A stretch of 45,760 bases of DNA from Acidobacteriota bacterium (GTDB lineage Bacteria; Acidobacteriota; Terriglobia; Terriglobales; Acidobacteriaceae), in NCBI GenBank assembly GCA_003225005.1, contig QIAN01000008.1:1-45760 (forward strand), given 5' to 3'. Position 1 is the first letter of the stretch; every line of letters starts with the position of its first letter. Positions 1-45,760 of this stretch are shown here, in pieces. A model generated the notes under the pieces. It made no database searches, was not told the DNA's origin, and worked only from the letters and a program-made list of their open reading frames with translations. Both the position numbers and the translations under genes were made by a program.

Positions 1-1392
1 TACTTCATTCCGGGTGCGCTGCGCGACGTGACCTTCCATGATCAACTCACCCTGGATGCTTATGCGCCGGCAGGTGAGCCGCGCCCAGCGGCCATTATCA
101 TTCACGGCAGTCAAGGCACCAAGAGCACCCACGTGACGCAGCTCTTCGAAGTGCTCGACCGCGCCGGCTTCGCATGGTTTTCCGTGGACTACCGCTCTAG
201 CGAAGACGTAGCCGATGCGATCCGCTATGTCCGCTGCCCAGGTCGTTTCAACATCATGCCTGAAACAGTTCTGATCGGGGAGGATACAGGCGCAGGAATC
301 GCACTATCCCTTGCCGCACGCGGCGGGTTCAGAGGCGTGGTCACGTTCGGTGCCAAGCTGGGCGATACCAGACCGTTCCAGGGGAAGGAAAATGCCATGA
401 AGGACGGGACCACGGCGGCAGTGCTCATGTTTCATGGTACGTCGGATGAAGAATCGCCGTCCGCCGCGGCGGAGGCTTTCTGTAAGCATCTGCCGCACTG
501 CACCTTTTATCCTGTGGCGGGTGCCATTCACAATTTTGAGAACTGGCATCCCGACCAGTGGGACTGGAAAGAGGATCTGACCGCCTGGCTGAGACGCGAC
601 CGTCGCGGCCTTTGGAGGGACATTGCCTACAACCGCCCAGGCGGCCGTGAGTTGCTCATGGATGCGTATATTCCTGAGAGCATCGGTCCTCTTCCCGTGT
701 TGATTATCATTCACGGGGGCGGCTGGGAGGCGGGCAACAAGGTAACTTACGTTTCCCCCCTATTCGAGCCGTTGGCTGAAGCTGGATTCGCGTGGTTTTC
801 AATTGATTACCGGCTCACGCCCTACGTACACATTCCCGAGCAACTTGAAGACGTTCGCGCCGCCATCCGATATGTTCGCGCGCATGCAGATCGTTTTCAT
901 ATTGACCCGAATCGCATGGCCCTGCTGGGTGAATCCGCCAGCGGGCAATTGGTGGCGCAAGTCGCTTCTGAACCGTGTGCCGGCTGTGAGGTGCAGGCAG
1001 TAGTTTCGTTCTACGGTGTGTATGACTTCACGAAGTGGCCCGAAGGTTCGGACTGGGAGAAAGCGGCCGTAAGTCGGCTCTTCGGTGACTGGAAGCGGGA
1101 GACGCTGCAGCGCTATTCCCCCCTGTTTCACTCACGACCCGACCAACCCCCGATGCTTCTCATCCAAGGAACCGAGGATGAACTCTACAGAGGCACGATG
1201 GAATACGCCCGGAAACTCAAAGAAGTCGGCGCCCCATTCAAACTGATCTTGCTTGAAAGCGCGCCCCACGGGATGGAGAACTGGGAAGGCCATGCGGAGT
1301 GGGCGTTCTACAAGCAGAAGTTTGTGGAGTGGCTTCGTGCGACGCTGAGAGTACAGGAGGTCGCAGCCTCAACCTCCGCTGGCCTTAAGTAA
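1..1392 (+). CDS. Tandem double-domain alpha/beta hydrolase (esterase type), 5' end outside window
   Basis: The frame is open from base 1 and codes for sensible protein before the first in-frame GTG at 28, so the true start is probably left of the window. Two alpha/beta-hydrolase domains follow each other. Numbered from the GTG, domain 1 (about 1-190) has HGSQG for the oxyanion region, GEDTG where GxSxG belongs, HGTSDE for the acid and AIHNFENW for the histidine. Domain 2 (about 200-440) has HGGGW, GESAS with the nucleophile serine, IQGTEDE and APHGMENW, a full triad of the hormone-sensitive-lipase/BD-FAE carboxylesterase type. Domain 2 should be the active esterase. Domain 1 has lost its serine and may be structural. 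No signal peptide is visible because the N-terminus is missing. The substrate cannot be told from sequence. Confidence 0.85.
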   Translation, partial: YFIPGALRDVTFHDQLTLDAYAPAGEPRPAAIIIHGSQGTKSTHVTQLFEVLDRAGFAWFSVDYRSSEDVADAIRYVRCPGRFNIMPETVLIGEDTGAGIALSLAARGGFRGVVTFGAKLGDTRPFQGKENAMKDGTTAAVLMFHGTSDEESPSAAAEAFCKHLPHCTFYPVAGAIHNFENWHPDQWDWKEDLTAWLRRDRRGLWRDIAYNRPGGRELLMDAYIPESIGPLPVLIIIHGGGWEAGNKVTYVSPLFEPLAEAGFAWFSIDYRLTPYVHIPEQLEDVRAAIRYVRAHADRFHIDPNRMALLGESASGQLVAQVASEPCAGCEVQAVVSFYGVYDFTKWPEGSDWEKAAVSRLFGDWKRETLQRYSPLFHSRPDQPPMLLIQGTEDELYRGTMEYARKLKEVGAPFKLILLESAPHGMENWEGHAEWAFYKQKFVEWLRATLRVQEVAASTSAGLK

Positions 1393-1583
1393 ACGTCCCT
1401 TTCATGAACGCGAATCCGACGCGCAAGCCGACGTGTAAGTCGGCATCCGGGACAAATGGCTCCCCGACCTTGCGGTCCACGAACGGCGCTTGGGAAATAG
1501 CTCCTCATTAGTCGCGAAGTGTAGAGCTATGTTGTAAGGATTTCCCCACTATCAGGTACAGTAATCCACAGCACATACTGGGT

Positions 1584-1859
1584 GTGCTGAAAGCCATACG
1601 CAAGCAAACGGGCAAAGAGCCCGGCGATACGATTGAAGTCGTGCTTTGGAGAGACGAAGAAGCAAGAACCGTCGAAGTGCCCGCTCAATTTGAAACGTTG
1701 ATGAAGAAGAAGGAGATGCTTCCATTTTTCGAAAAACTGAGTTACACCCGCCGCAAGGAGTACTGCCGCTGGATTACCGGAGCTAAGGAAGAAACACGAT
1801 TGAAGAGATCAGGGAAAGCCATTGAGATGCTCGAGAAAGGATCAAGGACTCCGAGATAG
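1584..1859 (+). CDS. YdeI/OmpD-associated (DUF1905/OmdA-type) protein, short, probably 5'-truncated
   Basis: The 91-residue product matches the end of DUF1905 (GDTIEVVLWRDEEARTVEVP) followed by the OmdA-type helical tail (FFEKLSYTRRKEYCRWI, then KAIEMLEKG). Family members usually run to about 140-200 residues with a full beta-barrel DUF1905 domain first. Here the frame is closed by a TAG at 1509, and residues upstream of the GTG (HILGVLKAIRKQ) still look family-like for only a few codons. No Shine-Dalgarno sequence stands before the GTG. It is therefore either a shortened gene with a non-standard start or a remnant that lost its first half. The family is linked to bacteriocin protection and resistance phenotypes without a defined reaction. 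The 540 bp that follow, up to icd, hold no convincing gene. Confidence 0.5.
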   Translation: MLKAIRKQTGKEPGDTIEVVLWRDEEARTVEVPAQFETLMKKKEMLPFFEKLSYTRRKEYCRWITGAKEETRLKRSGKAIEMLEKGSRTPR

Positions 1860-2322
1860 AGCGAACTCATTCGCTTTCGCCTGCGGACGATCTGCTGCTA
1901 GCACCTCCCGGGATTATGCCCGAGTCACGGGCTAGCCTTCCATAATCTCCTGTCGGGTCATGCGATGTTTTGGCCCGAGTCTTTATGCCAACTGGCACTG
2001 TGCCACAAACGTGCCCCACGTTTGGTACCGACCGACGTCAATGCGAGCTTTCTTGACACTTCTGAAAAGTGCTTCCGTGCGGGCTTGGTGATGGGTAAGC
2101 GGTTGATGTCAAAATGAGTTGAGAAGAAATCTTGGTCTGAGCCTTACTGATCGGCCGTCAGTGCGCTATCCATCGCCCCCTGCGACCCGTTGCGTGAATC
2201 CATTGCACGACCGAGTCAGAGTGCCAGAAAGTAAGATGCCGATACGAACGTCACAGGCACGGCCGCAAGGGCTTGGAACTCGCCGACTACGTCACTCACC
2301 TCCTTCAATGACCCGCACCGCA

Positions 2323-2352
2323 TTCGCTCAGCTTCGCGCAATTCTTTATAAT
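2323..2352 (+). promoter_or_regulatory. Putative sigma-70 promoter of icd
   Basis: A perfect TATAAT lies at 2347-2352. The best -35 is a weak TTCGCT at 2323-2328, 18 bp away. Transcription would start near 2359, giving a leader of about 40 nt with a GGGGGAG ribosome site just before the icd ATG at 2399. Confidence 0.45.
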
Positions 2353-2398
2353 GGCAAGTTTCACAACGTCGTAGTGTGGGAATCTGTAAGGGGGAGCA

Positions 2399-3817
2399 AT
2401 GGCGGGTTCTTATAACGGTCTGGCGGTGCCAGCCGATGGGAAGAAAATCGGTTATGGGAGCGGGCGGTATCAGGTGCCGGATACTCCGGTGATCCCTTTC
2501 ATCGAGGGAGATGGCACCGGTCGCGACATCTGGAAGTCATCGGTACGTGTGTTCAACGCGGCCGTAGAGAAGGCGTATAAGGGCAAGCGGCATGTAGCTT
2601 GGTACGAAGTATTCGCCGGAGAGAAAGCTAAGGCAAAGTTTGATAACTGGCTGCCGGAGGACACGGTCGAAGCGATCCGGGAATTTCGCGTGGCCATCAA
2701 GGGGCCTCTGACAACGCCTGTCGGCGGCGGCATCCGGTCACTCAATGTGGCCCTGCGCCAAATTCTCGATCTCTACTCGTGCGTGCGGCCGGTGAAATAT
2801 TACCGCGGTGTGCCGTCGCCGGTGAAGCACCCCGAGCGCATGGACGTGGTCATCTATCGTGAGAACACCGAGGATGTCTATGCCGGGATCGAGTGGGAGC
2901 AGGGCACTGCGGAATGCGCGAAGCTCATCGAATTTCTGAATCAAGACATGCTCAAGGGTGGCAAGAAACAAATCCGGCTCGACTCGGGGGTGGGCATCAA
3001 GCCGATCTCCGTAACCGGCACGAAGCGCCTGGTTCGGATGGCGATTCAGTTTGCGCTGTCCGAGGGCCGCAAGACTGTGACCCTCGTTCACAAGGGGAAT
3101 ATCCAGAAATTTACCGAAGGGGCATTCCGCAAGTGGGGATACGAATTGGCCACGGAAGAGTTTCGCGATCAGGTGGTGACTGAGCGCGAGAGCTGGATGC
3201 TCGATAACAAGGATAAGAATCCGGACCTCAGCGTCGAGCAGAATGCGGAGATGATTGAGCCGGGCATGGAGTTCGCGCCTCCTTCATTCCGAGAGTCGGT
3301 GAACCGCGAAGTGAAGGCCGTTCTCGAGGCCATCTATGCCACCCATGGCAATGGGGCCTGGAAGAAGAAGGTGATGATCAACGATCGCATCGCCGATTCT
3401 ATCTTTCAGCAGGTGGTGACGCGCGCGGATGAGTATTCGGTGCTGGCTACGCCTAACTTGAACGGTGACTACATTTCCGACGCCTGCGCCGCCCAGGTGG
3501 GTGGGCTGGGGATTGCTCCTGGCGCCAACATCGGCGATGGCTATGCGATCTTCGAGGCCACGCACGGTACGGCGCCGAAATACGCGGACAAAGATGTGAT
3601 TAACCCGGGATCGGTAATCCTGTCAGGCGTAATGATGTTTCGCTTCTTGGGCTGGAACCAAGCAGCCGACCTCATCGAGCAAAGCATGGAACGTACCATC
3701 GAGCAGAAAAAAGTTACCTACGACTTTGAGCGGCTTATGGAAGGTGCGACCAAGGTGAAGACCAGCGAATTCGCCGCACACATCATTGAGAACATGGGCG
3801 CGGCGGTGCTGGTGTGA
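2399..3817 (+). CDS. icd: Isocitrate dehydrogenase, NADP-dependent
   Basis: This enzyme oxidatively decarboxylates isocitrate to 2-oxoglutarate in the TCA cycle. The 472-residue protein shows the substrate loop [13 protein letters not shown] (the regulatory serine of the E. coli enzyme corresponds to about Ser114), [14 protein letters not shown], the metal-binding aspartates near [15 protein letters not shown], and [11 protein letters not shown], whose Lys-Tyr pair marks NADP rather than NAD preference. It is about 55 residues longer than the E. coli enzyme. The extra stretch sits around residues 255-300 ([17 protein letters not shown]), as in other long bacterial forms. The ATG is preceded by a strong GGGGGAG. 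mdh follows after 163 bp that contain dispersed repeats, so the two may not share one transcript. Confidence 0.97.
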
Positions 3818-3820
3818 AGC

Positions 3821-4907
<1,087 letters not shown>

Positions 4908-4926
4908 GAAACGACTCTTCTCCGCG

Positions 4927-4981
4927 GACATCTAGCCCGCCATGAAGGAGAGCCTCTCGCGAAGCCAGGATGTCTGGCGGG
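4927..4981 (+). other. Crossing inverted repeats downstream of mdh
   Basis: GACATC (4927-4932) can pair with GATGTC (4969-4974), and CCCGCCA (4936-4942) with TGGCGGG (4975-4981). The order of the arms makes the two pairings crossed, not nested, so they form either alternative hairpins or a pseudoknot. There is no T-run, so a classic terminator is not supported. Confidence 0.3.
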
Positions 4982-5115
4982 GTCATTCTTATCACCGTGC
5001 CGACGATTCAATACGGTGGATATTTCCTGTTAACCTCGCTCATGGATAAGACGAGCGGATATATGGATAATCCGCTGCGACAGTCTTCTTCCGGGCCGGG
5101 CATGCGCAGGCAGGA

Positions 5116-5373
5116 GTGATTGTCATTCTTTCGCTGTTGTGCCAAGTATTGGCTGATGCCGCCACGCTTCCGGCTTGGTTGGTGTGGATCGCTCGAATTG
5201 CGGTCCCTCTGGCAGCGATCTCGATTCCCGCAGGATTTTTTCTCTCCATGTTGCGACCGACTGCTGCGCGGCCTAGTGCAGCAGTGGGACTCATCTACGC
5301 GGGAGCCCTGGTTCTTGCGGCGGGAGTATTGCTGCTCGGAATCGGGCTGATTAGGTCCGTATACCCCCGATGA
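5116..5373 (+). CDS. Small membrane protein, possibly frameshifted at its N-terminus
   Basis: The 85-residue frame from GTG 5116 codes for three hydrophobic segments (about 2-20, 22-45 and 57-80) with a short polar link, so it is an integral membrane protein of unknown function. A second frame starts at ATG 5042 and gives a polar stretch (MDNPLRQSSSGPGMRRQ) that ends in a TGA overlapping the GTG. Read together with one frame change near 5107-5115, the two pieces make a plausible protein of about 105 residues with a cytoplasmic head. I do not recognise a family. It may be a real short gene, or a gene broken by a single base. Confidence 0.4.
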   Translation: MIVILSLLCQVLADAATLPAWLVWIARIAVPLAAISIPAGFFLSMLRPTAARPSAAVGLIYAGALVLAAGVLLLGIGLIRSVYPR

Positions 5374-5429
5374 CCGGTTTCGACTCAGTGTACCTGCTGA
5401 ATTGAGCGAGCAATTAACACTTGGTCGAT

Positions 5430-6235
5430 CTACTTCCATACGTCGGTGATGGCTTTCGCGCCAGCGCTGCTGCCCAAGTGTGCCAGCCCGTACATGTCCT
5501 CGATGGTGCGCAGGATGTTGTGGTGATTGATGGTTTCGCTGTATTTTCCCGGTTTCACCATGGGGCCGACAAAGATCGTCGCGATGTAGTTGGCGGTTGT
5601 ACCTTGGTCCTCGTCCCACTGCACGATCAGAAGGCTGTTGTTGTTCTTCGCCCACGTCGCGTACGCCATCAGATGCGTTTGTGGCCAGCTGTCTGCCTGC
5701 TGGATGGTTCCGTCGTGCATGTCATCATCCAGACTTGGAATTACCCACGCAACCGTCGGCAATTTTGCAAAGCTCGTCAGGGAAGCCGGGGAAGGGCTGA
5801 TGGTCACTGCTATGGTCCTTGGAGAGTCCGTCCACGGAGCGTGCTTTCGCACGTATAACCCTGATGCACAGACGGTTGAACCAACGGCGGGCAGTCCCTC
5901 GGAATAGCCCACGAAGGTCTTGCCGGCACCGATCAGTTCGCTTTCGAGAGACTGCGCGGAGAATGTATGCGGACATGAATCGACAGTGATCCCCTGCGTC
6001 GAGCCCGAGAACAGACCCAGGTAGTTTGGCTGGCTGGGATGGGTGAGGGCATACGATTTGATGAACAAGGCCCCCTGCGTAGCCAGGGTGTTGATGTAAG
6101 GGGCCTCGGACGAACCAATGATCTGCGATAGCCGTGATTCTCCTCAATTATGAGAACGACGTGTGCTGGCGTGGGAACCTGGGCAAGCGCCGTCTGGGCA
6201 AGGATGGCAAAGAAAAAAGATGGAACCGCAAACAT
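5430..6235 (-). pseudogene. Secreted phosphoesterase (acid phosphatase/phospholipase C superfamily), frameshifted
   Basis: Two frames on the minus strand together make one protein of about 268 residues. The first (from ATG 6235) has a signal peptide (FFFAILAQTALAQ) and the conserved HVVLIIEENHGY. The second carries YINTLATQGALFIKSYALTH, PSQPNYLGLFSGS, WVIPSLDDDMHDGT and IVQWDEDQ, the metal-binding parts of the phosphoesterase family (Pfam PF04185 type). The frames meet near 6126-6130, where the coding strand reads 'tatcgcag'. One added T restores Tyr-Ser-Gln-Ile-Ile. Only one base is missing and the rest is well kept, so this is either a very recent mutation or a sequencing error. It ends just before a CDS-free stretch and stands convergent to the small membrane protein. 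Confidence 0.7.
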
Positions 6236-6474
6236 GCAAAAAAGGGAAACCCTGCGAATTGGGGGGATGCACGGGGAACTCCTGGGAAGATTTGGCTGAA
6301 ATCAGAAATTCTGGGATAACTTGTTTCCAAATACCACGGGGGGGCTACCACCCTTGAGTCAAGCTTCGGCAGGTCTAAAACCGTTCCTGCGCTGATCGTG
6401 GGTAGGGCATTGGGCACTCAGGTCGTGCTGAAGGATGAGGTCCAGAATTCCAGAATGTTGGCAAGCTCTCGGGA

Positions 6475-7002
6475 TCAAGATCGTTCGATCGTCACCTTCT
6501 TTACCACTACGTCCTTCGCCGGCCGGTCTTGGCGATTGCGTGGGACCGCAGTGATTTTGTTCACTACATCTTGCCCCTCCACGACTTCACCGAATATCGT
6601 ATGCTTGCCTGTTAGCCAGTCCGTGGCTCCCACGGTGATGAAAAACTGCGAGCCGTTGGTATTCGGGCCGGCATTGGCCATGGCAAGTTTGCCGGGCTTA
6701 TCGAACTTGTGCGGCGACCCCTTGGTTTCGTCCTCGAACTGGTAGCCGGGTCCGCCCATGCCTGTTCCCTGGGGATCCCCACCTTGAATCATGAAGTCGG
6801 GGATAACGCGGTGCAAAATCGTCCCGTCATAGAGTCGGCCTTTGCTCTTCTTTCGGGTGGCGGGATGCGTCCACTCACGCTTGCCTTCGGCAAGTTCGGT
6901 GAAGTTGGCGACAGTCTTGGGCGCATCTTTTTCGAACAAGCGGCATGTAATGTTTCCCTCGCTTGTTTCAAAGATGGCATAGAGTCCGGGCTGGCGAGTC
7001 AT
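6475..7002 (-). CDS. Peptidyl-prolyl cis-trans isomerase, cyclophilin type, cytoplasmic
   Basis: Cyclophilins speed up the cis-trans switch of peptide bonds before proline. The 175 residues cover one complete bacterial cyclophilin domain: FETSEGNITCRLFE, the active-site block YDGTILHRVIPDFMIQGGDP, GPGYQFEDE, LAMANAGPNTNGSQFFIT and LTGKHTIFGEV. There is no signal peptide, so it acts in the cytoplasm. The ATG is preceded by AAAGGATTTCT. It lies 80 bp downstream of an exported paralogue on the same strand, and the two may share a transcript. Confidence 0.93.
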   Translation of the reverse strand: MTRQPGLYAIFETSEGNITCRLFEKDAPKTVANFTELAEGKREWTHPATRKKSKGRLYDGTILHRVIPDFMIQGGDPQGTGMGGPGYQFEDETKGSPHKFDKPGKLAMANAGPNTNGSQFFITVGATDWLTGKHTIFGEVVEGQDVVNKITAVPRNRQDRPAKDVVVKKVTIERS

Positions 7003-7082
7003 AGAAATCCTTTCGAAATGTAATCAGTTGTCGAAAATATCTGGGCTGTAAGGTGGCAACTCTGCTTGTCGGAACATCCTGG

Positions 7083-7823
7083 CTATTTCGGGTTAGCGGG
7101 CGTCTTCGTGGTGGCATTCGCTGGCTTTTTCACACTCCCTCCGGTCTTGGCAGCAGCAGCGGCACCGCCACGGACGATGCTGACATGAGTGATCTTCACT
7201 GGACGGAAAGGCTTATCATCACCGGGGTCGCGAGCCATGCGGGCAATCTGCTTCACCAACGTCACCGTCGCTTCATCGCACTGTCCAAAGATAGTGTAAT
7301 TACCGTTCAGATGCGGCACCGCTACTTCCGTGATGAAAAATTGTGATCCGTTGGTATCGGGGCCGGAGTTCGCATAAGCCATGCGTCCCGGCTTATCGAA
7401 CAGCAGGTCGGACGAGACTTCATTCTTGAACTTGTAACCCGGATCACCCGTTCCGTTGCCGGCAGGATCGCCACCCTGAATCATGAAATTAGGAATCACA
7501 CGGTGAAAGATGGTGCCATCGTAGAGCGGCGTTCCGTGCTTGGTAACATGGCTGACCGGATTCTTCCAATCCTTGGTGCCGGTGGCCAAGCCAATGAAGT
7601 TGGCCACCCCGATCGGTGCTTTGTCGGGAAACAGTGTACAGGTCATTTTGCCAACGGTGGTGTCGATGACCGCGGTGGTTTGTCCAGCTGCAGCATGGTG
7701 AACGGCCATTTTGGATCCCGCCGCGGGCTTGGCGGTGGGCGTCTTCTGGGTTGAGGCTGCCTGAGCCCAGGCGCCGAGCGAATAGAGGGAAAGCAAGGTC
7801 AGATGTGCGAGTGTCTTAGGCAT
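7083..7823 (-). CDS. Peptidyl-prolyl cis-trans isomerase, cyclophilin type, exported
   Basis: Start chosen at ATG 7823 because a perfect GAAGGAG stands 6 nt before it. The frame stays open to 8018 but that part lacks coding character. The 246-residue product has a signal peptide (LAHLTLLSLYSLGAWAQA), a low-complexity linker (about 21-48), a cyclophilin domain (about 49-210: YDGTIFHRVIPNFMIQGGDP, MAYANSGPDTNGSQFFIT, LNGNYTIFGQC) and an Ala/Lys/Thr/Pro-rich tail. It should help fold proteins in the periplasm. It is related to, but clearly diverged from, the cytoplasmic cyclophilin downstream. Confidence 0.93.
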   Translation of the reverse strand: MPKTLAHLTLLSLYSLGAWAQAASTQKTPTAKPAAGSKMAVHHAAAGQTTAVIDTTVGKMTCTLFPDKAPIGVANFIGLATGTKDWKNPVSHVTKHGTPLYDGTIFHRVIPNFMIQGGDPAGNGTGDPGYKFKNEVSSDLLFDKPGRMAYANSGPDTNGSQFFITEVAVPHLNGNYTIFGQCDEATVTLVKQIARMARDPGDDKPFRPVKITHVSIVRGGAAAAAKTGGSVKKPANATTKTPANPK

Positions 7824-8014
7824 GAGATCTCCTTCAAATGAGTGCTTGTGATGAGTGGAAATGGCAACTTCGCATTGTACGACAGCGCGCGTGCCGCATG
7901 GCCTCCGCCAAGAGTTGCGGAGGTGGTGCACGAAGCACTCGACCTCGGACATCGCTGAGCCGTCAACCATTGTCGAACACCCAAGCCGATGACTTGGGGC
8001 GTTCAGCACGCGGA

Positions 8015-9361
8015 TCATTGGGCCGCATTCTTTGTATTCCGCTGCGCGGCGTGCATCTCGTGGCTCACTTTTTCCACCTCACGAAAAACACGAAGAGTGT
8101 TGGCTCCGAGAATCTTTTTGATGTCGGCCGCGCTATAGCCGCGGTCGAGCAGCGCTGCGGTGATGTTGGGTAGGTCGGCGGCAGAGTCAATCCCCTGAGG
8201 AGTGGCGCCGCTAACGCCGTCAAAGTCAGAGCCCAGGCCCACATGGTCTATACCAGCGACTTTAGCAATGTGATCGATGTGGTCGATCAGAGCTTTGAGC
8301 GGCGGACGGGGAATCTTGGCCATCCACTCTCGTTCGATGCGGTTAATTTCAACGTAGTTGACCGGTTTGCCTTCTGCTTTTAGCTGATCAACGTATTTCT
8401 GCACAGCGGCAGCTTGGTCCTTGGCTTGTGCCTCCATCGCTGCGCGGAAATTGTCATCGACGAAGCCTGAATAGAAATTCACCTGCACGACACCGCCGTT
8501 TTTGGCAACGGCGCGGAGCATATCGTCGGTCATGTTGCGGGGATGATTGGTGAGCGCGCGGGCGGAGGAGTGCGAGGCCATGACCGGCGCTTTGGTGGTG
8601 GCAATCGTGTCCCAGAAAGTCTTGTCCGCGACGTGTGAGATGTCCACCAACATGCCAAGGCGGTTCATCTCTAACACGACTTGCTTGCCGAAGTCGGTCA
8701 AGCCGTTGTGATGCTGAACTTTCGGGTCGTTGATGTCGCCGGAAGAGTCGGCCCATTCGTTGGTGTTGGACCAGGAGAGCGTCATGTAGCGCACGCCGAG
8801 ACGATAATAGTCGCGCAGCAAGCGGATATCGTTCTCAATGGAATGCCCGCCCTCGATGCCCATAAGCGCCGCGAGTTTGTGCTGTTGGTGGGCACGTTCA
8901 ATATCGGCGACTGAGAAAGCCATCATCATGCGCTCGGGATGCCGGGCCGCCTGTTCATAGACGGAATCGATCAGGTCGAAAGTGTGCTGCGCGAAATGGC
9001 CCTGATTGGTTTCTGGCTCAACCCAGATGGAAAAAAATTCGGCACCCAGGTTACCGCGGCGAGCTTTATCGAGACTGATATGCCCGACGTCATGAGGATC
9101 GGTTGAGCCGATGTCGAAGTTCTCATCGAGAAAGCGTTGCGGGGTGTCGGCGTGGGTGTCGACGACGATGGCGGAGTCGTGGATGGCCCGGGGGTGCGGG
9201 GTGATGGTTGCGGAATCTGACGGCGCGGGAGACTTAGCGGTGTGATCTTGGCCTACGGCGAATGCCGCCGCAGCCAGCACTGAAAGAAGAAGAAAGATAA
9301 GCCTGAAAGCAATCATAGATTTGTCTACTTGCGGGGATTTGTCTCCTTGCGAGATCCTCAT
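8015..9361 (-). CDS. Membrane dipeptidase family (peptidase M19), exported
   Basis: M19 enzymes are binuclear zinc dipeptidases related to mammalian renal dipeptidase. They hydrolyse dipeptides, including some with a D-residue. All the expected ligands are visible: His and Asp in VDTHADTP, Glu in MGIEGGH, His in LVDISHVAD, His in MASHSSAR and Asp in GLGSDFDG. An N-terminal hydrophobic stretch (MIAFRLIFLLLSVLAAAAFA) is a signal peptide. It begins at Met16 (9316), so that may be the true start, because neither ATG has a well-placed Shine-Dalgarno sequence. An AAGGAGA lies 24 nt before 9316. The 448-residue length suits the family. It probably acts in the periplasm on peptide or peptidoglycan fragments. 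Confidence 0.93.
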   Translation of the reverse strand: MRISQGDKSPQVDKSMIAFRLIFLLLSVLAAAAFAVGQDHTAKSPAPSDSATITPHPRAIHDSAIVVDTHADTPQRFLDENFDIGSTDPHDVGHISLDKARRGNLGAEFFSIWVEPETNQGHFAQHTFDLIDSVYEQAARHPERMMMAFSVADIERAHQQHKLAALMGIEGGHSIENDIRLLRDYYRLGVRYMTLSWSNTNEWADSSGDINDPKVQHHNGLTDFGKQVVLEMNRLGMLVDISHVADKTFWDTIATTKAPVMASHSSARALTNHPRNMTDDMLRAVAKNGGVVQVNFYSGFVDDNFRAAMEAQAKDQAAAVQKYVDQLKAEGKPVNYVEINRIEREWMAKIPRPPLKALIDHIDHIAKVAGIDHVGLGSDFDGVSGATPQGIDSAADLPNITAALLDRGYSAADIKKILGANTLRVFREVEKVSHEMHAAQRNTKNAAQ

Positions 9362-9413
9362 GGCAAGCCACTGATTCTACACGGAACCATTCGCTCAGTA
9401 AGCCTGATCCTAA

Positions 9414-9938
9414 TCAACGCAAAGCACGCAAAGCGGCCAGAGCTTGGCGCACGCAGACTTCAAGGGGCTGATCGGTGTCGATCACCGTTTTCGGCATAGT
9501 GATCGCTTCGAAACGGGCCCTTAGCTCGAGGTAAAGCTTGTAATCGCGATTGCCGGCGCGGTGCACACTGGAGGCGGACTCTGTCTCCAGACGCTGTTTT
9601 GCAGTTTCCTCCGAGCACACACACTCAAGAATGCGCCACGGCTGATGCAACTGGTTCGCCGCAGTAAGCACATTTTCGATTTGATAACGGCGGGAGAATG
9701 GGCGGCCGTCGAGAAAGATCATGCGCGACGAGTCTTGCCGCAACGAATAGGCCGCGGTTTCCAGCATGACTCGAACGCAGAAGTCGTCCTGGCGCGATGA
9801 GTATTCGATCTCCTGCGGTAGAAACAGCGCATGGCGAATCTCGTCTTTGCTTAACACGCGCCCGTCAGTGCGGCTGGTAAGTTCACGGGCGAGCGTGGAC
9901 TTGCCGCTCCCCGGAAGTCCGGCGAGAAGAATGATCAT
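9414..9938 (-). CDS. P-loop kinase, AAA_33/zeta-toxin-like
   Basis: The 174-residue protein begins with a Walker A motif (GLPGSGKST at about residues 7-15), followed by KDEIRHALF and a Walker B-like MIFLDGRPFSRR. A lid-like stretch with ETAKQRLETE carries basic residues. This is the layout of small predicted kinases related to gluconate kinase, polynucleotide kinase and zeta toxin. The phosphate acceptor cannot be told. I chose ATG 9938 because it directly precedes the MIILLAGLPG strand; a TTG at 9950 is also in frame. No antitoxin-like partner is adjacent, so a toxin role is unlikely. Confidence 0.8.
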   Translation of the reverse strand: MIILLAGLPGSGKSTLARELTSRTDGRVLSKDEIRHALFLPQEIEYSSRQDDFCVRVMLETAAYSLRQDSSRMIFLDGRPFSRRYQIENVLTAANQLHQPWRILECVCSEETAKQRLETESASSVHRAGNRDYKLYLELRARFEAITMPKTVIDTDQPLEVCVRQALAALRALR

Positions 9939-9981
9939 GGGTGAGAACAAAGTTTACAGGGTTTGTTCGGAGACCTGAAGG

Positions 9982-10734
9982 CTACTTATTGAGGCTTAAA
10001 GCCGTGACCGGAGCATCAGGTTGCTCCATCGGAACCAGGTCTTGCGTCAGGCGCCATTCTGCATACCGACCCGAAACCATGATGTGGAAGACCCACTGAT
10101 GGCGCTCTTCTTCGGGTTCCACCAGACCAATGGCCTTCATGTAGAAGAGGTAGTGTTCCATCCAGCGAATCTGTTCCTTGCTCATTCCACGGCGCTGCAG
10201 GTCGACAGTTACGCCGGCTAGATGTGAGGAAGCCGTGTCGCCGTCGCACGGCGCGGCATTCCGATTGTGGCGCCGAAGTTTTTTCTGAACCTTCACCGTG
10301 CGGACCGCTGAATTCACCTGAATCTGCTGGTGGAAGCGATGGTAGTACGCCTGGCCTAGGTCTTCGGTAAAATCACGCGTCCACGGGCGGGAAAAGCGGC
10401 GCGAAGGATCGAGACGGGGGTCAAAGCGCAACGATTCGCTGGCTCGAATGGGCAGAAGTGCCTGGCTTGCCTTCAGAGCTTCCAATTCGTCGTCATCTTG
10501 AATGCGAGGCAGTTCAAGGCGATCAATTTCCGCGTTTTGCAGGATCAGAGATTCGTGCGAAGGCCTGAACATCGGGCGCCAGTGTAACCAGGAAAGAAAA
10601 TGAAAACGGCGCTTGTGACGCAAAGGCCGGGAGATCGCCGTGGTGGTCACGCCCAGGAGCGGGATGCACAGGCAGGCGAGTAGGGGAAGCAGGAGGAATT
10701 CGCGCTGTATTTTTCGCTTCACGAAGTGGCTCAC
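9982..10734 (-). CDS. DUF5715 family protein, exported or membrane-anchored, M15-peptidase-like motif
   Basis: I place the start at GTG 10734. The open frame reaches 11034 inside sdhB, but those first 100 residues have no protein-like character. The 250-residue product has a basic N-terminus and one hydrophobic segment (FLLLPLLACLCIPLLGVT), then a domain with FTEDLGQAYYHRFHQQIQVN, SAVRTVKVQKKL and SSHLAGVTVDL. The last fits S-x-H-x-x-G-x-x-x-D, the metal-binding pattern of M15 (VanY/DacB-like) D-Ala-D-Ala peptidases. A later His (WVFHIMVSG) could supply another ligand. The DUF5715 name is recalled from acidobacterial proteins. A cell-wall peptidase-like role is inference. The 280 bp upstream, to sdhB, show no gene. 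Confidence 0.72.
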   Translation of the reverse strand: MSHFVKRKIQREFLLLPLLACLCIPLLGVTTTAISRPLRHKRRFHFLSWLHWRPMFRPSHESLILQNAEIDRLELPRIQDDDELEALKASQALLPIRASESLRFDPRLDPSRRFSRPWTRDFTEDLGQAYYHRFHQQIQVNSAVRTVKVQKKLRRHNRNAAPCDGDTASSHLAGVTVDLQRRGMSKEQIRWMEHYLFYMKAIGLVEPEEERHQWVFHIMVSGRYAEWRLTQDLVPMEQPDAPVTALSLNK

Positions 10735-11014
10735 ATCTTTCCCGTACGGCCTACACACAACTGGCGGTGATTCTACGCTACGACTGTGATCTGTCAAATG
10801 AGATGTCGCAGCCACCGACGTTACCAAAGACCGGCACCAAATCTTGGTTACCGGCTGGTTACTCAGCCAGTCTCGAACCGCACGCAATTGTTCTATGGCA
10901 CGTAGGAGGCCACTTCGTCCGTCGGGTTGCAGCCGGCTCATGTGCGACGCCGGCAACAACTTGGCGAGGGTTAGATACAGAACAGTGTGGCGCGTTGTAG
11001 CGAAGTGACAAAAA

Positions 11015-11767
11015 TCAGCGTCGGAAAAGGTCACTGATGGCTTGCTTCATGACCTCGCCACCAACTTCAGAGATGGAGCGGGTGAGGGGAATATCCTTGG
11101 GGCAGACCTCGACGCAGTTCTGAGCGTAGCCGCATTCTTGGATGCCGCCGTCGCCCATCAACGCCGCCAGGCGCTCACGCTTAAGGGATTGGCCGGTGGG
11201 ATGGGTGTTGAAAAGCCGGACTTGCGCGATAGTAGCCGCGCCCACGAATCCCGTATCTTCATTGAATTGCGGACAAGCCTCCATACAGCAGCAGCACGAG
11301 ATGCAGCGGGAGAGGGGGTAAGCCACTTCCTGATCTTGCTGGGTCAGACGCGGGCCGGGGCCAAGATCGTAGGAGCCGTCAATCGGCACCCACGCTTTAA
11401 CCGCTTTCAGATTCTCAAAGAGCACATTGCGGTCCACGGCGAGATCGCGGACCACGGGAAACTTTTTGAAAGGCTCCACTCTGACAGGCTGCTGGAGATT
11501 ATCGATCAGGGCCGAGCAGGCCATGCGGGCGCGTCCATTGATGAGCATGGCGCACGAGCCGCAGACCTCTTCGAGACAATTGGAGTCGTAGGTGATGGGC
11601 GTTGTCGGCTTGCCCTCGCGGGTGACGGGGTTAGTGGCGATCTCCATGAGGGAGGAGATCACGTTCATGCCCGGATGCCAGGCCAGTTCGAACTCTTCCC
11701 AGTAGGAAGCGGAAGTGGGAGTGTCCTGGCGCTTGATTGTGATGACGACGGACTTATGTTCAGCCAT
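11015..11767 (-). CDS. sdhB: Succinate dehydrogenase iron-sulfur subunit
   Basis: SdhB carries electrons from the flavoprotein to the membrane quinone site. The 250 residues hold the [2Fe-2S] ligands (NCLEEVCGSCAMLINGR, then ACS) in the N-terminal ferredoxin fold. The C-terminal part has two cysteine motifs, CISCCCCMEACP and CGYAQNCVEVCPKDIP, for the [4Fe-4S] and [3Fe-4S] clusters. The unbroken CCCC adds cysteines between the canonical CxxCxxCxxxCP positions. It is the last gene of sdhCAB, separated from sdhA by 140 bp that contain a palindromic repeat. An AAAGG lies upstream of the ATG. Confidence 0.96.
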   Translation of the reverse strand: MAEHKSVVITIKRQDTPTSASYWEEFELAWHPGMNVISSLMEIATNPVTREGKPTTPITYDSNCLEEVCGSCAMLINGRARMACSALIDNLQQPVRVEPFKKFPVVRDLAVDRNVLFENLKAVKAWVPIDGSYDLGPGPRLTQQDQEVAYPLSRCISCCCCMEACPQFNEDTGFVGAATIAQVRLFNTHPTGQSLKRERLAALMGDGGIQECGYAQNCVEVCPKDIPLTRSISEVGGEVMKQAISDLFRR

Positions 11768-11810
11768 TTTAACTCGTAGCCTTTGCCCAAAAGCTTGTCA
11801 TTAGTCAGAC

Positions 11811-11895
11811 CGTCATTCTGAGCGGAGCGAACAACCGATGTACTCCACTGGCGCGGGCAAATTGCATAGATCCCGCGCTTCGCTCAGGATGACAA
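11811..11895 (-). repeat. Palindromic intergenic repeat between sdhA and sdhB
   Basis: 'gtcattctgagcggagcgaa' near the left end and 'ttcgctcaggatgac' near the right end are inverted arms around about 50 bp. The left arm is the same sequence type as the icd-mdh gap repeat. In the sdh transcript it could form a long hairpin between sdhA and sdhB and so affect the sdhA/sdhB mRNA ratio. Confidence 0.55.
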
Positions 11896-11907
11896 ACCAG
11901 CTTAGAT

Positions 11908-13689
11908 TCACTTTGCCGCATCGTACTTCCTCGGCCGTGGCGGAATCAGCGACGTATCCACCGGCTCGAACTCGAATTTCGGCTCATCCGCATCTGGCGC
12001 GAAGTACGCTTTCGTAGTCTTGAGGAAATTCTTGTCATCTCGCTCAGGAAACTCTGGCTTGTAGTGCGCGCCCCGCGATTCATCGCGCATCCGCGCTCCC
12101 TGAGCCACGACCCGCGACAACTGCAGCATGTTATAAAGCTGGCGCGTGAAAACCACACTGGTGTTCGCCCACTGCGTGCGGTCGCTCAAATTGACGTTAC
12201 GGAAGCGCTCGAGCATTTCCATCAACTTAGCGTCGGTCTGCTGCAAATTCTTGTTGTACCGGATGACCGTACAGTCTTTCGTCATCAGCTCGCCGAGTTC
12301 GCGCCAAAGCCTGAACGGATTCTCCGTACCATCATTCTTCATCAGCAAAGCGTTGTTTTCTTCCTGCTTCTTGCGCTCCGCCCGGAAGCCGCCGTTGCCG
12401 TCCGGAAGCGCCTGCAAACCGCGTGCATACTTCACCGCGTTTGGTCCCGCCACACCTCCGCCGAAAATGCAAGACACAAGCGAATTCGCGCCCAAACGGT
12501 TCGCACCGTGATACTGATATTCACACTCGCCCGCAGCGTAAATCCCAGGAATGTTCGTGGCCTGCTGGAAGTCCACCCACAACCCGCCCATGGTGTAATG
12601 CATCCCGGGAAAAATCTTCATGGGCGTGTCGCGCGGATCGTCGCCCACAAACTTTTCATAAATTTCGAGAATGCCTTCCAGTTTGCGATCCAGAATCTTG
12701 CGGTCGATGTGGGTCAGGTCAAGGTAGACCATCGGCTTGCCATCAATGCCGAGATGGTGCTCGTACACGACCTTGAAGATGGCGCGAGTAGCTACGTCGC
12801 GCGGCACCAGATTCCCGTACTTTGGATACCACTCTTCGAGGAAATACCAGCGCTCAGTTGCCGGGATGCTTTTGGGATCGCGCTTGTCACCCGGCTTTTT
12901 CGGGACCCAGACGCGTCCGCCCTCGCCACGCGCTGATTCAGACATCAATCGAAGTTTGTCCTCGCCGGGGATCGAAGTCGGATGAACCTGAATGAACTCG
13001 CCGTTGGCGTAATAGCAGCCCTGCTGATACAGAGCCGACTGCGCCGACCCGGTGCAGACCACGGAGTTCGTCGACTTCCCGAAGATCGCTCCAATGCCGC
13101 CGGTGGCGACGATGATCGCGTCGGAGGGGAAGGTGCGGACCTCCATGGAGCGCAGGTCCATGGCGCAAATACCGCGACAGACGCGGTTTCCGTCGAGCAC
13201 GGCGGAGAGAAACTCCCAGTGCTCGTACTTCTTCACCTTGCCTTCGGACTCGTAACGGCGGACCTGTTCGTCCAGCGCATACAGAAGTTGCTGGCCGGTG
13301 GTGGCGCCGGAGAATGCCGTACGGTTGTAGAGCGTCCCCCCGAAGCGGCGAAAATCGAGTAAACCTTCGGGCGTGCGGTTGAAGGGAACGCCCATCCGGT
13401 CGAGCAGGTCGATGATGCCCGGAGCGGCATCGCACATCTCATTTACCGGCGGTTGGTTGGCAAGAAAATCGCCGCCGTAGATGGTGTCGTCAAAATGCTG
13501 CCAGGTGGAATCGCCTTCGCCTTTCAAATTCTTCGCAGCATTGATGCCGCCCTGAGCGCAGACCGAGTGCGAACGCTTCACCGGTACTATCGAGAAAAGA
13601 TCGACCGTACCGCCCATCTCTGCGATCTTTATTGCCGCGGAAAGACCTGCGAGGCCGCCGCCTACGACGATAATTCTGGGAGCTGCCAT
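11908..13689 (-). CDS. sdhA: Succinate dehydrogenase flavoprotein subunit
   Basis: SdhA oxidises succinate to fumarate on a covalently bound FAD. The 593-residue protein opens with the dinucleotide motif VVGGGLAGLSAA and has the flavin attachment region RSHSVCAQGGINAA, the substrate loop around HPTSIPG, the catalytic Arg region RDVATRAIF, HYTMGGLWVD, and GECEYQYHGANRLGANSL near the FAD-binding end. The sequence style (short N-terminus, MGGTVDLFS) is that of B-type SQR/fumarate reductases with a single cytochrome b subunit, matching the sdhC upstream. AGGAG precedes the ATG. It is the second gene of sdhCAB. Confidence 0.97.
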   Translation of the reverse strand: MAAPRIIVVGGGLAGLSAAIKIAEMGGTVDLFSIVPVKRSHSVCAQGGINAAKNLKGEGDSTWQHFDDTIYGGDFLANQPPVNEMCDAAPGIIDLLDRMGVPFNRTPEGLLDFRRFGGTLYNRTAFSGATTGQQLLYALDEQVRRYESEGKVKKYEHWEFLSAVLDGNRVCRGICAMDLRSMEVRTFPSDAIIVATGGIGAIFGKSTNSVVCTGSAQSALYQQGCYYANGEFIQVHPTSIPGEDKLRLMSESARGEGGRVWVPKKPGDKRDPKSIPATERWYFLEEWYPKYGNLVPRDVATRAIFKVVYEHHLGIDGKPMVYLDLTHIDRKILDRKLEGILEIYEKFVGDDPRDTPMKIFPGMHYTMGGLWVDFQQATNIPGIYAAGECEYQYHGANRLGANSLVSCIFGGGVAGPNAVKYARGLQALPDGNGGFRAERKKQEENNALLMKNDGTENPFRLWRELGELMTKDCTVIRYNKNLQQTDAKLMEMLERFRNVNLSDRTQWANTSVVFTRQLYNMLQLSRVVAQGARMRDESRGAHYKPEFPERDDKNFLKTTKAYFAPDADEPKFEFEPVDTSLIPPRPRKYDAAK

Positions 13690-13732
13690 TGTTCTCCTAT
13701 TGAATCTGATGTCGCGGCGCGAATCGAAAGTG

Positions 13733-14470
13733 CTACCGCATCACGATGGCGTCTGTTGGACTGACGACAGTATCTGTGGGCTGCAGGGGCCAATCGAGGA
13801 ACGAGCGCACCGTGACCATGCCCACGACGATGAACAGTGCTGCAATCGCGAAGCAGACATAGGCGAAGCGCCGGCGCGCCTTGTCGCCCGTCGCAATGCC
13901 CCACTTAGCAGCAAAGAGCCACAGTCCGTAAGCGAAGTGCCACGAAGCACAAACAATGCCTACCACGTAAAAAGCAACCGCCCAGGGATGCTGAAATTCG
14001 CCCTGCACTTTGCCAAAAGCCGCATTGGGATGCGCTAGCAGGTGGACGCCGCTGAAACGCAGATGCCAGGTATGCCAGACCATGTAGGCGAATGCGATGG
14101 CTCCGGTCCAACGCTGAGAGGAGTACATCCAGTTGCCGGCCCAGGGATAATCGGCTAGATTGCTCTCGCCGCGATACCAGATATAAAACCCGTAGAGGGC
14201 GTGGTAGAGGATGGGCAACCAGATGCCGAACAGTTCCAGTCCGACGACGAATGGAAAGCTGGAAAGAAACTCAACCTGCTTGGCGTAGGCGGCAGGTCCA
14301 CGCGTGGCGAATGCGTTGGAGATGAAATGCTCGACCAAAAAAGCGCCGATGGGAACAATGCCCGATAAAGAATGCAAGCCGCGCAAGAGAAATGAAGTCC
14401 CCTGTCCAGCGCGCAGGGGAGCCACACCTCGTTTGATCATCGGAGGTGCAGGACTGGCAGTTGCCGCCAC
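13733..14470 (-). CDS. sdhC: Succinate dehydrogenase cytochrome b558 subunit
   Basis: This five-helix membrane subunit holds two b hemes and the quinone site of B-type succinate:quinone oxidoreductase. The start is set at GTG 14470, seven bases after AAGGAG; an in-frame TTG at 14494 has no ribosome site. Likely heme-ligand histidines are visible in LHSLSG, VEHFIS, YHALYG, HTWHLRF and WHFAYG, each in or next to a hydrophobic helix. B-type enzymes usually work with menaquinone. The gene is first in sdhCAB and lies just behind a good promoter. Confidence 0.93.
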   Translation of the reverse strand: MAATASPAPPMIKRGVAPLRAGQGTSFLLRGLHSLSGIVPIGAFLVEHFISNAFATRGPAAYAKQVEFLSSFPFVVGLELFGIWLPILYHALYGFYIWYRGESNLADYPWAGNWMYSSQRWTGAIAFAYMVWHTWHLRFSGVHLLAHPNAAFGKVQGEFQHPWAVAFYVVGIVCASWHFAYGLWLFAAKWGIATGDKARRRFAYVCFAIAALFIVVGMVTVRSFLDWPLQPTDTVVSPTDAIVMR

Positions 14471-14513
14471 GGAAACACTCCTTGTGAGTTCCAATGTGAG
14501 ACGAGAACTTTTT

Positions 14514-14543
14514 ATTATCTTGTCGCCAGGGAAGGGAAGTCAA
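14514..14543 (-). promoter_or_regulatory. Sigma-70 promoter of sdhCAB
   Basis: On the minus strand TTGACT (14543-14538) and GATAAT (14519-14514) are separated by 18 bp. Transcription would start near 14507, about 37 nt before the sdhC GTG, leaving room for its AAGGAG. This is the best-matching sigma-70 promoter in the window. Confidence 0.65.
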
Positions 14544-14686
14544 GAAAGGGAGAACGCAAGAGCATCAGGGAAGAACAAAGAAAGGCGCATCCCAGGCTTG
14601 CTGGTGAAGCCCTCCACGAAAGACACACCGACGGTAAGGCGCTGGGGCGACACACTAAAAGCGTCAGCATTTGATTAAGGAATTCA

Positions 14687-15328
14687 CTAGGTCCCAATGG
14701 TCTGGTCTCGGACGGGGCTGGCGGAAATCCACTGCAGGAACTGCCGAAATGCCGCTCCACGATGACTGTAGCTGGCCTTCTCTTCTGCCGTCAATTCGGC
14801 GAAGGTTTTCTGAATTTGCGGAAAAAAGAAAAGCGGATCATAGCCAAAGCCATTCACACCGCGAGGCACCTCTAAAATTGCGCCCTCGGCTTTGCCTTCA
14901 AACACAGCCAGCGTCCGGCCATCTCGCGCGGCAGCAATGACACACACAAAGCGCCCGCTGCGCCGCCCGGGCGGAACATTTCTGAGCTCGCGGATCAAGC
15001 GCGCATTATTGGCTTCATCCTCCGTGTTGTTGTGCACAAGATGAGGAGCTTCAGCCGCGTAGCGAGCGGAGTGCACACCGGGAGCGCCATTCAGGGCATC
15101 GACTTCGAGTCCAGAGTCATCGGAAAGTACAATCTCACCTGGTGCGTAGCGGCTGTAGGTCTCAGCCTTCTTGCGCGCGTTGGCTTCGAACGTATCACCG
15201 TCTTCTCCGACGGCGGGTAGCGACAACAGTTCAGGAAGAGCCGCGACTTCAACGTCGTAACCAGCCGCCGCTCCCCCGAAGTCGCGTAACTTGCCCTGGT
15301 TGGAAGTCGCGATGAAGATTCGTTTCAT
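14687..15328 (-). CDS. rdgB: dITP/XTP pyrophosphatase (non-canonical purine NTP pyrophosphatase)
   Basis: RdgB/HAM1 enzymes hydrolyse dITP, ITP and XTP to the monophosphates and so keep deaminated purines out of DNA and RNA. The 213 residues show the N-terminal ATSNQGKLRDF, DGDTFEANARKKAETY, the metal-binding LSDDSGLEVDALNGAPGVHS, GKAEGAILEVPRGVNGFGYDPLF (the nucleobase and phosphate site; positions about 145-167) and YSHRGAAFRQF at the end. The protein is a little long at its C-terminus (ISASPVRDQTIGT). It stands alone between the sdh promoter and the membrane protein upstream. Confidence 0.95.
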   Translation of the reverse strand: MKRIFIATSNQGKLRDFGGAAAGYDVEVAALPELLSLPAVGEDGDTFEANARKKAETYSRYAPGEIVLSDDSGLEVDALNGAPGVHSARYAAEAPHLVHNNTEDEANNARLIRELRNVPPGRRSGRFVCVIAAARDGRTLAVFEGKAEGAILEVPRGVNGFGYDPLFFFPQIQKTFAELTAEEKASYSHRGAAFRQFLQWISASPVRDQTIGT

Positions 15329-15383
15329 GAGCGTTGCCGCTGAGGATAGCCCTCGAACTCAACCGTAGCCGGGAAGGATACTA

Positions 15384-17150
15384 CTAAGGTTCACGCCGGA
15401 CTCTCAGGTTCCGCAGGCGAACGCTCGCGGATTGGCGTATATCGAGAAACCTCCACAGAATGAGAACAAACATACTGAGCACGGAAATCCACGCTCCCGC
15501 AGTGCGGTCCCATGTCCGCATGAACTTGATCTCCACGCGATTCGCTCCGCGGCCGACCGGAACCAGCATCTGGCCAGTGCCTTCCCGCGCTGTGGCTTGC
15601 ACCGGTTGTCCATTTACTTCTGCTCGCCACGCCGGATAGTGAAATAGATGCAAAGCCAGATTCGCGGGAGCAGACATCTTCGCGGTAAAAAGTTTGGACT
15701 GGGGTCCCCACTCGAAAACGTGAATAGCGGCATTTGCCGGACCATCGACGGTGACGAGGCGCGCACCCTTGTCGACATTGGAGACGTCAGCGCCCGCTGG
15801 CGTGTATTCGTCCGTTCCTTCGTAGCCGGAGCCGCTTGCCATGTTGTCCTCGATCTCGCGCAGGTCGGCGGGACCGTCCCACCATGGCGGCTGAATGTGT
15901 TGCCATCCGAACGCAATCACCAGAAGCGTTGCCATATAGACGGCAAGACGCAGGGTCCATCGCTGGATTGCCAGCGTAAGGAAAATGGAGAAGGCTACGC
16001 CTAGACATAACATCCAGCGCCAGGGAAACTGCATGAAGCGCAGCTTGGGCAGAAAGTTCCACAGCAATGCGCTAATCGGTGACATCAACAGAACAGTGGC
16101 AAGGGCCCAAACCAGACTGACATGCCATAATTTCCGACGTGGGCTGCGCCAGCAGCGCCGCGCCATCCAGGCCGCCACGAACGTCAACAAAATTTCTGCC
16201 AGCGCAACCCATGAAACAAGGTGATTGAAGGCGTCGTGATCGCGGTCGCTGGTCGTGCTGAACAGAAAGTTGTCCTGGGGACGCGAACCCGGCGAGATCG
16301 CCTCGGCGATGTTTACCCACTTCTCCTCATATACCGCTGGCACCAGATAGAAACTCGCCAAACCCGTACCTAAAAGCACGGCGGCTGCTCCCGTCAAAAT
16401 CAAACGCGGCGAGCGCCCCAGCCACGCCATCACCACGATCAGCAGCGCAAATGAATAGTGAACCATCACCGCCGCCGGCGCGTTCATAAGCCAGGACGCT
16501 GCCAACACCGCGCCCAGAGGAACAATTGCGCGACGTCCCTCACTTTCGGCCGCACGCAAGACCAACAGCAGTAATAGCGGCAGCAGGGAACTGGCGAGCA
16601 GCTCCGCAAACGCGCTCCGCCAGTAAACGATCACAAAATGGTAAGGATTGGCGGCATAGAGCGCAGCCGCAAAGACAGCATCCCGACGATCGAGCCATGT
16701 CCGCGCCAACATGAACATCGAGACACCAGCAGCCACCAACGCAAGCCAGATGTAGACACCCGAAATGATTGTCCAGGGCAACAGCGCACTGAGGGCTGCT
16801 CCGACGGTCCAGGAAGCAGGTGGGTAGAACACAAAGCGGGGTTCGCCGTATGCCCAATGCGCCATTGATGCCCAGCGCGGGTAGACGATGCCCCGCTTCC
16901 ATTGCGCCAACACTTCAAGCCATGAATAGAGATGAAATTCGAGGTCGTGTCCGGAAGGAGTGCCTAAAAAAAATGAAGGGGCCTCGACCGCGAAAGAGGT
17001 AGCGGCGATCGCGAGAAAAGGTCCCCAAAGCAGAGAACGCTTCGAAGCAGCAACGGAGTCAAAAGACGAAGTGGGCGTAGACTCCCCTTGGGTCGTCAAC
17101 TCTTTTCCTTCGCTAACCGCCAGCCGCCGCAGAGTTTCCCATTTAGTCAC
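15384..17150 (-). CDS. Large polytopic membrane protein, PTPS-related/GT-C-like
   Basis: The 588-residue protein has a polar N-terminus, about eleven hydrophobic helices, a soluble segment (about 425-550) and a final helix. The first loop has GHDLEFHLYSWLEV and YPRWASMAHWAYGEPRFVFYPP, a pattern seen in the membrane family named '6-pyruvoyl-tetrahydropterin synthase-related' (PF10131). That name is historical and does not imply pterin chemistry. The acidic loop residues (HDLEFH) resemble the catalytic loop of GT-C glycosyltransferases that use lipid-linked sugars, so transfer of a sugar or another surface-polymer role is possible but not shown. The start is a GTG without a Shine-Dalgarno sequence; TATAGA lies directly upstream, so a very short leader is possible. 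Confidence 0.8.
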   Translation of the reverse strand: MTKWETLRRLAVSEGKELTTQGESTPTSSFDSVAASKRSLLWGPFLAIAATSFAVEAPSFFLGTPSGHDLEFHLYSWLEVLAQWKRGIVYPRWASMAHWAYGEPRFVFYPPASWTVGAALSALLPWTIISGVYIWLALVAAGVSMFMLARTWLDRRDAVFAAALYAANPYHFVIVYWRSAFAELLASSLLPLLLLLVLRAAESEGRRAIVPLGAVLAASWLMNAPAAVMVHYSFALLIVVMAWLGRSPRLILTGAAAVLLGTGLASFYLVPAVYEEKWVNIAEAISPGSRPQDNFLFSTTSDRDHDAFNHLVSWVALAEILLTFVAAWMARRCWRSPRRKLWHVSLVWALATVLLMSPISALLWNFLPKLRFMQFPWRWMLCLGVAFSIFLTLAIQRWTLRLAVYMATLLVIAFGWQHIQPPWWDGPADLREIEDNMASGSGYEGTDEYTPAGADVSNVDKGARLVTVDGPANAAIHVFEWGPQSKLFTAKMSAPANLALHLFHYPAWRAEVNGQPVQATAREGTGQMLVPVGRGANRVEIKFMRTWDRTAGAWISVLSMFVLILWRFLDIRQSASVRLRNLRVRREP

Positions 17151-17523
17151 AGTCTATATTTAACTGAGTTTTAATGTTTCTGAAATCATCCGGGTCATGC
17201 CGGCTGGTTAACATGTTCATACGGAGTGGGACAAATCGCGGAGATTTGCTGGACCCGAGCCAAAACCGGTGCTGGGTTTTCAAATCTCCGCCAAGAAGTC
17301 GCCGCCCAAGCCTCCCGTTTTCCTGCGGCGTCTCCGCCGTTGTTGCCCTTCTCCGGTGCCCTGAATGCGCCCACTCTCGATCGAAAGGGAGGCTCTTAAT
17401 GTCACACGTTCACACTGGGACGGCAATGTGTAACCGCCGGCAGCAGGTTCGCAAAAGTAGTCAGAGCTCAATCTTCTTGGATGTTGCTGGGGGGTGAGGT
17501 TACGCGCCCGGGATTCGGAAGGA
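17151..17523. other. Intergenic region, no gene seen
   Basis: About 370 bp between the end of the PilZ-protein gene and the membrane-protein start. Frames here are arginine- and serine-rich with no recognisable motif. No clear terminator or repeat was found. Confidence 0.5.
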
Positions 17524-18669
17524 TCAGGCGAGGGCGTTCTCGGAGCTGCGCTGGTGGCGAAGTTCGGCAATGAAGTCGTCTTCCTGAAGCTTTGTTCCGC
17601 GTCGCAGCAGTTCTAGAAGGAGATCTTCCATCTCCTCTTTGGACCCTTCCCGATCGGCTTCAGAGGGCTCAAATTGGCTGAGATCAGCCGTCAGCGCGCG
17701 AGGAGATATGAATAGTTCCAGCGTGGTTTCAGGACACCCGCGCAGGAAGCGAATCAAATTCTCCACCTGCGCACGCTGCTGTTCGGTCCGTGACGGGAAC
17801 TCTACGCCCATGCCACGGCCTGGATGCACTACCCGGACCATCGCTTCGGTGTGGATCTCTATGCCTTCTGTCTTGAGGCACAGATCAATCAGGGAGCGCT
17901 CAGGGAACGGCGAAGTGGTTTCCACATAGCACCCGCCAAGGCTCAGGTCGGTGAGCTTGCCGTGAGGGACGCTCTCATGGGGACTCACCGCGGCGCTCAC
18001 CGCGGCGGCTCGCAGCCAAGCTTTGAGTTCAGCCGCCGCGACTTCGGTCAAATCCAGGAAATGCACTCCGGTTTGTCCATTGGGGTTTGCCCAGGCCACC
18101 TGCCCGTGAGCGTCCATCTCAAAAGAACTATCGGGCAACTGAAAACGGAAACCGATAAGCAACCCAGCCGGCTGCGGCTCTGCGGTGAGCACATCCATGC
18201 CGGTTTCGCTCAGGTCAAGAAGGATTCCTTCTATCTTCCGCTGGTTGGGCAGCACCAGTGCCACCGGTGCCTGTACTGGCACACGGAAGGCGCGCCGCCG
18301 TTCCCTGCTCAACAGGGCGGTGACCGCGCACAAGCCAGCCCTGGCTTTCTCCTCGGTCAGGGGCTTATGCAGCACGAAGTGTGCGCCCGCGCTCAGAATC
18401 TCGCGAATCGCTGCGGAATCCGCCACCAGGGCAACTATTACGGGAGGACTTGTTGAACCTAAGAGCCGGGCTTCCCGGATAACATCCCGAGCCGCTTCCG
18501 AGTCGTCAAAGTCTACCACCAGAGCGTCGAACTTCTGCTGCTGTAGTCGGTTGATGGCAGTGGAAGGATCACTCCAACGTTCCACGGCGACACCGTAGGT
18601 GGGCAGGGTGCGGCCGAGTATTTCCGAAGCTGAATCGTCTCTGCTGACCAGCAGCGCCTGAACAGTCAT
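17524..18669 (-). CDS. Receiver-like domain fused to two PilZ domains
   Basis: The 381-residue protein starts with a CheY-like fold (about 1-120): acidic pair in SRDDSAS, Asp in ALVVDFDD, Lys in VLHKPL. The usual Thr/Ser after strand 4 appears as Val (VIVALVADS), so it may be a receiver of altered switching. PilZ domain 1 (about 125-220) has RERRRAFRVP and LDLSETGMDV, matching the RxxxR plus [D/N]xSxxG signature for c-di-GMP. PilZ domain 2 (about 230-330) has LTDLSLGGCYVE but no clear RxxxR, so it may not bind the nucleotide. A charged tail follows. It probably links c-di-GMP to motility, adhesion or surface-polymer output. AAGGGA precedes the ATG. The small coiled-coil gene lies 29 bp upstream. 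Confidence 0.88.
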   Translation of the reverse strand: MTVQALLVSRDDSASEILGRTLPTYGVAVERWSDPSTAINRLQQQKFDALVVDFDDSEAARDVIREARLLGSTSPPVIVALVADSAAIREILSAGAHFVLHKPLTEEKARAGLCAVTALLSRERRRAFRVPVQAPVALVLPNQRKIEGILLDLSETGMDVLTAEPQPAGLLIGFRFQLPDSSFEMDAHGQVAWANPNGQTGVHFLDLTEVAAAELKAWLRAAAVSAAVSPHESVPHGKLTDLSLGGCYVETTSPFPERSLIDLCLKTEGIEIHTEAMVRVVHPGRGMGVEFPSRTEQQRAQVENLIRFLRGCPETTLELFISPRALTADLSQFEPSEADREGSKEEMEDLLLELLRRGTKLQEDDFIAELRHQRSSENALA

Positions 18670-18698
18670 AGCTAGAGTCCCTTGCCCAAGCGGTGGGA

Positions 18699-18965
18699 TT
18701 ATGGCCAGCGTGGTGCAGTGGACCGCCCGGCTTTGGAGGCGCCCGATGATCCTGCGGCTGCTGCGCCCGCTTTTGCGGCAGCATCAGAGTGAGCCGAGCC
18801 CTCATCCACTTCCACTAAAACCGAGTTATCCTCGTCGTCGTTCTCTGCCAGTAAGGGAGCCACTTCGCGTAGTTTTTCCGCGGCCTGTTGCAGCAGCTCG
18901 ATCTGCTTGCCCAGTTGCGCGTACTTGGACTGCTTTTGCCGCAAGACCTCGTGAATATCCTTCAT
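18699..18965 (-). CDS. Small coiled-coil protein upstream of the PilZ gene
   Basis: The 88-residue product has a heptad-like helix (residues about 2-42: HEVLRQKQSKYAQLGKQIEL and LLQQAAEKLREVAPLL), an acidic stretch (ENDDEDNSVLVEVDEG) and an Ala/Ser/Gly-rich tail. I do not recognise a named family. The start is supported by purine-rich AGGGGGTAGC before the ATG. The 29-bp spacing to the PilZ gene suggests one transcript and perhaps a physical partnership. Confidence 0.65.
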   Translation of the reverse strand: MKDIHEVLRQKQSKYAQLGKQIELLQQAAEKLREVAPLLAENDDEDNSVLVEVDEGSAHSDAAAKAGAAAAGSSGASKAGRSTAPRWP

Positions 18966-19086
18966 GCTACCCCCTGCCTCCGAATTTAAGGAGATCCGGC
19001 GGTGGCGTCAATGTAATCCAAGCTCAAGGGGTTACGTGGGTAATTAGGAGGGAATCGGTCGCGGCTTTTGAGGTAAGGGAAAGCGG

Positions 19087-19115
19087 AAGAGCCTCGCCAA
19101 CAAAGCGAGGCTCTT
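19087..19115 (-). terminator. Hairpin terminator of the PEP-CTERM gene
   Basis: AAGAGCCTCGC (19087-19097) and GCGAGGCTCTT (19105-19115) form a perfect 11-bp stem with a 7-nt loop, 22 bp beyond the stop codon. The T-run on the minus strand is poor (ccgctttcc), so it could be a terminator or an RNA-stabilising 3' hairpin. Confidence 0.65.
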
Positions 19116-19136
19116 AAGGTTCGTGGAGTGATCGAT

Positions 19137-19748
19137 TTAGCTTTTAAACTTGCGGTGCATGGCGCCAGCAATTCCTACCAGGCCGGTTCCCAACAGACCC
19201 AACGTTCCCGGTTCGGGAACACTGGTTACGATGTTGGTATCGCCGCTCGAAATACTAGTCGTCCCGTTGAAGAAGCCTCGACCGGTGTTAATCGTCAACT
19301 GCGTCGTGGCGCCAAATACGGCACTTCCGTTGTACCAGGTACCGTTCACGGCACCGCTCAGAGTGTAATTGTGCGTTCCATTGGCGAGAGTCACCAGAGT
19401 CCAAGTAGCAGGGCCGCTGAAGGTACCCGAGAAGATTGCGCCATTCGGGATGCCATTGGTACCGTTACCGGTAATTAGGAAAGAACCGCCCGCCGCAAAT
19501 GTACCGCCCATCTGCAGCGACCCGCCGGCCATCAGCGCACCGGTGCTGAAGCTGACGCTCCCCAGATCCCCCGTGACGAGCCCTAACCCGTTTAACCCGT
19601 TAGCTGCAATGAGTTCCGAGCCAGCTAGAGTCAACCCGGCACTGCTTCCTGTCAACGTACCGCCTGAATTGGTTGTGTCTATCGAGTCAGCGAATGCAGC
19701 GAGAGGTAAAGCTAAAGCCAAAAGAGTCAACAATGCAACACGCTTCAT
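19137..19748 (-). CDS. PEP-CTERM sorting-domain protein
   Basis: The 203-residue protein has a signal peptide (MKRVALLTLLALALPLAAFA), a Gly/Ser/Thr/Asn-rich low-charge body (about 22-170), and a C-terminal sorting tail: VPEPGTLGLLGTGLVGIAGA, then the basic HRKFKS. The Pro-Glu-Pro motif, hydrophobic helix and basic end are the signature recognised by exosortase EpsH, which works together with exopolysaccharide export. The mature protein is therefore probably a surface or matrix protein. No exosortase gene lies in the window. AGGAGG precedes the ATG. Upstream DNA holds a sigma-54-like promoter and inverted repeats, and a hairpin lies downstream, so it is a single-gene unit. Confidence 0.93.
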   Translation of the reverse strand: MKRVALLTLLALALPLAAFADSIDTTNSGGTLTGSSAGLTLAGSELIAANGLNGLGLVTGDLGSVSFSTGALMAGGSLQMGGTFAAGGSFLITGNGTNGIPNGAIFSGTFSGPATWTLVTLANGTHNYTLSGAVNGTWYNGSAVFGATTQLTINTGRGFFNGTTSISSGDTNIVTSVPEPGTLGLLGTGLVGIAGAMHRKFKS

Positions 19749-19792
19749 AGATTGTATCCTCCTGAACCTGTAACCGCCGTCTTCAAGTCTGT

Positions 19793-19807
19793 GGGGTTTT
19801 AAACCCC
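19793..19807 (-). promoter_or_regulatory. Perfect palindrome in the PEP-CTERM leader
   Basis: GGGGTTTTAAACCCC has 7-bp perfect arms around one central base. It lies 45-59 nt before the start codon, and downstream of the proposed transcription start, so it could be a repressor operator. As RNA the arms could pair only partly, because a one-base loop is too small. Confidence 0.4.
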
Positions 19808-19845
19808 TGCCTTACTCGTGACGCGAACTAGACCACCTACACTAG

Positions 19846-19861
19846 AGCATCTAGACTGCCA
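19846..19861 (-). promoter_or_regulatory. Sigma-54-type promoter of the PEP-CTERM gene
   Basis: The minus strand reads TGGCAGTCTAGATGCT. It keeps the essential GG (-24) and GC (-12) with the exact 10-bp spacing, and differs from the TGGCAC-N5-TTGCT consensus at two less critical bases. Transcription would start near 19836, about 88 nt before the ATG. PEP-CTERM/exosortase systems often encode the PrsK/PrsR sensor and sigma-54 activator pair, which fits. Confidence 0.6.
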
Positions 19862-19873
19862 AATAAGCATCAA

Positions 19874-19895
19874 ATGTAAGCTGCTGATTTTACAT
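19874..19895 (-). promoter_or_regulatory. Inverted repeat, candidate activator site upstream of the sigma-54 promoter
   Basis: ATGTAA and TTACAT are separated by 10 bp, giving a 22-bp dyad that starts 13 bp upstream of the -24 element. A further half-site TTTACA lies at 19898-19903. The position and form suit a dimeric sigma-54 activator, though such sites are usually farther away. Confidence 0.4.
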
Positions 19896-20256
19896 GGTTT
19901 ACACCCTTTCCGTTACGATGAGTTCAAAATGGAACCGCAAATCCCTGCATACTAGATACAGAGCCTTGCGTTCACTTCGTTATTTCTCTCTGCGCGAAGC
20001 AACGGGGGACACGCGCAAGCGCGGTTCTAATGCTGTCACAAAGCGTTCCTGCCGGATGCGGCCGTGTGCAAAGGGTTCGGCGCTTTGGCCACCTCGGTGC
20101 CATGTCATGGCACGGAAGTGTACTTCCCAAGCGCGAAGCCGGTGAGTAGTGTGATCCGTGAGCAGTTCTGGGGGAGGGCTGTTCGGGCGTCCCGCGACTC
20201 GCAAGAGTCCGGGGCGCTCTTAATTTTGTGGCAACCAGGTTGCTCCTATCCCACGG

Positions 20257-20350
20257 ATTGACCCCAACACGACAGACGGGCTCGCTGAAGCAGAAAAAAT
20301 CATGCCCCGGCTGAGGTCTGCGACGCGCTGGAGAGCGAACCGGGGTCAAT
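20257..20350. other. Bracketed intergenic segment with 9-bp inverted arms
   Basis: ATTGACCCC (20257-20265) and GGGGTCAAT (20342-20350) enclose about 76 GC-rich bases that can form inner short stems. It lies 5 bp beyond the stop of the cyclic-nucleotide-binding gene. It may be a structured 3' region or small RNA. The rest of the 600-bp gap (19896-20256) shows no gene. Confidence 0.3.
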
Positions 20351-20354
20351 GTGA

Positions 20355-20804
20355 TCAACCGCTCAGACCTTTCGCAATAACGTCTCTCAAACGACGGGAC
20401 AAGTTGGTCGCCAATGAACGGTAGAAGCGCGAACCGAGGTGCGGGAAAAGCTCAAACAAGTGTTCAAGAGTGGGCTGATCGACCAGATAGGCCTCTACGG
20501 GCGCGGCAGCGACAACGTTGGCGCTTGCCGGCGCATCCTCTAAGAACGACATCTCCCCGCAGATTTCTCCTGGACCCAAGTCACGGAACGTATTCTGCGA
20601 GGGAATTTGTACGTTGGCGGTGCCCTTAAGCAGCAAGTAAACACCATTCGGCCGTTTGCCCATCTGAATGATGCTTTGGCCTTTGCCGAAGCGCACTCGA
20701 ATCGCCTTGTCTACAATCAACGCCCAATCGTTGGGCGTAAGATACGCCAGGCCGTGCTCAGCTGAAGATAGCGTGGAGAGATCTTCTTCGATAGGTTTGG
20801 ACAT
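20355..20804 (-). CDS. Cyclic-nucleotide-binding-domain protein (no DNA-binding domain)
   Basis: I start at ATG 20804; the open frame reaches 20906, but the extra 34 residues look non-coding. The 149-residue product is a single cNMP-binding beta-barrel: GKGQSIIQMGKRPNGVYLLLKG, then LGPGEICGEMSFLEDAPASANVVA, where GE(I/M)CGEMSFL and PASANV correspond to the phosphate-binding cassette (canonical GE-x10-RxA; here the Arg position reads Ser). The missing Arg suggests weak or no cAMP binding. No helix-turn-helix follows, so this is not a full CRP/FNR regulator. It is likely a stand-alone sensor or adaptor in the cytoplasm. Confidence 0.78.
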   Translation of the reverse strand: MSKPIEEDLSTLSSAEHGLAYLTPNDWALIVDKAIRVRFGKGQSIIQMGKRPNGVYLLLKGTANVQIPSQNTFRDLGPGEICGEMSFLEDAPASANVVAAAPVEAYLVDQPTLEHLFELFPHLGSRFYRSLATNLSRRLRDVIAKGLSG

Positions 20805-21033
20805 GGCTCGAATCTCAGCTCCGATCCGAACGGAGCAACCCACGGTCACCAGAAGACGGGGCTGGACAGAGACTACCAGAAGACCAGTCGGCCGAGAGTT
20901 GACCAAGTAGCGTCATTCAGAGTTTGTTCATTCAACGAATTGCGAATTAGGTCCCCGGGAAATGATGCGAAGCCTATTTTAAATTCCCGGAAAGACACGC
21001 CTCATAACACAGCTTCGACAAGACGAGGACCGA

Positions 21034-21110
21034 TGGCGACCCCGGAGGGAGTCGAACCCCCAACCCTCAGATCCGAAGTCTGATGCTCTATCCAGTTGAG
21101 CTACGGGGCC
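21034..21110 (-). tRNA. tRNA-Arg (anticodon TCG)
   Basis: On the minus strand the acceptor GGCCCCG pairs with CGGGGTC (one G-T), discriminator G and an encoded CCA follow. D-arm AGCTCAACTGGATAGAGC, anticodon stem TCAGA/TCTGA with loop CTTCGGA (anticodon TCG at 21076-21074, reading CGA) and T-loop GTTCGACTC are all present. It lies downstream of a second tRNA-Arg on the same strand. Confidence 0.95.
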
Positions 21111-21208
21111 GTGTTTTATTCCAATTGAAAATTCCGCTTGCAGTATTAACCGACGGCCATTGTGCGCCCGCCGAGTCCCAAATCCGCCTCGTGGGAAATC
21201 AGCAAATA

Positions 21209-21285
21209 TGGTGGGCCCGGAGAGATTCGAACTCCCGACCTAACGGTTCGTAGCCGTTCGCTCTATCCAACTGAGCTACGGGCCC
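21209..21285 (-). tRNA. tRNA-Arg (anticodon ACG)
   Basis: On the minus strand GGGCCCG pairs perfectly with CGGGCCC, discriminator A and encoded CCA. The anticodon stem AACGG/CCGTT holds loop CTACGAA, with anticodon ACG at 21251-21249. The A34 would be converted to inosine by TadA so that CGU, CGC and CGA can be read. It precedes the TCG tRNA by about 98 bp, probably in one transcript. Confidence 0.96.
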
Positions 21286-21882
21286 CGAAAATTATTTTAC
21301 TACAAGGACTTCGGAAATCCTTGTGCCCAGCGTCCTCGACGTCCTCGACCTCGTATGGAGATTCGTCTTTTGGAATGGCGTTCATTCCCTAGTGGATAGA
21401 AAACACATCGGCCTTCGGCCTCGTACTATTTTTCTTACCCGAGATCGACGATCATCTCGATTGTTCCCCTGGGAAGCGGATCGTTCACCGGATACGTTGG
21501 CATTTGCCATCTCTGCGCCACGTATATGGGGCGAACTCGGCGCGAAAGGAAAAAAGAACTTGATGAGCACCCCAAAGATCTCTAAAAAATGACCCCTTGC
21601 ATGAATTTCACAGGCGTCTGGCCTATATTTTGCGTTGTACGCACAGACGTAAATCTTGCTCGCCCCAGAGCAAATCCTACAGAGTAACCACGTGTAGACC
21701 ATTGTATTTTCAATAACTTGCCAAAGGCATGGCATGTGCTCTAGCAATCGCAGACGAAGTGGCGCGCAACGGGGCGCTCCAGAGAATAACTTCGGCCAGA
21801 GGTTTTCTTGAGCGCCCCTTGCATATTTTTAAGATTCCTCGCCGCATTCGAGGTTCCTCCCGCGGCGTAATTTCGGCAACAT
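21286..21882. other. Intergenic region, no gene seen, one long-loop inverted repeat
   Basis: No frame here has recognisable motifs. GGGGCGCTC (21771-21779) and GAGCGCCCC (21810-21818) are perfect 9-bp inverted arms with a 30-nt loop, followed on the plus strand by 'ttgcatattttt'. It could be a weak terminator or a structured RNA. Confidence 0.35.
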
Positions 21883-22110
21883 TCAAGCCAGCATCAGCTT
21901 TTCCTTCACAGCGATACCTGCTTGGCGCAAGAGCCGAGCGACGCCGTCTGGCTTAAGCCGCGAGGCGTCAAACCCCACCCGCACCGTACGATTCTTTTCA
22001 TCGAATTCAACTCCGCGAATGCCGTAAACCTCGCGCATGCCATCGATGGCCCGCAATTCATTTTCGCTGGGCGCGGCACCGTAACTGAAAGCAACGTCCA
22101 AGTAGGTCAT
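21883..22110 (-). CDS. HMA-like (ferredoxin-fold) small protein without CxxC
   Basis: The 75-residue protein fits the beta-alpha-beta-beta-alpha-beta pattern of heavy-metal-associated domains: a first strand (YLDVAFSYG), helix ENELRAIDGMREVYGIRGVE, strands FDEKNRTVRVGFD and a helix PDGVARLLRQAGI. The metal-binding GMxCxxC loop is replaced by SYGAAPSEN, with no cysteine anywhere. It therefore should not bind copper in the usual way. It is divergent from a heavy-metal P-type ATPase whose own N-terminus lacks an HMA domain, so a regulatory or docking role is possible. AAAGGAT lies 11 nt before the ATG, a long spacing. Confidence 0.72.
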   Translation of the reverse strand: MTYLDVAFSYGAAPSENELRAIDGMREVYGIRGVEFDEKNRTVRVGFDASRLKPDGVARLLRQAGIAVKEKLMLA

Positions 22111-22131
22111 CAGTTTGGAAATCCTTTATTG

Positions 22132-22188
22132 ATATCGATATTGATCGGTTCGAGACCCCCCCAAATGCGTAAGGGGTGAATCTAATAT
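22132..22188 (+). promoter_or_regulatory. Putative control region of the metal ATPase
   Basis: The gap between the divergent HMA-like gene and the ATPase has a palindrome ATATCGATAT (22132-22141), inverted CCCC/GGGG blocks (22156-22175) and a -10-like TAATAT (22183-22188). No good -35 is seen at 17 bp, as in promoters needing an activator. The regulator is not known. Confidence 0.3.
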
Positions 22189-22251
22189 AGAGCACAGACA
22201 ATCAAACAGCACGAGGCCGGGCGAGCAGGCATCGTGACTGGCTCGAGGTTC

Positions 22252-24858
22252 ATGTCCACCAAACCCTCCAGTACAGCAACCGAACCGCAGCGCGACCCGG
22301 TCTGCGGGATGAGCGTAAATCCTGCCACAGCAACCCATTCACACTGGCACGCTGGCAAAGACTTCTTTTTTTGTTGCGCTCGCTGCGCCGATAAATTCAG
22401 GGCGGATCCGGAAAAGTACCTGGGCCACTCCGCGCCCATCCAATCCTCAGGCCCGGTAATGCCCAGTGCGGTCGGATCTAGTCCTCGCATCAGCTCGTCG
22501 CCAGCCGTGAATGACTCCACCAGTTTTCCACAATGGGTTGAGCGGCCAGTCCACGGGCCGGTGCAAGGGAAAGATCACGCAACATCTGGTTTCGCTGCCT
22601 ACGTGTGTCCGATGTGTCCAGAAGTTCGCCAAGACAAACCGGGGGCCTGCCCATCCTGCGGAATGTCACTTGAGCCGGAATCGCTCGCGGTTCGGCGCAC
22701 TGAATACATCTGCCCCATGCATCCGGAGATTGTGCGTAACGGGCCGGGTTCTTGTCCAATTTGCGGAATGGCGCTGGAGCCGCGCACGGTCACGGCCGTC
22801 GAAGAAGACAACCCAGAATTGCGCGATATGAGCCGCCGGTTTTGGGTAAGCCTGATGCTGACCCTGCCACTGCTGGCCCTCGCCATGGCATCGATGATTC
22901 GAGAGATGCCGTTGAGGCGGATTCTGCCTGGAGCGTCTCTGCCCTGGGCCGAGTTCCTGCTGGCCACGCCAGTAGTGCTATGGGCCGGCTGGCCCTTCCT
23001 TCAGCGATTCTGGAGCTCGCTGGTAAATCGCAGCCCCAACATGTTCACGCTCATTGGCATGGGCACGGGTGTGGGCTTCGCCTACAGCGTGATTGCGACC
23101 GTCGCACCTCAACTGTTTCCGCCATCGCTGCGCGGCATGGATGGCTATCCCGACGTGTACTTCGAGGCCGCCGCCGCCATTACTACTCTGGTTTTGCTGG
23201 GGCAGGTAATGGAGCTGCGCGCCCGCAGCCGCACCAGCGGCGCGATTCGAGCCTTGCTGGATTTGAGCCCCAAAATGGCGCGCCGTTTGAATCCCGACGG
23301 CAGCGAAAAAGATGTTCCCCTCGAACATGTGAAACCAGGAGACCGACTGCGGGTTCGGCCCGGAGAAAAAGTCCCGGTGGATGGCGTGATTCTCGAAGGC
23401 AGCAGCTCGATCGACGAGTCGATGATCAGCGGCGAGTCCATAGCGGTCGAGAAGACTGTCGGCGGCAACGTTATTGGCGCCACCATCAACCGAACGGGAT
23501 CATTCGTCATGGGTGCAGAACGCGTCGGTGATGAGACATTATTGGCGCGAATTGTGCAGTTGGTAAGTCGGGCTCAACGCAGCCGCGCGCCAATCCAGCG
23601 GTTAGCTGACCGTGTATCTGCATGGTTCGTACCGCTCGTGATTGCGGTGGCGATCGTCACATTTGTCATCTGGTTCCGGGTTGGGCCGCAACCGCGGCTC
23701 GCCCATGCGTTGGTGAACGCCGTAGCCGTTTTGATCATTGCCTGTCCCTGTGCACTGGGACTGGCCACGCCTATGGCGATCATGGTGGGCACCGGTCGCG
23801 CCGCCCATGCTGGGGTGTTGATTAAAAACGCGGAAGCGCTGGAAACTTTAGAAAAAGTCGATACCCTGGTCGTTGACAAGACGGGAACACTCACGGAAGG
23901 GAAGCCGCGAGTGGTATCCGTGGTTACGCTGGCTCGCGAGTCTCAGCCCGCGCAACCCCCATTCGTACCGGGCCGCCGGTCGTTCAACGAAAACGAACTC
24001 TTGCAGCTCGCCGCCAGCCTGGAGCGCGCCAGCGAGCACCCCTTGGCATCAGCCATCGTTGCCGCCGCCGAAGAGCGGGGTCTTCGGTTGTCGGAGATGA
24101 CTGGCTTCAACTCGCTGACTGGCCGCGGTGTAAGCGCCATGTTAGACGGCCAAGTTATCGCTGCGGGAAACGAGCGATTCCTCGAAGACCTGGGCACCGC
24201 TCACGGCGACGTTCTGCCCAAGGCGGAGGAGTTGCGCAGTCAGGGGCAAACGGTCATCTTCGTTTTGGTCGACGGCAAAGTCGCGGGTCTGATCGGGGTC
24301 GCCGATCCCATCAAAGCCTCCACGTCGAACGCAGTCCGCAACTTGCGCGATCAGGGTATCGACGTGGTGATGATTACCGGCGACCACCGGCTCACCGCAC
24401 AGGCAGTGGCAAAGCAACTCGGAATCGATAAATTCGAAGCCGAAGTGTTGCCCGAGGGAAAGCTGGATGTAGTACGCAGGCTGCAAGGGCAGGGAAGAGT
24501 CGTTGCCATGGCGGGCGATGGAATCAATGACGCCCCCGCGCTTGCCCAAGCGAATATTGGCATCGCCATGGGCACCGGCACCGACGTCGCCATGGAAAGC
24601 GGCGGCGTCACGCTGGTTAAGGGCGATTTGCGGGGCATCGTGCGGGCTCGTAAGGTGAGCCAAGCCACGATGCGAAACATCCGGCAGAACTTGTTCTTTG
24701 CTTTTATTTATAACGCGCTGGGTGTACCGATCGCTGCCGGCGTGCTCTATCCATTCTTCGGACTGCTGTTGAGCCCGATCTTGGCAGCGGCCGCGATGAG
24801 CTTCAGCTCCGTTTCAGTGATTACGAACGCCTTGCGCTTGCGAACGGTGAAGCTGTGA
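22252..24858 (+). CDS. Heavy-metal P1B-type ATPase (copper type) with YHS and two metal-binding modules
   Basis: ATP-driven export of copper or silver. Start set at ATG 22252 with GAGG before it; a GTG at 22234 is also in frame. Order of parts: YHS domain ([11 protein letters not shown], then [10 protein letters not shown]), a linker, two short heavy-metal-binding modules ([11 protein letters not shown]...[10 protein letters not shown] and [11 protein letters not shown]...[10 protein letters not shown]), then eight-helix P1B core. Catalytic motifs: SGES in the actuator domain, CPC ([15 protein letters not shown]) in the membrane, [18 protein letters not shown] in the nucleotide domain, and [19 protein letters not shown] with this metal-binding array fits Cu+ transport. 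There is no HMA domain. The first module has Cys where CPMHPE has His. It stands alone on its strand, divergent from the HMA-like gene. Confidence 0.95.
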
Positions 24859-24907
24859 GCCGACGGCATCGGATTACAAGGATTTTCACCGTGTCTCTGT
24901 GGTGGAG

Positions 24908-25411
24908 TCACAGCTTGCTCAGAAAATCCGTGATCTCAGGTTCGGTCCAATCCACAGCGCCGATGAACTTGCGGCGCATCACCCCGTTGCGGTCGATGAT
25001 GTAGGTCTCGGGAAATTTGAAGGTCCCGTAAAGACCGGGAGTCTTCTGATCAGGGTCGCGGACCGTAAGCAGGTTCGTGGTGTGATCTCGCACGAACTGG
25101 TGATAGCTGTCAGGGTCTACATCAACACTCACCGCCAGCACCGTGACGCCCTTCGATTTCATCCGCTGCTGCATCTGGACTAATGAAGGCACTTCTTCTA
25201 CGCAGGGCGCGCACCATGTGGCCCAAAAATTCAGCACCACAATCTGCCCGTGAAGCTGGCTGAGGGTGACCTTGCGGTCAGAGTCGTGCACACTGAAATC
25301 CGGGGCATTTGATCCGATGCGAGGCGGGCGCGTGCCGCTGTAGCACGCCGAGAGCCCAAGCCAAGCTGCCAGAATGAAAGCGGAGCGGGAGGAATCGAGA
25401 AAGCGTCGCAC
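24908..25411 (-). CDS. TlpA/ResA-like thiol-disulfide reductase, lipoprotein
   Basis: The 167-residue protein has a lipoprotein signal (ILAAWLGLSAC, lipobox Leu-Ser-Ala-Cys) and a thioredoxin fold of the AhpC/TSA-Redoxin type. It includes NFWATWCAPCVEEVPSL with active site WCAPC, the TlpA-family insert region, and FPETYIIDRNGVM with the cis-proline region. It should act outside the cytoplasmic membrane, reducing disulfides, for example in cytochrome c maturation. The start is a GTG with no ribosome site, 25 bp from the divergent glycosyltransferase start, and a TATTAT sits directly upstream. A leaderless mRNA is likely. Confidence 0.9.
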   Translation of the reverse strand: MRRFLDSSRSAFILAAWLGLSACYSGTRPPRIGSNAPDFSVHDSDRKVTLSQLHGQIVVLNFWATWCAPCVEEVPSLVQMQQRMKSKGVTVLAVSVDVDPDSYHQFVRDHTTNLLTVRDPDQKTPGLYGTFKFPETYIIDRNGVMRRKFIGAVDWTEPEITDFLSKL

Positions 25412-25416
25412 CCGAC

Positions 25417-25423
25417 TATAATA
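25417..25423. promoter_or_regulatory. Overlapping divergent -10 elements
   Basis: TATAAT (25417-25422, plus strand) and TATTAT (25423-25418, minus strand) overlap by all but one base between two start codons 25 bp apart. The minus -10 ends 6 bp before the GTG, so transcription would begin at or near the start codon. The plus -10 leaves about 8 nt of leader. No good -35 was found on either strand. Confidence 0.4.
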
Positions 25424-25436
25424 GTAGATTCGGCCT

Positions 25437-26522
25437 ATGGTGTCGGCAGACAGAGTCCCGGGGCGACCTGCGGTGTCGGTAATTGTTCCGGCTCGTAACG
25501 AAGAAACCTGCCTGGGCGCATGCCTCGAATCGCTGGTCGCACAGACCGGTGTGGCCTTCGAGATGATTGTGGTCGACGATCACTCCACGGATCGCACTCG
25601 CGAAATCGCGCAATCGTTTCCCGGCGTGCGAGTCATGGAAGCCGGTCCTTTACCCGAGGGATGGATAGGCAAGAACAACGCTGTGACGGCGGGGGCACGC
25701 GAAGCCCGGGGTCAGTGGCTCTTGTTCACCGATGCCGACACCCTACATCTTCCCGGATCGCTAGCACGGGCGTTGGCCGAAGCCAGAGCGCGGCAGGTTG
25801 ATCTGCTTTCTTATTCCCCCGAGCAAATCGTCGAGAGTTTTTGGGAAAAGGCTGTGATGCCGGTGATCTTCGCAGAATTAGCGTCCGCCTACCGGCCATC
25901 GGAGGTTAGCGATCCTAAGTCCTCTGCCGCCGCAGCCAACGGACAATACCTTCTGATCAAGCGCGTGACCTACGACGCCATCGGTGGCCACGCTGCCATC
26001 GCGAGCAGTCTGCTGGAAGATGTAGCTTTGGCGCTCGCTGTGAAGCGGTCCGGTAAAAGGATATTTTTTCGCTATGGCGGCGACCAGGTCCGCACCCGCA
26101 TGTATCGCAGCTTCGATCAACTCCGGGAGGGCTGGACCAAGAACCTCGCACTGCTATTTCCATCTCCAGGACGGCTCGCGCTGCGGCGAGGGTTGGAATT
26201 TGTCCTGATCGTACTCACTGTGGCCATCAGCCTTCGGAATATTGTGCGCGATCTGTGGCAGCCGGCGGCAGCATGCGGCCTACTCGCCTTAGGGTTGTGC
26301 GGGATTTTCTACAAGCGAATCCGCCGTGCCCACTTCAGTGGGGACGCAACCGTTCTCGCGCTTCTCGGCCTGCCGCTTTTCTCAGGTTTACTATTGCGCT
26401 CGAAATTATTTCACGACCACGGCAAGGTCTCGTGGAAGGGGCGGAGCTATTCCGGCCGACCAGCGGTTAAGCCACTCCCGGATACGCAGGAGAAACATGG
26501 TCTATCTCACGCGCAAAGCTGA
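25437..26522 (+). CDS. Glycosyltransferase family 2 with C-terminal membrane helices (HpnB/CrtQ-like)
   Basis: The 361-residue protein has a GT-A domain: VSVIVPARNEE, IVVDDHSTDRT, the DxD-type FTDADT, and a Q/R-rich acceptor block (SLLEDVALALAVKRSG, YRSFDQLREGW). Then come hydrophobic segments (about 250-330) that hold it in the membrane. Such layouts are seen in hopanoid- or carotenoid-linked glycosyltransferases. The acceptor is not known. Its 3' end overlaps the next gene (a pterin synthase) by 26 bp, so the two are probably translated from one mRNA. No ribosome site precedes its ATG. Confidence 0.85.
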   Translation: MVSADRVPGRPAVSVIVPARNEETCLGACLESLVAQTGVAFEMIVVDDHSTDRTREIAQSFPGVRVMEAGPLPEGWIGKNNAVTAGAREARGQWLLFTDADTLHLPGSLARALAEARARQVDLLSYSPEQIVESFWEKAVMPVIFAELASAYRPSEVSDPKSSAAAANGQYLLIKRVTYDAIGGHAAIASSLLEDVALALAVKRSGKRIFFRYGGDQVRTRMYRSFDQLREGWTKNLALLFPSPGRLALRRGLEFVLIVLTVAISLRNIVRDLWQPAAACGLLALGLCGIFYKRIRRAHFSGDATVLALLGLPLFSGLLLRSKLFHDHGKVSWKGRSYSGRPAVKPLPDTQEKHGLSHAQS

Positions 26523-26907
26523 GTTTTCCGCGTCGCACTACTATCACAATCCGGAGTTCACTCCGGAGGAGAACAGCCGCGTTTTCGGCAAATGCAACAA
26601 TCCCAATGGGCACGGGCATAACTACACCCTCGAAGTCACCGTAAAAGGCGATGTCGACGCCCGCTCCGGCTTCGTTGTCGATCTGAAGCAACTCAAAGAA
26701 ATCATGAATCGCGAAGTGCTGGATGCCATGGACCACCGTTTCCTCAACAAGGAAGTTCCGGAGTTCTTTACGCACATTCCAACCACCGAGAATCTCTCCA
26801 TCGCGATCTGGCAGCGCCTGGCCACCAAGCTGGAGAAGGCGCACCTGCACCGCGTGCGGGTCTACGAGACGCCCGATCTGTTCGTCGATTTCTACGGGGA
26901 ACAATGA
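26497..26907 (+). CDS. 6-pyruvoyl-tetrahydropterin synthase homologue, complete active site
   Basis: PTPS turns 7,8-dihydroneopterin triphosphate into 6-pyruvoyl-tetrahydropterin; the QueD relatives make 6-carboxy-tetrahydropterin for queuosine. The 136 residues contain zinc ligands His14, His39 and His41 (SASH, NGHGH), catalytic Cys33 (GKCNNPNGHGHNY), the Asp79-His80 pair (AMDHRFLN), PTTEN and the substrate Glu in RVYETPD. The CNNPNGHGHNY block and C/D/H triad match animal PTPS closely. The start ATG follows AGGAG and lies inside the end of the glycosyltransferase gene. An ATGA overlap leads into the paralogue. With folE and a dehydrogenase behind it, tetrahydrobiopterin synthesis is the best guess, queuosine the alternative. 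Confidence 0.92.
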   Translation: MVYLTRKAEFSASHYYHNPEFTPEENSRVFGKCNNPNGHGHNYTLEVTVKGDVDARSGFVVDLKQLKEIMNREVLDAMDHRFLNKEVPEFFTHIPTTENLSIAIWQRLATKLEKAHLHRVRVYETPDLFVDFYGEQ

Positions 26908-27332
26908 AAGCTTACCTCACCCGGCGCTACCTTTTTTCGGCCTCCCACCGCTTGCACAGCGACCGCATGTCGGCAGAAGAAAACCGCGCCACCTACGGCA
27001 AGTGCAACAATCCCCACGGCCACGGCCACAACTACACCCTGGAGATCACGGTCAGCGGGCCCGTCGACCAACGCACCGGCATGGTTTGCAATCTGGTGCA
27101 TCTAGATGGCTTTGTCGAACGTGAGCTTCTCGCTCGCTACGACCGCGAAAATTTGAATGTCCTCCCGGAATTCGTGGCCACAGTCCCTACGACGGAGAAC
27201 CTTTGCGTCGAACTCTTCAAAAAAGTGCAGCGTGGCTTCCATCGCGCGCATCTTGAAAGAGTGCGGTTGGAAGAGACTATGTTGAATTCGTTCGAGTACC
27301 GGGGCGGGAACGAGGACCACCGGATTTGGTGA
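26904..27332 (+). CDS. 6-pyruvoyl-tetrahydropterin synthase homologue, catalytic His replaced
   Basis: A second PTPS-fold protein, 142 residues, starting within the stop of the first (ATGA). The zinc histidines (His15, His40, His42) and Cys34 (GKCNNPHGHGHNY) are kept, as are PTTEN and a Glu near the end (RLEETML). The Asp-His of the catalytic triad is Asp80-Arg81 (RYDRENLN). The C-terminal segment also differs (SFEYRGGNEDHRIW). The protein probably still binds a pterin and zinc but should not run the normal proton relay. It may catalyse a different side-chain reaction or form mixed hexamers with its neighbour. The two copies share perhaps half their residues, so the duplication is old. Confidence 0.9.
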   Translation: MKAYLTRRYLFSASHRLHSDRMSAEENRATYGKCNNPHGHGHNYTLEITVSGPVDQRTGMVCNLVHLDGFVERELLARYDRENLNVLPEFVATVPTTENLCVELFKKVQRGFHRAHLERVRLEETMLNSFEYRGGNEDHRIW

Positions 27333-27377
27333 ACGCCCTTTTCCGAATCATGAGATGCAGCAACTGAAACCGTCACC

Positions 27378-27977
27378 ATGAAACCAACGACAGAGCCAAG
27401 CACCGTGACCAGCGCCGGCTTTGAAGATCTCGTTCGTGAAATGCTCGTGCGTCTCGGCGAAGATCCAAATCGCGAAGGTCTCACCCGCACGCCCGAGCGA
27501 GTGCGCAAGGCCCTGCAGTTTCTTACCAAAGGTTACAGCGAAGATCCGGAGAGCCTGCTCAAAGGCGCGCTGTTCACGGTCGGCTACGATGAAATGGTCA
27601 TCGTCAAAGACGTTGAAATGTTCAGCCTCTGCGAACACCACCTGCTTCCGTTCTTCGGCAAGGTGCACGTCGCTTATGTGCCCAAGGGTAAAGTGATGGG
27701 CCTCAGCAAAATTCCCCGCCTTATCGAGCTCTTTTCTCGCCGGCTGCAAATTCAAGAACGGCTTACCACCCAGATCGCCGAGACCATTCAGAATGTCATC
27801 GAACCCCAGGGTGTCGGAGTGGTCATCGAAGCCAGGCACTTGTGCATGATGATGAGGGGCGTCGAAAAGCAGCATTCTGCCGCAGTCACGTCAGCCATGT
27901 TCGGCTGCTTCCGCACCGAGGAAGAAACCCGGTCAGAGTTCTTGTCGCTGATTCGAAATCGCCCCAACGGCATGTAG
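27378..27977 (+). CDS. folE: GTP cyclohydrolase I
   Basis: FolE opens GTP to 7,8-dihydroneopterin triphosphate, the shared first step of folate, queuosine and biopterin synthesis and the direct substrate of PTPS enzymes. The 199 residues show [36 protein letters not shown] (zinc Cys and His), [23 protein letters not shown] and [14 protein letters not shown] with the second zinc Cys. The C-terminus [20 protein letters not shown] is complete. It lies 45 bp after the second PTPS gene in the same direction. This type is zinc-dependent FolE1, not FolE2. No Shine-Dalgarno sequence is obvious. Confidence 0.97.
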
Positions 27978-28159
27978 AGGTACTCACAAGATTGCGATTC
28001 GTATCAGGGCCTGACTTTCGTCGTGCCGTGCGAGCAACCGGGTCAGACGGCTTCAGCCACAGGGGTCGTCCACCGGAGATCCGTGGGCCTGGTTCACAAC
28101 CATGGCCACGCAACCACCGCAACGCGATAAGATTACGCCTCAGATGTCCGGGCTCCCCA

Positions 28160-28921
28160 ATGCCACGACAACCTTCAAGTAACACATTAACATCAGTCGG
28201 CAGGGAAAACTTATTGCGCGGGCAGATCGCGCTCATTACCGGCGCCACGCGAGGCATCGGACTGGCAATAGCCCAAGCCCTGGCCACTGAAGGCTGCGAC
28301 TTGATTCTCACTGGCCGCGGCCCGTCGGCCCTGGCTCGTATTCGCAGGGAACTTAGCCGTGGCCAACGACGAATCCTGGCTGAGCCATGTGACGTCCGCG
28401 ATCCTGGCTCTGTCGAGACTCTATTCCGGGCCACCCGCAAACAATTCGGCCGACTCGATATTCTGATCAACAACGCCGGCATCGCCCATCCCCATCTGCC
28501 CATCGATCAACTCCCCTTTGCCCTCTGGAGAGACGTGATGGCAACGAATCTCGACGGAATGTTCCTCATCACCCAGGCCGCTCTGCCGGTAATGAAGCGG
28601 GGAGGCACCATCGTGAACAATCTCTCCATCGCCGCCACGCGCGTCTTCGCGGGTTCAGCTGCCTACAATGCATCCAAGCACGGAGCACTGGGCTTTACCA
28701 ACACGCTGCGCGAGGAATTGCGGCCAAAAGGAGTCAGGGTCATCGGCCTCCTGCCGGGAGCCACCGACACCGACATTTGGAAAACGCTATGGCCGCAGGC
28801 GCCGCGTCCCAAAATGATGTCGCCTAAAACTGTGGCGGAAGCGGTCGTCTATGCGATTACGCTGGCCTCCCACGCGACCGTGGAAACACTCGAAATCCTC
28901 CCTACCTCGGGAACGTTGTAG
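28160..28921 (+). CDS. Short-chain dehydrogenase/reductase (possible sepiapterin-reductase-like step)
   Basis: A classical SDR of 253 residues: cofactor motif TGATRGIG, CDVRDPG, NNAGIAH, the catalytic Ser in NLSIAATRVF, and YNASK. After the first strand the residues TGRGPSAL carry an Arg, which favours NADPH. In the order PTPS-PTPS-FolE-SDR it could reduce the side chain of 6-pyruvoyl-tetrahydropterin, as sepiapterin reductase does. That is inference from position only, because SDRs are many. The start is uncertain: ATG 28160 lacks a ribosome site, and TTG 28214 follows AGGGA at good distance and begins right before the first strand. The upstream open frame to 27842 lies inside folE and is not coding. 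Confidence 0.85.
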   Translation: MPRQPSSNTLTSVGRENLLRGQIALITGATRGIGLAIAQALATEGCDLILTGRGPSALARIRRELSRGQRRILAEPCDVRDPGSVETLFRATRKQFGRLDILINNAGIAHPHLPIDQLPFALWRDVMATNLDGMFLITQAALPVMKRGGTIVNNLSIAATRVFAGSAAYNASKHGALGFTNTLREELRPKGVRVIGLLPGATDTDIWKTLWPQAPRPKMMSPKTVAEAVVYAITLASHATVETLEILPTSGTL

Positions 28922-28923
28922 CG

Positions 28924-28987
28924 TCCGACCCATGGTTTGTCCGACCCATGGTTTGTCCAACCCATGGTTTGTCCAACCCATGGTTTT
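28924..28987 (+). repeat. Four tandem 16-bp repeats with a CCATGG core
   Basis: The unit TCC(G/A)ACCCATGGTTTG repeats four times without gaps, with a degraded fifth start (gccgaccca). Each copy contains the near-palindrome AACCCATGGTTT. It lies directly after the SDR stop and about 70 bp before the DinB-like gene, where it could serve as a multi-site operator or be a replication-slippage repeat. Confidence 0.85.
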
Positions 28988-29054
28988 GCCGACCCAGCAT
29001 ATTCCGGATAAAATGACGACCGGTCTAAACCGACATACGACGGAGGAGGTACCC

Positions 29055-29618
29055 ATGAAGAAAACCGGGATCTTTGCCGCAGTCTTACTCTCTGCAATTT
29101 TGACGGTCGGGGTTCCCGCCCAGGACACCGCCAAGAAACAGACGCCGGTCAAGCCCGCCGCCAGTCCCTCTCAAGCAGTGCTCGAGGCCTGGAACGACGT
29201 CGCTAGAAAGCTGATCGCCATGGCCGAAGATTTTCCGGAAGACAAGTACGACTTCAAGGCCACCCCGGCGCAGCGCAGTTTTGCCGAGAATCTTCTGCAC
29301 ACCTCGAATGCCAACTATTTTTTCACCAATATTGCCCGCGGAGAAAAACCTCCCGCCGAGGAAGACCCAAAGCGCGAACAATACAAGACCAAGGCTGACG
29401 TGGTGGCGTTTGTGAAGAAGGCATTTGCCGACGGCGTCGACGTTATCAAGGCGAAAGACGTGTCACAACTCGTAGTGGATCCCTTCGCCCACCAGCAGGT
29501 CCGAATTTCCGATCTTGCCTACGCGTTCATCGAGCATAACGGAGAGCACTACGGCCAGCTCGTGGTCTATTACCGTCTGTCGGGTTTGGTGCCACCGGAA
29601 TCCCGTCCGAAGAAGTAA
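29055..29618 (+). CDS. DinB-superfamily protein, exported
   Basis: Start at ATG 29055, preceded by a very strong GGAGGAGGT. The 187-residue product has a signal peptide (MKKTGIFAAVLLSAILTVGVPA) and a DinB/YfiT four-helix-bundle domain: VLEAWNDVARKLIAMAEDF, the first His in ENLLHTSNANYF, and the paired histidines in IEHNGEHYGQLVVYYR. Those three histidines form the metal site of the superfamily, whose members include thiol-dependent transferases. Export is less usual for the family but common in acidobacteria. The substrate is unknown. The tandem 16-bp repeats lie in its upstream region. Confidence 0.88.
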   Translation: MKKTGIFAAVLLSAILTVGVPAQDTAKKQTPVKPAASPSQAVLEAWNDVARKLIAMAEDFPEDKYDFKATPAQRSFAENLLHTSNANYFFTNIARGEKPPAEEDPKREQYKTKADVVAFVKKAFADGVDVIKAKDVSQLVVDPFAHQQVRISDLAYAFIEHNGEHYGQLVVYYRLSGLVPPESRPKK

Positions 29619-29624
29619 AGAAGG

Positions 29625-30320
29625 CTACGCAACGCCGTAAGGAGAACGCCGCTGGCGCCCGGGGAATAGTTTGATCAACACAACGCCGGCGACGAATCCG
29701 CCAACGTGCGCCCAGAACGCTATTCGGCTGTCGTTGCGGCCTTCGTAAGCCAGTGCGGTCGCGGTGCCGCTCAAGAATTGCAGCACGAACCAGTAACCCA
29801 ACACGACCCAGGCCGGTATGTGGATAATGAACACGAAGAACCAGGTCAACACACGCGCCCTCGGGTACAAAACGAAGTAGGCTCCCAGCACCCCTGCAAT
29901 GGCTCCGCTGGCACCCAGAGTTGGTACGCGTGAGTACGGATCGACCGCAATTTGGGTAGCCATGGCAATGAGCCCGCCGAGAAGATAGAACACCAGATAC
30001 GGGAAGTGCCCCAGGTAGTCCTCGACGTTATCGCCAAAAATGTATAAGAACCACATGTTGCCGATCACGTGCATCCATGAGCCGTGCAGGAACATTGACG
30101 CGAAGAAGGGAAGCGCGATGGCTAGCGGAGAGTAATTTGGTGATCCCGACAAGAAAGCCGTCAAATGCGCCGGAACGATGCCGAGCTGGTAAACCAAGGC
30201 TTTGAGACTGGCGGGATCGAGCGACGCCTCGAAGAGAAAGATCAGAAGATTCAGCCCAATCAAAAAGCTGTTGATGTACGGAGTCGAGTACCGCGGCTGG
30301 TCGTCTCGAATGGGAATCAT
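29625..30320 (-). CDS. Rhomboid-family intramembrane serine protease
   Basis: Rhomboids cut within transmembrane helices using a Ser-His dyad. The 231-residue protein has six or seven helices, with FLHGSWMHVIGNMWFLYIFG (helix 2 and loop), the catalytic serine in LGASGAIAGVLGAY, and the catalytic histidine in FWAHVGGFVAG. The short cytoplasmic start (MIPIRDDQPRYSTP) is typical of this bacterial subgroup. It is convergent with the DinB-like gene (6 bp between stops) and divergent from truB. No ribosome site is obvious before the ATG. Confidence 0.94.
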   Translation of the reverse strand: MIPIRDDQPRYSTPYINSFLIGLNLLIFLFEASLDPASLKALVYQLGIVPAHLTAFLSGSPNYSPLAIALPFFASMFLHGSWMHVIGNMWFLYIFGDNVEDYLGHFPYLVFYLLGGLIAMATQIAVDPYSRVPTLGASGAIAGVLGAYFVLYPRARVLTWFFVFIIHIPAWVVLGYWFVLQFLSGTATALAYEGRNDSRIAFWAHVGGFVAGVVLIKLFPGRQRRSPYGVA

Positions 30321-30373
30321 GGGGGAGGTGGTAGTTTAGTAGCTGTGTAGTCCGTGATTGGTCAGCTCAGCAT

Positions 30374-30401
30374 TTGATCCTCGATTACAAATTTACACAA
30401 T
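30374..30401 (+). promoter_or_regulatory. Putative sigma-70 promoter of truB
   Basis: TTGATC (30374-30379) and CACAAT (30396-30401) stand 16 bp apart in an AT-rich stretch. Transcription would begin about 15 nt before the truB ATG, leaving only a short leader without a clear ribosome site. Confidence 0.35.
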
Positions 30402-30422
30402 TACTAAATTACCAAAATCCCC

Positions 30423-31328
30423 ATGAATGGCGTACTCATCATCGATAAACCCGCGGGCCTCACGTCCCACGACGTGGTCAACCGGGTCCGGCAAATCCTG
30501 GGGCAACGGTCCGTCGGCCACTTAGGGACTTTGGATCCTCTCGCCACAGGTGTTTTGCCTCTAGTAACCGGCAGCCTGACGCGTCTGGCCCAGTTTTACA
30601 CCACATCGCAAAAGACATACGAAGGCGTCGTGCGCTTTGGCTTCGCTACCGACACCTACGACGCCGACGGCGAGCCATCCTGTACGGCGCAGTCCGTCAA
30701 TTTGCAGTTACGTCAGGTATCAGACTTGGCCGCGCGATTCCGGGGAGTCCTCGAGCAAATGCCACCGCCGTTCTCGGCCAAGAAAGTGCACGGCGTGCCC
30801 GCTTATAAGTTGGCGCGAAAGAAAAAAGAGGTAGAACTGAGGTCAGTTCAGGTCGAGATCAAAGAATTCGAGATCCTCAGCGTGGAAGGGGATCGAGCGA
30901 GCTTCCGCGCCCGCGTCTCATCCGGAACCTACATGCGGTCAGTGGCGCATGAGATGGGCCAGCAACTGGGTTGTGGCGCCCATTTGGAGACGCTGCGTCG
31001 TACCGCCGTCGCCGAATTCAACCTCAGTGACGCTCACTCAGTGGAGCAACTACAGCAGGCGGCACAAAGCGGAAGGCTGGAAGAAATGTTCGTGCATCCG
31101 CGACGGCTGCTTCCCGATTTCCCCGCGGTTACAGCCGATGAGGAAAACGCGGCCCGCATTCACACTGGCCGCGCAGTGAATCTTCCCGAGCTTTCCCAGG
31201 CTCGCATCGTTAAAGTGTTTCGCGCGCAAAAAGAATTGATCGCCATCGCCACCCGTGTGGCAGGGACGCTGTTCCATCCCTCTATCGTCTTTTCCTCTGA
31301 GGTCCGCTCCGCTGCCCGCATCGGGTAG
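30423..31328 (+). CDS. truB: tRNA pseudouridine(55) synthase
   Basis: TruB makes pseudouridine at position 55 of the tRNA T-loop. The 301 residues open with MNGVLIIDKPAGLTSHDVVN, then GHLGTLDPLATGVLPL, which has the catalytic aspartate, and YEGVVRFGFATDTYDADG. The KxxVHGVPAYKLAR region (KKVHGVPAYKLARKK) and GTYMRSVAHEMG follow, and the C-terminal part resembles the PUA-like extension found in longer TruB proteins. The protein is complete. Confidence 0.97.
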   Translation: MNGVLIIDKPAGLTSHDVVNRVRQILGQRSVGHLGTLDPLATGVLPLVTGSLTRLAQFYTTSQKTYEGVVRFGFATDTYDADGEPSCTAQSVNLQLRQVSDLAARFRGVLEQMPPPFSAKKVHGVPAYKLARKKKEVELRSVQVEIKEFEILSVEGDRASFRARVSSGTYMRSVAHEMGQQLGCGAHLETLRRTAVAEFNLSDAHSVEQLQQAAQSGRLEEMFVHPRRLLPDFPAVTADEENAARIHTGRAVNLPELSQARIVKVFRAQKELIAIATRVAGTLFHPSIVFSSEVRSAARIG

Positions 31329-31430
31329 TACCTCAAGGTCTCACACGCCCTAGACAGCAACCTGTTTAACGCCCTCTCCATCTAAGAATCCCCATGTTCG
31401 ACGATCAGATTCGCTGAGAGGCCCACATGA

Positions 31431-31562
31431 AGCCGGCTTGCCCCGTCTCGCGCCTGCGTCATTGCTTATCTGGACGGCAAAGAGGTGTATTCGGTTTCTA
31501 GCGGGACGGTTCACACCTACATCAGGGTGGCGAAAGGATCAAATCACATAACCGTTCAATAA
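31431..31562 (+). pseudogene. Fragment of an acidobacterial Ig-like domain protein
   Basis: After a TGA at 31428 the frame reads VIAYLDGKEVYSVSSGTVHT and YIRVAKGSNHITVQ, then a TAA at 31560-31562. This matches the common 'YLDGK.VY...L.L..G.H.ITVQAW' domain of secreted acidobacterial proteins. Neither a start nor the rest of the protein is present, so it is a remnant. The surrounding region 31329-31694 holds nothing else recognisable. Confidence 0.4.
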
Positions 31563-31694
31563 ACCAATACAAACGGGCCCAACTTGGGGCGCAATGGTGT
31601 ATGTCACAACTCCATCAGAGCAGCCGTTGACATAACAGGAGGGTCGGTTGCGAAGCTGTCAGTGCACAGGCGGGCCAGCGTGCCGCTCGAAATC

Positions 31695-31946
31695 CTAATC
31701 GACCTTGGTGGAACGCCGCCATTTCGCGTGCAACCAGATCAGAACTCCCAAGGCACAAACTTCCAGGGGACCGGGCGGAAGAATCGTCATCTGCCACAGA
31801 CTGGCATAATCGACTGTCGCTACATAGGTCGTCCATATCGTCCCCCCTGCGGCGAGCAGGCTTCCGAGACGCTCTTCCGTAGAAATGCTGAACGGATATC
31901 GCCGGCCACTGGGCTTGCTAGCCGGCTTAATGACGGGCGCGTACAT
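31695..31946 (-). CDS. Small membrane protein of unknown function
   Basis: The C-terminal half of a longer minus-strand frame (open to 32213) looks like a real small protein: ISTEERLGSLLAAGGTIWTT, a hydrophobic helix around MTILPPGPLEVCALGVLIWL and a basic HAKWRRSTKVD end. Similar 'PPGPLE.x.LG.L.WLHAK' tails occur in short acidobacterial proteins (recalled, not checked). ATG 31946 gives 83 residues but has no ribosome site. The start may lie farther upstream, for example before EFIDWDAGREGYLDL. Function unknown. Confidence 0.45.
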   Translation of the reverse strand: MYAPVIKPASKPSGRRYPFSISTEERLGSLLAAGGTIWTTYVATVDYASLWQMTILPPGPLEVCALGVLIWLHAKWRRSTKVD

Positions 31947-32184
31947 CGGCGCTCGCGGCAAATCGAGATAGCCTTCGCGTCCAGCGTCCCAGTCGATGAA
32001 CTCGCTCTTATCGTTTTTTCCCACAGCTTTTACAGTGCCACGAAAGAGGCCGCGCGCGCATGTTACAACCGTAACCTGCAGGGCTCTCATCAGGAGGGAA
32101 GGCCACAGATTGAACCCGGGCGGAAGAGCTGAGCAGGCACTTGGATGGTGGCGTGCCGAACTCTTGCGCCGGGATCCGGAGAGT

Positions 32185-33486
32185 TTACTGCTTCTGCGTA
32201 GGCGCGGCGCCAATCGACTGCGTCGGAGGCACGGCCGCCGCTTCGGGCCTGAAATAGCGCACGGTCACATCATCCCCGATGTAGGCAACGTCACTCGCTC
32301 CCACTCGAACCCGACGTGTCGTGGACTTGGGTTTGGGATTGAAGTAGCGTATGGTCACATCGTCTCCGATGTAATCCACCTCATTTTCGCCAACCCGAAC
32401 CCGCCGGAGCGAAGCTCTGCCAGTTCCGGCCGGTTTCACCAGGACAGGCGCAGGCGGGAGCGTGGGCGTGCCGTTCGCAGATACTTGCTTCACCCGTAGA
32501 ACAGGGGCCTGTGGGCCAACGACAATTGGCGCTTGGACGGCTGAAGGTCTAAAGGATGAGGCCGGTCGCCGATTATAGACAAACCAGGAAGTCAGCACGA
32601 GCAGAGCAGCAACCGCCGCGGCGGCCACGTTCCACCGGCGACCGCCCCAAGAACCGCGTTTGGCCTGCTGCAGGAGCGCCGTCGCCAGCACGGCCGTCTG
32701 CCTAAGTATTGACACCTTCCCGTCCGCCGCCGCCGTGGCTTGGCAAGGCGGCTGGATAGCACGCCTGTCGGCATCCGGAGTGGATCCAGTATGGTTGAGA
32801 ACCACCGTCCTTTGATGAGGACTCTGCTGAACAATGTTTGGAAGGGCGAGGTTCGAAACGGCGAGGTTCGGAACGGCGGGGTTCGGGATGGCCGGGCGAG
32901 GCGCTGTGCCGGTTTTTTCCCGTTCAAGATGAGTGGATTGGGACATTGCCTCGCCGATCAGGCCGGCCATCAATCGATAGGCGCGGACCTCGCAATCCTG
33001 AAAAGCGTGCGCTTCGCCGAAGAAGACCTCCAGAACACCCGCTACCGACTGTTCGTGATAAATCAGCAAGATTAGCAGCGACTTGGCCCCGAACTGCCGG
33101 CAAATCTCCGCTTGAATCCGCGTGTCCGTTTCGACATCCTCGACACGAAGAATCTCGCGGCCCCCCGTGGTGTCCGCCGGGACACTCAGCGTTGCCATCA
33201 CATGCCGCCCTACATAATCGGCGGCACTTCCGCTTCCGGCCCGATAAACCAGTTGATGTCCTTTGAACAGAGCGATCGCAACCCCAGTGGCATTGGCCAC
33301 GGTTTGTGCGCGGTCGACTATCAACTGCATTGTCCCGTCTACATCGAGCTCTCTCCTGCCGATCAACCCTTGGACTTCGACGATGGCGGAGAGCCACTGC
33401 TTGTTCATCTGACTCTGCTGCACCGCGAATGCGTTGGCCAAAAGCTTCTGGAGAGCATTGCGATCGAGGCTGGAATAAATAAACAT
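32185..33486 (-). CDS. GAF-domain protein with one membrane helix and tandem C-terminal repeats
   Basis: I start at ATG 33486 (MFIYSSLDRNALQKLLANAF); the open frame extends to 33729 but has no coding character there. The 433 residues comprise an N-terminal helix, a GAF domain (about 35-190: IVEVQGLIGRRELDVDGTMQ, VIALFKGHQLVYRAGSG, LLILLIYHEQSVAGVLEVFF), a Pro/Asn/Ala-Val pentapeptide stretch, one transmembrane segment (VAAAAVAALLVLTSWFVY) and a C-terminal part with two near-identical 22-residue repeats of type RRVRVGxxxVxYIGDDVTxRYF. GAF domains bind small ligands; it may be a sensor. There is no kinase or output enzyme domain. The partner is unknown. Confidence 0.8.
   Translation of the reverse strand: MFIYSSLDRNALQKLLANAFAVQQSQMNKQWLSAIVEVQGLIGRRELDVDGTMQLIVDRAQTVANATGVAIALFKGHQLVYRAGSGSAADYVGRHVMATLSVPADTTGGREILRVEDVETDTRIQAEICRQFGAKSLLILLIYHEQSVAGVLEVFFGEAHAFQDCEVRAYRLMAGLIGEAMSQSTHLEREKTGTAPRPAIPNPAVPNLAVSNLALPNIVQQSPHQRTVVLNHTGSTPDADRRAIQPPCQATAAADGKVSILRQTAVLATALLQQAKRGSWGGRRWNVAAAAVAALLVLTSWFVYNRRPASSFRPSAVQAPIVVGPQAPVLRVKQVSANGTPTLPPAPVLVKPAGTGRASLRRVRVGENEVDYIGDDVTIRYFNPKPKSTTRRVRVGASDVAYIGDDVTVRYFRPEAAAVPPTQSIGAAPTQKQ
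32845..32889 (-). repeat. 15-bp tandem repeat inside the GAF-protein gene
   Basis: Three units of GGC(G/A)(A/G)GGTTCG(A/G)(A/G)A(C/T) in a row, with degraded flanking units, encode the pentapeptides PNPAV, PNLAV, SNLAL on the minus strand. The array keeps the frame, so copy-number changes would lengthen the linker by five residues at a time. Confidence 0.75.
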
Positions 33487-33839
33487 ATCCGGGGTGCTGC
33501 GATTGGATGCCTGCACCTGCCGGACGGGTTGGTGGTCCGAATGAGCCAAACCAGGTTCGTTACCGGCAAACGGCAGTTTCTCATCGACCGAATGCACTGT
33601 CAATGGGAACGACACTGTACGGCCCGCTCGTGAATCCGAGCAGCCGAAAGGCGCTGCCAATCGGGCCTCGCCACAACCTGCAACTTTTGACACAACTGCA
33701 GCCCAAATCCCGCGCTGTCCTATACCCACCTATCATTGGTTCAACCGTTACTTGGAATTTTCACGCCTCCGTCAGGGTTGTCCTAGGTTCGACCGGCTGA
33801 GGTGAACTTGCTTTGAATTCCGATAGCAATGGCAAACCT

Positions 33840-34080
33840 TTGTGCGAGACTCTAACCAAGTCAAGCTTCAATCCGATTGCAAAATAGACCGGGATGAAGA
33901 ATCCGCACGACATTATTTCCAATCGCCTCCAGCGCATACCAGACCGGCGCATGCAAGTCCCAGCCAGTAAACAAAATTCAGAGTCGTTGCATGATGAGTC
34001 GTAGGGTCGGCAAGGGTAGCGGTCTGTCTTCCGAATACAGCAGGACCAAGGAATGATGCCAGCCAGTATTTCTCCTACGC
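33840..34080 (-). pseudogene. Remnant of a CPA2-type cation:proton antiporter
   Basis: On the minus strand two diagnostic pieces survive in different frames: GEILAGII-LGPAVFG (34078-34031, one base from being continuous) and FFIPVYFAI-GLKLDLV (33921-33866, with a missing residue in a normally '..FAIVGLKLDL' block). In an intact antiporter these lie about 200 residues apart; here only about 40 codons separate them, so the middle is deleted. It sits in the 775-bp gap before the DPM1-like glycosyltransferase, which has no other gene. Confidence 0.6.
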
Positions 34081-34261
34081 CGTCGATTTTTCCTCATCAC
34101 TTTCACCATAAACCGGGTCCAAGCCATGCTCGGGTTGAAACGATGTTTGGCAGGACGCTCGATGGAGTAGCGGCGTTGCTAAAGTCAAGAGCCTTGCATC
34201 TTTCTTGACGCTAAGGGGACGGACCTTTTACTGTGACATATCCGGAACCCTAATCAGCCAT

Positions 34262-35005
34262 ATGAAGCTGTCCGTCGTCATGCCCATATACAACGAGCGG
34301 AGTACTTTACGCGAAGTCATCTCTCGTGTCCTGGCTGTGCCTTTCGACATCGAACTTGTGTGCGTGGACGACGGCTCCGCCGACGGTTCACGCGAAATCC
34401 TCGCCGAGTTGCAGGCTAGTCATCCCCAGATACGTGTGTATCTGCAACCGGCGAATATGGGAAAAGGAGCGGCCCTGCGCCGCGGCATCCGGGCCTCAAC
34501 CGGCGACTTCGTGATCATTCAGGACGCGGACCTGGAATACGATCCGGCTGAGTATCCTAAGCTGCTGGAACCGCTAATTCAGGGCAGGGCTGACGTAGTA
34601 TACGGTTCGCGCTTTCTCGGTGGCGGGCCGCACCGCGTGCTTTATTTTTGGCACTCGGTAGGGAACTCGATTCTTACTTTGATTTCGAACGCCCTGACCA
34701 ACATGAATATGACCGACATGGAAACTTGCTACAAAGTCTTTCGCCGGGAAATCATTCAGTCCATCCCGCTTGAGGAGGACCGCTTCGGTTTCGAGCCGGA
34801 GGTTACCGTCAAGGTAGCCAAACGCCGGCTGCGCGTCTACGAAGTTGGCGTCAGTTATTCGGGCCGAACCTACGCCGAGGGAAAAAAGATCAGCTGGAAG
34901 GATGGCTTCCGCGCTTTATGGTGCCTGGCCAAATACACCCTGAAAGAACCGGTCATGCTCAGCCAGCAAGCAGCAGATGGCGCCGTTCGGCAACTGGGGA
35001 ACTGA
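34262..35005 (+). CDS. Glycosyltransferase family 2, DPM1/polyprenyl-phosphate type
   Basis: Start at ATG 34262 (MKLSVVMPIYNE); the open frame from 34205 adds unlikely residues. The 247-residue GT-A protein has VCVDDGSADGSREIL, NMGKGAALRRGI, the metal-binding IQDADLEYDP, VVYGSRFLGG, MTDMETCYKVFRR and RFGFEPEVTVK. This pattern is typical of enzymes that load a sugar (mannose or glucose) onto a polyprenyl phosphate at the membrane surface, for later use by GT-C transferases. No transmembrane helices follow. A candidate GT-C-like protein lies at 15.4-17.2 kb, but no direct link is shown. No ribosome site is seen. Confidence 0.92.
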   Translation: MKLSVVMPIYNERSTLREVISRVLAVPFDIELVCVDDGSADGSREILAELQASHPQIRVYLQPANMGKGAALRRGIRASTGDFVIIQDADLEYDPAEYPKLLEPLIQGRADVVYGSRFLGGGPHRVLYFWHSVGNSILTLISNALTNMNMTDMETCYKVFRREIIQSIPLEEDRFGFEPEVTVKVAKRRLRVYEVGVSYSGRTYAEGKKISWKDGFRALWCLAKYTLKEPVMLSQQAADGAVRQLGN

Positions 35006-35195
35006 AGCGTTGCCTTTGAAGTCATGGTCTTGGCGACAAGGGTGTGCTAGGAGCCAGGGCGCCAGCGCAATGTCCGATAACAGGTATTATGTAAACTAGC
35101 GAGGGTCGGCGGCTGTTGGACTCCGGCTTCATGCTTTCTCGAAGGCTTCATTTCTAGGGTGGTTTGGAATCGGACCAGACGGGCGTTCAGAACCC

Positions 35196-35678
35196 CTACA
35201 TCTTGTATTTCCCCAGATCCTCGTCGTTAAGTCCCTCTAGCCACTTGCGCAGCTCGTCGGTGGAGACGCGGTCCGCATTGGCAGCTAGCTTTGAGCTCTT
35301 CAGCACCATATCATCGACGAAGATGGGACAATCTACGCGCAGAGCGAGAGCCAGCGCGTCTGACGGCCGCGAATCGATGCTGATAACCTCGCCGCCCCGG
35401 TCCAGCCAGATGACAGCGTAGAACGTGTCCTCCCGCAGTTCGGTCACTACAACCTTGTGAACCTGGGTCTCCAGTCCCGTCAATACGCTCTTAATCAAGT
35501 CATGGGTCATCGGCCGCGGCGTGCTGACCTTTTCAATCTCCAGCGCAATGGCATTCGCTTCGTAAACTCCCACCCAGATAGGCAGCACGGCGTCCCCCGA
35601 CACGTCCTTGAGAATCACGATCGGCATCTGGGTGACGGGATCCATCATTAGGCCTCGAATTGTCATCTCCACTTCCAT
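35196..35678 (-). CDS. Bifunctional nuclease family protein (BFN, DUF151)
   Basis: The 160 residues match the BFN domain: MTIRGLMMDPVTQMPIVILK, LPIWVGVYEANAIALEIEKV, RPMTHDLIKSVLTGLE, DRGGEVISIDSRPSDALALA, then an acidic C-terminal tail (WLEGLNDEDLGKYKM). BFN proteins have reported RNase/DNase activity in plants and are common in bacteria, where their function is not settled. A perfect GGAGGT precedes the ATG. It follows miaB on the same strand with 26 bp between them, although BFN comes first in transcription. Confidence 0.93.
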   Translation of the reverse strand: MEVEMTIRGLMMDPVTQMPIVILKDVSGDAVLPIWVGVYEANAIALEIEKVSTPRPMTHDLIKSVLTGLETQVHKVVVTELREDTFYAVIWLDRGGEVISIDSRPSDALALALRVDCPIFVDDMVLKSSKLAANADRVSTDELRKWLEGLNDEDLGKYKM

Positions 35679-35704
35679 CGTGACCTCCGGCGTTTCTTTG
35701 CTCC

Positions 35705-37030
35705 TTATATCACCATTTCTCCTAAAAGGCTGTTGGGAAAGCTGGCGGTGATACTCACGGGAACATAGCTTCCCACCTTCGGCTCAGCCCCTTCCGGGGC
35801 GCTGAAGTTGAGCGTCTTGTTTTGCGAGGTTCGGCCAATCCACTGCTTGCGCGCTTCGTTTCGTCCTTCGACCATTACTTCAGCTCGTGTTCCTATGTAT
35901 TTCCTGTAGCGGATAATCTGAATCTCCTTCTGCTTCGCCATCAGAACTTCCAGGCGGCGTGACTTCTCCTGCTCAGGAATGGCGTCGTCCAAGGCCAACG
36001 ATGGTGTGTTGGGACGGGGCGAATACTTGAAGGTAAAGATGCTGTCGTACCCAACTTCCGCAAGCAGGCTCAGGGTCTCAGCGAAATCAGCCTCGGTCTC
36101 GCCGGGAAATCCAACGATCACATCGGTTGTAATGCTGAGCTCCCGCTTGGCTGCCTTCATCCAGGCAATGCGCTCCAGATATTGCTCGCGCGTATAAAGG
36201 CGCTGCATCGCGTCCAGTACCCGAGTGGACCCACTCTGCACCGGCAGATGTACGTGATCGCACAACGTGGGTACCGCGTCGATTGCCTCGACAATGTCGC
36301 GTCCGAAGTCGCGGGGATGCGAGGTAGTAAAGCGAACCCGCTTGATCCCCGGAATCTCGCCGACCGCAGTCAGCAGTTCGGCGAACGATCTCTTCCCTGC
36401 CCGATCCCTGTAGGAATTTACGTTCTGGCCCAGCAATTGGATTTCTGAGTAACCGAGGTCCACCATTTGCCGTGCCTCAGCCAAAACTGATTCCGACGTC
36501 CGGCTCCGTTCTTTCCCGCGAGTGAATGGCACCACGCAATAGGCGCAGAACTTGTCGCAGCCTTCGATGATCGTGATGTATCCGCGATGAGGATTAGTGC
36601 GCGCAGTGAATTCAGTCTCGAAACATTCATCGGTCTCGCGGTCGTCGAGTCCTGTCGCGCGCTTCCCTGCCTCGATCTGTACGAGCATTTGCGGCAAGTT
36701 GCGGTAAGAGGCAGATCCGCAGACCAGCGAAACATGCGGCGCCCGCTCAAAAATCTTCTCCCCTTCTTGTTGAGCGACGCAGCCAAGCACACCGAACTTC
36801 TTGCCCTGGGCCAGGAGCTTTTTATAATCGGCCAGACGATGGAAAACTTTTTGCTCCGCTTTGTCGCGGATGGAGCAGGTGTTGTAGAGGATCAGGTCAG
36901 CCTGCTCCACCGTTTGTACCTGGCTATACCCTTCGTGCACCAGCGTGCCAATGACTTTTTCGGAGTCGTGCACGTTCATCTGGCAGCCGAAGGTTTCCAC
37001 ATAGAAAGTCTTTTGCGGAGCCGCGGACAT
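35705..37030 (-). CDS. miaB: tRNA-2-methylthio-N6-dimethylallyladenosine synthase
   Basis: MiaB is a radical-SAM enzyme that adds a methylthio group to i6A37 of tRNA. The 441-residue protein from ATG 37030 has the UPF0004 domain cysteines (ETFGCQMNVHDSE, YNTCSIRDKA, LGCVAQQEG), the radical-SAM cluster motif CDKFCAYCVVPFTRG (about residue 150), LPVQSGSTRVLDAM and VGFPGETEADF, and a C-terminal TRAM domain (GRTSQNKTLNF, VGSYVPVSITAS). The open frame reaches 37069, but a TATACT box lies only 6 bp before ATG 37030, so that ATG is probably the start of a leaderless mRNA. Confidence 0.95.
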   Translation of the reverse strand: MSAAPQKTFYVETFGCQMNVHDSEKVIGTLVHEGYSQVQTVEQADLILYNTCSIRDKAEQKVFHRLADYKKLLAQGKKFGVLGCVAQQEGEKIFERAPHVSLVCGSASYRNLPQMLVQIEAGKRATGLDDRETDECFETEFTARTNPHRGYITIIEGCDKFCAYCVVPFTRGKERSRTSESVLAEARQMVDLGYSEIQLLGQNVNSYRDRAGKRSFAELLTAVGEIPGIKRVRFTTSHPRDFGRDIVEAIDAVPTLCDHVHLPVQSGSTRVLDAMQRLYTREQYLERIAWMKAAKRELSITTDVIVGFPGETEADFAETLSLLAEVGYDSIFTFKYSPRPNTPSLALDDAIPEQEKSRRLEVLMAKQKEIQIIRYRKYIGTRAEVMVEGRNEARKQWIGRTSQNKTLNFSAPEGAEPKVGSYVPVSITASFPNSLLGEMVI

Positions 37031-37036
37031 AAATAA

Positions 37037-37042
37037 AGTATA
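37037..37042 (-). promoter_or_regulatory. -10 element of miaB, leaderless arrangement
   Basis: TATACT on the minus strand ends 6 bp before the miaB ATG at 37030. There is no Shine-Dalgarno sequence between them. The -35 region (TGAGTG) is a poor match. Confidence 0.4.
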
Positions 37043-37047
37043 ACGCG

Positions 37048-37088
37048 TTGGCGGCTCAGCACTCAGCATTTAGCACCCAGCATTCATC
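37048..37088. repeat. Dispersed 'cagcattcagc'-type intergenic repeat
   Basis: The string 'ggctcagcactcagcatttagcacccagcattcatc' type recurs here as three short imperfect units of about 10 bp. The same family fills the icd-mdh gap. It overlaps the -35 region proposed for miaB. Confidence 0.5.
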
Positions 37089-37145
37089 CAGAAACCGCTT
37101 TAGTGGCGGAACCGGCACTGCCTCGGAGCTAGGCTCACCTTAAGA

Positions 37146-37585
37146 TCAAGAAGTGTTCCGGCCCGCATGGCCGTAGGCTCCGGGGAAATCCTTCTTGACT
37201 GCCACCACTGGAGGTACATCCGAGACTTCGATGGCGGTAGCCACCTCCGAAACTTTCAACTGAAAATCCAATGTCACGGTTTGCCCGATGGCCACCGCTA
37301 CACCTTTTCGAATCTCGGTCGCAAAGCCCGTCATCTGCACGCTGACGTCGTAGGGCGCCGGCTCCAGACCGGTAATCAGGAAACTTCCGCTGCCATCGGT
37401 TGATGCTACACGACGTACTCCTTTGGCAGTTTCAGTCGCAATTCTGTTCGCTCGGGGCATCAATGCACCTGAGGAATCGACGACCATGCCTTTGCTGTCG
37501 CCTGAGGCACCCACACCCTGCGCCCAAAGCTCTGGGATACGAGCGCGGACACTAGTGCGCATGCCAGGAAAGCGTTTCGTTTCAT
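37146..37585 (-). pseudogene. Truncated, frameshifted Oar-like protein (carboxypeptidase-regulatory domain)
   Basis: GGAGGAG stands 6 nt before ATG 37585, whose frame gives a good signal peptide (MKRNAFLACALVSALVSQSFG). The mature part continues only in another frame: AQGVGASGDSKGMVVDSSGA, VRRVASTDGSGSFLITGLEP, YDVSVQMTGFATEIRKGVAV and VTLDFQLKVSEVATAIEV. The switch lies near 37521-37530 and one missing base explains it. The domain is the N-terminal carboxypeptidase-regulatory repeat of TonB-dependent Oar-like transporters (about 1,000 residues), but the beta-barrel is absent and the frame stops after 150 residues. It is doubly broken and very likely non-functional. Confidence 0.7.
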
Positions 37586-37674
37586 GGCTCCTCCTCACTA
37601 TTTAGGCCCGATTCGGACGGCACGCTGCCTCGGAGAGAAAGTGCGCCGCCGGCCATTGGAAAGCATCCCCTACC

Positions 37675-37974
37675 TCAATTCAACACCAGACTGTATGCCT
37701 TGCCCTCACTGACGTTCACCGAACCGACGCCGAGCGGTGTGACTCCGTCTTCTGCATAGACACTTATCGTGCCTTGCAAAGACCCTGTTGGCGGCGCCTG
37801 GAACCGTTGGCGATCTGGGTCGTAGCCGCCCTGGAGCGCGGACTGAGCGCCGGAAGAATCCGTAATCAACTACGGCTGCGGTTTTGGGAGCGGTGCCCAC
37901 GGGATAGCTCTGTGCGGAGCGGAAGCTCACCGTACCGTGTGCGAACGACAAGCAAAAGGGAAAATTGATAGCGC
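37675..37974 (-). pseudogene. Remnant of a DUF4397-like secreted protein
   Basis: A minus-strand frame ends with SLQGTISVYAEDGVTPLGVG and SVNVSEGKAYSLVLN, like the last repeat of DUF4397 domains. The preceding part (SFAHGTVSFRSAQSYPVGTA) is in another frame, changing near 37869, where LITDSSGAQSALQGGY begins. No start or signal peptide could be placed. The rest of the 37.6-38.1 kb gap shows nothing else. Confidence 0.35.
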
Positions 37975-38145
37975 TGCAATGCAAAGTCTTTTTTCCTGGT
38001 ACATGGATTGACTCCATTCGTGGCCTTAGCTTAAAGACGAAAACGGGAGAAGCCGTTGCCGTACTCACAAACACGCCCTTTGGCGCACAACCTCTCCCCT
38101 TGCGATCACAGAATCGGGAACGGCGCCGTTCCGGTTCTGTCGAAT

Positions 38146-38601
38146 TTAATCCGTTTCCCTTGGGCTAATCCTGCTGGCAGTAGCCGTCAGGATAAAGCCG
38201 GGAGTGGTGAAAACCGCGCTAGCGGCGTTCGTATGATTGGTCCACACCAGATCCACCGTTGACGTGCGAGTATCCGGCTCCACCAGCACGGTGAAGCTGC
38301 CTCTGCAATTGGGACTTACGGTGTACGTCCCCGAATATGTCTCGTCCAGGGAAGCACCGGCTACAACTCGAGTCTGGGTTCCGCTGACGTGGCCATTTCC
38401 ATCAAAAGTGATCCTGCCTGCGGCTGCAGCCGGAACAAATGAGCCCGGCGCGATGGCGACAAATCCGTTTGCGGTATATCCATAACTACCCGCCACATTG
38501 GCCAACGAACACTGCGTAGCCTGCGCGGGTAGGGCCATTGTTAAGGACAAGGCGAGGCCAACGGCCGCTAGAATTGTTCTTGCGATTAAGTTGTTTTTCA
38601 T
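38146..38601 (-). CDS. Secreted protein of unknown function
   Basis: ATG 38601 is preceded by GGGGAGA at 6 nt; a frame start at 38634 has none. The 151-residue product has a signal peptide (ILAAVGLALSLTMALPAQA) and a mature beta-rich part with two cysteines (TQCSLANVAGSYGYTANGF, SPNCRGSFTVLVEPD), a GRITFDGNGHVSG turn and TFTVSPN-type strands (SGTYTVSPNCRGSFTV). This layout, a 'GSYGY...F.A.G...G....DG.G...G' lipocalin-like barrel, is common in acidobacterial secreted proteins, but I cannot name a function. It stands divergent from the winged-helix/TPR pair. Confidence 0.75.
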   Translation of the reverse strand: MKNNLIARTILAAVGLALSLTMALPAQATQCSLANVAGSYGYTANGFVAIAPGSFVPAAAAGRITFDGNGHVSGTQTRVVAGASLDETYSGTYTVSPNCRGSFTVLVEPDTRTSTVDLVWTNHTNAASAVFTTPGFILTATASRISPRETD

Positions 38602-38806
38602 TTTCTGTTCTCCCCACGAAGATTTCAGGGTCACATCACCCTGATTAGGTCGTGGTTATCTCAAATTCGGCGAGACGAGTAAATCCCGTATCGCTCTCCT
38701 GTGTTGCTCTTATCTCTCTCCGCAGGACCGAAAACAGGAGATTTGTACCTATGCGGCTCAAATCACTGGTGCTACACTCTCCTACCGGGCCGCGCCGGGG
38801 GCGTCT

Positions 38807-40525
38807 GTGGAGGATTTGCGGTTATCACGCACGGTCATCCGGTTTGGAACCTTCGAACTGGATCAGGACGCCGGAGAACTGCGCCGCGAGGGAAACAAGA
38901 TCCGGCTGCAGGAGCAGCCTCTTCAAATCCTGCAAATTCTGTTAGAACAGCCCGGCAAGGTGATTCTGCGCGAGGAACTGCGCAAGCGGGTGTGGCCGTC
39001 TGACACTTTCGTGGACTTCGATCACGGCATTAACAACGCAATCAAGCGGCTGCGCGAAGCCTTGGGCGATACTGCAGAAATGCCGCGCTACGTGGAAACC
39101 CTGCCCCGGCGCGGCTACCGTTTTCTGCACGCATTAGCGACAACTATCGCGGAGAGATCCATAGCGGTCCTGCCATTCTTGAGTCTTAGCGCCGACCCTG
39201 AAAATGAGATCTTCGCTGATGGAATGTGCGAAGAAATCATTAGCTCTCTTGCGCACCTCAAGAATCTTCAGGTCACAGCAAGGACATCTTCCTTTGCATT
39301 CAAAGGAAAGCATGTTGATCTACGAGTGATTGGGGAACAGCTTAATGTGCGAACCGTCTTGGAGGGTAGCGTCCGTAAGTCAGGGAACCGCCTCAGAATT
39401 ACGGCCCAGCTCGTAAACGCGGCGGACGGTTACCATCTCTGGTCTGAGACCTACGACCGAGAAATGAAGGACGTGTTTGCGATCCAGGAAGAGATTGCGA
39501 AGTCGATTGCGCAACGTTTGGAAGTAACGCTGGAGTCTGAACAGCGTCCCCTTTTCAGAGCAGGTACGGATAACCTGGAAGCCTTCAAGTTCTATACCCA
39601 GGGGCGGTCATTATTCTTTCAAAGAGGGCTGCGGCTCCTACCCGCTGTCGACTATTGCAAGAAAGCCGTCACCCTGGATCCAAAATACGCATTGGCATGG
39701 GCGGCTCTGGCGGACGCCTACAACATGGTCGGTTTTTACGGCCTGGCTCGACCAGAAGTTTGCCTACCGGAAGCCAAGGAAGCCGCACAGCAGGCCATCG
39801 CACTCGATCCCTCGCTGGCGGAGGCACATACCTCCTTAGCGACGTCGCATCTGCTCTATGATTGGGATCGCTCGAGCGCCGAGCGTGAATTTCTACGCTC
39901 CTTGGAGTTGCAACCTCGTAACTCATTGGCGCGAAGTTGGTATGGGCTGTTCTACCTGCAATGGATGGCAGGGCGTTTCGAGGAAGGGTTAGCACAGGCC
40001 AGCCAGGCTGTCCAGATCGATCCGCTTTCGGCATACGCCAGAGCCATGCAAGCGTTTACGTATCTGCCTGTTGATGTGGGCAAGTGCTTGGAGACGGCCC
40101 AGCAGACACTTCAAATCGAACCCAACCATTTTCTCGGCCATTGGGCTCATCTTCAAGCACTCAACTTACAAGATCGCTTCGCCGAGGCTGCGGAGGTAGG
40201 AGAGTCGGCGCTCAAAGTATCCGGCAGATCTGGGTGGATGTTGGCTTCCCTTGCTCGAACCTATGCGCAGCTGGGAAAGCGCGGAGATTCAGAGGCGCTG
40301 TATATGGAACTTCGGTGGCGGTCAAAACGGGAGTATGTGGCGCCTGCTGTTTTAGCCTATGCAGCGTACGCCGCGGGGGAGCAGGACGAAGCGATTCGAT
40401 GTGGGCAAGAAGCTCATGCGATTGGCGATCCTACTTTGATTGCAGCCAAATATTGGCCAGATTTTACCGAATTGCGCAAGGACCCTCGTTTCGGCGAGAT
40501 TTTGATCGGCCGGGGATGGAAGTAG
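38807..40525 (+). CDS. Winged-helix/TPR regulator (CadC/OmpR-type HTH), first of a tandem pair
   Basis: The 572-residue protein has an OmpR/CadC-type winged helix (about 8-108: FGTFELDQDAGELRREGNKI, LREELRKRVWPSDTFVDFDH, LPRRGYRF). Next comes a TolB/FlgO-like alpha-beta domain (about 117-245: IAVLPFLSLSADPENEIFAD, EGSVRKSGNRLRITAQLVNA, DVFAIQEEIAKSIAQRL), then about six TPR-like helical pairs (260-560: LDPKYALAWAALADAY, LDPSLAEAHTSLATSH, LEPNHFLGHWAHLQAL-like). No transmembrane helix links the HTH to the sensor, unlike CadC, so it is cytoplasmic. The start is a GTG. A near-identical architecture follows 1 bp after its stop. Confidence 0.9.
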   Translation: MEDLRLSRTVIRFGTFELDQDAGELRREGNKIRLQEQPLQILQILLEQPGKVILREELRKRVWPSDTFVDFDHGINNAIKRLREALGDTAEMPRYVETLPRRGYRFLHALATTIAERSIAVLPFLSLSADPENEIFADGMCEEIISSLAHLKNLQVTARTSSFAFKGKHVDLRVIGEQLNVRTVLEGSVRKSGNRLRITAQLVNAADGYHLWSETYDREMKDVFAIQEEIAKSIAQRLEVTLESEQRPLFRAGTDNLEAFKFYTQGRSLFFQRGLRLLPAVDYCKKAVTLDPKYALAWAALADAYNMVGFYGLARPEVCLPEAKEAAQQAIALDPSLAEAHTSLATSHLLYDWDRSSAEREFLRSLELQPRNSLARSWYGLFYLQWMAGRFEEGLAQASQAVQIDPLSAYARAMQAFTYLPVDVGKCLETAQQTLQIEPNHFLGHWAHLQALNLQDRFAEAAEVGESALKVSGRSGWMLASLARTYAQLGKRGDSEALYMELRWRSKREYVAPAVLAYAAYAAGEQDEAIRCGQEAHAIGDPTLIAAKYWPDFTELRKDPRFGEILIGRGWK

Positions 40526-40526
40526 C

Positions 40527-42245
40527 ATGTTTCGACGATCCCTTCGCGTCCGCTTTCGCCAATTTGAAATGGATGAGTCCACGGGAGAACTCCGCAAAGA
40601 TGGGATAAAGGTTCGCTTACAGGAACAGCCTCTCCAAATCCTGCAAATCCTGCTGGAACACCCGGGGGAGTTAGTTGCACGAGAAGAGTTGCGCAAGCGG
40701 GTTTGGCCTACCGACACCTTCGTGGATTTCGATCACGGGATTAACAACGCTATCAAACGGCTGCGGGAAGCTTTGGGAGATACCACCGAAACGCCTCGCT
40801 TTATCGAGACTCTGCCGCGCCGGGGCTATCGTTTTGTCGAGAGAGTCGAATCTGAAGAAGATAGTCTCCAGTCCTTGGCGGTGCTGCCTCTGGAAAATTT
40901 ATCAGGCGATCCCGAGCAGGAGTATTTTGCGGACGGGCTGACCGACTCGCTCATCACGCAGCTTGCCAGAGTCAGCGCGCTGCGGGTGATATCGCGCACG
41001 ACCGCAATGCACTATAAGCGTATACACCGTCCATTGCCGGAGATCGCGGGAGAACTGGGAGTCAGCAAGATCGTCGAGGGCACGGTTCAGCGCTCAGGTG
41101 GCCGAGTTCGGGTGTGTGCGCAACTCGTTGAAGCCAGCACCGATACGCACCTTTGGGCCGACAGCTTTGAACGCGATTTGCGAGACGTGTTGTCGCTTCA
41201 GTCCGAACTGGCTCGTGCCATAGTGAAAGAAGTCCAGGTCAAACTCACCCCACAGGAGCAGGCAAATCTCGCTCGGGCTAAACGGGTGGACCCAGAGGCC
41301 TACGATGCTTATCTCAAGGGACGCTATTACTTCTATCAACGCCGCGGAGATGCTCTACGAAAAGGTGTTCAGTGCTTCGAGCACGCCATCGACAAAGATC
41401 CAACCTATGCGGCTGCTTACGCCGGTTTGGCCGATTGCCTGTCCCTGCTCGGGTGGTGGGCTTTCGTCCCGCCCGCTGAAGGCTGCGGCAAAGCCAAGGG
41501 GGTCGCGCTAAAAGCGCTGCTTCTGGACGAGAGCCTGGGGGAGGCGCATGCGTCACTAGCGTGGGCCACGGTACATTACGATTACGATTTCGCAGTTACC
41601 GAAAGAGAGTATCGAAAATGTATTGAACTCAGCCCTCGGTATGCCACAGGTCATCAATGGTTCGGCCTCTATCTCACTATGGTAGGGCGCCCCGAGGAAG
41701 GCTTCGAGACGCTCAAGACCGCGATTCGTCTCGATCCGTTCGTGCCCATCATCAATGCATGTCTGGCAATGGGTTATTGGTTTGCGCGGAAACGAGATGA
41801 GCACATTGAGCAGTTGGAGAAGACCATCGAGTTGGATCCCAACTTTGCTCCGGCACATTGGGGCCTTGGGATCGGGTATTTGGAAAAGGGCATGCATGAT
41901 CCGGCCATCGCCGAGATGCAGAAATCAGTGCAGCTCTCGCAGCGAGCTCCCATCTTTGTTGCACTACTAGGCGAGGCATACGCGGTGGCGGGACGCAGAG
42001 AAGATGCGCAGAAAATACTGGATGAATTGAAAGAGACCGCGAAGCAACGATATGTAACGCCGTATATTTTGGCTCGAATTTATGCAGCGTTGAACGAAAA
42101 AGACACAGCTTTTCATTTGCTGGAAACTGCATATCGGGATCACGCGGCTTGGACGGCCTTTATGAAATCGGACCCTCGCGTCGACAACCTGCGCTCCGAC
42201 CCACGCTTCGGAGATCTGTTACGCCGTATGAAATTCCCGGAGTAG
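40527..42245 (+). CDS. Winged-helix/TPR regulator, second of the tandem pair
   Basis: Also 572 residues and the same order of domains: winged helix (about 9-109: FRQFEMDESTGELRKDG, REELRKRVWPTDTFVDFDHG, LPRRGYRF), TolB/FlgO-like domain (LAVLPLENLSGDPEQEYFAD, EGTVQRSGGRVRVCAQLVEA) and TPR region (DPTYAAAYAGLADCL, DPNFAPAHWGLGIGYLEKGM). The ATG lies one base after the stop of the first copy, so they are co-translated. The HTH halves of the two proteins are almost identical over about 75 residues, while the sensor and TPR halves have diverged widely. They may form heterodimers at the same DNA site. Target genes are unknown. Confidence 0.92.
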   Translation: MFRRSLRVRFRQFEMDESTGELRKDGIKVRLQEQPLQILQILLEHPGELVAREELRKRVWPTDTFVDFDHGINNAIKRLREALGDTTETPRFIETLPRRGYRFVERVESEEDSLQSLAVLPLENLSGDPEQEYFADGLTDSLITQLARVSALRVISRTTAMHYKRIHRPLPEIAGELGVSKIVEGTVQRSGGRVRVCAQLVEASTDTHLWADSFERDLRDVLSLQSELARAIVKEVQVKLTPQEQANLARAKRVDPEAYDAYLKGRYYFYQRRGDALRKGVQCFEHAIDKDPTYAAAYAGLADCLSLLGWWAFVPPAEGCGKAKGVALKALLLDESLGEAHASLAWATVHYDYDFAVTEREYRKCIELSPRYATGHQWFGLYLTMVGRPEEGFETLKTAIRLDPFVPIINACLAMGYWFARKRDEHIEQLEKTIELDPNFAPAHWGLGIGYLEKGMHDPAIAEMQKSVQLSQRAPIFVALLGEAYAVAGRREDAQKILDELKETAKQRYVTPYILARIYAALNEKDTAFHLLETAYRDHAAWTAFMKSDPRVDNLRSDPRFGDLLRRMKFPE

Positions 42246-42949
42246 AACTTATTCTCGCAAGGCCTAGGCCGATATCCAATCTACGCTGGGTCGAGAGAAT
42301 GATATTGATACGGCTTTCCGCGGCTGAAATGTCGTATCGGGAGCGATCACCAACTCTGTCAGTTTGAAGACTGACCCAAGGTTGGATGCCCTGACTTCCG
42401 ACCTTCGCTTTGACGATCATTGGCGTCGCTGAACTTGCCGGCACAGATCTCCGTCACGATCCGCAGGTAGATGACCCGTCGTGCCCCGAGTGAACATTCG
42501 GTCGGGGTGACGGGCAACACACGAGGCAAGTCCCGCAGACCCCGATGCGATATCACCTTCCGGATCTCCTCGACTTGAAAGATTCCGTAAGGGGACTCTT
42601 GAGCCTCTTAGTTTAGACACAAACCACGGCGTGCTTCGATCAGCTTCTCCTCAGTGCGACCGGTAGGGCTATGGAGCACGTTTCGGAAGCATGCCATTCC
42701 CGAATTGAGGTAATCGTCTGCGCGACTTTTCCGCTAGGGCTCGTGCAATCTGATTCCATGAAAAGAGAGTTTGCCGCAAGGAAAGGCGCGGTTCGATGGC
42801 TTGGATCTGGTGAAGGGCAAAGCTGAATTCACGCCACGGACTCGGTGGTCTTCCACGCTGAGAAGGGTAACCCCGGGGGAAATGGTCCGGCCGATGCGGA
42901 TCAATTTTTGTGTCAGCAGTGCGACAAGCAGTTTCCCGTAAATCCAAGC
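42246..42949. other. Intergenic region, no gene supported
   Basis: About 700 bp after the second TPR gene. Several frames of 60-100 codons exist on both strands but none has motifs or a ribosome site. The right part may be decayed sequence of the IS1380-type element that follows; its 5' end could not be placed. Confidence 0.45.
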
Positions 42950-43490
42950 GGCGGCCCAATTTCAGCAGAGCGGAAAAGCGGCGCGAGTCTTCCCCGAGTC
43001 CGACTAATCAAACCAGAAACAGTTGGTCGCGAGCCCGACGAGTGATCGCCAAAGCAGAACACTTGGAGAAAGGGGCCAATCCAAGGTTCGTGGTCACCTC
43101 GCTGAGCTCGCAAGAAACCATCTTTCCTGCCCCGTCCCGCTGGGGGGCGCAGAGTTTGTATGGGGAGTTTTACTGCGCCCGTGGCGATATGGAGAACCGG
43201 ATCAAGGAACAGATGATGTTGTTTGCCGATCGCACCAGCACGTCCTGGCTACGGAGCAATCAAATCCGGCTCTAGTTCTCCACTGTGGCCTACCTGCTGA
43301 TGCAGGCTCTGCGGCGGTTGGGGTTGGCGGCACCGAACTGGCCAAAGCGCAATGCAACACGGTGCGCTTAAAGTTGCTCAAGATCGGGGCCCAGATTCGC
43401 ATCACGGTACGCAAAATCTGGGTTTCGCTGTCGACAGGCTATCCTTATCTGGAACTATTTCGCCAGGTGCACGGTAGTTGCAAGTTGCAG
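42950..43490 (+). pseudogene. IS1380-family transposase remnant
   Basis: The 3' half of an IS1380-type transposase is readable in pieces: QTRNSWSRARRVIAKAEHLE, ANPRFVVTSLS, GEFYCARGDMENRIKEQ, LFADRTSTSWLRSNQIRL, a TAG stop at about 43275, FSTVAYLLMQALRRLGL, and, after a frameshift, AQCNTVRLKLLKIGAQIRIT and VRKIWVSLSTGYPYLELFRQ. Family-typical blocks YCARGDMENRIKEQ and LKLLKIGA leave little doubt. There are at least two frame changes and one stop, the N-terminal half is gone, and no terminal inverted repeats were found. It is an old dead copy. Confidence 0.8.
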
Positions 43491-43935
43491 CCCTGCGCTG
43501 CTGAGAGGGAGCAAGTAGCGAGACCAGTTGCGCTGCACAACGAGTCGGGGGGAATGGTGCGTCTTGCCCTGACCAAAATCCGAACCCCCGGGGCGAGGAC
43601 GGCCAGCAAGACCGCCGATGAAGGTCCGCACGATGATTTCCGAATCTTGACCAGCCTCTGTCGCCAGCTCGAGCTACTTTTCGCCGCTACCCTCCCCCGC
43701 TGTGAGACATTCGGGTTAGCGACGACCATGTCAGTAGGACCGGCTGTCTCCCCAAGGTTTGGATACTGCGAAACCAAGGCCCGAGGCCTTGCTAAGAAAA
43801 GCGGCCTCGGCTGCCTCTCCGAGCTGCTCGCTGGTGGTGATGCCAATGGCTTGGATTTCGATTAGCTGCAATGCTTCCCTCCTCTCATTGTTCAGGCCAC
43901 TCCTCGTTCATTTCGAAGCTACGAAAACAGAAACA

Positions 43936-43967
43936 GCGCAGAACCGTGTGGTCTGCGCCGCTGCTTT
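43936..43967 (+). terminator. Possible Rho-independent terminator
   Basis: GCGCAGA (43936-43942) and TCTGCGC (43952-43958) form a 7-bp stem with a 9-nt loop, followed after CGCTGC by TTTT. The T-run is six bases away, so activity is uncertain. The rest of 43491-44121 shows no gene and turns AT-rich near 44030-44090. Confidence 0.35.
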
Positions 43968-44121
43968 TGTCCTAGACATTCAGAATCGCAGATTGGAGGG
44001 GTTAAAATGCGACATCTGCTCTGACATTATATCCACCATTTAATCAAAGTGTTAAATGTTAATGTTAAAGTTAAGGGTTTGGAAAGAATTTCGACAGGCG
44101 GACAGCCGCCCACGATCCATC

Positions 44122-44376
44122 TCACTTTTCTTCTCTCATTTTTTTACAGACCAGTGTGATATGCCCGGTTTTTGAATCGATCAGGGTGGTCGCGGGCTGG
44201 CAACGGCAAGTCACCGTGTTGGAATTTTCCTGCTCGACGACTACACAGTGCTGGATGATCTCGGCGGTCGGTGGTGGCGTCTGGCTGCGTATGGGAGGCG
44301 GGGTCGCCACAACCGGGGGCTTCTTCGCGGCGCAACCGGTCAGGAGCAGGCAAAGCCCGAGGCAAATTTTCCTCAT
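44122..44376 (-). CDS. Small lipoprotein of unknown function
   Basis: The 84-residue frame from ATG 44376 has a lipoprotein signal (MRKICLGLCLLLTGC, lipobox Leu-Thr-Gly-Cys), a Pro-rich linker (KKPPVVATPPPIRSQTPPP) and a short domain with three further cysteines (QHCVVVEQENSNTVTCRCQP and LVCKKMREEK). It is probably anchored to the membrane and disulfide-bonded. No family is recognised. The GGAGAG upstream is 15 nt from the ATG, longer than ideal. It lies downstream of the broken VOC gene on the same strand. Confidence 0.6.
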   Translation of the reverse strand: MRKICLGLCLLLTGCAAKKPPVVATPPPIRSQTPPPTAEIIQHCVVVEQENSNTVTCRCQPATTLIDSKTGHITLVCKKMREEK

Positions 44377-44470
44377 GCCGTTGTTTTCGCTCTCTCCAGA
44401 CCCGCTTGTCGATGGCAATCTTGGTTACACGTCCTAAGCGCGGGTCCAAGCGCGTTAGGACTAACCCGGC

Positions 44471-44803
44471 TTAGCTTTGCTGGAAGAGGCCGATTACGTT
44501 TCCTGCGGGAGGTGGATGGCCCTAAGCCCGCTGAAGCGCGATAATAGGCGACGCCGCCAAAGAGCATGGTCCGGCGTCCAACCTTTTTCGCATCGGTAAG
44601 ACCAGCCTCCCTCATCAGGCTAAGGACGCGATCCTCGGCATTGTCTGCCAGAGTCTTCTTGGCATGAAGCACGATGTGCTGCCATCCCTGCGCTTCCGGA
44701 TGTTCCAGCCGAAGACGTGTTTGTAGAACTCGGCCGAGCGTGCAACGTCCGTGGTCGGCATCTCGACGTAGCAGATCTTTCCGTTCGCAAGCGTGGGAGG
44801 CAT
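44471..44803 (-). pseudogene. VOC-family (glyoxalase-like) gene with its middle replaced
   Basis: From ATG 44803 the frame gives a good VOC N-terminus: MPPTLANGKICYVEMPTTDV, ARSAEFYKHVFGWNIRKRRD, GSTS. At 44672 it runs into the exact 161-bp copy of the adjacent methyltransferase 3' end and soon stops. On the other side (44509-44471) the typical VOC C-terminus resumes in its own frame: PAGNVIGLFQQS then TAA. About 75 central residues are missing, including the second metal-binding half. The gene is therefore a chimera and non-functional. It lies 81 bp after the methyltransferase on the same strand. Confidence 0.8.
44512..44672 (-). repeat. 161-bp direct repeat, copy within the VOC gene
   Basis: Identical base for base to 44898-45058 (offset 386 bp). 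It encodes the C-terminal part of the methyltransferase (LHAKKTLADNAEDRVLSLMR onward). No IS ends or target-site duplication flank it. Confidence 0.95.
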
Positions 44804-44884
44804 AGTCTTGCCGGAGGGTTTTTATTCTAGCAAAATTCCAGGGGGTCAACTTCCCCACCCTGTTTTTCCAAAACCGACCAAGGA

Positions 44885-45550
44885 TCACACCGCGTCCGTG
44901 GATGGCCCTAAGCCCGCTGAAGCGCGATAATAGGCGACGCCGCCAAAGAGCATGGTCCGGCGTCCAACCTTTTTCGCATCGGTAAGACCAGCCTCCCTCA
45001 TCAGGCTAAGGACGCGATCCTCGGCATTGTCTGCCAGAGTCTTCTTGGCATGAAGCACCCTAGCCAGCAGGCCGTGCACGCCGTGTGGGCCTTCGAAATC
45101 CATCATGTAAAACTCGCCACCGGTTTTGAACACACGGCGCACCTCACGCAGCGTACTTCCCTTCTCTTCCGCCGGGAGATGGTGGAACATGAACGACGAA
45201 AACACTCGATCGAACGACGCCTCGGGATACGGCAGCTCATCTCCAAATCCGTGATCGAATTGAACCGAGACCGCCGCGCGCTCGGCCTTGCGCCGGGCTC
45301 GAGCCAGCGCCTTGGGGTCAGGATCAAGCCCAACCACCTCAACCTCCGGATGAAGCTGCTTGATCAGCGTGGCCAGCGTGCCCGTGCCGCAGCCCACGTC
45401 GAGAACGCGCTGCCCCGGCCGCAGCACAGCCTGATCGAGTAGCGCCCTCCGCGCCGCGTCCCCGCCAAGCAGCTTCACGAACGGATCATAAAGCGGCAAG
45501 CGCCAGTCACATCCTGCCGCAGGAAGATAAGTCCGCGACGATTCCACCAT
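44885..45550 (-). CDS. Class I SAM-dependent methyltransferase
   Basis: The 221 residues form a Methyltransf_11/25-type Rossmann fold: motif I RVLDVGCGTGTLATL, the acidic residue in VVGLDPDPKAL, motif with FDHGFGDELPYPEASFDRVF, FMFHHLPAEEKGSTLREVRR and the last strands GEFYMMDFEGP. A C-terminal helix and strands (VLSLMREAGLTDAKKVGRRT, GGVAYYRASA) complete it. The N-terminus (DWRLPLYDPFVKLLGG) resembles the ubiquinone/menaquinone-type and related small-molecule methyltransferases. The substrate is unknown. Its 3' end has been copied into the downstream VOC gene. It starts with ATG at 45550. Confidence 0.92.
   Translation of the reverse strand: MVESSRTYLPAAGCDWRLPLYDPFVKLLGGDAARRALLDQAVLRPGQRVLDVGCGTGTLATLIKQLHPEVEVVGLDPDPKALARARRKAERAAVSVQFDHGFGDELPYPEASFDRVFSSFMFHHLPAEEKGSTLREVRRVFKTGGEFYMMDFEGPHGVHGLLARVLHAKKTLADNAEDRVLSLMREAGLTDAKKVGRRTMLFGGVAYYRASAGLGPSTDAV
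44898..45058 (-). repeat. 161-bp direct repeat, source copy in the methyltransferase gene
   Basis: This copy is in frame with a normal, complete methyltransferase, so it is taken as the original. The paired copy is at 44512-44672. Confidence 0.95.
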
Positions 45551-45760
45551 GGGTTCGACTCCTGATTGTGGGTTCTGTGGTTACCGAGAGTTAGATTGGA
45601 GGCGCGAGGTTTGGGAGCGGGAAAATCGGCACGCAGGCCGGTGGTACCCACCCATCGAAAACCGCGACAGGTTGGGCCAGCCTCAATGTGGTCGTGCTAA
45701 GGAGGCAACGAATCTCAGACATCATTTCATTGAAGACACCGAGAAAACCCTTCCGGGGTT
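45551..45760. other. Right-edge region, no gene seen
   Basis: About 210 bp upstream of the methyltransferase. No start, motif or clear promoter could be supported; a gene could begin beyond the window. Confidence 0.4.

Follow-up and report, generated by a model that had tools for sequence, protein, structure and literature searches.

Organization of the locus

The window, the whole 45,760-nt stretch of acidobacterial DNA analyzed here, carries two paralogues of 6-pyruvoyl-tetrahydropterin synthase (PTPS), followed by folE and a gene for an SDR family oxidoreductase. Open-reading-frame and Pfam comparison confirmed the order, common strand and ATGA overlap described for these four genes in the initial annotation. 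The features are as follows.

24908–25411, minus strand: thioredoxin-like (AhpC-TSA/Redoxin) protein, in divergent orientation
25437–26522, plus strand: family 2 glycosyltransferase (GT2), HpnB-like below cut-off, with a 26-nt overlap with the PTPS1 start
26497–26907, plus strand: PTPS1, 136 aa (PF01242, 1e-37; rat PTPS, 3.3e-37), including Glu124
26593–26595, plus strand: Cys33 of PTPS1, retained here
26731–26736, plus strand: Asp79–His80 of PTPS1
26904–26907, plus strand: ATGA start/stop overlap of PTPS1 and PTPS2
26904–27332, plus strand: PTPS2, 142 aa (PF01242, 5.4e-30; rat PTPS, 1e-31)
27003–27005, plus strand: Cys34 of PTPS2
27141–27146, plus strand: Asp80–Arg81 of PTPS2, the catalytic His missing
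27378–27977, plus strand: folE, GTP cyclohydrolase I, 199 aa (TIGR00063, 2.7e-77; Pfam GTP_cyclohydroI, 5.9e-76)
about 28163–28921, plus strand: SDR family oxidoreductase, about 252 aa (adh_short PF00106, 8e-54)

FolE passes the TIGR00063 equivalog cut-off (258.4 versus 181.6 bits), and its gene is the sole intact copy found in a genome search. The SDR starts 185 nt downstream of folE, and the array is not tight there. The GT2 gene is a frequent neighbor of the pair in the window's family, and the thioredoxin-like gene is a frequent neighbor that also occurs in genome G039, where GT2 does not adjoin the pair. A role for GT2 in pterin glycoside formation was considered and set aside in view of this separation and of its sub-threshold HpnB-like match.

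Both PTPS proteins resemble the animal enzyme

Both proteins cover positions 2–120 of the 121 in PF01242, a near full-length match to the PTPS superfamily profile. PTPS1 carries GKCNNPNGHGHNY, and its C-x5-HGH motif, zinc His, Cys33, Asp79–His80 and Glu124 all lie in one chain. As initially proposed, it is closer to animal PTPS than to E. coli QueD (5.5e-7): among solved structures, its best sequence relatives are rat (3.3e-37) and human PTPS (2.7e-34), and a fold comparison puts its identity with human and rat chains at 42–46%. PTPS2 is likewise animal-PTPS-like. QueD (PTPS-I) and the dual PTPS-I/III enzymes belong to the same superfamily, but QueD has C-x3-HGH instead of C-x5-HGH spacing, and both window proteins score below the QueD cut-off (NCBIfam TIGR03367, 89.25 bits; PTPS1 74.2, PTPS2 58.7). 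In the tree, rat PTPS groups with two unpaired acidobacterial enzymes, at low support (82/52).

The likeness to animal PTPS (PTPS-II; rat 1b66/1gtq, human 3i2b) extends to the fold, the CNNPNGHGHNY block, the zinc His, Cys, Asp–His and Glu. The animal enzyme is reportedly a homohexamer with all of these residues in every chain, whereas here they are split over two genes or domains: PTPS2 is without the catalytic His, and the two proteins jointly hold the whole PTPS-II set. Replacement of the catalytic Cys by Glu is the hallmark of PTPS-III, and a Cys–Glu motif marks the dual PTPS-I/III enzymes; the former class was reportedly described by Pribat in 2009 and the latter by Phillips in 2012. At this position the window proteins have Cys33 and Cys34, and Cys is present in all 129 gene-2 proteins read.

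The initial annotation had noted the absence of queC and queE nearby. This holds locally and fails genome-wide, since contig C373 of the same genome bears a queD–queE–queC cluster. Its QueD scores 109.9 bits (cut-off 89.25) and has the Cys–Glu motif KCENPHGH; the best families of the QueE-like radical-SAM gene are QueE, yet below their cut-offs, and queC lies alongside. Given this separate cluster, PTPS1 was rejected as the queuosine QueD.

Conservation of the PTPS1–PTPS2–folE arrangement

An even draw of the phylum includes 28 genomes of the window's family (f1), all with PTPS1 next to PTPS2, and 22 of the 25 genomes of the genus show this adjacency as well; such a gene order is far beyond chance. 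The genus exceptions are G021 with neither gene, G009, in which a fragment at the end of a contig is all that is seen, and G002, where PTPS1 sits inside one contig without PTPS2 behind it and PTPS2–folE–SDR ends another. The median gap between the two genes in 78 named loci is −4, equal to the window's ATGA overlap. Of the 80 named loci, 76 have folE next after the pair and the remaining four stop at a contig end. The same arrangement was found in several families; fused PTPS occurs with folE in families f16 and f10, and unpaired PTPS with folE in 7/7 f7 loci. This linkage supports a predicted module of two coherent steps, from GTP to dihydroneopterin triphosphate and on to 6-pyruvoyl-tetrahydropterin, and thereby the FolE and PTPS-II-type part of the pathway initially proposed.

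Catalytic residues are divided between the two genes

Residues were compared in 129 readable tandem or fused pairs out of 132 distinct ones; L115 and L136, each gapped where a key residue should stand, and L224 of G099, which has another arrangement, were left out. Genus loci L041–L060 except L057 were omitted, since many of them come from assemblies already represented by named loci, and four of the 80 named loci (L096, L101, L117 and L135) are without two full hits. The scan that yielded the named loci used two patterns, one of which contained the PTPS2 Cys; the phylum searches were profile-based and free of this bias. The even draw matched 62 genomes (G177 and G263 of family f25 are not among the loci read). 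A second profile search matched 179 genomes and gave 31 new stretches from high scorers among the matches listed, with f25 and other weak matches left aside.

Gene or domain 1 retains the catalytic Asp–His, and gene or domain 2 the catalytic Cys, in 129/129 pairs. Asp–His is gone from gene 2 in 57 pairs, of which the window is an example, and Cys is gone from gene 1 in 11, each time with Cys retained in gene 2. Gene 1 has a complete triad in the other 118, including window PTPS1. Neither half is complete in eight pairs, six of them single-chain fusions; G007 has no complete subunit, and no domain is complete in any of the six fused proteins read (in L202, the Glu124 column of domain 1 is unsure because of an alignment shift). 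The same split recurs in material tallied separately from the 129: unlinked pairs of five genomes, a tandem pair of family f55 (L254) and three-domain proteins of two genomes. As controls, we read 22 unpaired relatives of the same type, defined by a single match in the even draw (15 enzymes) or by no partner among the matches listed (seven enzymes, of which those of G325 and G432 have a second match outside those listed). All 22 retain the three residues. Tyr at position 16 in three controls and Leu at position 128 in two indicate that these pocket positions are not strict.

Many pairs are closely related, so tree counts, which do not separate gain from loss, are a fairer measure than pair counts. 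By these counts PTPS2 evolves faster (1813 changes versus 1037 in PTPS1) and its Asp–His has altered many times. Of 12 active-site columns examined, 10 are nonetheless fully unchanged: on a tree of 102 pairs, PTPS2 shows no change at Cys, at any zinc ligand, at either Glu or in the pocket. A test of the Cys-kind clade, made after the tree had been seen, gave p-AU 0.005.

Several genomes depart from the split. G385 has a Cys-kind protein without His, for which the search found no Asp–His partner; G099 (L224) has a complete enzyme and a degenerate one (Tyr, His–Tyr) with a GT2 gene in between; G225 has a lone protein missing both halves; and G002, as noted above, has its two genes apart. Gene 2 of G183 has QueD-like C-x3-HGH spacing.

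A putative heteromeric synthase

To our knowledge, PTPS is generally treated as a homo-oligomer. The catalytic triad of rat PTPS is said to span subunits, in work attributed to Nar (1994) and Buergisser (1995). Taken with the complementary losses, this arrangement suggests that PTPS1 and PTPS2 are probably two subunits of one heteromeric PTPS fed by FolE. What the sequences themselves show is gene order, residue patterns, fusions and phylogeny; the physical assembly, the geometry of the interface and the reaction are inferred. FolE would supply dihydroneopterin triphosphate to the assembly, which is predicted to form 6-pyruvoyl-tetrahydropterin. PTPS2 would donate zinc and the substrate pocket along with the catalytic Cys and a Glu that serves as anchor, and PTPS1 the catalytic Asp–His across the subunit interface, by analogy with the rat enzyme. 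Since the partner would supply the other half, each subunit would be free to lose that half. Against a heteromer stand the departing genomes listed above and the complete triad of window PTPS1, which could act alone; a trimer ring also has no even split into two subunit kinds. The structure model of PTPS1 alone is poor (pLDDT 71).

More broadly, we consider it rather likely that Acidobacteria hold heteromeric PTPS enzymes whose triad is completed across polypeptides or domains (Cys/Zn/Glu plus Asp–His), in tandem, unlinked, and two- or three-domain forms, which would be obligate in several lineages and have arisen at least twice.

Alternative explanations

The initial annotation proposed a candidate tetrahydrobiopterin pathway from FolE, PTPS and the SDR; in its standard form this would consist of two redundant PTPS enzymes, FolE and a sepiapterin-reductase-like SDR. 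Where named, close loci have 2 kb or more of DNA beyond folE, an SDR does follow it in 48 of 68. A different SDR gene touches folE in the fused cluster L203 of f16, and a third SDR lies ahead of the pair in f19. However, an SDR is found behind folE in only three of nine other genera of the family and is absent there in six, as it is in G039. The window SDR is generic: 229 NCBIfam families match, none of the 25 matches listed attains its cut-off, and no sepiapterin reductase appears among the 60 of 695 PDB matches listed. The best relatives of the three SDRs differ, and sepiapterin reductase is closest to none of them among the matches listed. The SDR is an accessory, lineage-limited neighbor whose membership of the pathway is not supported, and its linkage was set aside as proof of biopterin, as was PAH (phenylalanine hydroxylase).

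The window's genome (99.73% complete) has two copies of pterin-4a-carbinolamine dehydratase, and PAH occurs in 14 of the 28 f1 genomes with the pair; no PAH match (PF00351) was found in the window's genome, and only one of 25 genus genomes has a hit, a partial one. PAH is therefore not the pair's general reason, and a supply of biopterin to PAH is not supported here. The complementary losses in the pair also contradict redundancy: the paralogues appear not to be simply redundant, and the apparent division of the active site was missed by the earlier reading. Taken together, a standard tetrahydrobiopterin pathway is possible but doubtful.

Alternatively, the pair could substitute for dihydroneopterin aldolase in folate synthesis in a PTPS-III-like manner, explaining its place beside the only intact folE. 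Genome searches found no FolB in the window's genome and a partial hit in one of 25 genus genomes, of which 24 have HPPK. Sister family f2, though, is without FolB (0/14) and also without the tandem pair, the Cys–Glu motif of the genome's QueD offers another folate candidate, and both window proteins have the PTPS-II Cys, not the PTPS-III Glu; this role is unlikely.

It is also quite unlikely that PTPS1 is a working homomer and PTPS2 a pseudoenzyme, a regulatory partner or a catalyst of another reaction, its Asp–His lost as unneeded. The frequent completeness of PTPS1 and its higher mean identity (79% versus 68% for PTPS2; 1500 sampled pairwise comparisons each) would fit. Against it, a pseudoenzyme need not keep Cys, zinc ligands, both Glu and pocket unchanged, PTPS1 has lost in 11 pairs the Cys that PTPS2 always retains, and the six fused proteins are without any complete domain. 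Mere decay of gene 2 after duplication, for which its faster evolution and repeatedly altered Asp–His might speak, is very improbable given the wholly spared columns and the retention of the pair in every family genome of the phylum draw.

Implications and relation to other tandem proteins

A heteromeric PTPS, if confirmed, would offer a natural experiment in how duplicated homomers become obligate heteromers, with stages that range from near redundancy to strict interdependence, and its tandem, unlinked and fused forms would make a natural series in shared-active-site evolution. It would also be an easily tested example of an active site divided between two gene products, a situation that single-gene annotation, calling one copy active and the other dead, can misread. 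The pair may further indicate that soil bacteria make an as yet unrecognized tetrahydropterin; of the 28 family genomes drawn, 14 are without a PAH match.

Urate oxidase and GTP cyclohydrolase IB are also tandem tunnelling-fold proteins, with other chemistry and 6–9% identity. What sets the acidobacterial pair apart from both is that a single PTPS triad has been lost in complementary parts. A model of the fused protein is similar to urate oxidase, whose domains pair side by side. In sister family f2, a second PTPS has a YDRxxHGHDYE-like motif.

Locus organization in the window

The window forms contig 494 of its genome (G000; 7.9 Mb, 550 contigs), and the nearest of its named relatives are Terriglobales MAGs, Candidatus Sulfotelmatobacter among them. 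The four genes proposed in the initial annotation, in order on one strand with an ATGA joining the two 6-pyruvoyl-tetrahydropterin synthase (PTPS)-like genes, were recovered with matching coordinates and Pfam/NCBIfam families:

26497-26907, + strand: PTPS1, family confirmed
26904-27332, + strand: PTPS2, family confirmed, joined to PTPS1 by ATGA
27378-27977, + strand: folE (GTP cyclohydrolase I), family confirmed
about 28163-28921, + strand: SDR oxidoreductase, family confirmed

Both PTPS proteins contain the C-x5-HGH block and have animal PTPS as their nearest relative, bearing out the resemblance suggested for PTPS1. Directly behind the SDR, a 16-nt unit, GTCCGACCCATGGTTT, is tandemly repeated (28923-28996; 4.6 copies, 93% matches). 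Elsewhere, the window encodes a membrane protein with a weak PF10131 'PTPS_related' match (2.9e-9; 15384-17150, - strand) and two neighboring 572-aa proteins, each with a transcription-regulator C-terminal domain and TPR repeats (38807-42245, + strand).

Complementary residue loss in paired PTPS proteins

The chief interest of the locus is the PTPS1/PTPS2 pair itself. Across the genus alignment, PTPS1 Asp79-His80 is invariant and Cys33 is replaced by Thr or Ser in single lineages; PTPS2 Cys34 is invariant and its Asp-His becomes Asp-Leu, His-Leu, Asn-Leu, Gly-His, Asp-Arg and others. Of 132 distinct pairs, tandem or fused, 129 could be read and were compared. The Cys of gene or domain 2 and the Asp-His of gene or domain 1 were intact in all 129; gene 2 had lost Asp-His in 57 and gene 1 its Cys in 11, leaving neither partner complete in 8. 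The controls, 22 unpaired enzymes of the same type, all carried a complete triad.

Uneven decay was tested on a tree of 102 tandem pairs, with three key columns left out. The Asp-His state changed at least 19 times in PTPS2 and the Cys at least 3 times in PTPS1. Counted by column, the changes in PTPS2 numbered 15 at Asp and 19 at His, with its zinc His, Cys, both Glu, Arg15, Leu16, Thr125 and Asn128 unchanged. In PTPS1, Asp-His stayed fixed; position 15 changed 17 times, position 125 changed 6 times and Cys 4 times. Among pairs of the window's kind (n = 116; genomes of its family, f1, plus named loci), Arg15-Leu16 and Asn128 were kept in 116/116 PTPS2 and 0/116 PTPS1; the PTPS1 pocket is therefore altered even where, as in the window, the triad seems intact. 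Lost residues fall into two groups, Cys, zinc His, Glu and pocket versus Asp and His, the grouping that a triad spanning two subunits predicts. In rat PTPS, described by Nar in 1994, Cys42 and Glu133 reportedly come from one subunit and His89 from another.

Judged by residue content, FolE is accompanied by a PTPS-II-type pair that together holds one complete predicted composite site, and PTPS1/PTPS2 is probably a heteromeric PTPS whose subunits share an active site. FolE would produce dihydroneopterin triphosphate; PTPS2 would bind zinc and substrate and act through its own Cys, with PTPS1 supplying Asp-His, to yield 6-pyruvoyl-tetrahydropterin. The SDR or a different reductase may act on this product next.

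Fusions, unlinked pairs and exceptions

Single-chain two-domain forms were found in f16 (five genomes with both domains) and f10 (one); three measured chains have 289, 288 and 266 aa, and folE adjoins the fused gene in the five fused loci seen. Domain 1 retains Asp-His, with Arg, His or Lys replacing Cys and, in 5/6, Thr or Ala replacing Glu; domain 2 retains Cys and Glu, with Gln-Gly, Ser-Gly or Asp-Cys at Asp-His. In five genomes of f36, f68 and f82 the two kinds lie at different loci: the Asp-His kind no longer carries Cys and has Tyr at one zinc His position, and in the Cys kind Asp-His is replaced by Asp-Arg, Asp-Cys or Glu-Arg. A tandem pair in f55 (G183) shows Cys to Leu in gene 1 and Asp-His to Arg-Gly in gene 2, and two f80 genomes (L255 in G409, L272 in G392) encode a three-domain chain with the Asp-His kind twice and the Cys kind once. 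The exceptions are G385 (Cys kind, partner not detected), G099 (one enzyme complete, a second degenerate), G225 (a lone protein without either half) and G401 (locus cut at a contig end).

One group (support 95/91) unites gene 1 of f19, domain 1 of f16 and the PTPS1 proteins of f1, f3 and f5, and also takes in the degenerate G099 protein. In f19, triads are complete in both genes and the changed pocket is already present in gene 1. The f36/f68 Cys kinds group with an unpaired enzyme (98/82), apart from PTPS2. A tree uniting all Cys kinds, a group defined only after the tree was seen, was rejected (p-AU 0.005); the arrangement therefore probably arose at least twice, a tentative reading, since the branches are long and the proteins cover 135 columns.

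Conservation of the gene cluster

The pair is adjacent in 28/28 genomes of the window's family (phylum draw) and in 22 of 25 of its genus. Among the genus exceptions, G021 and G009 are without the pair or truncated where a contig ends. In G002 the genes are apart: PTPS1 lies inside one contig with GT2, a family 2 glycosyltransferase gene, and PTPS2-folE-SDR ends another (L073/L072), reflecting either rearrangement or misassembly. The median PTPS1-PTPS2 gap is -4 nt over 78 named loci, including L101, where a broken hit produces an artefact. folE follows in 76/80 named loci, that is, wherever the contig continues.

In another family, G039 has overlapping PTPS1-PTPS2-folE and a divergent thioredoxin-like gene, with neither SDR nor GT2 adjoining. 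Where a named locus continues for 2 kb or more after folE, an SDR is present in 48 of 68 cases; among nine other family genera, one follows folE in three (g11, g13 and g18; none in g10, g12, g14, g15, g16 or g17). Given this patchiness and G039, the core is PTPS1-PTPS2-folE. For the biopterin pathway proposed initially, the FolE and PTPS steps are partly supported, but the SDR step is not.

Pterin, folate and queuosine genes elsewhere in the genome

The G000 search found three PTPS genes, the tandem pair and a QueD. Of the queuosine genes sought in the genome, queC lies on another contig (373, L001), 1.2 kb from queD with a QueE-like radical-SAM gene between. With its Cys-Glu motif (KCENPHGH), in a genus nearly without dihydroneopterin aldolase (FolB) matches, this QueD is a candidate dual queuosine/folate enzyme. 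FolB had no match in G000 and was found in 2/41 relatives, one partial; HPPK was present in 38/41.

The window copy is the only intact folE in the genome search; second folE pieces in different frames (C195:9220-9654) and a 31-residue piece (C247:12356-12448) come either from a disrupted copy or from faulty assembly. Phenylalanine hydroxylase had no match in G000, leaving a link to biopterin unsupported; it occurs in 8/41 relatives. Within the genus the single match (1/25) is partial and comes from a genome that is 7% contaminated. Pterin-4a-carbinolamine dehydratase is present in 37/41 relatives, with two copies in G000. In the sister family f2, where FolB had no match, a second short PTPS (L061-L066, L080) lacks the usual Cys or Glu and carries a YDRxxHGHDYE-like motif.
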